Shown: in pieces, positions 1 to 64,000 of the stretch
Numbering within the stretch: position 1 is the stretch's first letter
Layout of the letters: every line of letters starts with the position of its first letter
Assembly (NCBI GenBank): GCA_015061575.1
Contig: SUWF01000001.1
Location: 1 to 64,000, forward strand
DNA length: 64,000 bases
Direction of reading: 5' to 3'
Source: Lentisphaerota bacterium
GTDB taxonomy: Bacteria; Verrucomicrobiota; Lentisphaeria; Victivallales; Victivallaceae
Notes under the pieces: model-generated
What the model was told of the DNA's origin: nothing
Seen by the model: only the letters and a program-made list of their open reading frames with translations
Databases searched by the model: none
Translations under genes and position numbers: made by a program

Positions 1-238
1 CCCAATAAGGTGCTATTGAACCCGTACCGACAATTTCATCCCCAGATACCGCAACATACATATGTGCAGAATTTGCCTGATTTTTGATTTTTTCAAGGGT
101 AAAGTAATTACAATACTCCTCCATCAGTTCTGCCGGATAATCTTTGCCATTGATTTCCCGCAAGCCACGATGGATAATGTCTTGTACAGCCTCGGCATCG
201 GACTCAACAAATAAGCGGATAAGCAATTTTTCTTTCAT
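1..238 (-). CDS. GNAT family N-acetyltransferase (C-terminus beyond window)
   Basis: This minus-strand reading frame starts at the ATG at 238 and runs off the left edge, so only about 79 N-terminal residues are visible (MKEKLLIRLFVESDAEAVQD...). The pattern of an opening beta strand, a helix with DAEAVQDIIHRGL, and a later strand reading AHMYVAVSGDEIVGTGSI fits the start of the GNAT acetyltransferase fold, whose members transfer an acetyl group from acetyl-CoA to an amine. The acetyl-CoA-binding motif itself lies outside the window, so the substrate cannot be judged. A 56-codon ORF lies 27 nt upstream on the same strand and may be co-transcribed. This gene was absent from the ORF track because it is cut by the window edge. 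Confidence 0.7.
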   Translation of the reverse strand, partial: MKEKLLIRLFVESDAEAVQDIIHRGLREINGKDYPAELMEEYCNYFTLEKIKNQANSAHMYVAVSGDEIVGTGSIAPYW

Positions 239-265
239 ATATACACCTCACGCCATAATATAACC

Positions 266-436
266 TTAGACAAGAAAAATACAATCCCGAAAAACGCAAA
301 AAGGCGGCAAGATTTCTCCTGACATAGCTTGCATATTGCCATGGGATTTTTGCTGCGCCGTCAGCATGCCCTGCCGCATCTGCCGATTGTTTTTGGTGCT
401 GGATACTGCATAGCTTAAACAGTTTGAATTTTGCAT
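266..436 (-). CDS. Small ORF, 56 codons, unknown function
   Basis: Not in the ORF track. On the minus strand an ATG at 436 is preceded by GAGGAG at 445-450 with 8-nt spacing, an excellent ribosome binding site. The frame reads MQNSNCLSYAVSSTKNNRQM... and stops at 266, 27 nt before the acetyltransferase start. The product is polar, with no membrane segment and a short hydrophobic C-terminus (CVFRDCIFLV). I do not recognise it. It could be a real small protein, a translated leader of the acetyltransferase, or chance. The strong Shine-Dalgarno sequence and the promoter-like sequence upstream are the only support. Confidence 0.4.
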   Translation of the reverse strand: MQNSNCLSYAVSSTKNNRQMRQGMLTAQQKSHGNMQAMSGEILPPFCVFRDCIFLV

Positions 437-460
437 GATGTCTGCTCCTCTTTGATCGCT

Positions 461-497
461 CCGGTTGAAATAATAACCGGTTTATTCAAAAAGTAAA
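461..497 (-). promoter_or_regulatory. Putative promoter with overlapping inverted repeat, upstream of small ORF and acetyltransferase
   Basis: On the minus strand TTTACT (492-497) and TATTAT (470-475) are separated by 16 bp, a plausible sigma-70 promoter. A perfect inverted repeat CCGGTT-N8-AACCGG (461-480) overlaps the -10 box and could be a repressor site. Both are seen in sequence; function is inferred. The rest of 437-536 shows nothing else I can support. Confidence 0.4.
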
Positions 498-536
498 GCG
501 GCTGTGAATGTTTTTTTCAATGTATCAGGCAATTAT

Positions 537-2345
537 TCAACAGTATATATCCAGCAGCAAACAGCTGTTGGGCTTTAAGGTTACGGTTTGATTTCTGCTG
601 AATTTTCTGTCATGCCAGAAGTCGCTGAGTTCAGTTGCGTTTTCCGGCAGCTTGTCCAGAGTTATCGATTTTTCTTCGGGCTGCCAATTTATCCAGAGCT
701 TGCGCCAATGTTTGCTGCTAACTTGCTGGGTGAATTTTTGCGCATATTCTGCTTGCAGAAGATCATCGGCGGTTCCGGCCCTGCCGCGCACGGCGGAGGC
801 GGCCTTGCGAACCAGCTCCAGCCCGAAATCATTGAGCTTGAACAACGCATCCGAAAAAGTCCGTTCGCCGCCGGAAATCAGGATCAGCGACAATAAAATT
901 TCCGCCTCGCTGCCGGTCATTTGTCCGGCACAGCTCCATTGGCCATGGAAATCATCAAATTCATTGGCAGCCGCATTGATATATACCTGATTGGGGCGCA
1001 GCAGATCCATAGCAGGATCATCACTGGTGTCACAGCCTCTTACCAAAGCAAAATCCGGATCGTTTCGCCAAATCCGCTCATGCAGATTCAAGCGGGCGGC
1101 AATGCTGGTACTGTTGGTTTTTATGCTGTCGAAATTAGCATGTATATCGCTGGCGCAGCGCACGATATCCAAATACTCGCTGCCGGCCGGAAAAAGATGA
1201 TTGCACCCCATCAATATTGCCTCACTGCCGACACCTTCCCGGATCGGGCGGATCAGGGAGCGGATTATTGCGTTGGCATCGGCATACGGATCGTGAAATT
1301 TCCGGGCATTGAGCGTGTGCTTCAGAAAATCCAGCTTAAAGTAATCAAACCCCATCGCCCGGTAGTGTTGGAACAATTCAAACAAATATTTTTGCACCTC
1401 CTGGCGGGTCGGATCCAGCAAAAATCCCCGCCGGCTCATACACTCAAAGGCCAGACACGGCCAATCGTTTTCGCCCCGGGCCAGATACTGCCAGTTTTTT
1501 TGCGCAAACAAGCTCTGCGGTTCGGCAATGCCCGGCGCAAACCACAAACCGGCACTGAAGTGCATTTTATTCAGCTCTTTGACCAGTTCGGGCATATTTT
1601 TGAAGCGGGAATTCGGCTCCCATTCGCCATAACAATTCATCCAGCCATCATCAATGATGATGCGCTTGATGTGCTTGGAAAGAACCGGATCCCAGGCAAT
1701 AAATTCCGCATTAGCCAGTACATCTCCGGCACTTACGCTCCAGCGGTAATAGTCCCAGCTGCTCCAGGCAGAAAAATCATCCGACTGGCGCAGCGAACGC
1801 TGCGGATAATGTTTGTTTGTCCACTCATCAAGCAGCTGCTGCAGATTGCCGGAGCGGTGGATGACGATCGTTATTTCCGGCAGGGCCGTTTTCCGGGCAA
1901 AGCGTTCCCGGAGCTCGGCCCGGAAATTGCGGATAAAACCATTTTCCCAAACTCCGCACCAGAACAACTCTCCGGCGTTGGTGGACGCAACTTCCAAAAG
2001 TATAAAATCACGGCCTTGTTTCAGCACGGTCATACCGCAGGAGGCAAACTCCCGCTGCGGCGTTGCAGCAGTCAGTATATGGCAGTTGCCCATGCTGTCG
2101 GAAATCGTCAGCATTTGTTCGCACTGCAGATCGTCAAATCCAACCTGGCAGATCCAGTTGGCAGGCAGTTCCTGCTCAGGTTGGCTTGCTGCCGATGCGC
2201 TCCAGCAGGCAGAGCCGGTGCCGGGAGTATATCGGCAATGCCAGCAGACCGTATTGTCTGGCATTGCAGCTGAGTACCAGGAGGGTTCGTGCCACTGCAG
2301 CCGTCCGGTTGGATACTGATAGCAAAAAGTTCCTGCACCGCTCAT
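537..2345 (-). CDS. GH36-like alpha-galactosidase
   Basis: 602-aa protein without an obvious signal peptide, probably cytoplasmic. The central part has the GH36/clan GH-D barrel layout: RIIIDDGWMNCYGEWEPN (about 228-246) and GLWFAPGIAEP (266-276) are typical substrate-binding segments. DYFKLDF (334-340) carries the expected nucleophile at Asp339. RCASD (396-400) fits the RxxSD-type acid/base region, with Asp400 as candidate. The N-terminal ~190 residues would be the beta-sandwich domain. Members remove terminal alpha-galactosyl (sometimes alpha-N-acetylgalactosaminyl) residues from oligosaccharides. It is the last gene of a long minus-strand run, 12 nt after the metallophosphoesterase. Family assignment is fairly firm; exact substrate is not. 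Confidence 0.75.
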   Translation of the reverse strand: MSGAGTFCYQYPTGRLQWHEPSWYSAAMPDNTVCWHCRYTPGTGSACWSASAASQPEQELPANWICQVGFDDLQCEQMLTISDSMGNCHILTAATPQREFASCGMTVLKQGRDFILLEVASTNAGELFWCGVWENGFIRNFRAELRERFARKTALPEITIVIHRSGNLQQLLDEWTNKHYPQRSLRQSDDFSAWSSWDYYRWSVSAGDVLANAEFIAWDPVLSKHIKRIIIDDGWMNCYGEWEPNSRFKNMPELVKELNKMHFSAGLWFAPGIAEPQSLFAQKNWQYLARGENDWPCLAFECMSRRGFLLDPTRQEVQKYLFELFQHYRAMGFDYFKLDFLKHTLNARKFHDPYADANAIIRSLIRPIREGVGSEAILMGCNHLFPAGSEYLDIVRCASDIHANFDSIKTNSTSIAARLNLHERIWRNDPDFALVRGCDTSDDPAMDLLRPNQVYINAAANEFDDFHGQWSCAGQMTGSEAEILLSLILISGGERTFSDALFKLNDFGLELVRKAASAVRGRAGTADDLLQAEYAQKFTQQVSSKHWRKLWINWQPEEKSITLDKLPENATELSDFWHDRKFSRNQTVTLKPNSCLLLDIYC

Positions 2346-2357
2346 AATGCACCATTT

Positions 2358-4028
2358 TTATTTGGTGTTTTTGAAAAATTGCTGCTCAAAACAAATGCCG
2401 TTGCGGTCAACTGAAAATACCTGCAAGCCATCCTGATTCGTTTTTACCAGCAATGCTGATTCATCCCTCCCGCCGTAGTCCGGCCCGTCGGCATAGATCA
2501 CCGGGAACGGGATCTTTTCCACACTGCCTGCCGGGAAAAACTTGTGATTGTGGATGTGTCCGGCCAGCCAGAGGTCGATCTTATGGGGGCATTTATCACC
2601 GGCAAAAATGCCATCGATCAGCTTCATAAGATTCTGCGGCATATAGAGATTTTTGCCGAGCGGAACCGGGCCGCCGTGAGCCAGCACGATGCGGTATTTG
2701 GCACTTTTGAAGTCGTCGCTTTCGACATATTTTTGCAGCCAACTGCGCTGTTGCTGCATGTATTCAGATTCGTAAAGATTCAAAAAAGTGTGTGAGCCGG
2801 GCTGCGGTTTGTAGGCGTCACATTCACCGGCATCCAGCACGATCACGGCCACTGCGCCGTAGCGGAAAGCACTCCAGGCTTCACCGCGCGGCGCAAAGTA
2901 ACGGAAAAATTCATCCGCTTCCAGCCCCCGGAATTCGTGATTGCCGCGCAGCACGATCAATGGTTTGGCCACTTTGCCGGAACTGCTCAGAAATTTTAGC
3001 CCGCCAGCAAATGTGCTGTACTCAAAATTGTCGTTTTTATTGGCAAAATCCCCCAGCGATACCAGCAAATCACATCCGGCAGCTCCGCTTTGAGTCCAGT
3101 AATCGCGCAAGAGTTTATTGCGTTCTTCGACAGTGCGGTGCAGATCCGAAAAGATGAAAAAACTGAAATCGGTTTTATTGGCAGCAGGGATGTTGAGTTC
3201 TCTGACCTCGCCAAGAAACTTTTCGCTGCCATCAGCCGGATCGACCGCAATGGGCGAAAGTTCATAGGTGGTGTTTGCTTTAAGGTTTTTTAATTCAATA
3301 TGATGCACCCGTTCATTGCAGCGGATCCTGCCGCCGAGCATCTCATAACTTTTCTGCCAGACGGGGTCGCCAATTGGGCGATAGCGCACGCCGCCGCCGC
3401 AGGCAGTCCGGGTAATGAAGGTGACCCGGACGGTGTTATTTTCCTGCAAGCTGACAAAATAATCGTGATCCATTGCCGCTTCGCCGGGCATCAGCAGCTT
3501 ATCCAGCACCCGGCGTGACAGCATTTGCATACCTTCGGCATCGGGTGCAAAAAATTTCACACACTGATACCAGCCTACGGTACCGCCCTTGCTGCGGACG
3601 GTCAGCTTATTTTTACCGGCTTGAGCCACGACCGGAACAATGTAGTTGCGGGCACTGGCCGGATAAAAATAGTTGCCGCTTTTCATGGTCGAAAAGACTA
3701 CTTTGCCATTAAGTTCGGCTTCGCACCACCAATCTGCCCCGATCCCCATGATCAGGATCCCGGCGCGCGGCACGGTAAATTCGCAACTCATTTCCGCTTG
3801 CTCTACAGCTTTGCCAACCGGAGCTAATGCGTGCATCACCAGTCGGCCGTTGGCATCGCTGCGGGCGGTGCTTTTTTCGCCGTTTGCCCAGCAAATCGCC
3901 CACTCCATCGGGGTGGGAACTGCCGGCAAAAAGAGTTCCGGATTCCCGGCTGTATCATTTTGAGCTTGCAAATTCATAGTCAATAACGTTACCAGTGAAA
4001 TGAGTATCAGAAAATTTTTCATCATCAT
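2358..4028 (-). CDS. Secreted calcineurin-like metallophosphoesterase
   Basis: 556-aa protein with a clear signal peptide (NFLILISLVTLLTMNLQAQ, cleavage near residue 23). Residues ~40-160 look like a beta-sandwich and ~190-280 like a fibronectin-III/purple-acid-phosphatase N-terminal domain. The catalytic domain starts near 288 with the metallophosphoesterase signature: FSDLH (293-297), LGDFANKND, RGNHE, AHGGP and AGHIHNH. These supply the Asp, His and Asn ligands of a dinuclear metal centre. The family cleaves phosphomonoesters or phosphodiesters. In this operon of glycan-active enzymes it might remove phosphate substituents from a glycan, but that is inference. Start is one of three successive ATG codons at 4028/4025/4022. 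Confidence 0.8.
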   Translation of the reverse strand: MMMKNFLILISLVTLLTMNLQAQNDTAGNPELFLPAVPTPMEWAICWANGEKSTARSDANGRLVMHALAPVGKAVEQAEMSCEFTVPRAGILIMGIGADWWCEAELNGKVVFSTMKSGNYFYPASARNYIVPVVAQAGKNKLTVRSKGGTVGWYQCVKFFAPDAEGMQMLSRRVLDKLLMPGEAAMDHDYFVSLQENNTVRVTFITRTACGGGVRYRPIGDPVWQKSYEMLGGRIRCNERVHHIELKNLKANTTYELSPIAVDPADGSEKFLGEVRELNIPAANKTDFSFFIFSDLHRTVEERNKLLRDYWTQSGAAGCDLLVSLGDFANKNDNFEYSTFAGGLKFLSSSGKVAKPLIVLRGNHEFRGLEADEFFRYFAPRGEAWSAFRYGAVAVIVLDAGECDAYKPQPGSHTFLNLYESEYMQQQRSWLQKYVESDDFKSAKYRIVLAHGGPVPLGKNLYMPQNLMKLIDGIFAGDKCPHKIDLWLAGHIHNHKFFPAGSVEKIPFPVIYADGPDYGGRDESALLVKTNQDGLQVFSVDRNGICFEQQFFKNTK

Positions 4029-4039
4029 CGCAAAAAACT

Positions 4040-4813
4040 TCAGTTATTGCGGCCATACCACAGATTTTTCTTGCCCAAATAGGTATTCTGCCAGAACTCC
4101 TGACGGCCCTCCAGCGTGTTGCCGGCTTTGACGGGGATCATTTCCACATGACCATCGGTGTAGCTTACATGTGCTCCGCCATGGCCCAAAAACACATTTT
4201 CATCCATCTTGGCCAGCACATCTAATTTGCCCCAGGCACCGAACTTGTTCAGGCGGCACGGTATCTGGTAGGAACCGGTATCGTTGGGCCAGCTGATTTG
4301 TTTGGCATCTGCAAACATGATCAAAGTTGCCGGATCTTCGACCTGAGCAATATTCTGATAAAGCCCGTTGAGCTTGGCTGGCGAAAACGCATAATTCATG
4401 CCGTAATCAAGTTTGGCATAGCAGTCGTATTGGAACGAACTGAACTGGGATTTGCTGCGGGCCGGACAATGAAATTCCTGCGGCAAAGCCCAACCGTCAG
4501 CACCGGTGGTGGCCGTTTTTTGGGTCGTCAGGATAAAGTAGGGCCATTTGGCAAAACTTTTGGAGGTGCTTTTTTGGCCATTAACGGTCAGAGTGGGTTT
4601 GAAAGATGTATCCATGGCGGGGGTGAAAAAGTCATCGTTGCTTTCCAGATAGGCTTGTTGAAGCTGGCCGAGTTTTTTCAGATTGTCGCTGCAGAGCATA
4701 CCTTTGGCTCCCTGCTGCGAAGCCGAAATCGCCGGGGCCAGCACGGTGGCGATCATGGCGGTCAAACCGATCACTACCGAAAGTTCCATCAGATTGAAAT
4801 GTTGTTTTTTCAT
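4040..4813 (-). CDS. Divergent prepilin-like (pseudopilin) protein
   Basis: 257-aa protein with a short positively charged leader (MKKQH), then FNLMELSVVIGLTAMIATVLAP, a class III (prepilin peptidase) signal with Phe at +1 and Glu at +5. The helix differs strongly from the near-invariant helix of the other six pseudopilins here. The C-terminal body ([19 protein letters not shown]..., GHGGAHVSYTDGHVE) clearly resembles that of the pseudopilin encoded at 9930-10811 and keeps an H-X8-DG motif. It lies between the TIM-barrel and metallophosphoesterase genes in one operon. Such proteins are known as pseudopilin or DUF1559/H-X9-DG types; their real role is unknown. Confidence 0.75.
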   Translation of the reverse strand: MKKQHFNLMELSVVIGLTAMIATVLAPAISASQQGAKGMLCSDNLKKLGQLQQAYLESNDDFFTPAMDTSFKPTLTVNGQKSTSKSFAKWPYFILTTQKTATTGADGWALPQEFHCPARSKSQFSSFQYDCYAKLDYGMNYAFSPAKLNGLYQNIAQVEDPATLIMFADAKQISWPNDTGSYQIPCRLNKFGAWGKLDVLAKMDENVFLGHGGAHVSYTDGHVEMIPVKAGNTLEGRQEFWQNTYLGKKNLWYGRNN

Positions 4814-4842
4814 AATATATCTCCTCTTTTTTTATAAAAAAT

Positions 4843-6768
4843 TTAATTGGCGGCCGGGGTGAGTCTTAAAATTTTTGCATCATGTTCCGGAATCGTGAAT
4901 ACTGCGGAACTCTGGCCGCTTTCCATATCCAGCAGTTCCTGCGTAAAACTGTATTCCACCGGGCGGTTGCCGAAGTTGGCGACCACCAGATAGGTATCGG
5001 TGTTGACAAACGCTGTAAGCATGGTGTTGGCGGGGGCGGCTTTGATCAGCGAAGATTTTTTCACATCCCGGTAAATGTGGGTGCCGTCTTTGCTCATGGC
5101 ACTCCAGATGCCCAAAAAATGTTTGAACCAGGTAAATTCCATGTTCCAGGTTTTCTGCGCCGAATAACTGGCTACCGGGAAATGGCCCAGCACCATGGTG
5201 TAAGCGTAAACTTCCCGCGGCGAATAGTAAGTAAAACCGTGGAACATTGGCAAAAAGAAGATATTGCCTTTTAAATTGCGGTGGCGGTCGATATGGGCGG
5301 CCATGGAGGGGGTGCTTTCGCCAACATACTGTATATCGCAATAATCTTCCATATCGGCGTGGGTTTCGGCAAAAAGATACAGGAGTTTGCTGTTTTCCCG
5401 GCAGAGCGCATAAAGCCGGTTCATCATATCTTTGCTGGAGGCCCGCCCCGGAACATCGTGCGTAAAAGCATGGATGTGATCAGCTTTGGTACAGCGGGCT
5501 TCTTCGGCATTATTTACGCCGATATCCACATAAATGCCGTCGATCGGGTAATTGTCAAACATCTTTTGCACATTGCTGAAAAAGTAATTGCGCCAGACCG
5601 GTGAACCGGTACAGATCTGCCCCCATTGGATCGGTTTGGCCGGAGCAGTACTTTTGTCCGAAAATTCCCAGGTCGGGTTGTAGTCTTTATTGAGCTTGAC
5701 CCAGGCCGGCGAAACATACGCAATAAATTTTAAGTCCCGGTCGTGACAGTATTTGATAAATTTGCGGTAATCGTCTTCATCGGCCTGATTACGGGGCCGG
5801 AAAGGACTGGTGCCGTCGATATCTGCCCAGTAAGAGTGTACCTTGACCAGACCGACCCCGGCAGCTTTGGCGTCATCGAGTATCGGCAAAAAGGTATCGG
5901 CGTGACGGTATTTGGCCACATATTGTACCCAGAGCTGGCCGGGGATGGTATGACCTTTGCGTTCCATGCGTTCGCATTGCTTGAACAGCGTTCGGGCCCG
6001 TTTGAGCTCCTGCAGCGATGCCTGAGCTTCGGCAACCGAGAATTTTTCAAACTTGCGGATCCGTTCCCGCATAGCCTGAGTTGCTTCGGCAACAGGCAGG
6101 GGAATATTTTTGCTGGCAGTGATCCGGTTGGCGGGATTTTCAAAAATCACCAGTTCAGCTTTGGCAAAGGCCAGCGGAAACTGGCGGTTCTGCTGCCGCA
6201 TAAGTTTGACCAATCCTTCGGATCTGTCAGCAACGTTGATCAACTCAACTTCCACCGGATAATCGGCTTCCACGAGGTCGTCGACATCAAAAATATAATC
6301 GGTTATATCTTCTTTAAAATAAGGGTTGAACTGCTCTTTGGGCAGAAAGTTTTCGCCATAGCCTACATCCCACGACTTCATGTATTTATCAAACCACGCA
6401 CTGCCGGAGTAGCGTTGGTTGGGGCCGCCGGTCAGCTGTTTGATGTCGGGGCGGTTGACCAGCCGGGGCTGCTTGTTGGCATTAAAGCGTTCCACGAGCT
6501 TGCCGTTGACTTTGAGCTGCATGATCATAGTCCAGCCGCCGTTGTACGACTTGGAGAGAGCTATGGCTTTGACCCGCAAGCCCACCCGTTTATTGCCCCA
6601 TTTTTTATCGGTGGTTTTAAGGCGGCCGCCTTTGAAGTGCTGTTTTTCCCCGGCTTGCAGGGTCAGGCGTTTTTTTATCAGCGGATGACGCTCCAGAATT
6701 TTGATTGTTTCGGCAGTTGCTGCTCCGGTCAGGAGGATAGCCAAAAACACTAAAAGAATTTTTTTCAT
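4843..6768 (-). CDS. Secreted TIM-barrel glycoside hydrolase-like protein
   Basis: 641-aa protein with a signal peptide (KKILLVFLAILLTGAATAE). The first ~230 residues are beta-rich with a helical linker (REARKFEKF-like, ~225-265). From about 275 (GQLWVQYVAKYRHADTFLPILDDAKAAG) it looks like a (beta/alpha)8 barrel with successive strands: GLVKVHSYWADIDG, LKFIAYVSPAWV, IDGIYVDIGVNN and LYLFAETH. Acidic residues at strand ends (YVDIG, FAETH) are candidate catalytic positions, but I cannot assign a numbered GH family. The C-terminal ~80 residues form a beta-sandwich typical of amylase-like hydrolases. It sits between GH42-like and pseudopilin genes, so a role in extracellular glycan breakdown is likely. 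Confidence 0.6.
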   Translation of the reverse strand: MKKILLVFLAILLTGAATAETIKILERHPLIKKRLTLQAGEKQHFKGGRLKTTDKKWGNKRVGLRVKAIALSKSYNGGWTMIMQLKVNGKLVERFNANKQPRLVNRPDIKQLTGGPNQRYSGSAWFDKYMKSWDVGYGENFLPKEQFNPYFKEDITDYIFDVDDLVEADYPVEVELINVADRSEGLVKLMRQQNRQFPLAFAKAELVIFENPANRITASKNIPLPVAEATQAMRERIRKFEKFSVAEAQASLQELKRARTLFKQCERMERKGHTIPGQLWVQYVAKYRHADTFLPILDDAKAAGVGLVKVHSYWADIDGTSPFRPRNQADEDDYRKFIKYCHDRDLKFIAYVSPAWVKLNKDYNPTWEFSDKSTAPAKPIQWGQICTGSPVWRNYFFSNVQKMFDNYPIDGIYVDIGVNNAEEARCTKADHIHAFTHDVPGRASSKDMMNRLYALCRENSKLLYLFAETHADMEDYCDIQYVGESTPSMAAHIDRHRNLKGNIFFLPMFHGFTYYSPREVYAYTMVLGHFPVASYSAQKTWNMEFTWFKHFLGIWSAMSKDGTHIYRDVKKSSLIKAAPANTMLTAFVNTDTYLVVANFGNRPVEYSFTQELLDMESGQSSAVFTIPEHDAKILRLTPAAN

Positions 6769-6794
6769 GGGTTTGACGTTCCTTATGTTAAAAG

Positions 6795-9700
6795 TTATTC
6801 CATTAACAATATCCGGGTGCCGGGATTGGCGATTTTCAGCTCAAAAGTGCCGCCATCGGAAAGTTTTTTACCGGTAAATGCATCTTTGACGGATTTTACC
6901 GGTTGCGGCAGCGATACTTTAATGACCTGTTCCTTTTCGCAGCCGTTATGAAACATCAGCAGACGGCTGTCTGCTGCCATTACTACCGGAGCGCGGGTGT
7001 ATAAATGCACTCCGGCAAATTCAGCAATGTTGCATAACATTTCCCGGCTCAAATAGGGCACTGCAGAATATATGATATTGCAGTTATTCAGCTTCTTCAA
7101 AGCCATTACCGGCATATTACGACTGTTTCTGCCCAGTACGATAACACTTTTATCGGTGATTTCAAAGTTGGGATGGACGCATTCCGGATGTACCGGTTCG
7201 GCACTCTTCCAGCCGGAAGCATCCAATACGGTATTCTGCAGGTCTTTCAGCAACGGATGCTGCAAATTACTCAGAGTCATCTTCATAACCTCCGGCTGGT
7301 CGATCTTTTTTACCTGCATATTGCAAAGTGAAGATATCCCGTTGACATCAAAACTCTTTTCGCCGACGTAACCGGGAGCATAGAGGAAAACCAGCGTTTT
7401 GCCGTCACGTTTGAGTTTTTCGATCGCTTCCCGCTGAGCCTTGGTCACATAAAATAAATTCATGAATACATAAAGTTTGTATTCCGGTAATTCCTTATGG
7501 AGCAGATCTTCAGCAGTATAAACATCATACGGAGTTCCGAGGAACGGGAAATCCTTGAAAGCCATTTTATCAATCAAATTATAGTAAACTACTGCACTGT
7601 TGAGCAAATCTTCCCGTGCAGGGGACTGCATACTGTAAAAGAACGCCATTTCAGATGCGGTTTTATGTGTCTGACCAGAGTTGGCAAGTTTGCGGAAAAG
7701 CTCCAGCATTTTTCCGGCCGGTTCAGCGGCTTCTCTGGCACCGATCCAGCTGGATTTGCTTTCGCTGAAATTCAGATAGGAGCCCTGACTCATATCGGCA
7801 AACCATGCTCCGGCCTGACGGGTGTACATCCAGGCCAGATCCCGCTTGATCAGCGAATCAGTTTCATAAATACTGCGGTGACGCCCGAAGTTGAGCGTTC
7901 CGGCGGCAATGGTTCTTATGTCGTAGTCCGCCATATACATGCGTTTGTGCAGAGCCATGGAGCTTGTCGGCTGATAAACTACGATCCCATCTCCGGCCTG
8001 ACGCCGGTGGTAGGGCATGGCCTGCACATACATATCAATATTTTTATCCCGCAAAAGCGTTTCAAGGTCATAGTTGCTGCCATGCAGCCTTATGCCGGTT
8101 GGCTGCGGGCGGGTCAAATTGTTCAGCACCGCACCATAATGCACAAATACCAATGCTTTGTTATTGGTCTTACGCTTGATAAATTCCGCCATCGCCCGTT
8201 TGTAGTTACCCAGGAGCGAGGGGAAAAACGTCCAGTAATCCACTGCCGGTTGACTGGTTGCCGGGTTACGGAAAAATCCTCTTTCCGAATCCTGAGAACC
8301 AAGTATTTTATTGCTGATGCCGGCATTTTCAAAGCTCACTGTCGGATCGTTCCACGCCGTTTGCAGAGCCTTGACATCATTATTGTAACGCTGACGCAAA
8401 AACTCACGGAATTTTTTGATCGCACCGGGGTGATAGTCGCCCAACTGCAATTTGCTGCGGTCAGAAACCATGTTATTGCAGCGGATACCGCCGATATAGG
8501 AGTCATTTTCGGTATTGCTCCACGGCTGATACGCTATGACCCGCGATCCCCACGGTTTGCTGTTTACAAAATTAATCAACTCATCCAGAAATTCCAGCGA
8601 TTCTTTCCACAGTTTTTCTGAACCGTAAGAAATCAACGGGCGATTGTTCTGCAAAAGCTTGCTGCCATCTTCCCGCAGCATCATTTCGTTGGGATTTTCG
8701 GCTTTCCACGCTGCCGAGGGGCGCATATCTATACCGACAAGTATATAGGATTCCGGACGAACCCGCAGCAGCGAATTTGCCAGATGATCAAGCCGGGCAA
8801 ACGTTCCTGCCCAGGTGCGTTCAGGCCCGAACATATTGGGGTAAAGCTGAATATTCTGCAAGGATGTGCCGTTGAGCCGGGAGGAGAAAAACCGTTCATA
8901 ATCCAGCGTACAGCACCAATGGTTCATAAAAGGCGGATGCAGCTCGTTGCCAACCAGAAAACCTCTCCAGCCGTTTTTATCGCCAATACCTGCTGCCGGA
9001 GCACTCTCCTGCAACTCAAGTTTTTGTTCAGGCAAGACTTCGATGGTCAGGATTTCGCTTTTATTCAGCTTGACCAAATGCTGATTGTCTGCCGTAACTA
9101 CCTGTGCCTGCAACATGGTTTTGCCCGCCGGCATCCACGGCGGTAAAGTTATACTGCCGGAAAAATGTTTTTTGCTGCGGTCAAGACCGGTCAATTCGAC
9201 CAGATCGCAGCCGATTTCAAGATCGCCGAAATGCTGCCGCAGGCCGATGGATTTTTCTTTCATTTCCAAAAGCATATAGACCTTGGGCAGCGGAACTTCA
9301 TTGGGGGCGTTGAATTGGGCATCAAATTCGATTTTTACTGTATCGCCAGCCTGGGCGGTAACGTTGGCGGGAGTTACATTGCTTAATGTCACGCTTACTT
9401 TGTCCAGATACTTATCCGGCATAGTTACCGGCGGCAGCGGCTGATCCGGCCCGGAGAGCACAACTTCGTAAAGCCGTGGGGCTTTGTTGTTTGCGCCGAT
9501 AATATCCAGTTGTATCCGTTCGGCCCGGCTCAGCGGCAATACGGCTTTGCCTTTGACTCCGGCGAGTTCAGTTAGCAGTTCATATTGGCCGTTGCGCCAG
9601 ACTTTCAGTGCAAGTTTTTCAAAATTCCGTCCCTGCCATTCGATCTGATTGAATTTTACCGGGGTGCGCCATCTGGCTTTTATATAGTGTGGAGCTTTGC

Positions 9701-9908
9701 TGTCAAAAGCTTTCCAGCAGGTGTGTTTTTTGCCGTCGGCAAGGCGGTCAAAATAGTGGACTGTTTCCAACTTCCAGCTTTTCTGTTCAGCAGCAAAACT
9801 GGAGCCGGAAAGTATACAGCCCTGAGCTTTTCCCAGCAAATTTACCCCTGAAGCTGCAAGTGGTAAACACACTGTCATCAACAATACAACGACCGCCTGC
9901 CAACGCAT
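6795..9908 (-). CDS. Large secreted GH42-like beta-galactosidase
   Basis: 1037-aa protein with signal peptide (VVVLLMTVCLPLAASG). A discoidin-like module (~25-150; FDSKAPHYIKARWRTP... NQIEWQGRNF) and an Ig-like region (~165-295) precede the catalytic barrel. The barrel starts near 310 (GWRGFLVGNELHPPFMNHW) and includes ESYILVGIDMRPSAAW, VIAYQPWSNTEND and QLGDYHPGAIKKFREFLRQRY, the last a typical GH42 helix. It is followed by a GATase-like trimerisation domain (YDVYTAEDLLHKELPEYKLYVFMNLFYV, ~790-970) usual in GH42. The expected Asn-Glu catalytic dipeptide is not clean: the equivalent segment reads SNTEN, so activity or specificity may differ. Second structural gene after the regulator and pseudopilin. 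Confidence 0.65.
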   Translation of the reverse strand: MRWQAVVVLLMTVCLPLAASGVNLLGKAQGCILSGSSFAAEQKSWKLETVHYFDRLADGKKHTCWKAFDSKAPHYIKARWRTPVKFNQIEWQGRNFEKLALKVWRNGQYELLTELAGVKGKAVLPLSRAERIQLDIIGANNKAPRLYEVVLSGPDQPLPPVTMPDKYLDKVSVTLSNVTPANVTAQAGDTVKIEFDAQFNAPNEVPLPKVYMLLEMKEKSIGLRQHFGDLEIGCDLVELTGLDRSKKHFSGSITLPPWMPAGKTMLQAQVVTADNQHLVKLNKSEILTIEVLPEQKLELQESAPAAGIGDKNGWRGFLVGNELHPPFMNHWCCTLDYERFFSSRLNGTSLQNIQLYPNMFGPERTWAGTFARLDHLANSLLRVRPESYILVGIDMRPSAAWKAENPNEMMLREDGSKLLQNNRPLISYGSEKLWKESLEFLDELINFVNSKPWGSRVIAYQPWSNTENDSYIGGIRCNNMVSDRSKLQLGDYHPGAIKKFREFLRQRYNNDVKALQTAWNDPTVSFENAGISNKILGSQDSERGFFRNPATSQPAVDYWTFFPSLLGNYKRAMAEFIKRKTNNKALVFVHYGAVLNNLTRPQPTGIRLHGSNYDLETLLRDKNIDMYVQAMPYHRRQAGDGIVVYQPTSSMALHKRMYMADYDIRTIAAGTLNFGRHRSIYETDSLIKRDLAWMYTRQAGAWFADMSQGSYLNFSESKSSWIGAREAAEPAGKMLELFRKLANSGQTHKTASEMAFFYSMQSPAREDLLNSAVVYYNLIDKMAFKDFPFLGTPYDVYTAEDLLHKELPEYKLYVFMNLFYVTKAQREAIEKLKRDGKTLVFLYAPGYVGEKSFDVNGISSLCNMQVKKIDQPEVMKMTLSNLQHPLLKDLQNTVLDASGWKSAEPVHPECVHPNFEITDKSVIVLGRNSRNMPVMALKKLNNCNIIYSAVPYLSREMLCNIAEFAGVHLYTRAPVVMAADSRLLMFHNGCEKEQVIKVSLPQPVKSVKDAFTGKKLSDGGTFELKIANPGTRILLME

Positions 9909-9929
9909 AACATCTTTTCCTTATTCTGA

Positions 9930-10811
9930 TTACGGCTTGATGTGCCACTTGTTGTTGTCCGGGTCATCGCCGTAGGTAGCCTGCCAGAAAGCTTTGCGGG
10001 CGGCTTCGGTCACTCCGCCGGCAGCGGCAACAAATTCAGCATGACCATCTACAAAACATACATTGGTGCCGCCGTGTCCGGTCCAGACATTGCGGTCGAT
10101 GGTTTTTAGGCTGTCAGGAGTCCCCCAACCGCCCTGATAACTGATTTTAGGCTCAATGGAATACCAGCCGGTGGCATTGTCTTCCCATGAGAGATAAAGG
10201 CTGTCGGCAAAAATGATCAGACCGGAGGCATCCGGCACTTTGGATATATTCTGGTAAACATTGTTACCGAAAGCATAGTTCATGCCGTAATCCAGCTTGG
10301 TATAGCAGTCAAACTGGAACGAACTGAACTCCGAATTGCCGCGGCTGGGACAATGGAATGCTTTGTCCAAGTCAAAACTTTCCACAAAGAGTCCGGACGT
10401 CATCATGAAATAGGGCCACGTGGCAGAACCACCGGCGGTCAGCGTCTGACCGTCGATCGTCCAGGTGGGCTTGTATCCGGAAACAACGGTCGGAGCAAAG
10501 AAGCCTTTATTGTTGTCCAAATACATATTGCAGGCAAGACCGATCTGCTTGAGGTTGTTGATACATGCAGAAGTGCGTGCCCGTTCCCGGGCGGCTGACA
10601 AGGCCGGCAAAAGCATGGCTGCCAGAATGGCAATGATGGCGATCACTACGAGGAGTTCTATAAGGGTAAAGCATGCTTTACCCTGCCCATGGGCAGGCTT
10701 TTCACGATCACAGCAGACCGGTGACTTTTCGGCCAAAAGTTCAAACAGCGTAAAATTTGGGTTCTGAGCTGCCAACTTCCGGCACAACTGAGTTCGGAGC
10801 GACTTTTTCAT
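9930..10811 (-). CDS. Pseudopilin with duplicated prepilin motif in its leader
   Basis: 293-aa prepilin-like protein. The conserved helix starts at Phe48 ([17 protein letters not shown]...), so the leader is unusually long. Inside the leader a second copy, NFTLFELL, begins at Phe20. Residue -1 is Cys rather than the Gly prepilin peptidases prefer. The body has [15 protein letters not shown]-like sequence shared with the 4040-4813 product and ends with [16 protein letters not shown] (H-X8-DG). The start has AAAGGAA about 7 nt upstream. It is the first structural gene after the GntR regulator and precedes the GH42-like gene. The family is thought to be exported by type II secretion-like machinery; actual location (cell surface or periplasm) is inference. 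Confidence 0.85.
10664..10697. repeat. Two adjacent perfect palindromes inside the pseudopilin leader
   Basis: GGGTAAAGCATGCTTTACCC (10664-10683) is a perfect 20-bp palindrome. It overlaps by two bases a perfect 16-bp palindrome CCTGCCCATGGGCAGG (10682-10697). Both lie in the coding region for the unusual leader between the two FTLxELL motifs. Such density in a coding sequence suggests an inserted or mobile short element, or RNA structure near the translation start; neither is proven. Confidence 0.6.
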
Positions 10812-10877
10812 GGATTCGGTTCCTTTCGGTTTATCCGGGGCAAATCTGTTTTTATTTCCCCCATAAGTTGATATTTA

Positions 10878-11954
10878 TTAAATTACACTTCCTGAAAACT
10901 CAAAATCACAATCTATTTTTACTTCCGGAGCTTTTTCCGGAGCTGCCGGGTCGAACCACTCTTTATGCTGAGTCAGCAGTTCCAGAGCTTTTTCCACCAT
11001 ATCGCTGTAACGGTATTTGATGCCGGCAAGTTTGGTATCGATCCGGAAATCGCAGTTGAAACCGCTGAAGCCGATCACCGAAATATCTTCCGGGACCCGG
11101 AGCTTGAGCTTTTTCAGCTCCGACAGCAAAAAGATCGCATACAGATCCGAATAGCAGACAAAAACATCCGGCTTTTGCGCCGGGCCGTTGCAGAGCTTAT
11201 TTACATGCCGGGCAATGGCGTCCAGATCATACTCCATATAGCTTAAATCATACAGATTTCCGTTACAGGCCTTTTTCAACTCCGCTTGAGAAAATCCCCG
11301 GCAACGCTCTTCGCCATCCGCCTTGTGTCCAACAACTGCAATACGCTTAAAGTTTTTATGCTGAACAAATTCCAGCGTTTGGGCAAATGCACGGCGTTCG
11401 TCCGCTACTACCGAGGCAAAACCGGTGCGCAAATTGTCACCCATTTCGCCGTGCGGCAACACCACCGGCAGTTTCAGTGCTTTCATGCGCTGCACCAACG
11501 GTTCCTGACCGGTAAAATAGCCGGTCAATATCACCACGCCTTCGATGGCTTTATCCTGAAAAAAACGTTTGATGAGTTTTTCCGGCAGCAGCTCTACGAG
11601 CATCGGATCGATCACTTCCAGGACAATGCCCTGTTTTTCGGCACTTTTCATCAAAAGTTTCATCAAATACTGTGTCGGACAGCCCAAATTGTTGTCGCTG
11701 CCGGTGATTACGGCCAGTTTTTTGACCCGGCTGGCCGCCGAACCTTTGACAAAAGTCCCCCGGCTGCGCATCCGTACGATCAGATTTTCCTGCTCCAAAC
11801 GGGCCAGTGCCGAGCGTAAAGTAACTTTGCCGACCTGTAATTCACGGGCAAATACCGTTTCCGGAGGCAGTTTCATGCCGACCGGATAGGTGCCATTTTG
11901 TATACGCTCGCGCAAGATATTGTATATTACATCATTTTTGAATTGGAACTGCAT
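10878..11954 (-). CDS. GntR-type regulator with LacI-like sugar-binding domain
   Basis: 358-aa transcription factor. Residues ~1-70 form a GntR winged helix (VIYNILRERIQNGTYPVGMKLPPETVFARELQVGKVTLRSALARLEQENLIVR). Residues ~77-340 form a periplasmic-binding-protein-like sensor of the LacI/GalR type (KLAVITGS..., IEGVVILTGYF, ISVIGFSGFNCDFRIDTKLAGIKYRY). This AraR/GntR architecture usually binds a sugar and represses catabolic genes. It is preceded by a strong promoter (11997-12025) and a 21-bp site (11965-11985) shared with the oxidoreductase promoter, so autoregulation and control of the neighbouring genes are likely. The next gene starts 66 nt downstream, consistent with co-transcription. 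Confidence 0.9.
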   Translation of the reverse strand: MQFQFKNDVIYNILRERIQNGTYPVGMKLPPETVFARELQVGKVTLRSALARLEQENLIVRMRSRGTFVKGSAASRVKKLAVITGSDNNLGCPTQYLMKLLMKSAEKQGIVLEVIDPMLVELLPEKLIKRFFQDKAIEGVVILTGYFTGQEPLVQRMKALKLPVVLPHGEMGDNLRTGFASVVADERRAFAQTLEFVQHKNFKRIAVVGHKADGEERCRGFSQAELKKACNGNLYDLSYMEYDLDAIARHVNKLCNGPAQKPDVFVCYSDLYAIFLLSELKKLKLRVPEDISVIGFSGFNCDFRIDTKLAGIKYRYSDMVEKALELLTQHKEWFDPAAPEKAPEVKIDCDFEFSGSVI

Positions 11955-11964
11955 AAATACCTGC

Positions 11965-11985
11965 CTTGATTCTATATGATCCTAT
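11965..11985 (-). promoter_or_regulatory. Putative GntR operator, copy 1
   Basis: The 21 bp include TTGATTCTATATGATCCTAT (+ strand reading), identical to 13283-13303. It lies 5-25 nt downstream of the predicted transcription start and 10 nt before the regulator's ATG. It is an imperfect palindrome centred on TATA, as GntR sites usually are. Position downstream of the start suits repression by blocking polymerase. Confidence 0.7.
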
Positions 11986-11996
11986 GCAATGGTATA

Positions 11997-12025
11997 ATAA
12001 TACAATTTTTTTATCTCTTTGTCAA
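11997..12025 (-). promoter_or_regulatory. Strong sigma-70-type promoter of the GntR regulator operon
   Basis: On the minus strand TTGACA (12020-12025) and TATTAT (11997-12002) are separated by exactly 17 bp. This predicts a transcription start near 11990, directly before the operator copy at 11965-11985. Confidence 0.75.
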
Positions 12026-12060
12026 GGGTACATCACAAAAAAAACGTTATTTTTATAAAA

Positions 12061-13227
12061 TTACACCAACTTGGCACCGGGCTGGAAGTTTTCAAAGTAC
12101 TCCCGCAGCTCCGGCGGCAATTCCGGTATATCCATCGGCACGTTGCCGTTACGCATGGAATAATGCCCCTGCACGCCGACTGCTACCGAATCACGGGCCG
12201 CCGCCGGATTGGCATTCGTGGGCGTGCCCGAAGTAATAAAGTCCAAAAAGTTGCGGACGATCGCCGGATCCGAACCGCCGTGTGAACCGCTTTGCGGCTT
12301 GAGGTGATAAACAATATCCGGAGTTTTGCGCGGCCCCCGCTGAGTCCATACATGCACTTCGCAATCACCGGAATCGCCGACATTTTCCACCCGGCCTCTG
12401 GTGCCGATAAAAGTGTAATTGCGTTCAGCATCCGGTGTATAGTGGCACTGCATGTAAGAAGCTTGCGCTCCGGAATCCAGCTGCATCATGATCATATTGT
12501 GATCTTCCACGTCGATCTCCGGCGCAAAACCTTTGCAAGCCAGCGGCGGATACTGCTCATCCCGGAAAGTTGCATCGCCATACTCATCAGTTACCCGGCG
12601 TTCGCAGCGGTTGTAAACCGAAAGCATCCCCATGCCGACGACCCGGGTGGTGCGGCTGTTCATGATAAAGTGCATAACATCAATATCGTGAGCACCTTTC
12701 TGCAGCAGCAAGCCGCAAGTATTTTTCTGTTCGCTGTGCCAATCCCGGAAGTAGGCATCGCCGCCATAAGCTATAAAGTGGCGGCACCAGCCGGCCTGAA
12801 CTTCGCCGATCAAACCGGAATCCACGATTTCCTTCATTTTAAGTACTACCGGAAAATAGCGCATATTGTGCCCGATAAAGAGCCGGTTGCCGGTACGTTT
12901 GGCAGTTTTCAGCAGATTGTCGCAGCCTTCAATAGAAATAGCCAGCGGTTTTTCCAGATATACCGCTTTGCCGGCTTCCAGCGCAGCCACGCCGATTTCT
13001 TCGTGATTAAAGTCCGGCGAGAGCACAAAAACGGCAACGATTTCGGGATCAGTCAGCATTTCCCGATAGTTTGTGCTGACCGCAACCTGAGGATACTTAG
13101 CTTTGAAAGCGTCACAGCTGGCCTGACGGACATCCGCTGCAGCAGCAACTTCCCAGCCTTCGATATTTTCAAAGTAGGACATAATAAATGCCCGGTTGCC
13201 CAAGCCGATAACGCCGACTTTTCTCAT
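12061..13227 (-). CDS. Gfo/Idh/MocA family NAD(P)-dependent oxidoreductase
   Basis: 388-aa cytoplasmic enzyme. It opens with a Rossmann motif (VGVIGLGNRAFI) and has an AAAADV strand at about 30. The family signature YLEKPLA is near residue 95, and GAHDIDVMHF in the C-terminal alpha/beta domain supplies the catalytic His/Asp. Family members oxidise or reduce sugars, inositols or glycosidic substrates using NAD(P), including some that open glycosidic bonds by oxidation. It stands alone upstream of the GntR regulator on the same strand. It has its own promoter (13307-13335) with a second copy of the 21-bp site, so it is probably controlled by that regulator. The sugar substrate is unknown. Confidence 0.85.
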   Translation of the reverse strand: MRKVGVIGLGNRAFIMSYFENIEGWEVAAAADVRQASCDAFKAKYPQVAVSTNYREMLTDPEIVAVFVLSPDFNHEEIGVAALEAGKAVYLEKPLAISIEGCDNLLKTAKRTGNRLFIGHNMRYFPVVLKMKEIVDSGLIGEVQAGWCRHFIAYGGDAYFRDWHSEQKNTCGLLLQKGAHDIDVMHFIMNSRTTRVVGMGMLSVYNRCERRVTDEYGDATFRDEQYPPLACKGFAPEIDVEDHNMIMMQLDSGAQASYMQCHYTPDAERNYTFIGTRGRVENVGDSGDCEVHVWTQRGPRKTPDIVYHLKPQSGSHGGSDPAIVRNFLDFITSGTPTNANPAAARDSVAVGVQGHYSMRNGNVPMDIPELPPELREYFENFQPGAKLV

Positions 13228-13282
13228 ATTACGCTCCTTTTTTTTCCAAAAAACTACCCAAGCAGCGAGGTTTAAACCACAA

Positions 13283-13303
13283 CTTGATTCTATATGATCC
13301 TAT
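13283..13303 (-). promoter_or_regulatory. Putative GntR operator, copy 2
   Basis: All 21 bases are identical to 11965-11985, while the flanking bases differ. The site covers the predicted transcription start (about 13300) of the oxidoreductase gene. Identity of this length at two promoters in equivalent positions is good evidence for a shared regulator-binding site. Confidence 0.7.
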
Positions 13304-13306
13304 TTA

Positions 13307-13335
13307 AATATATTCTCTTTTTCTTTTTTTGCCAA
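13307..13335 (-). promoter_or_regulatory. Promoter of the Gfo/Idh/MocA oxidoreductase gene
   Basis: On the minus strand TTGGCA (13330-13335) and TATATT (13307-13312) are 17 bp apart. The predicted start, near 13300, is inside the second operator copy. Confidence 0.65.
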
Positions 13336-13645
13336 GTAAAATTCATCAATTATTGGCAAAAAAATTTTCTGAAGCAGAAAATCATGATAATTTCTCCTGA
13401 AACTCAAGTGGTCAAGTGCGGAGTCTGCGCGGTAAAAACCGCCCGTAAACAATTGGGCAAAAAACTGAAATATTTGGTTATTTGCCCGGGAATGCAAAAA
13501 ATTGAGCATTCCAGGTACTAATGGTTTACCCTTTGAAGACAAAGAATTACAATAAAATACTGAAGTTTTCGACTCAAAATGCGTTTCTGTCGAGCGGAAA
13601 AAATTAGTTTTTGTTCTGCAACAGCCTGACCATAAGCTGTTGCGG
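13336..13645. other. Intergenic region with several hairpins, no supported gene
   Basis: About 310 bp between the oxidoreductase promoter and the PocR-AraC gene. Visible inverted repeats are GGGCAAA...TTTGCCC (13455-13487), GGAATGC...GCATTCC (13489-13512) and GCAACAGC-N10-GCTGTTGC (13618-13643). The last lies just after the AraC stop codon and could act as a weak terminator, but it lacks an adjacent T tract on the minus strand. The 119-aa ORF at 13300-13659 has no domain and overlaps regulatory sequence, so I do not call it. Confidence 0.45.
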
Positions 13646-14431
13646 TCAATTTTTTGCATGCCGGTATTGGGCTGGAGTTGAGTTCAGGTATTTTTTGAAC
13701 GCTGTTGTAAAATGTTGTTGACTGGCAAATCCGCAGAATAAGGCGATTTCGCCAATCGATATATTGGTCTGTTTAAGCATGTCGCAGGCAATTGATAAAC
13801 GCAATTTCAGCAAATACCCTGTAAAATCGATTCCGCAACTGCTTTTGAAGAGATGGGAAAATCTGGACGGACTCAACGCCGCAGCTTCGGCAACTGTTTT
13901 GAGCGTTATATGCTTGGAAAAATTTGCCGCAACAAAATTCAAGGCTTTTACTATCCGGTTATCCATATTGGTATATTCCGGATAACGGTTGTAAAACCTT
14001 TCCAGTAAATCAGCCAGCAAAAGATTTACCAACTCCGGCAAAGTATTTTTCAGATCGCTCCGCCACGGAGTCAGCAAAGGCTCATCCTTGTTTGCCATGC
14101 TGAATGGGCCGCATAGCACACAGCCTAAAATCCGCCCGGTACGGCAGATCGGGATCACCAGTTCGCAGGCTCCGGCATGACATTGATGCAGAAACGGCTT
14201 ATCGCCGTTGTTCCGCAAATGGCGGATGATCAAATCTGTATCGTTGCGTTGACATGATTTCAAACCGCATTGCCGTTTGACTGCATCGCAATAGGGGTGA
14301 TCGTGCATGTAACAATTTTTCAGCCGCCGTTCGGTCAGACAAAATTCCGTGCGCTTCCAGACACAGCAGCTGCCGATGAGCGAACCAATCAGCTGCAAAC
14401 GCTGGTCTATTGTCTGCATCAAATCTTCCAT
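13646..14431 (-). CDS. AraC-family regulator with PocR sensory domain
   Basis: The ORF track extends to 14506, but its first 25 residues are implausible leader sequence. I start at the ATG at 14431 (MEDLMQTIDQ...); 14419 is also possible because GGAAG lies 6 nt before it. Residues ~1-155 are a PocR-type ligand-binding domain with Cys/His-rich motifs (NDTDLIIRHL, LHQCHAGACELVIPICRTGRILGCVLCGPF). Residues ~165-260 hold two AraC helix-turn-helix motifs (ITLKTVAEAAALSPSRFSHLFKSSCG and ISIGEIALFCGFASQQHFTTAFKKYL). It is divergent from the pseudopilin/GH2-like block at 14585, which it probably activates. PocR domains are known to bind small metabolites such as propanediol; the ligand here is unknown. 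Confidence 0.85.
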   Translation of the reverse strand: MEDLMQTIDQRLQLIGSLIGSCCVWKRTEFCLTERRLKNCYMHDHPYCDAVKRQCGLKSCQRNDTDLIIRHLRNNGDKPFLHQCHAGACELVIPICRTGRILGCVLCGPFSMANKDEPLLTPWRSDLKNTLPELVNLLLADLLERFYNRYPEYTNMDNRIVKALNFVAANFSKHITLKTVAEAAALSPSRFSHLFKSSCGIDFTGYLLKLRLSIACDMLKQTNISIGEIALFCGFASQQHFTTAFKKYLNSTPAQYRHAKN

Positions 14432-14519
14432 TTTTTCTACTTTTATATCAATTTTTATCAATGTATAGCTTAAAGTTATAAAAATATAGCATAAATTGTG
14501 TAGCAAATCAAATTATTTT

Positions 14520-14548
14520 TTGATAAATTATATGCAGTTTCATATTTA
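14520..14548 (+). promoter_or_regulatory. Possible promoter for the 14585 pseudopilin operon
   Basis: TTGATA (14520-14525) is followed after 17 bp by TATTTA (14543-14548), a weak match. An AraC-dependent promoter would be expected to look poor. The region between the two divergent genes is AT-rich. Confidence 0.35.
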
Positions 14549-14584
14549 AAGATAGAATTTATCCAAATCAAAGGAGATAATGCT

Positions 14585-15364
14585 ATGAAAAATTCAACAA
14601 CTTATTGTCCGGCAAAGAACTGCAAACTCTTTACCCTGATCGAACTTTTGGTCGTAATTGCTATTATTGCCATTTTAGCGGCAATGCTTTTGCCCGCACT
14701 TTCGGCAGCCCGGGAGCGGGCGCGGGCGGCAACTTGCACCGCCAACCTCAAACAGCTGGGGTTGAATGCTCAAATGTATACCGATCAGAGTAACAATATT
14801 CTGCCGGGGATCTATTATCGCGCCGGGACTCAGCTGGTGGAATGGAGTGTGGTGCTGTTTGGCGGAACTCCGACTAATTTTGCAAAAACCAATTCTTCGC
14901 AGTTAAAGATGTTCACCTGTCCGTCGCTTACAGATAAACTTGAGGAAGATCTTGATTACACCTGGCATACTTACGGTATGCTGGTAACTCAGGGTACTAT
15001 TCCTTCGGAGTGTTATGTGCCTTCGCCGGTAGCTGCCAAACTTGGCGGCGTAAATCTGGGCAGGATCAATGATCCCTCAAGCTACATACTTTACGCAGAC
15101 TCGGTAGTGCCGGGAACCAGCAAAGGCGCCTGCCGGCTGGTTTTGGGCGAAAAAGACCCCAAAACCAGCGATACCGAACGCACCGGGCACTTCTATACCT
15201 TGCACGGCAATGTGGGCAATATTTGTTTTGCCGATGGTTCGGTACGCTCCAACCAGGCCAGCGGCTTGAAAAAACTTGCTGAAATCATGTTTGATAACTC
15301 TGACAACGAGCCCGATCCGGTATATTACATCGACAGCAGCAATACCAAAAAACAAGTTGATTGA
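14585..15364 (+). CDS. Prepilin-like (pseudopilin, H-X9-DG type) protein
   Basis: 259-aa protein with a strong ribosome binding site (AAAGGAG, 8 nt upstream). A 15-residue leader ends in Leu, followed by [16 protein letters not shown] from Phe16 and [19 protein letters not shown], the conserved helix and first cysteine of the family. Glu at +5 is kept. The C-terminal body is globular and ends with a textbook H-X9-DG motif ([13 protein letters not shown]). It starts the plus-strand block divergent from the PocR-AraC gene and is followed after 14 nt by a 1066-aa secreted protein. These short pseudopilins probably act in export or surface display of the co-encoded proteins; this is inference. 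Confidence 0.85.
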
Positions 15365-15378
15365 TTTGAGCGTGATTT

Positions 15379-18300
15379 ATGAAAAAGTTCCTTTTACTTG
15401 CACTTTGCCTTTGCTGTCTGCCGGTTTTTTCCGGCAACACCACTCTTCCGGTGAGGGAAAGTGATTTCAATAATACGATATTTTCCGGTAAAACACTCAA
15501 GGTGTTTGAAAATAATTGGAAATTCTGCAAGGGCGACAACCTTGCCTATGCCCAAGCAAACTTTGACGACTCCCAATGGCAGAATATAAAAATAAATACG
15601 CCCCTTGATAAAAAAAATCAAAGCAAATTTTACTGGTATCGGGTAAAGTTTGAACTTGCCAATGCTCCGGAAAAAGGCTTTTACGAGCTGGATATGGGCT
15701 ATATTTCTGCCGGGGATCAGGTATTTCTCAATGGTGTAAAATGCGGCGAATACGGTTTTTCGCAAGTGGTCAGACAATCTTCTGAACACCACCGCCGTTA
15801 CCGTTTTGACAATATCAATATCTTGAAAAAGGGCACCAATGTTTTGGCTGTCCGGGTAAAAAACGGCCATAAATCGGGCATGTACGAGGGGATCCCCAAC
15901 TTGCGCAAGCTCGACGATCGCCAGATCTTCGGCAAGCTCAACAACCGTTCCGGCGGCCGAGGCGCGATCCACCGGCATATAACCAGCATTGATGCGATCA
16001 ATGAATTTTACCCTGAAGACCGCTTGTTTATTGCTCCGCAGCTGACTTTGTGCGGTAGTGTTGAAAAACTTGCCGGAGTATTTGATATAATGATCCGGCA
16101 AGAGAATAAAACACTCTTTAAGCAAACCAGAAATCTGGTGCTGGAAAAGGGCCAATGGCTTTTGCCGGCAGCTTGTGAAGTCAAAAATCCCGGCGTGGGC
16201 GTTTATCAGATAAAATGCACTTTTTCTGTTGCGGGCAAAACGATCTGGCAGCAGCAGAACAACTTTAAGGTGATTGAAAAAACGCCGCTTGCCATAGCTG
16301 TAGAACCAACATTGGCACAACTTCCGGCAGCAGATTTTCCGGTCAAAGTCGGCGAATTTTCCTACGGCAATCTCGGTTTGCGGGATGTTGACAAAAAATA
16401 TACGCTGTTTGATAATTACGATACTCCGGATGCCCGCAGCGGTGTGGCCAATGTTTACGGCATTAATAAAAAATACCCCGGCATGGTGCTGCTGCACAGC
16501 CATATCAAGCACACTCCAAGTGTAAAAAGTGCTGATTTTATCGATCAGATCGGCTGGAAATATGATGGCTTGACCAATGGCTGGAGTGCCGGGTGGATCC
16601 GTCCGGCTGCGAGCAATAAAGTTAGCAATATCAAGACGTTGGAAACCAGCTGGACGGCTAAAAAAATCCGCTTTGAGTATCCCCGGGAAACATTTCTGGA
16701 TCTGACCATATCCCAGCTTTCGCCGGCATTGCAGATCAGCGGAAATACCAATGAACTTATCTGCTTTGAAAATTTCCGGGAAATCGGCTCCCCCCGAATG
16801 ATTTTAAGCGAAAAATCCGGCCAATTAGTTGATGGCGGCAAGCTGATAACTGCGTTTGAGAAAAACTATCTGGTAGTATCGTTCCGCAACGCTCCGGGCT
16901 GGAATGAGTTTGATATACCCTATTTGATGGTCTTTGAAAAACGCCCCCGGCAAGTGGAACTGCTGGCAAACGGCGTAAAGGTGGTGTTTGCTCCGGGCAA
17001 GAGCGGCATAGTTCAAATCATGCCGCTGTACGGGGTAAAACTGCAGGCTCAGGATAAAAATTCAGCTGACTTGCTGCAGCAGGCAAGATTCTGGTCGCAG
17101 GCACTTCTGGCGATGCCGGAAAAAGTCACCCGCACGGTCAGGATCGATTATGCCAACAATAATATGCTGGTGCGGGATTCTTTTGCCCGCAAAATCATCA
17201 AAGATGATTGGGACACACCGCCGCTGCAGTTATCTCCGGTACCGCCATCGCTGATGCTGGCCGGCTCCAGCGGCTTGAAAACAGCCATTTCCCACCCGGT
17301 AACTGATTGTAATTACGCTGGATTGAGTGGCCCGTTTTATGCTGTTAAAAACAGCGACAGTTACACTTTTGCAATTTTGAATGCAGTAAATCTGGTAACC
17401 GAAGTACGCAAAAACAGAAATCTGAAAAATACCCCGGAAGTTCAGGCGGTAAAAAGAGATTTGCTTAATCTGGTTCGCCGCAAGATCATTCCCGAAATTT
17501 CAACGCATCCGTGGCAGCGGCTGGTCGCCAATAAAAAAGGCAAAGCGTGGAATCCGGGAGGTTTGGAAGCGGACTTTACCAATCTTTTGCTGACAATGGA
17601 TTTTCTGCCGGAAAATGTCAAAAAAAGGATCATTAAAGAAGTAACGCAGGAATTTCCGCTTTTTCTGGATCCTGAATTGAAAGCTCTGGAAAAGAAAAGA
17701 GGAAAAAAATCTCTTATCAAAGTGAATACCACTGTTTACAATCCCCTTTCCAACAAATATTTGAACACATCCACACGGCATGTATTTGACAACGGCATCG
17801 ATGGCCCTTGCTGGGAAGCGTTGCGGATCTATCTGGTGTGGAGCTACGCTTATCGCTGCAGCAGCTTTGACTGGCTGGCCAAAGGTTTGCCCGAGTTGGA
17901 AAAATCCTATAACATGATCGTAAACTCGCACGATTGGGCTTATTCGCTTTGTTGGGACTCTTTTGCCGGGTGCCGCATTGGCAACGGCTTGCAGGAAAGC
18001 AGCATTTTCCATGCCGGATTTGCCGCTTATGCCCGGCTCATGCACCAAATCGGCAATACGGCGGAACGGGATCGGGCGGTCTACTACTCTTTGATACAAT
18101 TAGTGGGTATGGGCAGCAGCGTTTCGCCAGAAACCATCAAATTTGCCAGAAATAACCGCCCGGTACTGCCGGAACACCAACTGGCAGGCGAAGTCGATTG
18201 GCTGGAAGCAAGCTACCCTGACCGCTATTGCGAAATCAACGAGCGGGGCGGATTTTTCAGCTGGATCATCTATCCGGCCACGCCCTATTATGACTCGATC

Positions 18301-18579
18301 ATCATGACCAGATTGCCGGAGATCATGCGTCCATTCAAGGAACAGTTCGGCAACTTCAGTCAGAAGCATTTTTCCGGCAAACGCAATGGCCGGATGGTCT
18401 GCCGCACTCAGACATTCATATTGGATATATTCTGCTATGTAACGCCGGTTCCGCCGTACCCGGTTGAAGAACTCTTTGCCATCCGGAAAAATATGCGCAT
18501 TGATAATTGGCGACGCATAGCTGATTACCGGGCATTTCTGGAATACAACAGCGATATTTATTACGAAAAATTGTGGTGA
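15379..18579 (+). CDS. Large secreted protein with GH2-type sugar-binding domain
   Basis: 1066-aa protein with a signal peptide (KKFLLLALCLCCLPVFSG). Residues ~40-180 match the jelly-roll sugar-binding domain seen at the start of GH2 enzymes (NNWKFCKGDNLAYAQANFDDSQWQ, FYWYRVKFEL, GDQVFLNGVKCGEYGF, TNVLAVRVKNG). The remainder is not GH2-like. A long middle beta region (~210-560) is followed by a helical region (~640-1000, e.g. WEALRIYLVWSYAYRCSSFDWLAKGLPELEKSY) that may be an (alpha/alpha)6 toroid as in several lyase and hydrolase families. I cannot name a family. The stop overlaps the first possible start codon of the next gene, which indicates translational coupling. Confidence 0.6.
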   Translation: MKKFLLLALCLCCLPVFSGNTTLPVRESDFNNTIFSGKTLKVFENNWKFCKGDNLAYAQANFDDSQWQNIKINTPLDKKNQSKFYWYRVKFELANAPEKGFYELDMGYISAGDQVFLNGVKCGEYGFSQVVRQSSEHHRRYRFDNINILKKGTNVLAVRVKNGHKSGMYEGIPNLRKLDDRQIFGKLNNRSGGRGAIHRHITSIDAINEFYPEDRLFIAPQLTLCGSVEKLAGVFDIMIRQENKTLFKQTRNLVLEKGQWLLPAACEVKNPGVGVYQIKCTFSVAGKTIWQQQNNFKVIEKTPLAIAVEPTLAQLPAADFPVKVGEFSYGNLGLRDVDKKYTLFDNYDTPDARSGVANVYGINKKYPGMVLLHSHIKHTPSVKSADFIDQIGWKYDGLTNGWSAGWIRPAASNKVSNIKTLETSWTAKKIRFEYPRETFLDLTISQLSPALQISGNTNELICFENFREIGSPRMILSEKSGQLVDGGKLITAFEKNYLVVSFRNAPGWNEFDIPYLMVFEKRPRQVELLANGVKVVFAPGKSGIVQIMPLYGVKLQAQDKNSADLLQQARFWSQALLAMPEKVTRTVRIDYANNNMLVRDSFARKIIKDDWDTPPLQLSPVPPSLMLAGSSGLKTAISHPVTDCNYAGLSGPFYAVKNSDSYTFAILNAVNLVTEVRKNRNLKNTPEVQAVKRDLLNLVRRKIIPEISTHPWQRLVANKKGKAWNPGGLEADFTNLLLTMDFLPENVKKRIIKEVTQEFPLFLDPELKALEKKRGKKSLIKVNTTVYNPLSNKYLNTSTRHVFDNGIDGPCWEALRIYLVWSYAYRCSSFDWLAKGLPELEKSYNMIVNSHDWAYSLCWDSFAGCRIGNGLQESSIFHAGFAAYARLMHQIGNTAERDRAVYYSLIQLVGMGSSVSPETIKFARNNRPVLPEHQLAGEVDWLEASYPDRYCEINERGGFFSWIIYPATPYYDSIIMTRLPEIMRPFKEQFGNFSQKHFSGKRNGRMVCRTQTFILDIFCYVTPVPPYPVEELFAIRKNMRIDNWRRIADYRAFLEYNSDIYYEKLW

Positions 18580-18584
18580 AAAAT

Positions 18585-20609
18585 ATGCAGTATGATACCG
18601 ATGTATTGATCATAGGTGCCGGACCCGCCGGATTGGGTGCCGCCATCATGAGTGCCCGCTCGGGCATGAAAACCATGGTTGCCGAAGCCTACGGCGTCCC
18701 CGGCGGCATGGCGGTCATTGCCGAAGTCCAGCCTTTTATGATCAGCAGTCACAACGGCAAAGATCTGGACTATCCGGTTTATCAGGAGTGGAAAAATGCC
18801 ATGAATAAATATCTTTCAGCACCCGCTCTTGAGTTGCGTAATTGCGACAAAGGTTATGCCCCCCGTAATATCAACAAGGAAATCGCCGCATTGGCTGCGG
18901 AAGATCTTTTGCTGGAATCCGGAGTCAAAGTGCTTTATCATCACCGTCTTGTGGATGTGGAAGTTGAAAAACACAATATAAAATCAGTAACTTTGCACTC
19001 CAAAAGCGGCATGAAAAAAGTCACTGCCCGCATTTACATAGATTGTACCGGCGACGGCGATCTGGCGGCACTGGCCGGGTGCAAGTTTGATATGGGCGAC
19101 GAAAACGGCAACTGCCAGCCGATGACGCTTTGTTTTAAGCTGGGCAATGTGAATATACCCCATGTCAATAAGGATGAAGCATTGAATTTGATCGACCCGG
19201 AATGGCGGCAAAAGCTCAATGAACAGTACAATGAGGCAGTCAAAGCCGGAAAACTCCATTGCGACCGGGAAGATGTGCTGCTTTTTCCATTTAAAATACA
19301 AAGCGGCAATATCATCCACTTCAACACCACCCGGGTCGTTAAGCACTCCGGAATCAACGGCAAAGAACTTTCGGAAGCTGAAATCGAAGCCCGACGGCAG
19401 ATGCGCGAACTATTTTTCTGGCTGCGCAGGGAAGTCAAAGGCTTTGAAAATGCTGAAATCATTTCTATGGGCGTGCAGATCGGCGTGCGGGAAAGCCGCC
19501 GTATCCACGGGGTGTTTACGCTGAAAAAAGAACATTTTGACCAAACGGCCAAATTCCCCGATGCCATTGCCCGCAGCAATTATCACATCGATATCCATTC
19601 GCCCAACGGCAGCGGCACCTATCGCCAGAAGATCGCCGCCGGAGAGTATTACGAAATACCCTACCGGTGTATTGTGCCGACTGATTGCGATAATCTTTTG
19701 ATCGGCGGCCGTCCCATATCAGCAGATATGGCTATGCACAGCAGTTTGCGTATTATGCCCACGGCTGTATCCATCGGGCAAGCTGCCGGCTGCGCCGCCG
19801 CTATGGCGGTCAACGAAAAATGCGCCCCCCGCCAACTCAACGGTGTATCGGTTCGTCAGAAACTCAAACAACTGGGGGCTTTGCTGACGCTGGTTCTGGC
19901 ATTTACCGGGTTCAATCTTTTGGCCGCTGCCGGCAATGGTGATTTGAGCAAACACTCCGGCAGAGTTTTTATAACCCGCCACGGACAGCGGGCAGCTATT
20001 CAGGCTCCGGATTTTGATCCGCCGCTGACTGCAGACGGCCGGAAGCAGGCCGAACTGGTTGCCGGAGAGCTGGCCAAACGCAATTTCAGCGGCAAGATCT
20101 ATGCTTCGCCCTACCGCCGCACGCTGGAAACCGCATCGATCATTGCCCGGAAACTCAATGCTCCGCTTTATGTATCGCCGCTGATTCAGGAATATATCAA
20201 ACACCAGGGCAAAGCGCGTACCCTGGCCCGGCCGCTGAGCGCACTTAAAGCAGAATTCCCGCAGCTCCGCACGGTCAGCATGGCAGATGACTGGCTGCTG
20301 CAAGGCCCGGAATCCCCGCAGACAGTCGTTGCCCGGATCGTAAAACAGCTGCAGATCCTGCCGGCCAAAAAAACTGCCGAAGACTGGCTTTTTGTTACGC
20401 ACGGAGCAGTGATCAAAGGTTTTCAGCTTTATTGCATCGGCTACCGGGGCACGGTCTGGCCGGAAATGCCGATGAACTGGAACTGCTGTCTTTCGGAATA
20501 CCAATTTATTGCCGGCGGCAAATTGCAGCTGATAGAACTTTTTGATGTATCATTTCTGCCGGAAGAACTGGTGACTTCCAACGAACGCCGTAAAAAGACT
20601 GTCCAATAA
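18585..20609 (+). CDS. FAD-dependent oxidoreductase fused to histidine phosphatase
   Basis: The track starts at a GTG (18573); I prefer the ATG at 18585 (MQYDTDVLIIGAGPAGLG). Counting from 18573, residues 10-430 form an FAD_oxidored-type flavoprotein: VLIIGAGPAG dinucleotide motif, YIDCTGDGDLAALAGC, GVQIGVRESRRIHG, and GQAAGCAAAMAVN near the end. Residues ~434-453 (GALLTLVLAFTGFNLLAAAG) look like a signal-peptide hydrophobic core. Residues ~464-660 are a phosphoglycerate-mutase-like histidine phosphatase (FITRHGQRAA, ASPYRRTLETASIIA, FVTHGAVIKGFQ). Fusing a cytoplasmic flavoenzyme to an apparently exported phosphatase is odd and suggests loss of a stop and start between two former genes. The phosphatase C-terminus abuts a phage remnant. 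Confidence 0.75.
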   Translation: MQYDTDVLIIGAGPAGLGAAIMSARSGMKTMVAEAYGVPGGMAVIAEVQPFMISSHNGKDLDYPVYQEWKNAMNKYLSAPALELRNCDKGYAPRNINKEIAALAAEDLLLESGVKVLYHHRLVDVEVEKHNIKSVTLHSKSGMKKVTARIYIDCTGDGDLAALAGCKFDMGDENGNCQPMTLCFKLGNVNIPHVNKDEALNLIDPEWRQKLNEQYNEAVKAGKLHCDREDVLLFPFKIQSGNIIHFNTTRVVKHSGINGKELSEAEIEARRQMRELFFWLRREVKGFENAEIISMGVQIGVRESRRIHGVFTLKKEHFDQTAKFPDAIARSNYHIDIHSPNGSGTYRQKIAAGEYYEIPYRCIVPTDCDNLLIGGRPISADMAMHSSLRIMPTAVSIGQAAGCAAAMAVNEKCAPRQLNGVSVRQKLKQLGALLTLVLAFTGFNLLAAAGNGDLSKHSGRVFITRHGQRAAIQAPDFDPPLTADGRKQAELVAGELAKRNFSGKIYASPYRRTLETASIIARKLNAPLYVSPLIQEYIKHQGKARTLARPLSALKAEFPQLRTVSMADDWLLQGPESPQTVVARIVKQLQILPAKKTAEDWLFVTHGAVIKGFQLYCIGYRGTVWPEMPMNWNCCLSEYQFIAGGKLQLIELFDVSFLPEELVTSNERRKKTVQ

Positions 20610-21123
20610 GATTCAATTTCTGCACAAAGCATACAAAAAGCATAATCTTACTGTTGAAGAATTAAAACAAATACCTTATGCCCTTTATAATCCTGTCATG
20701 ATTTTTGATTCATCTGACAGATCAAGTAATTTTCAAAATGGCATGGTTGTTGTAACTCAGATTCGGGACAGTAATAAAAAGCCGGTTATAATTGCGCTGA
20801 ATATAGAGAAAACAAGCTCTTTTCATAAAATAAATGATATAGCCAGTATTTATGGTAAAAACAATGCTCATCAAATTATAGATTGGATAGAAGACGGTTT
20901 TTTGCGATACAGTCACAAAAAAAGAGCCCTCGCTTTTGCGCGACTCCACAGGCTCCTATTGCCAAAGAGAGCAACCTTAAGCGAAGGCTCTAACTCTAAT
21001 ACTATAATAGATGAAAGCGCAGATGTCAAATCTGAAAACGAAAAAAATCGCAGATTTTCTATTTCGCCTGCGGCCGGAGTATTCTGTGCCGGTGGATTTG
21101 CCGGAGCCGGGGAAGGTACTTGA
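20575..21123 (+). pseudogene. 5'-truncated phage-type protein fragment (MuF C-terminal / PBECR-like)
   Basis: The 141-aa track ORF (ATG 20698) is the end of a longer open frame from 20575 that has no start codon: KRLSNKIQFLHKAYKKHN, LTVEELKQIPYAL, NPVMIFDSSD, MVVVTQIRDSNKKPVIIALNIEK, INDIASIYGKNN, DGFLRYSHKKRALAFARLHRLLLPK and RRFSISP. This order matches my memory of the C-terminal barrel domain of large MuF/phage polyvalent proteins (PBECR group). Only that terminal domain is present, so I read it as a remnant. It begins out of frame inside the end of the phosphatase gene. An imperfect 13-bp inverted repeat (AGAGCCCTCGCTT, 20923-20935, with 20979-20991) lies within it. AT content is higher than in neighbouring genes. 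Confidence 0.55.
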
Positions 21124-21178
21124 GATCATCCCATATTTTGCAGATATGAACTTAAAACGGAGTATGGAGCTGCTTTGA
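21023..21178 (+). CDS. Small ORF, 51 codons, overlapping the phage remnant
   Basis: Not in the ORF track. An ATG at 21023 opens a frame (MSNLKTKKIADFLFRLRPEY..., ending LKRSMELL) that overlaps the phage fragment in another frame and continues 55 nt past its stop. The sequence is protein-like (VPVDLPEPGKVLEIIPYFADM), but no Shine-Dalgarno sequence is evident. It might be a small gene or part of a frameshifted remnant. I do not recognise it. Confidence 0.3.
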   Translation: MSNLKTKKIADFLFRLRPEYSVPVDLPEPGKVLEIIPYFADMNLKRSMELL

Positions 21179-21435
21179 AAGTTATTATAGATTTTTATAA
21201 TAAAAAAGTAAAAAACAAGTCGGTGATAAACTTTTACTCTGATAGATCAGACCCCCGGGGTCAAGCCTCATCGGGAGGTTTCACCGACTTTGCCGATAAT
21301 GTATCACAAAATGCGGAAAATGCAAATAAATTCCGGTATTCCGTGCGGCCGCAGGAAGCTAAGATCCAGGCCTGGGAACTGAAGACGTCAACGCTGCAGT
21401 TAAGAGCATTTTCAATGTCGCAGCTGCTGAAGTAA
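21175..21435 (+). pseudogene. Possible second phage-related fragment
   Basis: Open frame of 86 codons from a TTG. It contains SGGFTDFADNVSQNAENANKFRYSVRP. The KFRYSVRP segment is reminiscent of the RFSxxP stretch just behind PBECR-like domains. No convincing start, no ribosome binding site and no complete domain. It encloses the structured element at 21217-21290. The track also shows a minus-strand ORF here (21261-21509) with equally little support. Between 21436 and 21537 I see nothing else. Confidence 0.25.
21217..21290. repeat. Nested inverted-repeat element, possible structured RNA
   Basis: A perfect 10-bp outer stem (AAGTCGGTGA / TCACCGACTT, 21217-21226 and 21281-21290) encloses TGAT-AG-ATCA (21240-21249), a GC-rich palindrome GACCCC-C-GGGGTC (21250-21262) and CCTC/GAGG (21266-21278). 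This would fold as a multibranch structure. It lies in the degenerate phage region and could be a mobile-element end, a small RNA or a ribozyme-like fold; none is shown. Confidence 0.5.
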
Positions 21436-21537
21436 TCGTTGCTGACTGTCACGGCGGCGGTTTCATCCGCTGCGGGATACTGGATTGCAGCTGCTGTCAA
21501 ACCGGGCAAGTTTACAGCAGCCGCAGTACGTTTAAAT

Positions 21538-22893
21538 TTACTGTTTATTGAATGGATACGGAGTCGAAGCGCTGATCGGTTCCGGGCGGATCTTGAATTG
21601 ATTGGTTGCAGTCGGGCAATCGTATTCCTGCCCGGGTTGTTCTGCAGCTAATTCATCGAACAGATCGTAGGTGGCATCTACTGCCGTTTTAACCATGGCT
21701 ATGGAATAGCGGGGCGGAAAATGCTGCTTTTGAGCTTCGTATCCGCCTTGCAGCAGAAAGTTCCCCGGACACATGTAGTCCTGATAGCCGGTGGCGCCGA
21801 ACGCAATAAAGTTTTTCCGGAAAGCTCCATGCCATTTAACTTCTGCTCCCAGTTCTGCGCACCACTCGCCGGGCACTCCGACAAAGCAGACATCGCCGAT
21901 TGCCAGACACTGGATCTCCAGCGTAATGGTATCTTTGCCCAGATCCCGGTCGGGGAGGATTGCCGGATTGTTCCGGTACATGCTGCGCAACGGCACTTCC
22001 ACGCTCCGGCAGAGTGCGCCCACCCGGGGCGACTTCATGCAGAATCGCTCCGGATTGCGGGTGGCATCGAGCAAACTGCGGAAAATACCTTCCGCCAGAC
22101 TTCTGCCCATAGCTATTGCGCCATCGCTGCCCAGCTCATCTTTTTGAGGGATCATATCGCCGCAGGCGCCGCTGACAAACATAGCTTCGGAGCCGGTTTC
22201 TTCCATGATATACTCCCGGAACGGGTGCGGATAATCGGCCGAGATCCGGCGCGCACCGGTGCCCAGCGGATGCGCCGCCAACGGGTGCGCTGCATAGTTG
22301 CCGATAATGTATATGGGGAACCGCTCCTGGCCTTTGACCGCCGGAATGAATATCACGCTGCCGAGTTCCTTATCGGTGTAGCCGTTGGCCAGTTTGCGCA
22401 GTTCGGCATTGTGGGGGAGGAACGCTGCATAGTTATCGGGCGTAACGACCCGGCGGTTTTTATTTTCGTCAGCTTCGATGCTGTAAAAAAAGGTATTGCA
22501 CTCCACTGCTTGCGGGGCGGCGGCTAATTTGCTGCATTCTTCCTGCAGGGCTTTTTCCAGCATTTCCATATATGGTATATTCAAATGATCGGCAAAACCG
22601 GCCTCGCAGTTGGTCTGGGGGCCGCCGTGGGTGTGGGTAAAGGTCAGCATGACTGCGTCGGACGGCATATTCAGGATCCCGGCGCACAGCTTGCGGAACG
22701 AGTAAATATACTCTATATCCATGCACTGCAAATCAAAACTTATGAGCAGAACTTTATTTTTGCCATCATCGGCCAGCAGCCCGGTCATAAAAAGTTCGCT
22801 CCATTTGGAAAAAGTAACATCTTCCATACCGTAGCCCGATACCCGGGTGCCGATTTCCGGTGTGATTGCACGTTTGAACCATGAAATTTTCAT
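21538..22893 (-). CDS. Neutral/alkaline ceramidase-like hydrolase
   Basis: 451-aa protein without a signal peptide. It resembles the N-terminal catalytic domain of neutral ceramidases: an early GYGM...FSKWSELFMTGLLADDGKNKVLLISFDLQCMD segment, a putative zinc-binding HTHGGP near residue 106, IGNYAAHPLAAHPLG near 200 with further His residues, and FVSGACGDMIPQ near 240. True ceramidases cut the amide bond of ceramide and are usually secreted. Many bacterial relatives in carbohydrate loci are of unknown activity, so lipid hydrolysis should not be assumed. It follows the AraC gene by 30 nt and is likely co-transcribed with it. Confidence 0.65.
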   Translation of the reverse strand: MKISWFKRAITPEIGTRVSGYGMEDVTFSKWSELFMTGLLADDGKNKVLLISFDLQCMDIEYIYSFRKLCAGILNMPSDAVMLTFTHTHGGPQTNCEAGFADHLNIPYMEMLEKALQEECSKLAAAPQAVECNTFFYSIEADENKNRRVVTPDNYAAFLPHNAELRKLANGYTDKELGSVIFIPAVKGQERFPIYIIGNYAAHPLAAHPLGTGARRISADYPHPFREYIMEETGSEAMFVSGACGDMIPQKDELGSDGAIAMGRSLAEGIFRSLLDATRNPERFCMKSPRVGALCRSVEVPLRSMYRNNPAILPDRDLGKDTITLEIQCLAIGDVCFVGVPGEWCAELGAEVKWHGAFRKNFIAFGATGYQDYMCPGNFLLQGGYEAQKQHFPPRYSIAMVKTAVDATYDLFDELAAEQPGQEYDCPTATNQFKIRPEPISASTPYPFNKQ

Positions 22894-22923
22894 TTTTTTT
22901 CTACCTTTCTGCAGTTGGAGTGA

Positions 22924-23841
22924 TTATAAATTAAAATCCGGTAAGGCTCCGGAAGAATTTTGGGCATTTTTGCGGTAACGCAGCGGAGTTATGTTCATAT
23001 TTTTCTTGAAAATCGTGGAAAAATAGGTGCCGCTTTCAAATCCGCACGCAGTGGCAATCGCCTCCATGGACATGGCGCTTTCTGTCAGCAATGCGCAGGC
23101 TTTGCGCATCCGCTGGTTGGTCAAAAACTGCATGGGCGATACTCCGTAAAACTTTTTGAATTCCCGGAACAACGTGGGGCGGGATTTTCTGCTGGCCTGA
23201 CACATCCTTTGCACTGTCCAATCTTTTTCGCAGTGTTTGGTCAGCCAGCCGACCAGTTCGCCGATTTCGGTAGGCTGGATTTGATTTTGTTCGGATACTT
23301 GCCGATCCCCCTGACAGATCAAAAGCATAAACGCCTGAAACAAAGATACCATCGCCCATTGATAACCGTTTTCCCGCCGGGATTGAAAATCGTGCATTTT
23401 TTTCAATAATTCAATAGCTTTGGCAAACTCTCCGGCGTTGAGAAAATTCCGCACTGCTTTACCTTTTTTATTGCAGTGCGAACGGGGCGAAAGCACAAAA
23501 AGTTTCTGAAATCCAGCTGTGTGCGGCAAGTCAAACAGCGGCAGTTTGAGCTTGTTGAAATCCACTAACAAGTTGTAGTAATCAAATTCGCACTCCTCGT
23601 AATTGTGGTACATCCCCGGTTCGCTTATCAACAGTTCCTGCGGTTGGAGCTTGTAGGATTTTTCGCCGTAAATATGTTTGGCACTGCCGGAAACGATCAA
23701 TACGATCTCATGAAAATGCTCGTGCTGATGCCGTCCGGGCGACCCCTTGCCGAAAAGCTGTTTGACTGCCAGCGGAAAGCGGTTGGACTCAAAAACAAAC
23801 TCCTCGGTAACCAGCGGGGAGTTATGTGGAGACAAACTCAT
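22924..23841 (-). CDS. AraC-family regulator with cupin sensory domain
   Basis: The track ORF begins at 23940, but the first 33 residues are low-complexity and hydrophobic. The ATG at 23841 (MSLSPHNSPLVTEEF) is a better start. Residues ~15-110 form a cupin-like domain (GRHQHEHFHEIVLIVSGSAKHIYG) that should bind a sugar. The C-terminal ~100 residues hold two AraC helix-turn-helix motifs (WTVQRMCQASRKSRPTLFREFKKFYG and MSMEAIATACGFESGTYFSTIFKKNM). It is divergent from the pseudopilin/DUF4838/GH78 block at 23982 and is its probable activator. A minus-strand promoter (TTGATT 23935-23940, TATATT 23913-23918, 16-bp spacing) overlaps the plus-strand promoter. Confidence 0.9.
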   Translation of the reverse strand: MSLSPHNSPLVTEEFVFESNRFPLAVKQLFGKGSPGRHQHEHFHEIVLIVSGSAKHIYGEKSYKLQPQELLISEPGMYHNYEECEFDYYNLLVDFNKLKLPLFDLPHTAGFQKLFVLSPRSHCNKKGKAVRNFLNAGEFAKAIELLKKMHDFQSRRENGYQWAMVSLFQAFMLLICQGDRQVSEQNQIQPTEIGELVGWLTKHCEKDWTVQRMCQASRKSRPTLFREFKKFYGVSPMQFLTNQRMRKACALLTESAMSMEAIATACGFESGTYFSTIFKKNMNITPLRYRKNAQNSSGALPDFNL

Positions 23842-23881
23842 ACTTTTGATACTATTCTTAAAAAAAATGATATTATTTAAC

Positions 23882-23953
23882 TTGAAAAATCTCTTTTTAC
23901 ATTGTATAAGGTAATATAGACACGTTTGGGAAAAAATCAAACTGTAATACAGT
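23882..23953 (+). promoter_or_regulatory. Overlapping divergent promoters and operator-like palindrome
   Basis: Plus strand: TTGAAA (23882-23887), 17 bp, TATAAG (23905-23910). Minus strand: TTGATT (23935-23940), 16 bp, TATATT (23913-23918). An ACTGT-AAT-ACAGT palindrome (23941-23953) lies in the leader of the plus-strand transcript, upstream of the pseudopilin. The overlap would let one AraC protein control both directions. Confidence 0.45.
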
Positions 23954-23981
23954 AAAAAATAAAAAAAGAAAGGTCGAGCTT

Positions 23982-24725
23982 ATGAAAAAGAGTGTATGGG
24001 AGCGCAAAGTTTCTGCTCCGGTGCGGAGTTTTACCCTCATTGAACTTCTGGTGGTGATCGCTATCATTGCTATTTTGGCTGCGATGCTGCTGCCAGCGCT
24101 TTCCGCCGCCCGGGAACGGGCAAGAGTCGCCAGCTGTGTAGCTAAACTTAAAGATATTGGTACAGCTATACACATGTACACCGGCAATTACAAGGACAAT
24201 GTACCCGCCGAACAGCATAATAATTGTGTTGTTGGATGTGTCAATTACTGTAACAACCGTTATGCAACAGGAGCATTTTCCATGCCGGCATTGCTGATTC
24301 AAGCTGGTTGTATAGGCGAAACTTTTGTTGGAGTCGGCGAAGCCAATGTTACAGCTCAGCGGGATCGTTTTTTCCGCTGCCCCAGTGATTCAACAGTAGC
24401 TACCAGCAACTATCGCAATATGAGTTATTGGTACTTTGTGTGCAGTTCTGCCGGAGCTCAACAACATCCTTCGTATGGCGACTGGGGTGTTGATGAGGTC
24501 CCACGAACCGTAGTAGGACGGGATAATCCGGATAATGTTATCTTGCTCGATCAATTCAAAACATCTGCTACTGCCATTGGCGGACATCACCCGAACACAA
24601 TCAATAACTTGCGGTTAGGCGGCAATGTGGCTTCTTCGCCATATAAAGAATCTGATTTTTATGATGCAGCCGCTGGTGACAGATATTCGGCAATCTTCAA
24701 ATATCTTGAAAACCGTACCAAGTAA
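23982..24725 (+). CDS. Prepilin-like (pseudopilin) protein
   Basis: 247-aa protein. A 16-residue leader with several basic residues ends in Ser, then [16 protein letters not shown] from Phe17 and [19 protein letters not shown]. The leader is preceded by AGAAAGG about 9 nt upstream. The C-terminal H-X-DG motif is degenerate ([15 protein letters not shown]; Gly replaces Asp). Six nucleotides after its stop the first DUF4838 gene starts, so the pseudopilin heads a six-gene operon. Its membrane-anchored helix should be processed by a prepilin peptidase encoded elsewhere. Confidence 0.85.
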
Positions 24726-24731
24726 GTTGTC

Positions 24732-27416
24732 ATGCTGAAAAAATCGTTGCTGCTTTTGCTGCTGGCTGCAGTTCTGCCGCTTCCGGCGGAGGTCGTTTTG
24801 GTGGAAAACGGTGTTGCTCAGGCGGGCATTGCCTTTGACAGCGAGTATAAAGAGCTTGCCAAATATGCTCAAATCCTGAGCGATTATGTGCAGAAAAGCT
24901 CCGGCGCAGCTTTGCCGTTGAATGGCCAAATGCCCAATACCATCAAGCTGCAGATCAAACCAGCTTTGCACAGCGATATCGAAGAATTCAGCTTTACTTT
25001 TCCCGATAAAAATACCGTCGTGATTTCCGGCGGCAGCGAAAACGGTTTGAAGTTTGGTGTCTATCGCTTTCTGGAAAAATATCTGGGCTTGCGGAGATTG
25101 TTTCCCGGCAAGCTCGGCGATCATCTGGTGGAGCATAAAACCATCACCGTTCCGGCTGAAAAGTACATTGATAAACCCGCTTACTTATCCCGCTATTTAG
25201 GCAGCGGCGCTTATACGCAAGATACCCGGGAGTATTACGACTGGGTGCGCAGTTTGGGGTCCAACAATCCCCGTATCTATATGGGGCACTACCTTTTTGC
25301 CCTGCTGCCGCAAGAAAAATATGGTAAGAGTCATCCGGAGTTTTACCCCGAATTCAACGGCAGACGGGTGGTTCCCCAGCCGGGCCAGACAACTTTTTGG
25401 CAGCCCTGTTTTACGGCGCCGGGACTGGCGGAGGTTTTGGCTGAAAATGCCATTGCCAAGCTGAAAAAAGGTTTTGATCAAGAAAATAAAAATGTAAAAA
25501 TTTCCTCCCGTGATCCCCGGCGCAAAACTGTATCGCTGGGGGTGAACGATGCCGGGGGTTACTGCACTTGTGCCAACTGCCGCAAGGTCAACGGCAGCCG
25601 GATCAACTACGCCGGGATACCCGATGCTGCCCCCGGCTACATAAAGCTTATCAACCAGGTTGCGGATCTGGTAACTGCTCAATATCCGGATTGCCGGATA
25701 CCTTTTCTGGCCTATGCGGCGGTGGCCGAGATCCCGCCCGGGACCGGCAAGCTCAACAAACGGCTGGTTCCGGAAATAACTTACGACAGTATGTACACTG
25801 CCGATCCGGTTTTGCGGGATAATTTCCGGAAAGTGTTTACCGCATGGAGCCGCAGTCTGGAAGAATTGGCGCTGGGGGACTATGTTTACGGCGAACCGTT
25901 TGTGCTGCCGCGCACCAACTTCAAGGCTTTTGCCGAGCAGGTGAGTTGGGCGTACAAGCACGGGGCACGCCACTACTACGGCGAGAGCTACCCGGGTAAA
26001 GAGTGGACGGAAGGGCCCAAACTTTATTTGCTCATCAAACTTTTGTGGGATCCGGCTGCTGACCGTCACGCCATTCTCCGGGATTGGTATATTTGCTGTG
26101 TGGGCGCCAAGGCGGCACCTTATCTGCAGAAATATTACGAAAATCTGGAAAAATTCTGGACGGAAGATGTTTTGAAAACTGCGTGGTTTCAGGAAAGACG
26201 GGTTTATCCGGCTTTTGGCAGTACCGCTTATCTGGAGGCGTATTCAGCTGAAAAACTTAACGAAAATGCGGAGTTGCTGAAAAAGTGCGCCCGTTTGGCC
26301 GAAACGCCTTTACAGAAAGCCCGTGCGGAGTATTTTTTACAGCTTTTTATGAAACGCAAAGGCGTGATCGAAGCTTTCTGGCAGGCGCAGGCGGTGCGGA
26401 AAAACGCCGCCAAGCTGGATTTTTCGGATCGTATATACTCGGCAAACTTCGATCCGCACCCCAAACATGTCAGCCATTGGCAGCGGGCCAAACGCAATGC
26501 CAAATTTTTGCGGGATAAAGTGGGCGGCACTGCGCACAGTGAATGTCTTTTGATCGATGCTGAAGGTTCTGTCACCGGACCATCACTTTATGAAGTGCGG
26601 ATCCCGGTGCAGGATAAACGATCTTTCCGGATTTCGGTAAAATGCCGGGCCGAAAGTGCTATCGGTTCTTCTGCCACAGTTGTTTTGCAAAGTTACTGGC
26701 GTACTCCTCAGGGCAAAATGCTCAGCAACACTTATCGGGTCATTGAGGCGTTGCCCAAACCTTATGATGACCATTGGCGGACGGTTACGGTGTACAATAC
26801 CACGCCCACTGATGGGGATTTGAGATTGTGCATAGGTCTGTGCGTTATGGGGGCAAGCAAAGGCAAGGTACGGTTTGACGATTTGACCGTCGATGCCACA
26901 CCTGTCCGGCTTTTTGAAGAAGAAAAGTATACTAAAACACTTTATGATTCGGCGTTTGAAACTGCCCGAAGCAAGTGGGCCTGCTGGCAATCCAATTCCG
27001 GTAAAGCCATAAAATTTGCCCGTACTGCCGCTGGCGGAGTGAATAACAGCGGTGCGCTGCTGGTGGATTCGGCCAATGATACGGAGCGGGCCGCCGGAAT
27101 ATACATAAAGACCATACCAATTGAGCCCGGAAGCAAACTGCTGGTCAGCGGGCAGGTGAAGCTTTCGGCCGACTGTTCAGCAGATGCCATCGGGCGTATA
27201 GAGATAGATTATCTGGATAGCAGCAAAAAATCCATTAAAACTTCCAGCCGGAAACATGCCGACTATCCGGCGGTACGGGATGGTAAATTCAGGCGGATAG
27301 CTTTTTTCAGCCAGGCACCTGAATCGGCTGCATATCTGAAAATATCGCTGGCAAGCCGCCGGGCCGCCCCCGGTCAAGTCTGGTTTGATGATATAAGCTT
27401 AAAAACTATCAAATAA
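24732..27416 (+). CDS. Secreted DUF4838 protein (GH67-like N-terminus), paralog 1
   Basis: 894-aa protein with a signal peptide (LKKSLLLLLLAAVLPLPAE). Residues ~25-140 resemble the small alpha/beta domain that precedes the barrel in alpha-glucuronidases and hexosaminidases (FSFTFPDKNTVVISGGSENGLKFGVYRFLEKYLG). Residues ~190-520 form the DUF4838 barrel: SLGVNDAGGYCTCANCRK, NQVADLVTAQYPDCRIPFLAYAAVAEIPP, ITYDSMYTADP, HYYGESYPGKEWTEGPKLYLLIKLLWDP. The CxC-x2-C cluster near 280 may bind metal. Two beta-sandwich modules (~560-725 and ~730-894) follow and look like carbohydrate-binding CBM4/16-like domains. The next gene is a clear paralog, 12 nt downstream. Catalytic activity of the family is not established to my knowledge. 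Confidence 0.75.
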   Translation: MLKKSLLLLLLAAVLPLPAEVVLVENGVAQAGIAFDSEYKELAKYAQILSDYVQKSSGAALPLNGQMPNTIKLQIKPALHSDIEEFSFTFPDKNTVVISGGSENGLKFGVYRFLEKYLGLRRLFPGKLGDHLVEHKTITVPAEKYIDKPAYLSRYLGSGAYTQDTREYYDWVRSLGSNNPRIYMGHYLFALLPQEKYGKSHPEFYPEFNGRRVVPQPGQTTFWQPCFTAPGLAEVLAENAIAKLKKGFDQENKNVKISSRDPRRKTVSLGVNDAGGYCTCANCRKVNGSRINYAGIPDAAPGYIKLINQVADLVTAQYPDCRIPFLAYAAVAEIPPGTGKLNKRLVPEITYDSMYTADPVLRDNFRKVFTAWSRSLEELALGDYVYGEPFVLPRTNFKAFAEQVSWAYKHGARHYYGESYPGKEWTEGPKLYLLIKLLWDPAADRHAILRDWYICCVGAKAAPYLQKYYENLEKFWTEDVLKTAWFQERRVYPAFGSTAYLEAYSAEKLNENAELLKKCARLAETPLQKARAEYFLQLFMKRKGVIEAFWQAQAVRKNAAKLDFSDRIYSANFDPHPKHVSHWQRAKRNAKFLRDKVGGTAHSECLLIDAEGSVTGPSLYEVRIPVQDKRSFRISVKCRAESAIGSSATVVLQSYWRTPQGKMLSNTYRVIEALPKPYDDHWRTVTVYNTTPTDGDLRLCIGLCVMGASKGKVRFDDLTVDATPVRLFEEEKYTKTLYDSAFETARSKWACWQSNSGKAIKFARTAAGGVNNSGALLVDSANDTERAAGIYIKTIPIEPGSKLLVSGQVKLSADCSADAIGRIEIDYLDSSKKSIKTSSRKHADYPAVRDGKFRRIAFFSQAPESAAYLKISLASRRAAPGQVWFDDISLKTIK

Positions 27417-27428
27417 AAGGGAGAAAAA

Positions 27429-30137
27429 ATGAAAAAACTCTGTCAAAAATGGTTGGTGCTGGCAGTTCTTGGCATGGCTTGCAGCTTTGCTTTGAACGCA
27501 GCGGATGAGTTTGTAGTGGTGGAAAACCATCAGGCCAAATGTTCGATCGTGGTGCCCGAAAACACAGCCCGGTACACGAAGTGGGCCAAAGCACTTGCCA
27601 AATATATCAAAGCTTCCAGTAAGGCTGAGCTGGCAGTCCAAAGCGGTTCGGCTGACGGAGCGGTGATCAAACTGCAGATCGATCCGGCCAAACACAGCGA
27701 TATTGAAGAATTCAGCTTCACTTTCCCGGATCAGAACACCATCGTGATTTCCGGCGGCTGCGAAAACGGCCTGAAATACGGGGTCTTCCGTTTTCTGGAA
27801 AATTATGTGGGATTGCGCCGTTTGTTCCCCGGCAAACTGGGCGATCATATCCCTGAAAATGCCACCATCAAAGTGCCCCGTAAAGAGCTGAAATGCCGTC
27901 CCAAGTACCTCTCGCGCTATCTGGGGACCGGGGCCTATAAAAACAATCCGGAATTTTATGACTGGAGCCGCAGTCTGGGCGCCAACAACCCCCGGATCTG
28001 GATCAGACACTATCTGGCGGAGCTGCTGCCGGTGGAAAAATACGGCCAGACCATGCCGGAGATCTACCCCATCCATAACGGCAAAAGAGTTTTGCCGGCC
28101 CCCAAACAGCATACCTTCTGGCAGCCGTGTTTTACGGAACCGAAAGTGGTGGATGCGCTGGCCGAAAATGTGATTGCGGAACTTTCGGACAACAAACGCA
28201 AGTACCCCAATATGGAGGTAAATGACAACGATCCCCGGTTGAAGACCATTGCTTTGGGCATCAACGATGCCGGTGGTTTCTGCGAATGTGAACGCTGCTT
28301 GAAAACTGTTCCGGAAAAACGCAACATGATCGGGAGCAAAGATTACAGCTCAAGCTACATAAAAATGATCAATCAGGTCGCCGACAAAGTTACCGCCACC
28401 CACCGTGATTGCAAACTGCCGTTTCTGGCTTATCACAGCGTGCTGAATCCGCCGGCGGATGGAGTCAAACTCAATCCGGCACTGGTTCCGGCCATTGCCT
28501 TTGACAGTATGTACACTGCAGACCCCGAACGCCGCAAAGAATACCGTGAGCTGGTGCAGAAGTGGAACGCTGCGCTGCCGGAACTGGGCGTGTGGGACTA
28601 CATCTGGGGCGGAGCTTACCTGGTGCCCCGTACTTTCAACAACATGATGACTGAGCATTTGCGCTGGAATTATGCGCATGGCATCAAGCACTATTATTCG
28701 GAATTTTCGCCCGGCAAAGATTGGACCGAAGGGCCCAAGGCTTATTTGATCATCAAAGTGCTGTGGGATCCCGATGTGGATAAAGATGCCATTCTTGACG
28801 ACTGGTTCAACTGCGCCGTCGGGCAGGAAGCTGCGCCTTATTACAAAAAGTATTTTGAAAATATGGAAAAATTCTGGACGCAGGATGTGCTCAGCACCAG
28901 CTGGTTCAAGGCAAGACGCGGTTATTCATCTTACGGCAGCAGCGGTTATCTGGAAGCGCTGCCGCTGGAACTGCTTGCCGAAAACGAAAAACTCCTTGAT
29001 GAAATGGTCGCCAAAGCCGGAACTCCGCTGCAGAAAGAGCGCGCCAACTACTTCCGCAAACTCTTTTTGGATCGCAAAGACCGGATCCTGGCTTTCAAGA
29101 ATAATATCGAAGTCAAGAAGAATGCCGCCAAGTTTGACTTTTCCAAGCTGCTTTATTCGGCAAACTTTGACCCGACGCCCAAAAACTTGAGCACTTGGCA
29201 GCGGGCAGGCCGCAAAGCTAAATTTTTCCGTACCGAAACCGGCGGTGTCGATCACTCCGCAGCGCTCGGTATTGATGCCGACGGTTCCGCCCGGGGCGGC
29301 GCATGTTATGAAGCCAGCATAAAAGTTACCGATAAACGCAAGTTCAAAGTGGTTGTGGATATGCGGGCCGATGGCGTGGAAAACAGTGCCAAGATCTATC
29401 TCTCCGTCCAATGGCGGAATATGAAAGGCAAGATGCTCAGCAGCGCTTACCGGGTGGATGATCCGCTGCCGCAGCCTTACGATAACTTCTGGCGCACTTT
29501 GACTGTGTATACTGAAACTCCTCCGCTGGATGAACCTTTGAAACTCTGTGTGGATACCGGCATAAGCAACTCTTTGCGGGGCAAAGTTTATGTGGATAAT
29601 ATCCGCATTTATACCACTTCGGATGTGATCAAAGATGTTGATAAGTACACGGTCAAACTGCTGAATCATAATTTTGATAAAAAACCGCTCCGCTGGGCCA
29701 GCTGGCAGCCGAAAGGCCATCAGATAAAATTTGTCAATATGCCCGGAGCCGGACGGGAAAATTCCGCAGCCATGGTGGCAGATTTCAGCAACGATAAATT
29801 TGCCAAAGGTTCCCGCGGCAATCTTATCCAGAATGTGAATGTAAAAAATGTCAGCAAAGTGCTGGTAACTGCGTGGGTAAAGATTTCGGATAAAGCCGGC
29901 AGCAACGCTTACGCCGGACTGGAGCTTGCGTTCAGAGATGCGGCCGGTAAAAAGATCGCCGCACCCAAAGCTCAGGCTGAACATCCGGCGGTGCGGGACG
30001 GCAACTGGCAGAAATTGCAGTTTACTGCCGATGTGCCGGCCAATGCTGAAAAAATGCAAATGGCGATTTCGGTACGCTATGCTGCTTCGGGTATGATCGC
30101 ATTTGATGATATAACAGTTTTGGGAATGCCGCGTTAA
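27429..30137 (+). CDS. Secreted DUF4838 protein (GH67-like N-terminus), paralog 2
   Basis: 902-aa protein with a signal peptide (WLVLAVLGMACSFALNAAD) and a strong ribosome binding site (AAGGGAG). It matches the preceding protein along its whole length: EEFSFTFPDQNTIVISGGCENGLKYGVFRFLE, LRRLFPGKLGDH, FWQPCFTEP, GINDAGGFCECERC, FDSMYTADPE, HYYSEFSPGKDWTEGPKAYL, and the same two C-terminal beta-sandwich modules. The cysteine cluster is kept as CECERC. This is an old tandem duplication, since the two have diverged visibly while the architecture is unchanged. They may attack related linkages or act together. Confidence 0.75.
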   Translation: MKKLCQKWLVLAVLGMACSFALNAADEFVVVENHQAKCSIVVPENTARYTKWAKALAKYIKASSKAELAVQSGSADGAVIKLQIDPAKHSDIEEFSFTFPDQNTIVISGGCENGLKYGVFRFLENYVGLRRLFPGKLGDHIPENATIKVPRKELKCRPKYLSRYLGTGAYKNNPEFYDWSRSLGANNPRIWIRHYLAELLPVEKYGQTMPEIYPIHNGKRVLPAPKQHTFWQPCFTEPKVVDALAENVIAELSDNKRKYPNMEVNDNDPRLKTIALGINDAGGFCECERCLKTVPEKRNMIGSKDYSSSYIKMINQVADKVTATHRDCKLPFLAYHSVLNPPADGVKLNPALVPAIAFDSMYTADPERRKEYRELVQKWNAALPELGVWDYIWGGAYLVPRTFNNMMTEHLRWNYAHGIKHYYSEFSPGKDWTEGPKAYLIIKVLWDPDVDKDAILDDWFNCAVGQEAAPYYKKYFENMEKFWTQDVLSTSWFKARRGYSSYGSSGYLEALPLELLAENEKLLDEMVAKAGTPLQKERANYFRKLFLDRKDRILAFKNNIEVKKNAAKFDFSKLLYSANFDPTPKNLSTWQRAGRKAKFFRTETGGVDHSAALGIDADGSARGGACYEASIKVTDKRKFKVVVDMRADGVENSAKIYLSVQWRNMKGKMLSSAYRVDDPLPQPYDNFWRTLTVYTETPPLDEPLKLCVDTGISNSLRGKVYVDNIRIYTTSDVIKDVDKYTVKLLNHNFDKKPLRWASWQPKGHQIKFVNMPGAGRENSAAMVADFSNDKFAKGSRGNLIQNVNVKNVSKVLVTAWVKISDKAGSNAYAGLELAFRDAAGKKIAAPKAQAEHPAVRDGNWQKLQFTADVPANAEKMQMAISVRYAASGMIAFDDITVLGMPR

Positions 30138-30174
30138 CTCCCGGCCGGAATTTATTTGAATGCGAGATAAAAGC

Positions 30175-32904
30175 ATGTTTTATAAGAGTATTTTATTAGC
30201 AGGAATGATATTTATGGCATTAGCAGAATCAGGATTGTCCGCAGAAAAACTTCACCTTTACCGTTTGCCGTATCCGGGCGCAGAAGATAAGTTTTACGAG
30301 AATAGTTCGCAGCTTTTTTACCTGCCTTTGAAGACCCGGCGGGCGGTGATGTCTCCGGCGCATCAGCGGTGGAAACCGGAAAATTTTTCAGCAAAAGTTT
30401 ACACTGCCTGGAACTCCCGGGGCTTGATGATCGCTTTTACGGTTCGTGACCGGCAGGCGCATAACAATGCAGTTTTGGCAAAGTTATGGAGCGAAGACTG
30501 TCTGGAAGTTTTTCTGGATCTGCGCAAGAAGCCCGAAGCTGATTACGATGGCGATGCAGTACACTTTGTGGTGGCGCCGCCGATTGCCGGTACTTCGGAA
30601 GGCCGGTTTTACGTCGTTAACGAACGGGATATGGGCAAAGATTTTTCGGCCGTAAGCTACCTTTTGCCCGATGGCTGGGGCGGCAAGATATTTGTACCGT
30701 GGTCGGCGTTTCCGGAGTTTGAGGCGGTACCGGGCAGCGAGCTGGGCTTGGGATTGCAGATCAGCGATGACTATGGACGCCCCAACAACAATCCGTTTTT
30801 CTTTGCGCAATATTTAACCTTTTGCAAAGGCCGCATGTCAAATAATGCGCATAATCTGCACCGTTGGGTGTTGAGCGAAAAATTTGCACCGTCCGCCGAA
30901 AATGACCTGGCCAATGTCATGGCTGTTGACGTGCCGAATCTTATGTTCAGCGGGCAGGTCGATGCCAACATTGTTATGGCGGAAGCTTTTGCAAAAATGG
31001 CATCCCATATCGACTGGGAGTGTGTGATCGCAGACCGGAAAATCAGTGGCACAGCTGCGCCGGATAAATTGTCTTTCACGCTGCCGGCAGGAGTTTTCGG
31101 GCGGGGTACAGTCAAGCTGAAAGTGTACGATGCGCAAAAACAGCTCCTCGGTGTACTGAATTTGCCTTTTGAACGGTTCAATGGAGAAGCTTTGCAGCAG
31201 CTGCAGCAGGATGTGAGCAGCTTGCTCAAAACAACCGATCTGAGCAAATTGGCCAAAGATTTTCCGGGCAAAGTGGCCGATTATTTTGGGTTGCTCAACA
31301 ATGTTGAACAGCTCAAACGAATGATTTTTCTGGAAAAAACCTCCGATATCGACCTGCTGGTAGACGAGATAAATCTGCGGATGCAATTGCTGCAGAATAA
31401 AACGCTGCAGACTGAAAATAACTTGTTCAAACTTTTGCAGATAAGTGCCGATCAGGATGCGCAACTATCGGTTGAATATCCGCGCTATCACCCCGATAAC
31501 AAGCGCCGCAACGATGCATTGATCAAATTCTACAGCGGTTCTGTTCCGCTGGCCCGGGTGCGGGTGACGGTCAATGAAAAATCTGCTGCCGACCGGCGTA
31601 AATGGATCCCGGCGGTGTACCGGCGGGAAATCATCCCGACCGAAAACAAGGAGCATTTGCTGTTCTTTTTTACCGTTGGCGGCAGTCACAACAAGTCCTA
31701 TTGGACTAATGCAAAGTCTTTGGATGGAGTCCGGAATATCGATGCGGCAGTCATTGCCGACAACGCTCCGGCTGACCATGCTCAGGCGGTTCGGGAATAT
31801 GCTGCCAAGCATAAGCTGCCGATCGTTAAAGAAGCTGATCTGAACAAAGGTATGCAAGTGCTTTACGCCGGCAGACCGGAAAAATCCAGCGCAATCGGCA
31901 AATTGCTGGATAAGACATTCAAGTTGGTTTGGACAACAGCCGGGCGTAACGATATGGTTCTGGAGCTTGCCGATGGCTTGATCGCCAATATCCGTTGTAT
32001 TTCCGCAGCAGGTTGTGAGTTGATCGCCGATGCGCTGACCGCCCGGCGGCCATTCACCCGTCAGGAAAATGTGTTACTGGCCAAGCTGGTGGCTGCTGAA
32101 CTGGCCAAAAGTTCGGTCAAACCGTGCAGTATACCCGATAATTGCGACCTTATGGCGGCCGATGTGCATTGCCACAGTATATACTCCGATGGATTGCTTA
32201 CGCCGTTGGGGGTGCTGGCTGCAGCGCTTTACAGTCAGATGGATTTTCTGCTTATAGCGGATCACGAAACGGCCGCCGGAGTACTTACTTTGCAGCAGAA
32301 ACTCCAGTCGTTCGGCTTTAAGTTTCCGTTGATCGCCGGTGAAGAAAGCTCTTTGCCGGACGGCCATTTGAACAGTTATCCGCTGACCGAATCGATACCG
32401 TTCGGGTTGAGTTTTGAAAAACTTATCCAGGCAGCTCATGCGCAGGGGGCGCTGGTGCAGTACAATCACCCTGCCACCTACAGCAACCGGCGGGATCTGC
32501 AGCTTAACGGCATAGCCGGCAGCGGGCTGGAAGCGTGGGAACACGAAATGCCGCCTTACGCCAAAAACTGGGCGGAGATCCCGGCGCAGATCGGTTCGTC
32601 AGATAATCACCATACGGCATTTCCGACCGAACGGACGATAACTTATGCTGCAAGCATGGATGGCAATGTGTTCAAAAATGCCGTCCGGAAGAAACAGACT
32701 GCTATGATCGATGCCGCATCTGAAGAATTTATCTATGGACCTGACGAACTCAAAGGTATGCTGCTGACAGCGTTGCAGGAGCCGGAAAAATATTTGCACA
32801 CTCCGCATTACCGGCGTTTGCAGAAGTTTTTGAACAATGCTGATATAGCCGGATTATTCAATTCAATGCCCGGTTACACCCCGATAGAGCGCGGATTGGA
32901 ATAA
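30175..32904 (+). CDS. Secreted CBM9-like / PHP-domain protein
   Basis: The track starts at 30160; I prefer the ATG at 30175 because it gives a clean signal peptide (FYKSILLAGMIFMALAESGLSAE). Residues ~30-225 look like a CBM9-type sugar-binding domain (VYTAWNSRGLMIAFTVRDRQ, WSEDCLEVFLDLRK, FVPWSAFPEFEAVPG, LGLQISDDYG). A helical middle region (~300-420) follows. Near 660 a PHP (polymerase and histidinol phosphatase) metallohydrolase domain begins: AADVHCHSIYSDGLLTP, FLLIADHET, LIAGEES, VQYNHPATY and IGSSDNHH. These supply the metal-binding His, Asp and Glu. PHP domains usually hydrolyse phosphoesters. Joining one to an extracellular sugar-binding module suggests removal of a phosphate-like group from a glycan, which is inference. 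Confidence 0.75.
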   Translation: MFYKSILLAGMIFMALAESGLSAEKLHLYRLPYPGAEDKFYENSSQLFYLPLKTRRAVMSPAHQRWKPENFSAKVYTAWNSRGLMIAFTVRDRQAHNNAVLAKLWSEDCLEVFLDLRKKPEADYDGDAVHFVVAPPIAGTSEGRFYVVNERDMGKDFSAVSYLLPDGWGGKIFVPWSAFPEFEAVPGSELGLGLQISDDYGRPNNNPFFFAQYLTFCKGRMSNNAHNLHRWVLSEKFAPSAENDLANVMAVDVPNLMFSGQVDANIVMAEAFAKMASHIDWECVIADRKISGTAAPDKLSFTLPAGVFGRGTVKLKVYDAQKQLLGVLNLPFERFNGEALQQLQQDVSSLLKTTDLSKLAKDFPGKVADYFGLLNNVEQLKRMIFLEKTSDIDLLVDEINLRMQLLQNKTLQTENNLFKLLQISADQDAQLSVEYPRYHPDNKRRNDALIKFYSGSVPLARVRVTVNEKSAADRRKWIPAVYRREIIPTENKEHLLFFFTVGGSHNKSYWTNAKSLDGVRNIDAAVIADNAPADHAQAVREYAAKHKLPIVKEADLNKGMQVLYAGRPEKSSAIGKLLDKTFKLVWTTAGRNDMVLELADGLIANIRCISAAGCELIADALTARRPFTRQENVLLAKLVAAELAKSSVKPCSIPDNCDLMAADVHCHSIYSDGLLTPLGVLAAALYSQMDFLLIADHETAAGVLTLQQKLQSFGFKFPLIAGEESSLPDGHLNSYPLTESIPFGLSFEKLIQAAHAQGALVQYNHPATYSNRRDLQLNGIAGSGLEAWEHEMPPYAKNWAEIPAQIGSSDNHHTAFPTERTITYAASMDGNVFKNAVRKKQTAMIDAASEEFIYGPDELKGMLLTALQEPEKYLHTPHYRRLQKFLNNADIAGLFNSMPGYTPIERGLE

Positions 32905-32943
32905 GTTATCAAGCTGAAAATTTTTCAGCAGAAAGAAGTTTTT

Positions 32944-35148
32944 ATGAATATTGAACGCAAGTGGCACGGTTACTGGATCAATGCCGGGCGCACGATGATT
33001 TCGCCCACAGATACGGTTTTGCCTGCACCTTATTTGCGGAAAACGTTCGTTTGTGATCAGGATCCGGAAAAAGCGGTGATTTATCTTTGCGGCTTGGGCT
33101 GGCATGAACTTTATGTGAATGGCCAAAAAGCCGATGACCGGGTGCTGGCTCCGGCGATAAGTCAGTTTGATAAACATGTCAACTATATTGAGTATGATGT
33201 AAAAAATCTGCTTAAAAAAGGTAAAAATGCCATAGCTGTTCTGTTGGGCAACGGTTTGTTCAACAGTCGGGTGCCTCAATGGAGTTTCGATAAAGCTCCC
33301 TGGCGGGATTTTCCTAAGTTGCTGTGTGATGTGGAAGTTGACAACCGGATCGTGGCGCAAAGCGATGCAAGCTGGAAAGTTCACGAAAGTCCTATAATTT
33401 TCAATGAGTTCCGCAATGGACAGATCTACGATGCCCGGCGGGAGGTAATAGGTTTTGCCGATCCGGAGCTTGACGACAGTAACTGGAATAATGCAGCTTT
33501 GTGTATGCCGCCCGGCGGCAGAGTGGTGCTGGAAACTCAGGAGCCATGTAAAGTCATGCAAAGTTATCCGGCAGTAAATAAGCGATATGTTACCTGTTGG
33601 GAATCGACCTATGATTTTGGCGTCAATCTTTCCGGCTGGTGCAAGATCAAAGTCAAGGGCCCCGCCGGAGCGTCAATGAAATTGACGTATGCAGAAAAAG
33701 TCGATCCGATTTCCGGTTTGATCAACACTGCAGAAATTGGTCCTTATGAAAATTTCGGTGCATTCCAAACCGATGAATATATCCTCAAGGGCGATCCGGA
33801 TGGCGAAGTTTATGAATCGACTTTTGCTTATCACGGTTTCCGTTACGCTCAATTCTGGAGCGCGGGCGATGTGGAGGTTTTGGATATATGTGCGCAATTT
33901 GTGCATACAGCTTTTGCCGAAAACGGCCGGTTTGAGTCGTCGCATGAGCTGCTTGATACTCTGCAGCGCAATACCCTGCAAAGTTATAAATCCAACTTTG
34001 TAGGGATTCCCACGGACTGTCCGCACCGGGAAAAAAACGGCTGGACTGGTGACGCAGCTATTGCTGCCGAGGCTGGTTTGTGGAACTTTGATATGGAAAA
34101 ATCCTACAGCCAATTTCTCCGGGTGCTGGCTGATACTCAGCGCCCCAATGGCCAGCTGCCGGGGATAGCACCAACCGGCGGCTGGGGATTTAACTGGGGC
34201 AGTGGCCCGGCGTGGGATAATTTACTCTTTGAATATCCGTATCAGGTATACCGGTTCTGCGGCAAAACTGAACTGATTGAAATGTATTATGATAATTTCA
34301 AACTCTATTTGGAATATTGCGAAAGCCGTTCACAAGATAATCTGTTGAACTTCGGGTTGGGGGACTGGTGCCATTGGAACCGGCTGGCGATCACTCCGGT
34401 GGAAGTTACTTCCAGCGGATACTATTATCAGAACGTATTGCGCACCGCATTTTTTGCCGAATTGCTGGGCAAAAGTGCCGATGCGGAAGCTTACCGGCTT
34501 TGGGCAGAAAATATCCGCAAGAGCTTTGTGCAAAAATTTGCCAATGCAGACGGTACTTTTGCTGACCGGGCGTTGACCGCTACGGCGGCAGCAATTTACT
34601 TCGGATTGGTCGAAGGTGCTGAGGCGGCCAAGAGTGCAGCTGCACTGGCCGGGCAAGTCAGGCAGGAGCATTATCACGCCAACTTTGGCATCATCGGGGC
34701 CAAATTCACGCCCCGGGTGCTGGCGGAATACGGCTATATCGATGATGCTTTCAAGCTTATTACCCAAAAGGAATTTCCCGGTTGGGGCTGGCAGGTGGAG
34801 CAGGGGGCGACTACGCTGTGGGAAACCTGGATCGGCAAAGATTCCCAAAACCACATTATGTTTGGTGATATATCTGCATGGATGTATCAGTATCTGGCCG
34901 GTATTCAGCCATGTATTGAGGCGCCCGGCTTCAAAAAGTTTGTTCTCAAACCCGGTTTTGCTGCCGGGCTTGATCATGTCAAAGCCAGCTATAATTCGCC
35001 TTACGGGGTGATCAAAAGTCAGTGGCAGCGGCAGGATAACCAAATCAAATGCGAGTTTGAAATTCCCCAAAACAGCACGGCTGATATTGTTTTGCCGGGA
35101 AAAACACTCAACGATGTTTCCGGCCGGATCGAAGCAATTGTTGGATAA
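32944..35148 (+). CDS. GH78 alpha-L-rhamnosidase
   Basis: 734-aa protein without a signal peptide, so probably cytoplasmic. The N-terminal beta domains carry the Bac_rhamnosid_N pattern (AVIYLCGLGWHELYVNGQKADDRVLAPAISQFDKHVNY). The (alpha/alpha)6 catalytic domain holds the GH78 hallmark TDCPHREKNGWTGDA with the candidate general acid Glu. GIAPTGGWGFNWGSGPAWDN and GWGWQVEQGATTLWETW (candidate general base Glu) come later. A C-terminal beta-sandwich ends in FEIPQNSTADIVLPG, also typical. The family hydrolyses terminal alpha-L-rhamnose from oligosaccharides. Start at 32944 has AGAAAG 9 nt upstream. It would act on rhamnosylated oligosaccharides after uptake, although no transporter is encoded nearby. 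Confidence 0.92.
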   Translation: MNIERKWHGYWINAGRTMISPTDTVLPAPYLRKTFVCDQDPEKAVIYLCGLGWHELYVNGQKADDRVLAPAISQFDKHVNYIEYDVKNLLKKGKNAIAVLLGNGLFNSRVPQWSFDKAPWRDFPKLLCDVEVDNRIVAQSDASWKVHESPIIFNEFRNGQIYDARREVIGFADPELDDSNWNNAALCMPPGGRVVLETQEPCKVMQSYPAVNKRYVTCWESTYDFGVNLSGWCKIKVKGPAGASMKLTYAEKVDPISGLINTAEIGPYENFGAFQTDEYILKGDPDGEVYESTFAYHGFRYAQFWSAGDVEVLDICAQFVHTAFAENGRFESSHELLDTLQRNTLQSYKSNFVGIPTDCPHREKNGWTGDAAIAAEAGLWNFDMEKSYSQFLRVLADTQRPNGQLPGIAPTGGWGFNWGSGPAWDNLLFEYPYQVYRFCGKTELIEMYYDNFKLYLEYCESRSQDNLLNFGLGDWCHWNRLAITPVEVTSSGYYYQNVLRTAFFAELLGKSADAEAYRLWAENIRKSFVQKFANADGTFADRALTATAAAIYFGLVEGAEAAKSAAALAGQVRQEHYHANFGIIGAKFTPRVLAEYGYIDDAFKLITQKEFPGWGWQVEQGATTLWETWIGKDSQNHIMFGDISAWMYQYLAGIQPCIEAPGFKKFVLKPGFAAGLDHVKASYNSPYGVIKSQWQRQDNQIKCEFEIPQNSTADIVLPGKTLNDVSGRIEAIVG

Positions 35149-35166
35149 ATCATAGGAAAATATATT

Positions 35167-36168
35167 ATGCTTAAAAATGCTCAACTTAAACCTATCAGCG
35201 GCACTTTTGCCAACATGCTTATCTCCGATACCGGGATCGTCAACGCCGGTTTGAAGGATTGGGAAAATGACTTTAAGATGATGAAAGCTATTGGTATGGA
35301 TCACATCTTTATCATCCGTACCGAGTGCGAACAAAACGGCATCAGGCTTTCTGCCGAAGATCCCCGCTCAACTACCTGGAAGGAAGACAAGTGCATATTG
35401 GATATGATCTTCCGCTTGAGCGAGGAATACGGCATGACCGTATACCTTGGCGGCCCCCAGAGTATAACCAATTTGCATAAAGGCGACTGGCACAAAGAAG
35501 TTGATGACAACAAGCGTTACTACGACCGCACGGTGGAAAAATACAGCCATTACAAGTGCTTCAAGGGCTTGTATGTAACGCTGGAAGCGCTGCCGTGGCA
35601 CTTCAACTTTCTGGATATCTGCACCGAAGTTTTGCAGTATATGCGGAAAAATTTCCCGCACATGAAAACCTTTATGTCGCCCGGGTTCGGCGGCTTGAAA
35701 GGCGATATGAGCAGTAAATATAATGTGGATGAGTGGGTGGATATTTACGGCCGGTATTTCTTTGAACGGGTCGCCGGTCTGCTGGATTATTGCGCTCCGC
35801 AGGATAAGATTACCTGCCCGGCGTGCCATTACGGCGAAATTCTGGATAACGGCATCAAAGAGTGGTATCTCAAGGTCGGTGAACTCTTCAAACGGTGCAA
35901 TATCGAACTGTGGACCAATGTGGAAACTTTCCAGCAGCCGTTCCCCGGTCACGGTGAACCCAGCGGAGTATACCGCCAAATCGACTACCGGTCGCTGTAT
36001 ATGAAATTGTCGGAAGCTTCGCCGCTGGTCAAAAAGATCATCACCTACGAATTTTTCAGCTTGATGAGTCCCAACACCGAATGGGGTTCCAGCCGCCGTC
36101 TGCTGGCCAGATATTTGGAAATGCTGGGCAAGGATCCGGCGATCATCGACGAAATATATTCCCGCTGA
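35167..36168 (+). CDS. DUF4434-type TIM-barrel protein
   Basis: 333-aa protein without a signal peptide. Strand-like segments in TIM-barrel order: ISGTFANML, DHIFIIRTE, MTVYLGGP, FKGLYVTLEALPW, HMKTFMSPGF, YCAPQDKITCP, IELWTNVETFQ and IITYEFFSLMSP. Acidic residues at strand ends (TLEALPW, NVETFQ, YEFF) are candidate catalytic residues of a retaining hydrolase. The layout and GYYGWAE-less short length fit DUF4434, a glycoside-hydrolase-like family without well-known activity. It is the last gene of the operon. A strong hairpin (36196-36235) follows 27 nt after the stop. Confidence 0.7.
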   Translation: MLKNAQLKPISGTFANMLISDTGIVNAGLKDWENDFKMMKAIGMDHIFIIRTECEQNGIRLSAEDPRSTTWKEDKCILDMIFRLSEEYGMTVYLGGPQSITNLHKGDWHKEVDDNKRYYDRTVEKYSHYKCFKGLYVTLEALPWHFNFLDICTEVLQYMRKNFPHMKTFMSPGFGGLKGDMSSKYNVDEWVDIYGRYFFERVAGLLDYCAPQDKITCPACHYGEILDNGIKEWYLKVGELFKRCNIELWTNVETFQQPFPGHGEPSGVYRQIDYRSLYMKLSEASPLVKKIITYEFFSLMSPNTEWGSSRRLLARYLEMLGKDPAIIDEIYSR

Positions 36169-36195
36169 TATTGGCCCGAAAGCAACTGCGTATCC

Positions 36196-36235
36196 CATGG
36201 CTGCAGCAAAATATGACAGTTTTGCTGCAGCCATG
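36196..36235. terminator. Long perfect hairpin after the DUF4434 gene
   Basis: CATGGCTGCAGCAAAA (36196-36211) and TTTTGCTGCAGCCATG (36220-36235) are perfect 16-bp arms around an 8-nt loop. There is no T tract after it, apart from the T run built into the right arm, so it may be a terminator acting in part through the A/T-rich stem top or a protective 3' end. Between 36236 and 36386 I see only a short CTGCTG/CAGCAG repeat and no gene. Confidence 0.55.
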
Positions 36236-36386
36236 ATCGTGTTTGCCGGGTAACTGCTGTTGACTGCAGCAGATAACGCAATGCCTGAGAACGGACAGTC
36301 CGGTTGCCGGATTCGACTGTAGGTGCCGCAGAAGGTGTTTTTTTAGCCATTAACGCAGAAAAATTACATTTTTTTCTATATTACTC

Positions 36387-36415
36387 TTGACAAGCTTGAT
36401 TTTTTGTTGTATAAT
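36387..36415 (+). promoter_or_regulatory. Consensus sigma-70 promoter of the LacI regulator gene
   Basis: TTGACA (36387-36392) and TATAAT (36410-36415), both perfect consensus hexamers, are separated by exactly 17 bp. Predicted transcription start is near 36422, inside the operator-like sequence. Confidence 0.9.
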
Positions 36416-36419
36416 ATCT

Positions 36420-36438
36420 GTAAATTTACTCGTGTAAA
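36420..36438 (+). promoter_or_regulatory. Operator-like palindromes at the LacI promoter
   Basis: GTAAATTTAC (36420-36429) is a perfect 10-bp palindrome and overlaps TTTAC-TCGT-GTAAA (36425-36438). They sit at the predicted transcription start, the classical place for LacI-family autorepression. Binding by the adjacent regulator is inferred from position only. Confidence 0.55.
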
Positions 36439-36461
36439 CAGGAAGTTTTTGTCCGGGATTT

Positions 36462-37526
36462 ATGACAGCTGCTCGTCTAAAACATTTGGTGACCCGTAAT
36501 GATGTAGCTGAAGCTTGCGGCGTAAGCGGAGCTTTGGTCAGCTACGCTTTCAGCGATAATGCCAAAAATAAGGTCAAATCTGCCACCCGGGAAAAAATCT
36601 TGCGCACTGCTGAAGCTATGGGGTATCAACCCAGTTTGATCGGCCGCAGTTTGAAAACCCGCCGCAGTTATAATGTGGCGCTGCTGCTGCCGGAACAGTT
36701 CGCCAGCGGTATATCGCTGCATCAATTGCGGATATTTCACGGGGTGTGTCTGGCCATGCAGGAAACTGATTACCGGCCCATGGTGTTTTTTGGCGTAAAT
36801 GATAAATTTTTCCGCACGCTCCGGGAACGCCGGGTGGATGGGATCATTCTGCTGGACTCCGCTAACGATCTGGATTACATCGAAGAGCTTGTCAACTTCA
36901 ATCTGCCGCTGGTTCTGGCCAATGTGGAGTATCGGTTGGATTCACCGCAAGCAGCCAGTGTGCGTTCTGACCACGAAGGCATTGTCAAACTTTTGTTCAG
37001 AAAGCTTGTTGGCAATAACTGCCGCAAGATCCTGCTGGTTTCAGCTCCGGGTGATTTGTGCCAGCCGAATTGGATATTGCAGGAAGCTTTCCGGAAAGAA
37101 GCGGAAATTTATTCATCACAAGGTATCTCGGCAATATCTTATTGCCCGGATGGTTACTGGGTAAACGACACTATGCGTGCGCAAGTTGGCAAGTTTTTTC
37201 AGCAGCCGGAGCCGGTTGACGGCGTGCTGGTTGACGGTGGCGCATTTGCCAACATGGTCGTAGAGATTGCTGAGCAAAATGGTGTAAAGCTGATACGCAA
37301 TAAAAATTGTTTTGTTACCTGCAGTCAGGAGAATAATTTTCCGAATTGGTCGCAGGATTCGTTTGGGGTGGGGATAAATGCCTGGTCTGCCATGCAGAAA
37401 ATACTCAATGGCGAATCACAGATGCCGCTGCTGAAGATACCTTATTTCAGTGCCGACAGCGAGGAGGACTTGCGGAGTCGGGGTAAGCACCTGCTCTGCA
37501 GTAGAGAATATCAGGTTGATAAATAA
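36462..37526 (+). CDS. LacI-family transcriptional regulator
   Basis: 354-aa regulator. Residues ~8-60 are the LacI helix-turn-helix and hinge (TRNDVAEACGVSGALVSYAFSDNAKNKVKSATREKILRTAEAMGYQPSLIGRSLKTRRS). From ~65 a periplasmic-binding-protein-like effector domain follows (NVALLLPEQFASG, VDGIILLDSANDLDYIEEL, LPLVLANVEYRLDS). The hinge helix lacks the usual AR..R pattern in part (NKVKSAT in place of NRVS..T), still within family variation. It is transcribed toward the pseudopilin and CBM9/TIM-barrel genes with 58 nt between stop and next start, so it probably controls those two genes and itself. Confidence 0.92.
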   Translation: MTAARLKHLVTRNDVAEACGVSGALVSYAFSDNAKNKVKSATREKILRTAEAMGYQPSLIGRSLKTRRSYNVALLLPEQFASGISLHQLRIFHGVCLAMQETDYRPMVFFGVNDKFFRTLRERRVDGIILLDSANDLDYIEELVNFNLPLVLANVEYRLDSPQAASVRSDHEGIVKLLFRKLVGNNCRKILLVSAPGDLCQPNWILQEAFRKEAEIYSSQGISAISYCPDGYWVNDTMRAQVGKFFQQPEPVDGVLVDGGAFANMVVEIAEQNGVKLIRNKNCFVTCSQENNFPNWSQDSFGVGINAWSAMQKILNGESQMPLLKIPYFSADSEEDLRSRGKHLLCSREYQVDK

Positions 37527-37584
37527 CTGATTTAACAAAGAATATCACAAAAAACATCACAAACAACAAAAAAGGAAGAGAAAG

Positions 37585-38298
37585 ATGAAAAAACAATTCA
37601 CTCTCATCGAACTGTTGGTGGTAATTGCCATTATTGCCATTCTGGCGGCCATGCTGCTGCCGGCTTTATCCGCCGCCCGGGAACGGGCCCGGCAGGCTGC
37701 TTGCATCAGCAACCTCAAACAGATCGGGGTCGCCACATTTATGTATGCCGGAAGCAACAAGGACCATGTGGCCTGCGGAACGGTCCGCTGCGCAAATGAA
37801 GGATGCATTTTGCACATGGGTTCCAGTATGACCGATAAACAGTCCACTGCTTATTTGCTGGGTGCAGGTGGGTATTTCCCGGAAGCGATCGATGGGACTA
37901 AAGTTACTCTGAATAAAGTGCTCCGGACTTATTTTATCTGCCCGAGCGAAGATTTGGAGGGTAAAGACGTGCAGGGCAACAGCAAAGGCTCAGGAGTTGC
38001 CAGCTATACATTCTTTTACATCAACCGCCCGGGAACTAAACATCATACCAATAATGCCTATGACGGCGAAGAATCTGCCCGGGTAACTATCGGTCAGGAT
38101 CGCCCCGAAAATATCATTGCAGTTGACCAGTTCATTTATGGCAATAAGACTTTGTATGGCAAGCTGAATCATCCGACAACTGCCAGCGGCTTATCTTTGG
38201 GCGGCACGGTGGAAACTCAGACCAACGCTCAGAATTGGTCTAAGGAAGCCAATGTCCAAACCGTGCTGGGTAAATATTTTGAAAAAGTGGTAAAATAA
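37585..38298 (+). CDS. Prepilin-like (pseudopilin) protein
   Basis: 237-aa protein with the shortest leader of the set (MKKQ), then [16 protein letters not shown] from Phe5 and [19 protein letters not shown]. Residue -1 is Gln. AGGAAGAG lies about 4 nt upstream of the start. The central part has cysteines around [11 protein letters not shown], and the C-terminal motif is altered ([16 protein letters not shown] where most members have DG). It sits between the LacI regulator and the 996-aa CBM9/TIM-barrel protein, 17 nt before the latter. Confidence 0.85.
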
Positions 38299-38315
38299 TT
38301 TAACAGCAGCTTATT

Positions 38316-41306
38316 ATGAAAAAAATTCTCTCTGTGTTGGCTCTGTTCTTTACAGTTGTCTGGATCGCCTGTGGCGCAATGCCGGTGCCGCCCCGTCCGA
38401 TAGCGTATGATATTGATCCGCCGGTAGTTTGCGACGGCAAGCTGGATGATTGGCAGCGGGCAGCGGTCTTTGCCGATCTTACCGGCAAAAAACAGCTGGC
38501 GTTTGACCGTACCCGTTCGTATAGCGGCGAGCAGGATCTCGGCGCCCGGATCAAGATGCTCTGGCGCAGCAATGGGCTTTTGATCGCTGCGGAAGTTATT
38601 GACGATAAACATGTGCAGGCCCATCCGGATAAACTTTGGGCGGGCGACCATATCGACTTGCGCCTTGACTTGACGCCCGAACAGGATAAAGAGCGGGAAA
38701 TGTTTGGTGATGGCCAGTATCAGCTGCTCCTTTCGCCCGGCGATTTTCAGCAGCTTAAACCGCAGATGCAGCTGGTCAAACCGCAAGGGTTGAAATTTTC
38801 CGGCGGCGAAATAGCAGCGGTCAAAACCGCTTCGGGATATACGCTGGAAGCGTTCATCCCCTGGAGCGGTTTGGGCGCCAAAAATACGGTGCGGGATCAG
38901 GTATTGACGCTGGATGTGCTGGTTTCTGACTCCGATGATCCCAAATTTTCCCAGCAATGCTACAAGGTCGCCGGGCCGCTGCCGTTTACGCAGTACCGCA
39001 ACCGGATGATCAAAGTTGTGCTGGCCGACGGCAATGGCGAATCAGCTTTGACGCAGCCGGAAAAGATGATTGCAGAGAACGAAACGGTGGTTCATGTCAA
39101 GCAAGCTTATACGGTTGAATTTGACCTTACTGCGGAAGATTTGCAGAAAAATGATTATTTGCTTAAATTCTATGCCCGGGCGGTTTCCGCCAAGCCGGCC
39201 GGATTTGGCTCCAATATGCTCAACGTTGAACTCAACGGCAAGATGCTGCAGGCGGAAAATCTCTTTGGCATACCTTCGACTTTCACCATGCGTTCCGGCC
39301 GCTCTTTAAGTTCGATCGGCGCATCCGGTGCGCTTACTCTGCCCTGGGCGCCGGACTTCAAGGGCGTGGACGGTCACAAGGATTACGCCGTCGAAGGGCG
39401 CAAAAGCAGTGAATTTACATTCTCGCTGGCCGGATTGCTCAAAGTTGGCAAAAACAAGCTGGTATTCAAGGTTTTGCCCACGCCTGTGCACCGCAAAAAT
39501 AAATTCAATATGGCCGTGGGCAAAGTTTCGCTGCTGCCGGCAATCAAAGGTTCGCTGATCGACAACACCCGGCCGCCGACCGGCAAACTGGAACGCTTTG
39601 AACCGGAAGCTGCGGCGGATTTTCCGCTTTACAAGCAGCTGAAAAGCCGCGGCAACGAAGTGACTTTTCAGCAGGGCAGCAGTCAAATCTCTGTAAAAAG
39701 TCAATTTCTGACTGCGGGCAGCAAGTGGGGAGATCTCTCCGGTACTTGCGTGCAGCACCAGCGCAAAGTCATCAGCAAGGATGACTGCATTATTGTGCGT
39801 GATGTGTTCAAAAACACCTCCTCCGCTCCGGTGGCGGTACTGCAGCGGCACACGCTGAATATAAGCGATCTCAAAAAAGTTTTTATCAGCGGCAGCGAAG
39901 TCAGTTTGCGTTATAATTCATCCCGGCAGTTGGGCGGAAACTGCACGATCATAGCCATGAATGATCAAATTTCAGTCGGGCTTATGCCGTGGAGCGATGC
40001 GCTGTCGGTACATGCAGACGGGGAAATCATTTCCGGCAAACCGGCCTTGGCAGATTATCAGCTGGCGATCGGAGCCAATGCGGTTTACACCTCTGAATTT
40101 GTTATTCTGCCCTGGCACAAAGCGGACTATTGGAGCTGGATCAATCAGGCCCGGCGGCTGCTGGATGTCAACTACCCGATCACATTGCTTTCCGGATTCT
40201 GGAACCATTACGAAGCTACCAAATTGAGTCATGCTACTCAGCGGGCCATGATCGATAACTTTGGCATCAATGCAATTGGCCAGTCCAATAACTGCGTACA
40301 CGATAAAGACGGCTATCAGACCCGCGGCAACGATTTGATCAATGGCGATCACAGTCAATACCGGGCCATGCGCAAACTTATTGACCGTTATTATCCGGAT
40401 GGCTCGGTCAAGCAGCTGCTTTACTTCCACTGTTTTTTGGATACCACGGTTGCTGATCTGACCAAATACGCTGCTGACCGCACTGTGTTGGCCGATGGAA
40501 CGCATCCGGTCTACGGCACCAGCAACACCGGTCGCCGGCTCCACCATATACTGCCCAACGAGGGCGGCTGGGCGGAAGTTGGTGAACGCTGGATCGAGCT
40601 GATCATCAGTGATTTGAATGCCGACGGTATTTTCTGGGATGAATTCAACCGCAGCAATGTCGTCTACGACTACAGTTCCAAACGCTGGGATAATGTTTCA
40701 GCTGATATCAACCGGAACACCGGTAAGATATTGCGTTTGAAAAATTCTGTGACTTTGCTTTCGCTGCCGTGGCGGCTCAAGATGGTGCGCAAACTGCGTG
40801 ACCGCAACAAAGTGTTGATCATCAACGGTGCGCCGCTGAGTCATACCATGCGGCAGCAAAAGATCCAGACTATGTTTGAAACCGGTCATATATCCAACGT
40901 GCTGCAAGGTCATCTGGCGGCTCCGGTTGCGCTGGGCGACCACCTGACAGAGCGTAAATTCGCTGATTCGTGGAAAGTTATGCTGCGGGCGCTGGATTTT
41001 GGCGGCTTGTACTGTGTGTATCAGACGGTGCGGGTCTTTCCGCGGCATCCGACACTGACCAAATACATGTATCCTTTTACGCCGATCGAACTGCACAAAG
41101 GTTATCTGATCGGCAAGGAACGCATCATTACCAAAGTAAGCGGTCTTTTCGGCTGGGGGGATGCTTCTGAGTTTGACATAAAAGTGTTTGATACCAACGG
41201 CAAACTGACCGATAGTTATCCGGGCAAAAAAGTTGTTATCGACGGCAAAAATTATGCTGAAATAAGAATCCCCGGCAACTGTGCTGCGGCCATTATCCGC
41301 AAGTAA
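38316..41306 (+). CDS. Secreted CBM9-like / TIM-barrel glycan-active protein
   Basis: 996-aa protein with a signal peptide (KKILSVLALFFTVVWIACGA). The Cys at residue 19 is at a possible lipobox end (VWIAC), so it might be a lipoprotein. Residues ~30-235 form a CBM9-type domain (CDGKLDDWQRAA, IKMLWRSNGLLIAAEVIDDKHV, HIDLRLDLTPEQD, LEAFIPWSGLG). A beta-rich middle region (~245-600) follows. Near 620 begins a TIM-barrel-like region: YPITLLSGFWNHYEA, QLLYFHCFLDTT, LNADGIFWDEFNRS (strong candidate catalytic Asp/Glu), VLIINGAPLSH. A small C-terminal beta-sandwich follows. I cannot assign a GH family. A rho-independent terminator ends the transcript. Confidence 0.65.
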   Translation: MKKILSVLALFFTVVWIACGAMPVPPRPIAYDIDPPVVCDGKLDDWQRAAVFADLTGKKQLAFDRTRSYSGEQDLGARIKMLWRSNGLLIAAEVIDDKHVQAHPDKLWAGDHIDLRLDLTPEQDKEREMFGDGQYQLLLSPGDFQQLKPQMQLVKPQGLKFSGGEIAAVKTASGYTLEAFIPWSGLGAKNTVRDQVLTLDVLVSDSDDPKFSQQCYKVAGPLPFTQYRNRMIKVVLADGNGESALTQPEKMIAENETVVHVKQAYTVEFDLTAEDLQKNDYLLKFYARAVSAKPAGFGSNMLNVELNGKMLQAENLFGIPSTFTMRSGRSLSSIGASGALTLPWAPDFKGVDGHKDYAVEGRKSSEFTFSLAGLLKVGKNKLVFKVLPTPVHRKNKFNMAVGKVSLLPAIKGSLIDNTRPPTGKLERFEPEAAADFPLYKQLKSRGNEVTFQQGSSQISVKSQFLTAGSKWGDLSGTCVQHQRKVISKDDCIIVRDVFKNTSSAPVAVLQRHTLNISDLKKVFISGSEVSLRYNSSRQLGGNCTIIAMNDQISVGLMPWSDALSVHADGEIISGKPALADYQLAIGANAVYTSEFVILPWHKADYWSWINQARRLLDVNYPITLLSGFWNHYEATKLSHATQRAMIDNFGINAIGQSNNCVHDKDGYQTRGNDLINGDHSQYRAMRKLIDRYYPDGSVKQLLYFHCFLDTTVADLTKYAADRTVLADGTHPVYGTSNTGRRLHHILPNEGGWAEVGERWIELIISDLNADGIFWDEFNRSNVVYDYSSKRWDNVSADINRNTGKILRLKNSVTLLSLPWRLKMVRKLRDRNKVLIINGAPLSHTMRQQKIQTMFETGHISNVLQGHLAAPVALGDHLTERKFADSWKVMLRALDFGGLYCVYQTVRVFPRHPTLTKYMYPFTPIELHKGYLIGKERIITKVSGLFGWGDASEFDIKVFDTNGKLTDSYPGKKVVIDGKNYAEIRIPGNCAAAIIRK

Positions 41307-41317
41307 AGCAACCTTAT

Positions 41318-41356
41318 AAAAAAGCCGCTCTGCAGTCAACGGAGCGGCTTTTTTTT
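41318..41356. terminator. Rho-independent terminator
   Basis: GCCGCTC (41324-41330) pairs with GAGCGGC (41342-41348) around an 11-nt loop. Six A residues precede and eight T residues follow, so it can work in both directions. It lies 11 nt after the CBM9/TIM-barrel stop codon and just beyond the end of the convergent AraC pseudogene. Confidence 0.92.
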
Positions 41357-41379
41357 ATGTTTACGGCGAACCATCTGGT

Positions 41380-42193
41380 TTATTCAGAATTGGCGTAACC
41401 GGCGGCGTAAAGGCTGCGGTACTGTTTGGGCGTCATAGCGTAGTTGCGGAAAAATATCTTGCGGAAATGTGCCAGATCCTCAAAACCGGCCCGATTGGCG
41501 ATCTCTTTGATCGACAGCTGCGTTGTCAGCAGTAATTTTACCGTCAAACGCATACGCATGGCGTGGATATCGTCGGTAATGGTCGTGTTGAAAGCTGTCC
41601 GGTAAAGCCTGCCCAGATAGTCGGCGTTGCAATAAAGTTCCGCCGCAATTGCTGAGGTTGTAAGTTTGGTGTAGTATTTCAGCTGAATGATCCGCTGCTT
41701 CCCGTACCAGCCGGGCCGGCTGCAGCAGATTGGCTGGTTGATTGAGTTCGTAAGCTACCTGACCGGTTTTGGTCATTTCATGCAAAATCAGCTGCCAGAC
41801 GATATCTTTGGCCGTTTGATCGCCGGGCGAACTGCTTTGGATCGAAAGATACAACTGCAGATATTCCGTAAAGCGCAGCCGGTCACCTACCACGCCCTGC
41901 CGGGGAAGCGATTTTATGAAATTGACCGCTGACCGGTTTTGCGGCTGAAAATGCAGCCAGAAAAACGATAACCCAATCTGGTAATCACTCAAACCGCCAT
42001 GTTCAACGCCCGCTTCCAGCAGCAGCCGGTCGCCGGGCGCCAGATGAAACTTCTGATTGCCGGCAAACATATCCAGAGTGCCGGAAACTACAAATATCAG
42101 TTCCCACTCCGACAAACAGCGGATACTGTGACGCCCTTTGCCGCGAGAATAAAATCTGCCGGCCTGTAATGCTTTGTATTTATTTTCTGCCAT
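41380..42193 (-). pseudogene. AraC-family regulator, frameshifted between sensor and DNA-binding domains
   Basis: The track ORF (41480-42193, 237 aa) starts as a good cupin-AraC regulator (WELIFVVSGTLDMFAGNQKFHLAPGDRLLLEAGVEHGG) but loses homology after LVREAADH. In the next frame the missing part is intact: IIQLKYYTKLTTSAIAAELYCNADYLGRLYRTAF, then LSIKEIANRAGFEDLAHFRKIFFRNYAMTPKQYRSL, stopping at 41380. This is a complete AraC double helix-turn-helix. The break lies near 41690-41700; the whole span is 814 bp, so one base too many or two too few. It may be a real mutation, a sequencing error, or (less likely) programmed frameshifting. The gene is divergent from GH127 and would be its regulator. 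Confidence 0.85.
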
Positions 42194-42221
42194 AAATCCA
42201 ATCCTGTTTCAAGTTATTGAG

Positions 42222-42249
42222 AATATAAGTATATTTTGTAACTTTGCAA
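42222..42249 (-). promoter_or_regulatory. Possible promoter of the frameshifted AraC gene
   Basis: Minus strand: TTGCAA (42244-42249) and TATATT (42222-42227) with 16-bp spacing, about 29 nt upstream of the ATG at 42193. Confidence 0.45.
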
Positions 42250-42377
42250 GAAAAAAAGTGGCAAAATAACACCTCATGTCGGAATTGCCATCTTTTTTGC
42301 GTATTCGTGTATCTTGTTGACTCTCTTATTCTGATGTATATTTTTATAGAGTGCAGGATAGCTGAAAATGATTCCGG

Positions 42378-42394
42378 TCGTCCTGGCAGGACGA
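42378..42394. repeat. Palindrome upstream of GH127
   Basis: TCGTCCTG-G-CAGGACGA is a perfect 8-bp inverted repeat with a single central base. It ends 26 nt before the GH127 start. It could be an operator or a hairpin in the messenger leader. The rest of the 227-bp intergenic region holds AT-rich sequence with no clear plus-strand promoter. Confidence 0.5.
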
Positions 42395-42420
42395 TCAATA
42401 ATTTTAATTCAACCTTGATA

Positions 42421-44268
42421 ATGCAAACTATGAAACTTGATTGTTTTAACACGCCTGAACCGGGAGCAGTCAAACTCACCGATCAGGTTCTGTCGGTGCG
42501 GGTGGAAAAATGTTTGACTTCCACGATCCCCGCGGCGATAAAAAAGGCTTGCGAAAGCGGCCGAATAGATGCTTTGGATCTTAAAAACCAATCGGTCAAG
42601 CGGGAATATTTTTATGATTCAGATACCGCAAAGATCCTTGAAGGTATCGCCTATGCGCTGAAGATCCGGCCGGATGCAGAATTGCTGCAGACTTTTCAAA
42701 GCTGGGTCGATAAGATAGCAGCCTGCCAGCAGCCGGACGGCTATTTAAATTCCTATATATCGGGCGCCGCCCCGGAAGACCGCTGGAAGCACCTCAATAA
42801 TCTGCATGAACTGTATTGTGCCGGACATTTGATCGAAGCTGCGGTGGCCGGTAAAGAGCTGCCGGGCGGCGAAAAATTACTGGCGGCGGTCTGCCGATAC
42901 GCTGATTATATAGACAGTGTTTTTGGACTGGAAGCAGGCAAACGCCGCGGCTGGCCCGGGCATGAAGAAATCGAATTGGCATTGGTGAAACTTTACCGGG
43001 CAACCGGCAATGAACGTTATTTGCGTTTGGCCAGCTATTTTATCGATGACCGGGGTACTGAACCTTGCGTTTTCCCCAGCGATGAATGGAACTTTGAAGG
43101 TTTGAAAGTGATCCGGCAGGCCGATAAACCGGTTCGGGAGCAAGTTGATGCGCACGGTCACGCAGTGCGGGCGGTCTACCTTTACACCGGTATGGCCGAA
43201 ACAGCTTGCGAAAACGGCGATACGGAATTGCGGCAGCAGTGCGAAAAACTTTTCCGCAGCATCTGCAGCAAACGCATGTACATTACCGGCGGTATCGGTT
43301 CGACTTTTTATTACGAAGCGTTTACCCGGGATTACGATTTGACCAACAGCTCTTTGATGTATGCCGAAAGCTGCGCTGCCATGGGGTTGGTGCAGCTGGC
43401 GCTGCGGCTCTTTAATCTGACCGGCAAAGCCGAATATCTGGAGGTGTTGGAAACTGCCGTTTACAATGGAGTGCTCTCCGGGATCAGTTTGGCAGGCAAT
43501 ACATTTTTCTACTCCAATTATCTGGAAGTTGATTCCAACAGCAGCTTTTACAACTTTGGCGCCGCTGAACGCCAGCCGTGGTTCAGCTGTCCGTGTTGTC
43601 CGACGAGTTTTTCACGATTTCTGCCGCAGTTGGGCAGTTTTATCTACTCCACAGCACCGGGACATTTGTATGTAAATATGTTTGCAGCCAATCAGGCGGA
43701 ACTGCAAGTGGGCGAGCTGCCGGTCAAGCTGGAAATCTCCGGCAATTATCCCTACGATGGCAATATAAGCATTATCCTGCAAAGCTCCGGCGATTTTACG
43801 CTGCATTTGCGGATCCCGCAATGGTGCAAAAACAGCAGTGTCAAACTCAATGGTCAGGCTTGCGATCCGGTGATCCGCCGCAGTTGGCAAGCTGGAGATG
43901 TGATTGATATCGAGTTGGATATGCCCGTGGAAGTGCTTTTTGCCAACCAGCAGGTCACCAGCAATCTGGGGCGGGTCGCCCTGAAGCGCGGTCCGCTGGT
44001 CTATGCACTGGAAGAAATCGATCAAAGCTGTCCGGTGCGGGAACTTTTGATAGTTAAAGATCAAAAGTTTGAACTGAAACCTGCCCCCGGACTGCCGGCG
44101 GGAACCGTGGCGATCTGCGGAAAGGCCTGCCGGGAGATCCTGCCGTCAGACGAGTTGTATTTCAGCGCCCAGGCGCAGTACGAAGCAACCACGTTCTGCG
44201 CTGTACCTTATGCATTGTGGGGCAATCGCACCCCGGGCAATATGTGTGTTTGGAACCGTTATAAATAA
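42421..44268 (+). CDS. GH127 beta-L-arabinofuranosidase-like enzyme
   Basis: The track ORF starts at 42244, but the first 59 residues are unlike the family and cover the promoter region, so I start at 42421 (MQTMKLDCFNTPEP; 42430 is also possible). About 615 aa, no signal peptide, cytoplasmic. Family features: DSDTAKILEGIAYAL, QQPDGYLNSYI, HLNNLHELYCAGHLIEAAVA, YITGGIGS, YAESCAAMGLVQLALRLF, and SCPCCPTSFSRFLPQLGSFIYS. The Cys residues of AESC and CPCC are the zinc-binding and nucleophilic cysteines of this unusual cysteine glycosidase family. Characterised members release beta-L-arabinofuranose. It starts the block divergent from the broken AraC gene. Confidence 0.88.
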   Translation: MQTMKLDCFNTPEPGAVKLTDQVLSVRVEKCLTSTIPAAIKKACESGRIDALDLKNQSVKREYFYDSDTAKILEGIAYALKIRPDAELLQTFQSWVDKIAACQQPDGYLNSYISGAAPEDRWKHLNNLHELYCAGHLIEAAVAGKELPGGEKLLAAVCRYADYIDSVFGLEAGKRRGWPGHEEIELALVKLYRATGNERYLRLASYFIDDRGTEPCVFPSDEWNFEGLKVIRQADKPVREQVDAHGHAVRAVYLYTGMAETACENGDTELRQQCEKLFRSICSKRMYITGGIGSTFYYEAFTRDYDLTNSSLMYAESCAAMGLVQLALRLFNLTGKAEYLEVLETAVYNGVLSGISLAGNTFFYSNYLEVDSNSSFYNFGAAERQPWFSCPCCPTSFSRFLPQLGSFIYSTAPGHLYVNMFAANQAELQVGELPVKLEISGNYPYDGNISIILQSSGDFTLHLRIPQWCKNSSVKLNGQACDPVIRRSWQAGDVIDIELDMPVEVLFANQQVTSNLGRVALKRGPLVYALEEIDQSCPVRELLIVKDQKFELKPAPGLPAGTVAICGKACREILPSDELYFSAQAQYEATTFCAVPYALWGNRTPGNMCVWNRYK

Positions 44269-44308
44269 TTTTTGGCAACTTAACAAACCTTAAAAAGGAG
44301 AGTATAAA

Positions 44309-45106
44309 ATGAAAGCAAGTTCGCAACAACAAGTCCGTGGAAAGTCCATGAGTTTTACCCTCATTGAACTTCTGGTCGTCATCGCCATTATCGCCATTCT
44401 GGCTGCCATGCTGCTGCCGGCTCTTTCGGCGGCCCGGGAGCGGGCCAAATCGGTATCGTGCCTGTCCAACCTCAAACAGTTCGGTCTGGCGTGGTCGGTT
44501 TATCAGCAAAACAATCACGATTACTGTCCGGGCGGATTCTACCGGGAATACTATTCGTTTTATGCACCAAACAACACCAGATGGTTTGAACAGTTTGAAG
44601 GCGATCAGTTGATCGATAAAAACGTGACCCGCTGCCCCTCTTCAGCGAACTGGAGCTTTGACTCGGCCAACCTCAATTATGGGGTGTTGGTAAATATCTG
44701 GGGGTGGTATCCGAATACCATCAGCATGGCCGCCAGCCGGGGCAGTAAATTTGCCGATCCCAGCCGCATGACCTGTATCATCGACTCCATGCCGGCCAAA
44801 AACCGGGTCGAAGCGGGGATTTCAGCTTCATCTTTCGGCTTTGCCGACCTGGCGCATTTGTGGTATGTTTATCCGGCGATCCCCGGTTTGGCGGGAGTCG
44901 GCACCATGCCCGGTATTGAACGCCGTCACAGCGAAGGCGCCAATGCGGTCATGCTCGATGGTCACGCCCAATGGGTAAATGCCACCCAGATCCGCAATCC
45001 ATGCACCATTGCTGCTGAATACGACGATAAAGCTGAACCCGGTGTCTGGGATATGCGCCCCTGTCATGGCAGCGGCGGCAACGAATCCGGATCCTGTGCG
45101 CTTTAA
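44309..45106 (+). CDS. Prepilin-like (pseudopilin, H-X9-DG type) protein
   Basis: 265-aa protein with a 15-residue leader ending in Ser, then [16 protein letters not shown] from Phe16 and [25 protein letters not shown] lies 7-8 nt upstream of the start. The tail has a complete H-X9-DG motif ([13 protein letters not shown]). It follows the cytoplasmic GH127 gene by 40 nt and precedes three secreted proteins, which again places the pseudopilin at the head of the exported part of the block. Confidence 0.87.
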
Positions 45107-45120
45107 GCTGAATAGATGTT

Positions 45121-46203
45121 ATGAAAAAATTCCTTGCAGCAGTGTCAATGACGACTGCGGTGCTGCTTGCCGGTGCCGCAGTTACCGAACAACCGGCCGG
45201 TTACCGCAAAGCGGTTTTGAAAAATCGCTTTCTGGAGCTGGAGTTTATGCCGGATTCGCTGGGGCGTTTGAATCAGATCAAACTGAATCATTCCGGCCGG
45301 AAACTTTTGCTGGAACGTATTCTTACCAAAGTCAGCGTGGATCCGCTCTATGAATTTTACCGCAACAACTCCTTTGGCTGTGGCGAAAATTTCTGGAAAA
45401 ATTACGTTGCTCAGCGTGACGGCAAAAGCCAGCTGATACGTCCGGATAAAAACAGTATCGTCTTTAAGAACAAGTGGTACGGTGGTTTGCCGATTGATGT
45501 GCAGCGCAATTCAGTGCTGCTGCCGGACAGCACCATGTGGCGCTATGAAGTCGAGGTTTTCAACCGTGGACAAAAGCCGTTTTATATGGCCTTGTGGTAT
45601 GCTTTAACGCCCGATAACGCCGCAAACAGCATCTTGCAGCTTCCGGCGGTCGGTCAGGTCAAAAAACATCTCTTGGGTAATGTAAATATTCTCAAGCAGG
45701 ACAAGATCGTATCGACTGAAACCGGCCTCTTTGCGCCCGGACGCAACTGGATTGCGACGGTTTATCCGGAGGATAAAGCGGTATTGGCGATCATTGCTCC
45801 GCCGGAAGAGTTTTTTCCGGATGGCGGGTTTTACAGCTGGTTCGGAGAGGATAATCAGGTAAAATACCGCTCTATGGAAATAATTTTTAACGGGCGCAGC
45901 ATTGCTCCTGAACAAAGTGCCCGCAGCAGCTGTATTTTTGCGGTGTTTTTGGGCTTGAGCGGAGTTAAAGATATTGCCGGAGTTACTGCAATAGATGCCA
46001 GGCCCAATGGCCGCCAGATCACGCTGCAGCTCAGCGCAGCCAGACAAACTGCGCCCGGCAAGATGCGCATCAGTGCCGGAAAACAGCAATACGAAATAGC
46101 CATTCCGGAATTGTTCCCGGGAAAAATCCACCAAATTACAATAGCAAATGCTCTTCCCCTGAGCGGAACCCTGCCTGACGGCAGCAAATTTGATCTGCGT
46201 TAA
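45121..46203 (+). CDS. Secreted beta-sandwich protein of unknown function, paralog A
   Basis: 360-aa protein with a signal peptide (KKFLAAVSMTTAVLLAGAAVTE). It opens with KAVLKNRFLELEFMPDSLGRLNQIKLNHSGRKLLLE, which resembles the first strands of galactose-mutarotase-like folds, and is beta-rich throughout. It is clearly related to the 48981-50129 product: both share NRFLELEFMPDSLGRLNQI / NEFLTVSLLPESMGRIDQI, GGLPIDVQRN / GGMPITMTRK and a C-terminal PGKIHQITIANALPLSG / PGKMHNVTWTLSGFPPG. I do not know a function. The two paralogs flank a 919-aa protein. A substrate-binding or accessory role is possible. Confidence 0.55.
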   Translation: MKKFLAAVSMTTAVLLAGAAVTEQPAGYRKAVLKNRFLELEFMPDSLGRLNQIKLNHSGRKLLLERILTKVSVDPLYEFYRNNSFGCGENFWKNYVAQRDGKSQLIRPDKNSIVFKNKWYGGLPIDVQRNSVLLPDSTMWRYEVEVFNRGQKPFYMALWYALTPDNAANSILQLPAVGQVKKHLLGNVNILKQDKIVSTETGLFAPGRNWIATVYPEDKAVLAIIAPPEEFFPDGGFYSWFGEDNQVKYRSMEIIFNGRSIAPEQSARSSCIFAVFLGLSGVKDIAGVTAIDARPNGRQITLQLSAARQTAPGKMRISAGKQQYEIAIPELFPGKIHQITIANALPLSGTLPDGSKFDLR

Positions 46204-46218
46204 ACAAGAGAAAAATCA

Positions 46219-48978
46219 ATGAAAAAATTATTGACCATATTTTTATTGGCGGCAATTCCGGTTTTTGCCCAATTGCCGGAATTTTTGTGGCACAGTCCGG
46301 GTAAAGACGGATCATTCAAGCTGCAAATCGCCGAAAAAAATCCGCTTTCCATCCCCGGAAAAATCCGGATTTATAACGGCAAAAGCAAAAAATACACTCC
46401 ATTGCGTTTGCTCAGTCAGGGTAAAGAACTGGTTTTTGCGGCGGATGACTGTCAGTTGATCGTTCGGCCGGAAGTACGGGGCAAGTTGTTGATTTTCAAT
46501 AATTCTTTGATCAATACCGGAAAGCAGGAGCTGTTTTTGCAGCCGGAACTTGTTTTTACTTTCCCCACAAGCGGACAGGATTTCTTTTTCAACGGCTACG
46601 AAACGCTCCCGGTCAAAAAGCTGCCGCTGCACCGCATCGGCTTAAAAGGTCGCCCGGAAAAAAAGCTGGCCGGGATCACGCAGGTTTTTCCGGCGGCGGG
46701 GGTGATCGGTCCTGAGTACACACTTTTTGCCGGACAAGTACCGCAGGAACTGGTAAGTTATCACGCAGCGCATTTGGAAGCAGCCGGGAACGCTTATCGC
46801 TTTACCTTTGATCAACGGCACGCCATCGGCGCCGGTAAAAAAGTCGATTTCAAGCTGATCATGGGGTTGACGGCAACCCGGTATGGCAGAGAACAGGCGA
46901 TGATCCAGCGGATATTTGATGCGTTCCCGGAGCTTTTTGGCCCGGTCGTCGGCTGGGATAATCCTTACATCTGGGGTACCGAACAGTATCTGGTCAGCTA
47001 CTTGGATATACCAGATTACGAAGCGGAACGCCGTTATCACGCCACATTGACCTGGGCTTTTGTGCCGTTCAAGCGGGCAGGGGATATTTACGGCGAAGCT
47101 GATTTGTGGGATTACAAACCGCTGCGGCCATTCAAATGGTGGTACAATACCCGCATTGCCGGAAAAACTTTTGACTACCGGAATCTCAGTTGGGAAAAAT
47201 TCCATGCCCAGCGCCGGGAAGTCTGGAACAAATACGCCAAAGATTTCGGCTATGCGTTTTACAACAGTGCCGCCGGGGTCTGGTGCGAAGATCAGCTGGC
47301 GGTGCAGCGTTACTCTGATTCGATCGTTGATGATACCGATAAGGTGAAAAAATATTTGAGTCCGTGGTGTACGCCGTGGGATCAGCATGTGCGGGTATTT
47401 TCTTACGGTACAAGTTTCGGTAAAAAATTCCGCTCGGATATGAAAAAAGTCCATGCCGAACTCGGAATGCCCGGCTTTGCATTTGACTGTGTGACTCCGG
47501 GCGCATACTACCGGGGACCGGCTGCTCAAGATCCCGATATGCCCGGGCGGGCGTGGGACGCTGAAGGCGTATTTATCGATCAATCGGTGGCCATCATCAA
47601 ATTAACTGATTTTGTGCATGAAGAGCTCCCCGGAACCTTTGTCTGGCTCAACGGCATCACTGGCCGGGGCGACAGCTGTATGCTGGAATACGGCATATTT
47701 GAAGATTCATTCCGCAGTGTAATGCCGCTGGTGCGCTACAATGCCGGGCAGATCCCTATGCAGACCAGAGGTTACGGCTTTAACCGCTTTTTGTTTGATT
47801 ATCTGCCGGATTGGCGGAACATGAGCAAAGAAGAATTTACTGCGGAACTGCAGAAACTTTCTGTACATTTGATCTTCAACTACTTCCAATACGGTTTGAC
47901 CGGCACTTACAATACGGCCAACGGCTGCTCGCTGGAGCAGTACATCATGCCGGAGTTGCTGGAAGTGCGCAAACTCGGCTGGCAGGCACAGGTGCCGGTA
48001 AGTGTGGACAGCGATAAACTTTTTTATTCCGCCCGCTACGGTACCGGGGCTGACACGGTTATTTTTATGGGCAATCCCTACGCCGAAAACGCAACTGCTC
48101 ATGCGGTGATCGGCAATGATATTCTGGGCAAAGAAAATTACATCTTTATCCGCAAGATGCGTGACTGTGCCGCTGCAGTCAACCGGATCAAAGGCCGGAC
48201 AACTGAACTGGAAGTTCAGCTGCTTTCCCGGCTGCCGGTGCTGTACGAAAGTATCTGCGGTTTGAGCAGCGTTCCGGAAAAAGGTCTGGAAGTGGATGCC
48301 GTTGTGCAAAAGGATCTCAACGCAATTACTTATCAGCTGCAATTCAAGAATGATCGTAAGTTCACCACCCAACTGACTCCCCGCCGGATCGCTGACTTTG
48401 AGCTGGCTGAAATTACCGTCAACGGCCAGAAAATCAGCGGCAGGAATCTGACGATCCCCGCAGATGGAAAAGTTGAATTGAAATACCGCTCAAAGTATTT
48501 TACTTTCAGCAAAGCTGATTTGATGCAATTTCCTTTTGCCGCTGACAACAGGAACGCTGCGTTGGAAATCGTTTTGCCGCAAGATGCCAACGCTTCTGAA
48601 CTCCGGCAGGCGGAGCGTCTGAAAAAAGTGTTTGATTTTCTGGTCAAACACAAGGTGCTTGAAAGTTCCGATATTGCCATTGTCCGGGGTAAAGGTACTG
48701 TTGGAAAACCGCAAATCGTTATAACAGTTAAACGCAGTGCCAGCACTCCGCAAGTGTCGCTGAATGAAAACGTTTGGCAGATAAATGCACCGGATGCGGC
48801 CGCTGCCGATTTGCTGGTACGCAAGTTCAGCTATATATTGGATCAAAAATTTGAATACATCTTTCCCTTTCAGCCCCGGGCGTGGGACTGTTTGCACCCG
48901 GATATGCTCAAGTACTTTGATCTGGCCCAAGATCGCTTGCCGTTAGAGCGATGTTTTGAAAATAATGGAGGTAACTGA
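46219..48978 (+). CDS. Secreted glycoside hydrolase-like protein, family not recognised
   Basis: 919-aa protein with a signal peptide (KKLLTIFLLAAIPVFAQ). Residues ~20-220 are beta-sandwich. From ~235 (VVGWDNPYIWGTEQYLVSYLDIPDYE) a barrel-like region follows: YHATLTWAFVPF, FGYAFYNSAAGVWCEDQLAVQRY, GMPGFAFDCVTPGAYYRGP, PGTFVWLNGITGRGDSCMLEYGIFEDSF. Asp and Glu residues in FAFDCVTP and MLEYGIFED are candidate catalytic residues. A C-terminal region (~745-919) has an alpha/beta subdomain like those found next to GH20/GH67-type barrels. AAGAG lies 9 nt upstream of the start. It sits between two paralogous secreted beta proteins and probably works with them. Confidence 0.55.
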   Translation: MKKLLTIFLLAAIPVFAQLPEFLWHSPGKDGSFKLQIAEKNPLSIPGKIRIYNGKSKKYTPLRLLSQGKELVFAADDCQLIVRPEVRGKLLIFNNSLINTGKQELFLQPELVFTFPTSGQDFFFNGYETLPVKKLPLHRIGLKGRPEKKLAGITQVFPAAGVIGPEYTLFAGQVPQELVSYHAAHLEAAGNAYRFTFDQRHAIGAGKKVDFKLIMGLTATRYGREQAMIQRIFDAFPELFGPVVGWDNPYIWGTEQYLVSYLDIPDYEAERRYHATLTWAFVPFKRAGDIYGEADLWDYKPLRPFKWWYNTRIAGKTFDYRNLSWEKFHAQRREVWNKYAKDFGYAFYNSAAGVWCEDQLAVQRYSDSIVDDTDKVKKYLSPWCTPWDQHVRVFSYGTSFGKKFRSDMKKVHAELGMPGFAFDCVTPGAYYRGPAAQDPDMPGRAWDAEGVFIDQSVAIIKLTDFVHEELPGTFVWLNGITGRGDSCMLEYGIFEDSFRSVMPLVRYNAGQIPMQTRGYGFNRFLFDYLPDWRNMSKEEFTAELQKLSVHLIFNYFQYGLTGTYNTANGCSLEQYIMPELLEVRKLGWQAQVPVSVDSDKLFYSARYGTGADTVIFMGNPYAENATAHAVIGNDILGKENYIFIRKMRDCAAAVNRIKGRTTELEVQLLSRLPVLYESICGLSSVPEKGLEVDAVVQKDLNAITYQLQFKNDRKFTTQLTPRRIADFELAEITVNGQKISGRNLTIPADGKVELKYRSKYFTFSKADLMQFPFAADNRNAALEIVLPQDANASELRQAERLKKVFDFLVKHKVLESSDIAIVRGKGTVGKPQIVITVKRSASTPQVSLNENVWQINAPDAAAADLLVRKFSYILDQKFEYIFPFQPRAWDCLHPDMLKYFDLAQDRLPLERCFENNGGN

Positions 48979-48980
48979 TT

Positions 48981-50129
48981 ATGAAAAATTTTAAGCGATT
49001 TGTGGTAACTGCCGCATTGGCCGTGGCGTTCGGCGCATGGGCCGGGGAGCCGGAAACTCAGGAAGTGAAATATCAGAAACTGGTATTGGAGAATGAGTTT
49101 TTGACCGTTTCGCTGCTGCCCGAAAGTATGGGCCGGATCGATCAGATCACGGTCAAAAAAAATAATTACAATATCCTTTATCCCCGGCACAGTTTGTGTA
49201 CCAATTACGGTTCATTGTTAAAAACAGTCAAGGGTAATGCGTTCGGCAGTGCCGATACTTTTCTGCAGCGGGATCTGCGGTCGATGGATCAAAAAATGAA
49301 CGTGGAACAACCCGATACCCAGACAGTGATTTTTTCGGTAAAAAACTATGGCGGTATGCCCATAACGATGACCAGAAAAATCACCCTGCCTGCCGGTTCA
49401 ACGATCATCAAAACCGAATCGCAGCTCCAGTGGCATGGCAAACCCAATAGCGAGATCACCCCCCGGTGGGACTTTTTTCTTAACGGCGGCGACCCGCTGC
49501 CCTCCCGGAGCAATTTGTTCATTCCGCTGGTGCGAACCGCCCGCCCCGGCAGCCGATACGATCAGCTGAACCGCTGGAAACAGCGCACAGTTGTGCCGTC
49601 AGATAACTTTATGGCCGTGATCATCCCGCCGCAGGATCTGACTTTTGCCTTGATCGTCGATCCGGATTCCATGAAACAGGACAGTAAATTTTACACCCTC
49701 AGCGGCGGCTACAACAAAAAGTGGTATTGGTGGATGGCTTTTATGCTGCCGCCGCAAAAAATGGATCCTGACGAAGTGCGCAAATACGCCTTTGCCGCTG
49801 CGGTTTATCCGGGATTGAAAAATATTCAGGAAATTTGCGGCGATATTGCCATGTATGCTTATGTAACCAAACGCTCGTTGCCGTGGCGGTTGGGGGTAGT
49901 GATGATGGCAGCCAGTCCAACGCAGGAAAACACGATCCAACTGAAATTATCCTCAGAAGATGGCAAGTTTTTTGAAAAAACATTCACTCTGCCGCCCCTG
50001 GTGCCGGGCAAGATGCATAATGTAACTTGGACACTTTCCGGCTTTCCGCCCGGCAAGTACCATATATCCGGCAATATTCCCGGCAAGGGCGATTTTTTGC
50101 TGCCTGAACCGGTGATCGAAATAAAATAA
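48981..50129 (+). CDS. Secreted beta-sandwich protein of unknown function, paralog B
   Basis: 382-aa protein with a signal peptide (RFVVTAALAVAFGAWAGE). The ribosome binding site GGAGG is embedded in the last codons of the preceding gene, which lies only 2 nt away, so translation is coupled. Beta-rich mutarotase-like opening (KLVLENEFLTVSLLPESMGRIDQITV) and a tryptophan-rich stretch (NKKWYWWMAFMLPPQKM) that could form an aromatic sugar-binding platform. Paralogous to the 45121-46203 product. Function unknown. Confidence 0.55.
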   Translation: MKNFKRFVVTAALAVAFGAWAGEPETQEVKYQKLVLENEFLTVSLLPESMGRIDQITVKKNNYNILYPRHSLCTNYGSLLKTVKGNAFGSADTFLQRDLRSMDQKMNVEQPDTQTVIFSVKNYGGMPITMTRKITLPAGSTIIKTESQLQWHGKPNSEITPRWDFFLNGGDPLPSRSNLFIPLVRTARPGSRYDQLNRWKQRTVVPSDNFMAVIIPPQDLTFALIVDPDSMKQDSKFYTLSGGYNKKWYWWMAFMLPPQKMDPDEVRKYAFAAAVYPGLKNIQEICGDIAMYAYVTKRSLPWRLGVVMMAASPTQENTIQLKLSSEDGKFFEKTFTLPPLVPGKMHNVTWTLSGFPPGKYHISGNIPGKGDFLLPEPVIEIK

Positions 50130-50157
50130 ATCAACAATATGGAAGCTGAACAATATT

Positions 50158-51237
50158 ATGAAAAATCCATTCCGCCGCAATAAAATGACCGGTATTCACC
50201 ACAGCAGCAAAATTCTGCACCGCTATGCCGGTAATCCGATATTGACCGCCGCTGACGTACCTTATCAAGCCGATCTGGTCTACAATGCCGGAGTAACTTT
50301 TTTTAACGGCAAATACTGCATTGCTCCCCGGGTGGACTCTGCCGACCCGGCGCCCGAGCCGGGCGAAAGCAATTTTGCTTCGATCAATACCGGTTTGGGC
50401 TGGAGCGATGATGGTATCCACTTTGACATCGAACCGGAATTTGTCCGGGTGCATTACGGCGATGAACTTTTGCCGTGGGTTTGCGACGGCCGTTTGACGG
50501 TGCTGGAAGACGAATTGTATCTGACTTTCTGTTTTGAAAATCAACACTCCGAACGTCCCGGTATTGCCAGATGGCGCGGCAAAGGTACGGATTTTGATGT
50601 GGTCTGGCTGGGCATACCCCAGCAGCGCAACATGGTTTTGTTTCCGGAAAAAATCAACGGCATGTACATGCGTTTGGAACGCCCGTCCAACCAGTGGGGG
50701 GATCCTTTCCATATCTGGTACGCATTTTCGCCGGATATGCAATATTGGGGCCGGCAGGAACTTATGCTGGGCTGCGAAGATGTGCCGTTTGCCAGCGTAA
50801 AGATCGGAGCCGGGGCGCCGCCGGTAAAAACCGATCGCGGCTGGCTGCTGATTTTCCATGCGGTTGACGGTGTTCCGGCTGCTCCGGAAGAATCTGACAA
50901 CCGGGGCTGGACCAAGCGTTATATGTCCGGAGCTGCCCTCTTTGACCTGAACGATCCCACCAGATTGATCGCTATTACCAAAGAACCGCTGCTGACAGCT
51001 GAAATGCCTTATGAAACCGGAAAAGACAAAAATTTCTGGGTGCAGGATACAGTTTTCCCTTGCGGCGCGGTGATTGAACCCGATGGCGATACGCTGCGGA
51101 TCTACTACGGAGCGGGCGACACTAATACCTGTCTGGCGACCGTTTCTCTGCAGGAGCTGTTTGATTTCATGTCTCCGGCGACCCGGCTTGCCCCGCGGGC
51201 AACCATTCCATTCCGTTACAAGGATTGGCAAAAATAA
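50158..51237 (+). CDS. GH130-like glycoside phosphorylase/hydrolase
   Basis: 359-aa cytoplasmic five-bladed beta-propeller protein. The start LHRYAGNPILTAADVPYQADLVYNAGVTFFNGKYCIAPRV is characteristic of GH130, as are GWSDDGIHFDIEP, VCDGRLTVLEDELYLTF, VKIGAGAPPVKTDRGWLLIFH and DTLRIYYGAGDTNTCLATVSL. The family mostly phosphorolyses beta-mannosides, with some hydrolases. The Asp in the DGRLT segment matches the expected proton-donor region. It is the last gene of the GH127 block. Start at 50158 is uncertain: a second ATG at 50185 is possible and neither has a good Shine-Dalgarno sequence. No phosphate-binding assignment can be made by eye. Confidence 0.82.
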   Translation: MKNPFRRNKMTGIHHSSKILHRYAGNPILTAADVPYQADLVYNAGVTFFNGKYCIAPRVDSADPAPEPGESNFASINTGLGWSDDGIHFDIEPEFVRVHYGDELLPWVCDGRLTVLEDELYLTFCFENQHSERPGIARWRGKGTDFDVVWLGIPQQRNMVLFPEKINGMYMRLERPSNQWGDPFHIWYAFSPDMQYWGRQELMLGCEDVPFASVKIGAGAPPVKTDRGWLLIFHAVDGVPAAPEESDNRGWTKRYMSGAALFDLNDPTRLIAITKEPLLTAEMPYETGKDKNFWVQDTVFPCGAVIEPDGDTLRIYYGAGDTNTCLATVSLQELFDFMSPATRLAPRATIPFRYKDWQK

Positions 51238-51253
51238 ATCGTTTGGATCAAGC

Positions 51254-51538
51254 AATGGGTCTGTTGCAAAACCTCGCAAAAGGTTGTAATGCCCCTGTTT
51301 TTTGCATGAATTTTTAGTTGCTGTCGAAAAAAAACAGTAAGCTTGAATTCATATAACAGCAGTAAATTTTATAATATATAAAATACGGTATCTTTCTTAT
51401 ATAAAATAAGTTGGAATTACTTTTATTACTTGTAATAAAAGTAATTCCGGCGAAAGTTTTTGGAAAATGGGGTGTGGGGAAAAGAACCTTTTTTCAAAAA
51501 GGTTTTTTCCCCACAAAACAGTTTTGCAACAGCCCATT
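51254..51538. mobile_element. MITE-like element with terminal inverted repeats
   Basis: The ends AATGGG(T)CTGTTGCAAAAC (51254-51272) and GTTTTGCAACAGCCCATT (51521-51538) are inverted repeats of 18 bp apart from one extra T on the left. The ~285-bp interior has no gene. It contains a perfect 17-bp hairpin with a 2-nt loop (51413-51448) and a second long hairpin (51474-51514, arms GTGGGGAAAA... with one bulged G). GGxCTGTTGCAAA-type ends resemble insertion-sequence ends, for example IS6-like elements, so this is probably a non-autonomous derivative. A target duplication is not obvious. It fills the gap between GH130 and the methyltransferase. Confidence 0.65.
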
Positions 51539-51568
51539 TTTTGTCTGGAGTATGAGTTTTTTGCCGGG

Positions 51569-52570
51569 TCAGCTGTTTTTGCAGCGTATCCGCAGAGTTA
51601 CTATCTTGGTGGGATGATTGAATGGTGCCGGATCCGCCGGGTAATAACTTGCTGATGAATTTGACGGAGCTGTGTAACAAAAGTCTTCCGGTATGGATAT
51701 AAGCTCTTCTAAACGCAGGTATATGCCATCGCAAATACTTTCTATGTGCCGCAGAAAATCTTTTCCGGATAAATATAACGCATTGTTGACTACGATCATT
51801 ATGCCGTTGTCGGCTGCCAGCGGACGCAGTTTGTTGATCACGTTCAGCGGATTGTTGGCCAGATCGATCACCCCTTTGGCGGTACGGGAGAAAAAGGGCG
51901 GATCCACGATCACACAATCAAATTTACTTTGCGCTTTACGCAGCGCTCCCACGGTCGGAAAAAAATCTCCGTAACGGAAGTTTTTGCGGGTAAAGGTCAA
52001 ACCGTTCAGCGAGGCACTGCGGTAGGCGGTTTTTAAAAATTTTTCCGAAAGATCTGTTTGCAATACCATAGCTGCGCCTCCGGCGGCAGCTGCCACGCCC
52101 AGACTGCCGGTGTAGGCAAAGGTGTTCAGTACATGTTTGCCTTGCATGTTTTCCAGCAAATATTTACGCAGCAAGCGGGTGTCGCTGTAAAAGCTGTTAT
52201 CGTGGTTCATGGTCAGGTCAATGGCGTAGCGGACGTGATGTTCTTCGATAAAATCATCGGTTTTGCTGCCGCTCAGCAAAATACCGTTGCGCTCTTCGGC
52301 AGTTCGTCCATTGCGGCGTTTGAGCAGTACTGCCTGCAAAAAATCCAGTTCGCCGGAGAGTAATTCGGCCAAATCATTGCGATTTGCCCAATCATTGCTG
52401 TAATCATGGATCACAGCGGTACGGCCCAGCAGATCGATCGCCAGATCCGGAACGCCTTCGGTAAAGCCGTTGCAGAGCCGCAAGGATTGATGATGCGCCG
52501 GATCGCTGTTCAACGCATCTTGCCGCCGTTGGATGGCTGATATGATAAGTTGTTTTGCTTGAGTTTCCAT
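51569..52570 (-). CDS. RlmI-like SAM-dependent methyltransferase
   Basis: The track begins at 52624, but the ATG at 52570 (METQAKQLIISAIQRRQDAL) gives a normal start; 333 aa. The N-terminal part (RLCNGFTEGVPDLAIDLLGRTAVIHDYS) is the PUA-like/linker region of class I 23S rRNA cytosine methyltransferases. The Rossmann domain follows: VLNTFAYTGSLGVAAAAGGA for SAM binding and CVIVDPPFFSRTAKG, a DPPxF catalytic motif. It probably methylates rRNA, though guanine- or protein-directed relatives exist. It is unrelated to the carbohydrate blocks on both sides and looks like a housekeeping gene caught between them. Confidence 0.82.
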   Translation of the reverse strand: METQAKQLIISAIQRRQDALNSDPAHHQSLRLCNGFTEGVPDLAIDLLGRTAVIHDYSNDWANRNDLAELLSGELDFLQAVLLKRRNGRTAEERNGILLSGSKTDDFIEEHHVRYAIDLTMNHDNSFYSDTRLLRKYLLENMQGKHVLNTFAYTGSLGVAAAAGGAAMVLQTDLSEKFLKTAYRSASLNGLTFTRKNFRYGDFFPTVGALRKAQSKFDCVIVDPPFFSRTAKGVIDLANNPLNVINKLRPLAADNGIMIVVNNALYLSGKDFLRHIESICDGIYLRLEELISIPEDFCYTAPSNSSASYYPADPAPFNHPTKIVTLRIRCKNS

Positions 52571-52661
52571 AATACTATAATATAGCACCGGATATTCATT
52601 TTGCAATCCGCAGAATTTTTTCAAAAAATTGTTAAAGTTGCCATTCCGGCTGGAGGAATGT

Positions 52662-52689
52662 TTGACTTTTGATGTATAAATGTTATATT
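52662..52689 (+). promoter_or_regulatory. Promoter of the 52745 secreted protein gene
   Basis: TTGACT (52662-52667) and TATATT (52684-52689) with 16-bp spacing. Predicted start near 52696 leaves only ~10 nt before the ATG at 52706 but a normal ~49-nt leader before the GTG at 52745. Confidence 0.65.
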
Positions 52690-52744
52690 AACCAAAGTTA
52701 TGTAAATGGCTGAAAGGCCGCAACTGATAAAGGAACAGGGTGTT

Positions 52745-55700
52745 GTGAAAAGTAAACTTTACGGATTGATTCTGGCTTTGCTGATGCTGGCAATGGCCGG
52801 AGCAGGGGCTGGAGATTTTACGCTGCAGGAAAAAAATGGATCGTTTGCGATCACGTTCAGAGACCGGGAACTTATTTCGGAAAGTCTCTTTACGATCGAT
52901 GGCAAAAATGTTTTTAAGCCCGGCGAGCTGACGGTGGAAAAAAAGCAGCTGGCGGATGGCTCCACGGCTTTCAATATCTGGAGCAAAGACCCGCAGCGGC
53001 GCTATCGGCAGGAAGGTGTGATCAGTGCCGACGGCAAGCGTCTGGAATTGAATATGCAGTTCGATTATCTGGCTTATTCGCCTGCCGAGGGCAAAGTTGT
53101 GGAATATATCTTGAAAATGCCGTTCAAGCCGCTGGCCGGCTGCCGGTTTGAAGCTGTTCATGGCCGCAATATGCGTCCGGTTTGGCAAAAAGGGGTGATC
53201 GCTGCGGATCTGAAAGGCAACCTGACTGCCGACCGGGCCAGAATGTTGACGATCAAATTGCCGGAAGGCGATGTGCTGTTGGATTTTTCGCCGCAAGGCG
53301 TGTGCAATTATGCAGGTGCTACCGGCAATACTTGCATTGGCATGTGGCAGGTCGCCCGCATGAAGGAAGATCCGGAGGTTCTGAGTCTGGCGGCTATCCG
53401 CAAGGTTCCCGCCTGGGGCGGCGGCATTGCCGGAAAAGTGGTGATCACAGCCGGTTCCAGCAAAGAATACAATACTTATCACCCCCGGAAAAAATATTCT
53501 TATTATGATGCGCTGCCAGCTCAGAAGCTTTACAGCTTTGGTGCGGAAAAGGTCGGTCGCAAATACAGCAAGCTTGATTTGCGCGCTGCCGGCAAGCTCG
53601 ATGGCTGGGCCGATCCGGGCAATGGCAAGATCGTTGCCGGCAAGCATCCCGGAGCATTTTATTCGGCGGTAGCCGGTTCCGGAAAGGCTTTGCTCAAAGT
53701 TAAGGATCTGCAGCCCGGGTATTACTTTGTAACAGCCGGGATCGGTAATTTTGACCGGCAGAAAAATAAATTTTCCATCAAGGTCAATGGCGTGGATCTT
53801 GCTAAAGATATTACCGTAAAAGCTGGTGAAGCTGCTTCGCTGACCAGGGTTTTCAAGCTCGATAAGGGCGTTGCGGATATTGAATTTACCGGCAACTGGC
53901 GCATATCTACGCTGGGTTTTCAGCTGTTGAGTAATTTTTACGAGGACTACAGCTTCAGCCGTGGGTTCTGGGTGACCGATGGATTTGAACCCGGAGTTAT
54001 GTACAACAACAGCCACTATGCCAAGGAGCCGGCTTTTGCTACCGGCCGTACTGATGTGGTTATGCCGGATCCGGATAAAGCTCCGGCTCCGGTCAAATCG
54101 CTGGTTTATACGGTCAAACAGCCCTCGGCCAAGGCGCAGGAAAATATGCGCTGGCGCTATACGGCAAGAGTTTCGCAAGTCGGAACGCAGAACAATGGTA
54201 CTTTCCAGGAATTTATCCAGCCCGGTGCGGTCGAACGGCGCATGGATGAGCTGAAAAAAGAAAATTTCAATCTGATCATAGTCAGTGGATTGCTTTCGCG
54301 GCACACTTATCCTGCGCACCTGCAGCGGGTTCGCAGGCAGGTCAAACGTATGGCCGCCGCCGCCCATGAGCGGGGCATGAAGTTTTATGACCACATCGAC
54401 TATATCCTGCTGTGGAATATGGATTCCGGTTTCCGGGTCGCTGCCGAAAAACCGTTCTGGCTGGCCCGTGAATTGGATACACTGCTGCCGACGACCGACT
54501 TCTGCGTCAATAACCACGAACGCAATTTGGCGTACCGCAAGTATTTGAAAAAATATATCCAGGATACCGCCATTGACGGGATCATGATCGATGAAGTATG
54601 CTTCCCGGGCGGCAATTTCTGTGGCTGCGGCGATTGCCGGGAAGATTTTACTGCCGATACGGCGCAGGAATGGCCGCTCAATGAAATGGCCCCCGATCAA
54701 ATCACTGCCAAAGGATCGCAAGCGGCTACTGCATTGGCTAAAACTCATCAGGCGTGGCGGCGCAAACGGGTCGGCGACTGGTGGGTGGAATTGCGCAGCT
54801 TTTTGGATAAAGATTATCCGGAGTTTGGATTTTTCTGTTACTCCACGCATTATGGTTTGAGCAGCAATTATGCTTCCAACAGTCTGGGGTTTGATTTGCT
54901 GCAGGTCGGTAGGGCAGTGGATTTTCTGGGTACTGAGATCATGCCGAGAAATGTCTGGGCGTGTGCCCGGCCGCTCTTTTCTTACCGCAAGGCTAAAAAT
55001 ATGCTGCGCAATGCGTTTGGTATGCCGGTCTATGGGCAGATCTATGCGCCCGGCGGCTGGGACGTTGCTTACTTTGGCTGGGGCTTGATGAATATGAATG
55101 CGCAGGTTTACTGGGCTGAGCCGCCGATGGCATGTCCGCCCGGAAAGTCCGATTATTACAAGTTTTCCGACCGCAATATGGATATTGGCAAGGCGGTCAG
55201 CTGTGCTGATGTGGCGCTGCTTTTTTCCAGTCAGGGGCGCGATAATGGCGTGCGCATGAATTATAAAGTTGAACTCTTCGGTATGGCGCAGACTTTGGGC
55301 GAAATGCATGTCAATTATGATATTATTTGCGATACTGTGCTTTCGCTGGAGCAGCTCAAAAAATACAAGGTGTTGTGGGTGGGGGCCTCGGCTCCGCTGT
55401 CGGATAACCAGATAGCAATCATCCGCAAATTTGCAGAGCAGGGCGGGCATGTGGTGCTGGGCCCCATTGCGGCTGTGGCCAATGAATATGGTCAAATGCG
55501 TGATAAGTGGCCGTTTGAAGATCTGTTCAAATTCAAACCCGCCAGCCGTCAGAGCAAGGTCAGCCGACTGGATCTGGATAACGGTACGACGGTGACACCA
55601 GCTAAGATCATTCCGGCCTGGCTGCCGGATCCGCGCAATATGAAAATGCCTGCTGCTCCGGTAACTATGGTTTGGGGTAAGACCCGTATTCCGGCGATTT

Positions 55701-56197
55701 TCAACGCTCCACTGGGGAAGGGGCAGGTCATGTTTATGCCGCTGGCCATCGGTTCGGTGCTGGTACAGGAAGAGATGATGGTAGGCCGCAAGCTGAATTT
55801 TGAGTTGGACGAAAATACTGCTGCAGCCTGCCGGTATTTGTGGGAAAGTATCCTCAAGAATGCTCAGGCCGGCACCTGGCAGTGTCAGGCTCCGGGTAAG
55901 GTGTTGAGTACCCTTTATAAGCAGGATGATTGCTATTATGCCCACTTTTTGAACGCTACCGGAGTGAATCTTAAAAAAGATGATGTGGTGACGGTCAATA
56001 TGCCGGAAAATGCGTTCCCGATGATCGGAAAAGATATCGTCTTTACGCTGCCGGATGATTCGCTGACCGTGGCCGAAGCTGCCAGCCCGGACTTTGAAGG
56101 CTGGAAAAAACTTCCGCTGCGTAAGGTTGCCGGAGGCGTGGAAATAACTTTGAGCAAGGAGCTGCTTAAAGTTTATGCCATGGTGCGGATTAAGTAA
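52745..56197 (+). CDS. Large secreted TIM-barrel protein with GATase-like domain
   Basis: The track starts at ATG 52706; I prefer the GTG at 52745 because AAGGA lies 10 nt upstream and the signal peptide (KSKLYGLILALLMLAMAGAGAG) then begins at the N-terminus. About 1150 aa. Residues ~30-230 are beta-rich, ~270-400 a carbohydrate-binding-like module (YYFVTAGIGNFDRQKNKFSIKVNGV). The barrel is ~475-790: FNLIIVSGLLS, MKFYDHIDYILLWNM, IDGIMIDEVCFPGGNFCGCGDCR (candidate acidic residues beside a Cys cluster), FGFFCYSTHYG, FLGTEIMP. A GATase-like domain (MHVNYDIICDTVLSLEQLKKYKVLWVGASAP, ~855-1010) resembles that of GH42-type enzymes. It forms a single-gene transcript. Confidence 0.65.
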   Translation: MKSKLYGLILALLMLAMAGAGAGDFTLQEKNGSFAITFRDRELISESLFTIDGKNVFKPGELTVEKKQLADGSTAFNIWSKDPQRRYRQEGVISADGKRLELNMQFDYLAYSPAEGKVVEYILKMPFKPLAGCRFEAVHGRNMRPVWQKGVIAADLKGNLTADRARMLTIKLPEGDVLLDFSPQGVCNYAGATGNTCIGMWQVARMKEDPEVLSLAAIRKVPAWGGGIAGKVVITAGSSKEYNTYHPRKKYSYYDALPAQKLYSFGAEKVGRKYSKLDLRAAGKLDGWADPGNGKIVAGKHPGAFYSAVAGSGKALLKVKDLQPGYYFVTAGIGNFDRQKNKFSIKVNGVDLAKDITVKAGEAASLTRVFKLDKGVADIEFTGNWRISTLGFQLLSNFYEDYSFSRGFWVTDGFEPGVMYNNSHYAKEPAFATGRTDVVMPDPDKAPAPVKSLVYTVKQPSAKAQENMRWRYTARVSQVGTQNNGTFQEFIQPGAVERRMDELKKENFNLIIVSGLLSRHTYPAHLQRVRRQVKRMAAAAHERGMKFYDHIDYILLWNMDSGFRVAAEKPFWLARELDTLLPTTDFCVNNHERNLAYRKYLKKYIQDTAIDGIMIDEVCFPGGNFCGCGDCREDFTADTAQEWPLNEMAPDQITAKGSQAATALAKTHQAWRRKRVGDWWVELRSFLDKDYPEFGFFCYSTHYGLSSNYASNSLGFDLLQVGRAVDFLGTEIMPRNVWACARPLFSYRKAKNMLRNAFGMPVYGQIYAPGGWDVAYFGWGLMNMNAQVYWAEPPMACPPGKSDYYKFSDRNMDIGKAVSCADVALLFSSQGRDNGVRMNYKVELFGMAQTLGEMHVNYDIICDTVLSLEQLKKYKVLWVGASAPLSDNQIAIIRKFAEQGGHVVLGPIAAVANEYGQMRDKWPFEDLFKFKPASRQSKVSRLDLDNGTTVTPAKIIPAWLPDPRNMKMPAAPVTMVWGKTRIPAIFNAPLGKGQVMFMPLAIGSVLVQEEMMVGRKLNFELDENTAAACRYLWESILKNAQAGTWQCQAPGKVLSTLYKQDDCYYAHFLNATGVNLKKDDVVTVNMPENAFPMIGKDIVFTLPDDSLTVAEAASPDFEGWKKLPLRKVAGGVEITLSKELLKVYAMVRIK

Positions 56198-56225
56198 CGC
56201 TTAAAAAGAGCAAGTTCACCTTTCG

Positions 56226-56277
56226 CCGGGGCTGCTGCAAACAGATGATTTTTGCGGCAGCCCCGGTTGATTTTTAT
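56226..56277. terminator. Bidirectional terminator between convergent genes
   Basis: CCGGGGCTGCTGC (56226-56238) pairs with GCGGCAGCCCCGG (56254-56266) with one mismatch. A T-rich tract follows (TTGATTTTTATTT). It separates the secreted protein gene from the aminotransferase gene, whose stop codon lies in its right flank. Confidence 0.8.
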
Positions 56278-57593
56278 TTGACCAGCCGGGCAAAAGTGCA
56301 ATGGGCTTCCGGGGTATGCAGGGCGTTTTTTATGGCATCACTGCCAGCGGCGTGCAAGGCCGCCAGTTCGGCAAAAACTTCCCGGAGGGCGGCTCCGTAG
56401 AGCATTAATTCTTTGCTGCTGTGGGCCATGGTCGGGTAAAAAGCGGTTCCGGCTATAAAATTGCGTTCCAGCATTTTTATGGTAAAAAGCGTCCGCATGA
56501 TATTGGCGTGGCAACTGTCAAAAGCAAAAGTCGCCAGACAGCCGAATTCGCTGGTCAGTTTGATGGGTAATGCGGATTTTTCTGCCGTCGTTTTCCACAA
56601 CTCCATTACTTGTTTGCCGATGTTGTTTACATAGCTTGCGGTGTTGGTCTGCTGCATTTTTTGGAGCGTGACCAATGCGGCAACCGGGCCGGTGCGCTCC
56701 GTCCAGTAGGTGCTGCTCAAAAAGGCACTGGCTGCGCCGTCAAAAAACTCTTTTCTGCCCAGCACTGCTGCGATCGGATGCCCATTGCCCAGAGCTTTGG
56801 AGTAGATCGCCAGATCCGGTTCCAGAGCTAAATTCAGATGCGATCCGCCAAAACAGTAACGCCAGCCGATGGTTATTTCGTCACAAACCAGCAGAGCACC
56901 GTATTTAGTGCAGCTGCTGCGCAAAAGCTGCAGAAATTCCGGCGCAACTTCTTCATGGCGGCAAGGTTCCAAAATGACCGCTGCCAGTTCGCTGCCATGC
57001 TGTTTGAATAAGTCAGCAAGCTGTTCGCAATCGCCGTGCATACAGGGTATGGCTGTGCCGGATAACTCCGATGGAACTCCGTGCGGAGAAAGACCTTGCA
57101 GCCACAGTCCGCCCAATGCGTCAGGATTGCCTAAGTTGGCTGCCAGATACCAGTCGTGCCAGCCGTGATAACCGATGATCAGAACTTTGCTGCGCCGGGT
57201 GCAGGCCCGGGCTATCCGGATGGCCACGGCGCAAATTTCGCCGCCGGTACGGGCAAAACGGGCCCACGATGCCCACGGATGTATTGCGCATAAACGTTCG
57301 GCCAATTCGACTTCTTCCGGCGGGTTAAGAGTGGAAAAACTGCCGTCAGTTACGGTTTTGATCACTGCCGAGCTGACATCTTCATCGTTGAATCCCAGCA
57401 GACATGCGCCGATGCCGCAAGTGCTGAAATCGATCAATTCCCGATTGTCGATCGTGGTCAGACGGCAGCCCCGGGCTTTTTTGAAATATGCCGGAAAAAC
57501 TTCCGGAGCGAACATTTCCGGGCGTTTGCTCAAGAGGCCGGTTCCTCCGGGGATGATGGTTTTGGCGTAGCGGTAAAGTTCCTGATCGTTCAT
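56274..57593 (-). CDS. Class III (glutamate-1-semialdehyde aminomutase-like) aminotransferase
   Basis: 439-aa PLP enzyme. ELYRYAKTIIPGGTGLLSKRPEMFAPEVFPAYFKKARGCRLTTIDNRELIDFSTCGIGACLLG is the typical start. RFARTGGEICAVAIRIARACT and GYHGWHDW bind the cofactor phosphate region. LVCDEITIGWR contains the Asp that contacts the pyridine nitrogen, and IYSKALGNGHPIAAVLG contains the Schiff-base Lys. STYWTERTGPVAAL follows. The genome's heme enzyme would be expected elsewhere, so this copy may act on an amino sugar or semialdehyde in glycan metabolism, which is inference. AGGAG lies 9 nt upstream of the start. It is divergent from the AraC gene at 57771, which may regulate it. Confidence 0.85.
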   Translation of the reverse strand: MNDQELYRYAKTIIPGGTGLLSKRPEMFAPEVFPAYFKKARGCRLTTIDNRELIDFSTCGIGACLLGFNDEDVSSAVIKTVTDGSFSTLNPPEEVELAERLCAIHPWASWARFARTGGEICAVAIRIARACTRRSKVLIIGYHGWHDWYLAANLGNPDALGGLWLQGLSPHGVPSELSGTAIPCMHGDCEQLADLFKQHGSELAAVILEPCRHEEVAPEFLQLLRSSCTKYGALLVCDEITIGWRYCFGGSHLNLALEPDLAIYSKALGNGHPIAAVLGRKEFFDGAASAFLSSTYWTERTGPVAALVTLQKMQQTNTASYVNNIGKQVMELWKTTAEKSALPIKLTSEFGCLATFAFDSCHANIMRTLFTIKMLERNFIAGTAFYPTMAHSSKELMLYGAALREVFAELAALHAAGSDAIKNALHTPEAHCTFARLVK

Positions 57594-57610
57594 AACAATA
57601 TACTCCTGAT

Positions 57611-57626
57611 AGTTGGTTTGCCAACT
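57611..57626. promoter_or_regulatory. Palindrome in the aminotransferase leader
   Basis: AGTTGG-TTTG-CCAACT is a perfect 6-bp inverted repeat 17 nt upstream of the aminotransferase start. It may be an operator or an RNA hairpin. Confidence 0.4.
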
Positions 57627-57637
57627 AATATATCTAC

Positions 57638-57742
57638 TATTACCGGAAAACTCAATTGATTTTGTATGTAAAAAACGATCACGGATATATAAAAAACGAA
57701 ATAGCCGCTGTCGGGATTTGCAAAAATCAGCTTCCGGTAATA
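57638..57742. promoter_or_regulatory. Pair of inverted 11-bp sites in the divergent region
   Basis: TATTACCGGAA (57638-57648) recurs in inverted orientation as TTCCGGTAATA (57732-57742), 83 bp apart, between the divergent aminotransferase and AraC genes. Spaced half-sites near both promoters are usual for AraC proteins that loop DNA. Binding is inferred. Confidence 0.5.
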
Positions 57743-57770
57743 TATTTTATGAACGAGGAGATAACACGCC

Positions 57771-58535
57771 ATGAATGACCGTTTGAACCGGGTACTTGAT
57801 TATTTGAAAAATTTTGATGTGCAGACGCATCCGGTGAGCTTTCAGAGTGTGCCGGATGGACGGGTGCCGACAGAATCTTTTGATTATCATGTACATAAAT
57901 ATTGGGAAGTAAAATTTTGCAGCGATCCCGGCGAGTTGATCATTCAGGCTCCGCAGACCGTACACTGCGCTACCCGGACGGATCATGTTTTTGCTGTAAC
58001 GCATAATTATGTGCAGCTGGAAGAATGGTTTTTTGATCTTTCGGATGATAAAAATATATATAATTTTTTACCGGAATTGCTGGATAACTTGAGCCGGATG
58101 CCGCTGCGGAGTGAATTCAATACCATGCGCACGCATCTGGTGGAAGCGGTGGTCAGCAATCTGATCGTGATCATGACCAAACTGCAGTGGGATGCCGAAG
58201 TTGCGCTAAAACAGCGCGATTTGGCGGATCGGGTGCTGGATTATATGCAAAATCACTACTTCCACAGCGATTTGAGCGTGCAGGATATTGCCCGCTTTGC
58301 GGGGATTTCTGCGCAGCGGCTCAATATACTTTTGCGGCGCAAAAACAATTTGGGCATCCGGCAGAACCTTATCCGCATACGCCTGGAACACGCTGCAGAA
58401 CTGTTGCAGGACCCAGCTTATATAGTTAAAGACGCCGCTGCACTTACCGGTTGGAAATCAGCTTTTTATTTTGGCAACAGCTTCCGTAAGCACTTTGGAT
58501 GTGCTCCGGGCGAATATCGCAAGAAATTTATTTGA
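57771..58535 (+). CDS. AraC-family transcriptional regulator
   Basis: 254-aa regulator with GAGGAG 11 nt upstream of the start. The N-terminal half (~30-130) is a shortened cupin-like sensor (FDYHVHKYWEVKFCSDPGELIIQAPQTVHCA) with His residues in cupin positions. The C-terminal ~100 residues contain two helix-turn-helix motifs (LSVQDIARFAGISAQRLNILLRRKNNLG and YIVKDAAALTGWKSAFYFGNSFRKHFG) followed by CAPGEYRKKF. It is divergent from the aminotransferase and followed by the GntR gene on the same strand, which has its own promoter. A 7-bp hairpin (58540-58569) behind it lacks a T tract. Confidence 0.9.
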   Translation: MNDRLNRVLDYLKNFDVQTHPVSFQSVPDGRVPTESFDYHVHKYWEVKFCSDPGELIIQAPQTVHCATRTDHVFAVTHNYVQLEEWFFDLSDDKNIYNFLPELLDNLSRMPLRSEFNTMRTHLVEAVVSNLIVIMTKLQWDAEVALKQRDLADRVLDYMQNHYFHSDLSVQDIARFAGISAQRLNILLRRKNNLGIRQNLIRIRLEHAAELLQDPAYIVKDAAALTGWKSAFYFGNSFRKHFGCAPGEYRKKFI

Positions 58536-58595
58536 CTGACTGCCGGAAATTTTTTGATTGGCCCGGCAGCGAACTTCTGAAATTGTTTCTGTATT

Positions 58596-58668
58596 AAAAA
58601 TAATACACTTTTTCTGGTGTCCAATTATCCGGAGGGCAAAAATCCTGCATTTTTGTATTATTTTTGCC
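58596..58668. repeat. Overlapping alternative hairpins upstream of the GntR gene
   Basis: AAAAATAATACA (58596-58607) pairs perfectly with TGTATTATTTTT (58654-58665). GGCAAAAAT (58635-58643) pairs perfectly with ATTTTTGCC (58660-58668). The right arms overlap, so only one hairpin can form at a time. Both lie upstream of the predicted GntR promoter, so they may be DNA-level or belong to the 3' end of the AraC transcript. Confidence 0.4.
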
Positions 58669-58677
58669 GTTTGAACG

Positions 58678-58706
58678 TTGCATCGTATTTTTAATTTGAT
58701 TATAAT
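58678..58706 (+). promoter_or_regulatory. Promoter of the GntR regulator gene
   Basis: TTGCAT (58678-58683) and TATAAT (58701-58706), spacing 17 bp. A short CTTG-CAAAC-CAAG repeat (58709-58721) at the predicted start could be its operator. Confidence 0.7.
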
Positions 58707-58732
58707 AACTTGCAAACCAAGAGAGTTTTATT

Positions 58733-59875
58733 ATGTCAAAAACGTCTTTATCCAAAAATTATTTGCAGGAACGGCTGGCGAGGTTGTTTGCGGAAAAGAT
58801 CAGCTCCGGTATCTGGCTGCCCGAAAGCCGGATACCGTCGATCCGTCAGCTGGCAGTTGAATATAAAGTTTCCACCGCCAGCGTGGCCGGGGCGGTGAAG
58901 ATCCTGCAGCAGAAAAATTTGCTTTCAGTGCGTCCCAACAGCGGATATTTTGTGACTTTGCCGGATTTGTGGCAGGATGATATGTTAACTGAACAAACGG
59001 TCGCTGACCCGCTGTTTGAGCGCGGTGATCAGGTGGAATTTGTCCTGCATTTTCTCTTTCATCTGGATAGCGTGCTGGGAACGGAATTTGTCAAATTTTA
59101 CACTTCTATCATCTGTTTGATGCAAGAGGAAGCGGAGGCGGTGAACTGGCAGCTGCGTATTGGCAACGCAGCCAATATCCGCGAGATCATAGCCAACGCT
59201 GACGGCGAATATACCCGGGGCGTTATTTATATGCCCGATCAGGTCAATGCCATGGACTTGCAGTGGCCGGAACTGAAATTTCCCAAGGTGCTGTTCAGCA
59301 TTGGCGAAAAGAGTTTACATTCCAATTATGTAACTCCCGACAACTATCAGGGCGGCTGTCTGGCCGCTGAGTATATGAGCCAATGTTCGCTGCGCCAGAT
59401 CATCGTCCGCGGTCGATCCCAACAGGAACACTATCTGGGAGAACGGCCATACCGGGAACGGCTGCAGGGATATATTGATTATTGTAAACTGAATGATTTG
59501 CCGGAACCGGAAGTTGTGGAGCTGGAAAATTTGCAGGCGCTGAGCCGGGTTTTTGATCCGGCGCTGCAGCTGCCGGAGACGGAACGGCCGGGTGTGGTCT
59601 TTTTAGGTGATTACTTTATGATCAAGCAGGTCGAAACTGTGTTCAATGAGCTTTACCCGCAGCAGGTATTCGGGCAGGATGTGCGGATTCTGGTGTTTAT
59701 GGATTATCAGGATCATTACAGCAAAAATTATGTTTCTATCGGGTTTTCCAAACGGCAGATGTGCCGGGAGGTCGTGGCGTTGGTACGCCGGGTGGCGCAG
59801 CATCCGCGGGAAACTCCGATCCGGGTGAAAATTCCCATGTTTTTAAGATCTTCTGAAAATCAAGGAGTCGATTGA
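58733..59875 (+). CDS. GntR-type regulator with LacI-like sensor domain
   Basis: 380-aa regulator. GAGAG lies 7 nt upstream of the ATG. Residues ~8-75 are a GntR winged helix (YLQERLARLFAEKISSGIWLPESRIPSIRQLAVEYKVSTASVAGAVKILQQKNLLSVRPNSGYFVT). The rest (~90-370) resembles a periplasmic-binding-protein-like sensor, less conserved than that of the 10878 product (YTRGVIYMPDQVNAMDLQ, VLFSIGEKSLHSNYVTPDNYQGGCLAAEYM, VVFLGDYFMIKQVE, YVSIGFSKRQM). The stop lies 2 nt before the FAD oxidoreductase ATG, so it is the first gene of that operon and probably its regulator. Confidence 0.87.
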   Translation: MSKTSLSKNYLQERLARLFAEKISSGIWLPESRIPSIRQLAVEYKVSTASVAGAVKILQQKNLLSVRPNSGYFVTLPDLWQDDMLTEQTVADPLFERGDQVEFVLHFLFHLDSVLGTEFVKFYTSIICLMQEEAEAVNWQLRIGNAANIREIIANADGEYTRGVIYMPDQVNAMDLQWPELKFPKVLFSIGEKSLHSNYVTPDNYQGGCLAAEYMSQCSLRQIIVRGRSQQEHYLGERPYRERLQGYIDYCKLNDLPEPEVVELENLQALSRVFDPALQLPETERPGVVFLGDYFMIKQVETVFNELYPQQVFGQDVRILVFMDYQDHYSKNYVSIGFSKRQMCREVVALVRRVAQHPRETPIRVKIPMFLRSSENQGVD

Positions 59876-59877
59876 TA

Positions 59878-61629
59878 ATGGCCGAAAGAAAAAAACTTAC
59901 CGCTGAGTTTTGTGTGGTCGGGGCCGGGCTGGCCGGTATGTGTGCAGCATTGGCCGCCGCCCGCAGCGGGATCAAAACTGTGCTTATGCATGACCGGAGT
60001 CTGCCCGGCGGTAACGCTTCCAGCGAGATCCGCATGTGGGTGTGCGGCGCAAGGGGCGAGAATTTGCGGGAAGGCGGCATCATCGAAGAACTGCTGCTGG
60101 AAAATCTCTACCGCAATCCCGGTGCTGTTCCCGCTTTGTGGGACAGCGTACTTTATGGAGCGTTGGAGTATGAAAAAAATCTTACTTTATTGCTGAATTG
60201 CGCCTGTCAGAGTGCATCTGTTTTGCCGGATGGAAGTATTGCTTCGGTCTGCGGCTATCAAACCACTACGCAGACGTTTATTACGGTTGAAGCCGGATAC
60301 TTTGCGGATTGTTCCGGCGACAGCGTGCTGGCTCCGCTCTGCGGTGCGGAATATCGCCACGGCCGGGAGGCCGTAAGCGAATTTGGTGAATCGCTGGCGC
60401 AGCCGGAGCGTGATCGCTGCACTATGGGCAGCAGTTGTCTTTTTCAGGCCCGGCAGCTGCGCAAAAAGACCACTTTTACGCCGCCGGTATGGGCCAAAAA
60501 ATTCCGCAGTCCGGAAGAGCTGCCGCCTTATCGGGGTTTGCTGCTGGAGGGTTTGGAAAACTTCTGGTGGATGGAAACCGGCGGACTGGGTGATACTATT
60601 GCCGATACCGAAGAACACCGCCATGAACTGCTGGAACTGGCGTTGGGGATTTGGGATTATTTGAAAAATTATGCTCCGGAAAAAGAAAAAAATGCCTACT
60701 GGCAGCTGGATTGGCTCGGTTTTCTGCCCGGCAAGCGCGAAAGCCGCCGCTATGTGGGCGATTATATAGTTACTCAGCAGGATGTGCAGTCCGGCGGGAA
60801 TTTTCCGGACGTGATCGCTTATGGCGGCTGGACGCTCGATGATCACCACCCCGGCGGGTTTTACTATCCGGGGATGCCGACGGAATTTATTGAAGTCAAA
60901 GCTCCATACGCTCTGCCTTACCGGGCACTCTATTCAGTTAATGTGCCGAATCTTTTCTGCGCCGGACGCAATATAAGCGTCAGCCACACGGCGTTGAGTT
61001 CCACCCGGGTCATGGCCACTTGCGCCATTTTGGGGCAGGCGTGCGGTACGGCGGCCGCTTTGGCGGTCAGGAACGCTCTTACGCCCCGGGAGGTTGGCAC
61101 GTTACGGATCAAAGAATTGCAGCAGCTGCTGCTGGAAAATGATTGTTTCCTGCCCGGCGTGCAGCGTCAGGTGCCTGAGCTGACAATGCGTGCAGCTTTG
61201 CAAGTATCCAACAGGCAGGATGGCGAAGTGCTGCGCAACGGTTTTGATCGGGGAGATCAAACTCAAACGCATTGCTGGAGCTGCCAAAGCGGGGATACCG
61301 CCGAATACCGCTTTGAATCTCCGCAGCCGGTCAAACGCATCCGGCTGGTGCTGGACAGCGACCTCAACCGGCCGGAAAAAAATATTGTGGCTTTGCGCAC
61401 ACTTGATCAGCCGGAGCTTAAATTGCCATCGCAGCTGTTGAAATCGTTTGTTCTCAGTTACCAGCTTAGAGAAAACGGCAAATGGTATAAGCTTGCAGAA
61501 TTTAAGGATAACCACCGGCGACTGATCATCTTGAAAGATCTGGATATTGAAGCATTGGCGGTCAAATTGACAGTCAAAAGCTGTTGGGGAAAAACTGCGG
61601 GCGGAGTCTTTTCGTTCGATTTGGCATAA
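59878..61629 (+). CDS. FAD-dependent oxidoreductase with C-terminal discoidin-like domain
   Basis: The track starts at a TTG (59872); the ATG at 59878 has AAGGAG 10 nt upstream and is the better start, giving 583 aa. Residues ~5-420 form an FAD_oxidored-type domain: TAEFCVVGAGLAGMCAALAAARSG, LPGGNASSEIRMWVCGARG, YFADCSGDSVLAPLCGAEYRHG, GFLPGKRESRRYVGDYIVTQ, NLFCAGRNISVSHTALSSTRVMATCAILGQACGTAAALAV. Residues ~435-583 look like a discoidin/F5-8 type module (NGFDRGDQTQTHCWSCQSG...PVKRIRLVLDSDLN). No signal peptide. It belongs to the same broad family as the flavin half of the 18585 fusion. Substrate unknown; sugar or sugar-acid oxidation is a guess from context. Confidence 0.82.
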   Translation: MAERKKLTAEFCVVGAGLAGMCAALAAARSGIKTVLMHDRSLPGGNASSEIRMWVCGARGENLREGGIIEELLLENLYRNPGAVPALWDSVLYGALEYEKNLTLLLNCACQSASVLPDGSIASVCGYQTTTQTFITVEAGYFADCSGDSVLAPLCGAEYRHGREAVSEFGESLAQPERDRCTMGSSCLFQARQLRKKTTFTPPVWAKKFRSPEELPPYRGLLLEGLENFWWMETGGLGDTIADTEEHRHELLELALGIWDYLKNYAPEKEKNAYWQLDWLGFLPGKRESRRYVGDYIVTQQDVQSGGNFPDVIAYGGWTLDDHHPGGFYYPGMPTEFIEVKAPYALPYRALYSVNVPNLFCAGRNISVSHTALSSTRVMATCAILGQACGTAAALAVRNALTPREVGTLRIKELQQLLLENDCFLPGVQRQVPELTMRAALQVSNRQDGEVLRNGFDRGDQTQTHCWSCQSGDTAEYRFESPQPVKRIRLVLDSDLNRPEKNIVALRTLDQPELKLPSQLLKSFVLSYQLRENGKWYKLAEFKDNHRRLIILKDLDIEALAVKLTVKSCWGKTAGGVFSFDLA

Positions 61630-61665
61630 TAAAAATTTACTCAAAAAACCAAAAGGAGAGGTAAA

Positions 61666-62400
61666 ATGAAGCACCATCAAACTGTAAGTCCCCGTTGTGC
61701 CGGAGTTAAAACACAGCTTTTTACGCTGATCGAACTTCTGGTCGTAATTGCCATCATTGCTATTCTGGCGGCCATGCTGCTGCCGGCGTTGTCAGCTGCC
61801 CGGGAGCGGGCCAGAAGCTCCAACTGTACCGGCAACCTCAAGCAGTTCGGCACGGCGTTGGCGATGTATCTGGGCGATAATCAGGATACATTCATGCCGC
61901 AGAACTCGCCCAGCGGAAGTACGTTCTGGTCGTCCGGAGTTCACGGTTCATTTCCCCGTTATCTTTGTGCCGAAAATCCCAGCGACAGCATCTCCTGGTA
62001 CAACACTGCTGCCGGAGCACAAGTAGCCGATTGCCCGACCAATGTCAACGGCGGCGAAGGTACGACCAAAACCAATTTGAATTACGCTTACAACTACCGG
62101 CTGGAAAGCATTGCTAAAACTGCCGGTAAGGTAACTGATCCCTCCGGCGCATTGGCTTTTACTGACTTTGGCGATACGACGGCCACGGGCGGAGCAGGGA
62201 TGTATCTTATTGGCATTAACGGCGTCGGCGTGTGGAACTCGGCCGGGCACATGCAGTTTATCCATGGCGGATTTGCCAATGCTGTAATGGTGGGCGGCAA
62301 TGTTATGCCCTTGAGCAAAAAGATGATGGAAGAAAAAACAACCAATACCTCGTACAGCTGGCTGGCAGGAGCCAGCAAATATCTGGTGCCGGTGTATTGA
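61666..62400 (+). CDS. Prepilin-like (pseudopilin) protein
   Basis: 244-aa protein with an 18-residue leader ending in Leu, then [16 protein letters not shown] from Phe19 and [29 protein letters not shown] lies 5 nt upstream of the start. The tail motif reads [14 protein letters not shown], so the usual DG is replaced by GG, as in the 23982 and 37585 products. It follows the FAD oxidoreductase by 36 nt and precedes a propeller-type hydrolase and another secreted protein. Confidence 0.87.
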
Positions 62401-62420
62401 AAAAAAGCAGGCTGTTTTTG

Positions 62421-63905
62421 ATGTCAAAATACATGTTTTTTGATGATCTGCATCTGGCTGAAAAGTCCAACTGTGTGGTGCGGACGATTCAGCCGGGACG
62501 GGGCTTTACGGCCTTGAAAGCCGACCGGGAATGGGAACGCTGCGGATTGTGCGGCGATCCTTGCATGACGCTGCTGGATGATGATGGGGTGATCAAACTT
62601 TATTACACCATAGTTTCGCCGGATGCGGCGCAAGGTTCCCACCGGGAGTTGAGCGCAAGTGAACGGGCCAGTTTGGATCTTGAGCATATCGACGCTAAAT
62701 TTCTGGCCGACATCCTCTGCCCGGAACGCTACTATTTGTGTTATGCTTACAGTACGGACGGAAGAAACTGGGTCAAGCCCGATCTGGGGATCTATGAAGT
62801 TGACGGCAGCAAACATAACAATATCGTCTGGGGCGGGCGCATCGGCGCAACTGTATTCATTGATCCGACTGCTCCGGCGGAAAGCCGTTACAAGATGATC
62901 CACGGCGGCTCGCTCAAATTGCCGCACTGGATGAATGGAAAGTTTATCCGCATGGCCTACACCGGTATTTACGGAGCTGTCAGCAGTGACGGCATCCACT
63001 GGCGCAACAGCGATAAACCGATCATGCCGCACTACACAGATACGACCAATGTATGCTTTTATGACGATGAACAGCAAAAGTATATCGCTTTTGTCCGCAC
63101 CGATAAAAACATGATCTATGATAATGGCAAGACCGTGATGACCGATCCGGAGCATCGTACCTACCGGATCATATCCAGATCGGAAAGTCGGGATTTTTTC
63201 AACTTTCCGCCGCCGGAAACGGTTATGGAGCCGGCTGCGGAGGATTGCCGGGATTATCACTCGCACTGGCAGTGTAAAGCAGGGATGGATTTCTATAACC
63301 CGGCGGCGATGAAATATCCGGCGGCCAGCGGGGTGTACTTTTTATTTCCATCTTATTTTCATCACGATACTGACGAGGCGATCATCCGGATCGCCGCCGG
63401 CAGGGACAGTAAAAATTTTACCCGCAATGATCAAATTTTGATCCCGCCGGAAGCAGCTCCCGCTTTCCGGGCCCAACAGCAGTATCTGGCTTGCGGTATG
63501 CTCAGCGGGGCGGACGATTCGCTGACTGTATATGCACACGCCTGCAGTGTCGGGCATGATGCGCAGGGAACTGCTGCTGAACGGCAGCATGAAATCGTGG
63601 GGTATACTTTCCAGACGGATGGATTTTTGGGGCAATACAGTCGTGGCGGCAGTTTGACGACGCATTATCTGGACGTTCCGGAAAATTGCCGCACTGTTAA
63701 ATTACGGGCACAAATCAATGCTGGCGGCCAGCTGCAGTTGGTATTGCTGGACGAAAACAGCCAAACTCTGGATGTTCAGTTTGTCCGTCAGGCGGCGGCT
63801 AATTGCGGAACAATTTTACAGGCCGTTTTGCCGGAACAAGTCAAGCGGATAAAACTGCAGATGCAGATTGTTGAAGCAACGGTTTTTTCGTTGGAATTTT
63901 TATAA
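62421..63905 (+). CDS. Beta-propeller glycoside hydrolase-like protein (GH32/GH43-like)
   Basis: The track starts at 62232 inside the pseudopilin gene; the ATG at 62421 (MSKYMFFDDLHLAEKSNC) is the likely start, giving 494 aa. No signal peptide. Repeated propeller-blade segments: GDPCMTLLDDDGVIKLYYTIVS, RYYLCYAYSTDGRNWVKPDLGIYE, ATVFIDPTAPAESRYKMIHGG, YGAVSSDGIHWRNSDKPIM, DTTNVCFYDDEQQKYIAFVRTD. This is the pattern of five-bladed GH32/43/68-like proteins. A C-terminal beta-sandwich (~390-494, GGSLTTHYLDVPENCRTVKLRAQI) resembles the GH32 C-terminal module. Family assignment is loose. The next gene starts 15 nt downstream. Confidence 0.6.
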   Translation: MSKYMFFDDLHLAEKSNCVVRTIQPGRGFTALKADREWERCGLCGDPCMTLLDDDGVIKLYYTIVSPDAAQGSHRELSASERASLDLEHIDAKFLADILCPERYYLCYAYSTDGRNWVKPDLGIYEVDGSKHNNIVWGGRIGATVFIDPTAPAESRYKMIHGGSLKLPHWMNGKFIRMAYTGIYGAVSSDGIHWRNSDKPIMPHYTDTTNVCFYDDEQQKYIAFVRTDKNMIYDNGKTVMTDPEHRTYRIISRSESRDFFNFPPPETVMEPAAEDCRDYHSHWQCKAGMDFYNPAAMKYPAASGVYFLFPSYFHHDTDEAIIRIAAGRDSKNFTRNDQILIPPEAAPAFRAQQQYLACGMLSGADDSLTVYAHACSVGHDAQGTAAERQHEIVGYTFQTDGFLGQYSRGGSLTTHYLDVPENCRTVKLRAQINAGGQLQLVLLDENSQTLDVQFVRQAAANCGTILQAVLPEQVKRIKLQMQIVEATVFSLEFL

Positions 63906-63920
63906 AAGAAAGGTCAAAAA

Positions 63921-64000
63921 ATGTTTAAAAAACTCCAATTATGTTTGCTGTTGACTGCAGCGGTAAATATGTTGCCGGTGAATGCTGCTGAGCTGGTGCT
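63921..64000 (+). CDS. Start of a secreted protein (runs off the window)
   Basis: An ATG at 63921 is preceded by AGAAAGG with 7-nt spacing. The visible 26 residues (MFKKLQLCLLLTAAVNMLPV, then NAAELV) form a typical signal peptide with cleavage near NAA. The product cannot be identified. Its VNAAELV start resembles the mature N-terminus of the DUF4838 proteins in this window, but that is too short to use. Confidence 0.65.
   Translation, partial: MFKKLQLCLLLTAAVNMLPVNAAELV

Follow-up and report, generated by a model that had tools for sequence, protein, structure and literature searches.

A 10-bp direct repeat as the predicted operator of a GntR-LacI chimeric regulator in Lentisphaeria

The window, the whole 64-kb stretch of DNA analysed here, encodes a GntR-type regulator within a run of genes on one strand (Table 1). 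Residues 9-69 of the regulator form the N-terminal winged helix-turn-helix that characterizes the GntR superfamily (PF00392, 2.5e-15, 56.3 bits against a cut-off of 27), and residues 199-331 form a C-terminal LacI/GalR-type sensor domain, as in the AraR subfamily (Peripla_BP_3, PF13377, 1.8e-11, 44.8 bits against a cut-off of 26.5). CcpA and AraR chains match the regulator across the sensor region. The run downstream of gntR also holds a second prepilin-like protein and a calcineurin-like phosphoesterase, both between the GHL6/DUF6259 gene and the alpha-galactosidase-like gene, and the latter presumably belongs to the operon as well. Together these genes resemble an operon for glycoside use that carries its own local repressor, and the substrate may, at best, be put down as an alpha-galactoside-like sugar. 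No ara genes were recognised among the neighbours examined. Directly upstream of the Gfo/Idh/MocA gene (gfo), in the same direction, lies a gene for an AraC-type regulator with a PocR sensory domain (13646-14506). Several prepilin/DUF1559-like genes are found in or beside glycoside-hydrolase runs of the window (4040-4813, 9930-10811, 14585-15364 and 23982-24725). Farther along, a single open frame (18573-20609) reads by eye as a FAD-dependent oxidoreductase joined to a histidine-phosphatase-like (RHG) domain, and appears to be either a fusion or the product of a lost stop.

Table 1. Genes, predicted promoters and putative operator copies at the gntR locus (positions in the window)
Feature	Coordinates	Strand	Remarks
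Alpha-galactosidase-like protein	537..2345	-	GH36/GH31 barrel; far end of the same-strand run
Putative glycoside hydrolase	4843..6768	-	GHL6/DUF6259
1037-aa secreted-looking protein	6795..9908	-	No recognised family; same gene run
Prepilin-like/DUF1559 protein	9930..10811	-	Downstream of gntR, same direction
Regulator gntR, 358 aa	10878..11954	-	GntR winged helix and LacI/GalR-type sensor
Putative operator copy 1 (gntR promoter)	11965..11985	-	Reads ATAGGATCAT-ATAGAATCAA-G, two tandem 10-bp direct-repeat units
Predicted sigma-70-type promoter, gntR and downstream operon	11997..12025	-	TTGACA-17-TATTAT, 11/12, consensus match only
Gfo/Idh/MocA oxidoreductase, 388 aa	12061..13227	-	PF01408, 6.4e-23; proposed second target
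Putative operator copy 2 (gfo promoter)	13283..13303	-	Same 21 bp, directly 3' of the -10
Predicted sigma-70-type promoter, gfo	13307..13335	-	TTGGCA-17-TATATT, 10/12, consensus match only

The 21-mer CTTGATTCTATATGATCCTAT occurs upstream of both gntR and gfo, in two exact copies spaced 1318 bp apart. When up to three mismatches are allowed, the window still holds two matches, against none in 100 dinucleotide shuffles. The flanks of the two copies diverge outside the shared 21 bp, so the pair is not a recent segmental duplication. The initial annotation had reported the identical sites and a small regulon, and had named a genome scan as one check, with many copies outside promoters as the outcome that would speak against it. 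The scan, at up to three mismatches, returned the same two copies, both at promoters, and no others (2,855,639 bases, 82 contigs, 94% complete), which supports the small regulon. Among the 77 other genomes of the family, a single 3-mismatch match to the operator was found (in G047). A scan of the genome with TAGNATCANNTAGNATCA at 0-1 mismatches gave the two known sites and no further regulon members, and the 114 matches at 2-3 mismatches are not far above the 93 obtained with a reversed control. Relaxed operator sites in a second genome (G003, described below) are likewise no more numerous than in the control. A weak match as an extra regulon site, C45:7155 (TAGAATCATATAACATAA), was set aside since its promoter and gene arrangement were unconvincing. 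Because the 94%-complete genome has no other sites, the regulon probably consists of these two promoters only. The predicted operators lie at the regulator's own promoter and at that of an adjacent catabolic gene, gntR and gfo, and nowhere else, as in an autoregulated local sugar-operon repressor.

Each copy lies at or just after the predicted start of a well-spaced -35/-10 pair, one serving gntR and its downstream operon and the other gfo; here the promoter pattern scan and the gene layout agree with the earlier description. Of twenty promoter-like matches listed for 11.4 kb, these two promoters come first; a third match, at 8332, likewise scores 10/12, and all of these calls are consensus matches rather than mapped start sites. 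Copy 1 spans about +5 to +25 relative to the predicted start, with its 3' end touching the Shine-Dalgarno-like AAGGCAGG, and copy 2 is about 56 bases from the gfo start codon. The distance from TTGACA-17-TATTAT to the first repeat unit is 11 bp, a layout also seen at half of the 42 repeat sites described below.

Read along transcription, the site is ATAGGATCAT ATAGAATCAA G, and its two 10-bp units agree at 8/9 adjacent positions, a level reached by 0.045% of composition-matched shuffles. The initial annotation had instead centred the site on TATA, with GATTCTA/TATGATC half-sites. That palindrome has 5/7 complementary pairs, a level found somewhere in 11% of composition-matched shuffles. Judged by its base sequence, the site takes the form of a 10-bp tandem direct repeat and not of a TATA-centred palindrome; the palindrome is rejected on account of the comparisons with orthologs and with the wider family that follow.

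The closest orthologous regulators are encoded in two Lentisphaeria MAGs, G264 from horse faeces (JAKSPB010000010.1, 54%) and G003 (CAIPAT010000082.1, 45-46%), and most of the winged helix is common to them and the window regulator. The site in G003, GTAGTATCATTTAGAATTAAT, comes after the -10 of gntR. In G264 the site, ATAGTATCAAATGGAATTAAG, is upstream of the prepilin/hydrolase operon adjoining gntR, and at gntR itself no site could be recognised. Across the four aligned sites (two from the window and one from each ortholog) TAG-ATCA--T-GAAT-AA is invariant. The direct repeat is kept at 7/10 and 6/10 positions in the orthologous sites, and the palindrome is down to 3/7 in both. In the G264 locus the main repeat pair is accompanied by an extra TAGTATCA unit (L146, 4164-4171), 34 bp downstream of where the pair begins. 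The pairing of prepilin-like and glycoside-hydrolase genes also adjoins the regulators in G003 and G264.

The repeat is not confined to these close relatives. For 65 homologous chimera genes of the same GTDB family, the 250 bp upstream of each gene was compared with itself at lags of 5-30, over nine columns. At lag 10, at least 8/9 columns match in 20 of the 65 promoters, against 1.3 expected from dinucleotide shuffles (100 shuffles, never more than 6), and an exact 9/9 match is found in eight, against 0.09 expected. The other lags give 0-9 promoters each, lag 9 being the next highest with nine. By the same lag-10 measure, the controls come to 2/21 among LacI-helix genes and 6/81 among other genes. 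Palindromes of 18 bp with at least 8/9 pairs show the opposite trend, being present in 24% of LacI promoters vs 5% of GntR-chimera promoters, so the method is able to detect palindromes where they are present. In a further 55 promoters, drawn from the same order and class, the repeat is present in 22 at lag 10, compared with 0-5 at each other lag. The promoters in both sets (120 in total) are mutually related, and the repeat counts are not independent events. Some promoters carry more than one clear copy of the unit, such as L148 with three of TCTGATAGTA, L163 with two of ATAGTATCGA, L013 with three units and L023 with about four. Roughly two in three homolog promoters have no clear lag-10 repeat, suggesting that not all of the chimeras autoregulate, or that not all use the repeat design. 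Among held-out promoters without a strong repeat, lag 10 does no better than lag 6.

Alignment of the units from 42 repeat sites gives a consensus near NATAGNATCA, with A at 0.97 in position 7, and the unit shared across the family is near ATAGNATCA, pointing downstream from the -10. A unit model built from 41 sites, with the window, G003 and G264 left out, gives the two window operators the two highest scores, at 18.35 bits, with the next match at 13.5 (64-kb window, both strands, about 128,000 positions). For G264, too, the highest score in the 15 kb falls on the aligned site (16.4 bits, next 10.4); the site of G003 is missing from the top matches of its contig, though it can be aligned directly with the window sites. 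The repeats are polar with respect to transcription. A promoter scoring at least 9/12, with its -10 lying 0-14 bp before the first unit, is found in the reading direction of the unit at 21 of the 42 sites, and in the opposite sense at three, vs 2.7 at random positions (maximum 6). In other homologs the distance from the repeat to the start codon varies from 21 to more than 100 bases, and the association with the -10 persists.

Taken at the level of sequence, the 21 bp would be the operator of the adjacent GntR-LacI chimera, which is predicted to act as a local, sugar-released autorepressor of two promoters (probability about 0.8). The operator would consist of two head-to-tail 10-bp units (ATAGNATCA along transcription), one helical turn apart and directly 3' of the -10. 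Without ligand, we infer, the regulator would occupy both copies, sterically blocking RNA polymerase at its own promoter, which would serve gntR, the prepilin and the glycoside-hydrolase genes, and likewise at the gfo promoter. A sugar made by the hydrolases, probably derived from a galactoside or another glycoside, would bind the LacI-type domain and release the regulator. Looping between the two operators could also take place. There is perhaps an even chance that the GntR-LacI chimeras, which are expanded in Lentisphaeria, share a polar operator code, with two to four head-to-tail 10-bp units (about ATAGNATCA) that start near the transcription start and point downstream. The sensor-linked winged helices would then line up side by side along a single face of the DNA rather than as a two-fold symmetric dimer.

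Other readings of the site are less probable. A classical GntR palindrome, with a dimer on the GATTCTA/TATGATC half-sites around the TATA centre, would be typical of GntR-family sites and of the Bacillus subtilis AraR sites (PMC4494728, PMC4218819), and five of the seven pairs in the window copy are indeed complementary. It is unlikely, however, since only 3/7 pairs are left in each orthologous site and the homolog promoters have no excess of palindromes, although LacI promoters do under the same test; they are strongly enriched in lag-10 direct repeats instead. Somewhat less likely again is that both sites are bound by another regulator, such as a LacI paralogue or the AraC/PocR-type protein encoded beside gfo. 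AraC-family regulators often bind direct repeats. The same kind of repeat, however, tracks the promoters of GntR-LacI chimeras in many genomes, and the orthologous sites accompany the gntR gene neighbourhood in G003 and G264, where no AraC-type gene was recognised by eye among the listed ORFs. A site 3' of the -10 also suits a repressor rather than an AraC-type activator. The abutment of copy 1 on the Shine-Dalgarno sequence would fit a short leader element acting in the RNA near the ribosome-binding site, but this is very improbable, given that the same 21 bp lie about 56 bases from the start codon at gfo, that the start-codon distance varies among homologs while the link to the -10 is preserved, and that a direct repeat can form no stem.

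The predicted autorepressor has the same two domains, in the same order, as AraR of B. subtilis, which joins a GntR winged helix to a LacI/GalR-type sensor and represses sugar operons at its own and other promoters (PMC4494728, PMC4218819). The AraR boxes are 16-bp palindromes, At(T/A)tGTaCGTAcaa(A/T)T (PMC4218819), whereas the window site, a 10-bp direct repeat, shows no AraR consensus, and the PDB match (3tb6, E 5e-5) is weak and covers only part of the sensor domain. NanR of Escherichia coli binds (GGTATA)3 downstream of the polymerase site and blocks transcription, with three dimers loaded via a 32-residue N-terminal extension (PMC8012715). It resembles the window system in having a GntR winged helix and short direct repeats downstream of the polymerase site, the binding being predicted here. 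The sensor domain of NanR is of the FadR type, however, its repeat unit is shorter than that of the window site, and the window regulator lacks the extension, its helix domain beginning at residue 9. Direct-repeat operators also occur elsewhere in the GntR superfamily, among the MocR-type regulators (GabR, TauR, PdxR), FarR and NagQ (PMC4494728, PMC5320631). These have aminotransferase-like (MocR) or HutC-type sensors and other units and spacings; the window site shows head-to-tail units in its sequence, which the GntR protein would bind. The protein therefore looks AraR-like by its domains, while the putative operator resembles a direct-repeat GntR site.

A two-target autorepressor is in itself ordinary, and it is the operator design that is unusual. 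GntR-LacI chimeras were previously known from the palindromic AraR boxes, and here a large group of such chimeras appears to rely on polar, one-turn direct repeats abutting the -10. With a polar 10-bp direct repeat in place of the palindrome, what was routine becomes a modest finding at the level of the family. If true, the motif could be read straight from the promoters, and regulons in Lentisphaeria could be reconstructed. The polarity also raises the question of how a symmetric LacI-type dimer sets two winged helices head to tail. A literature search found no description of GntR-LacI regulators or GntR regulons in Lentisphaeria; many subscription papers fell outside the search, so the novelty is provisional.

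The gfo promoter has a further feature, a perfect 12-bp inverted repeat (TTTTTTTGCCAA ... TTGGCAAAAAAA, 13324-13364) with arms 17 bp apart, which overlaps the -35 and could be a second regulatory site.
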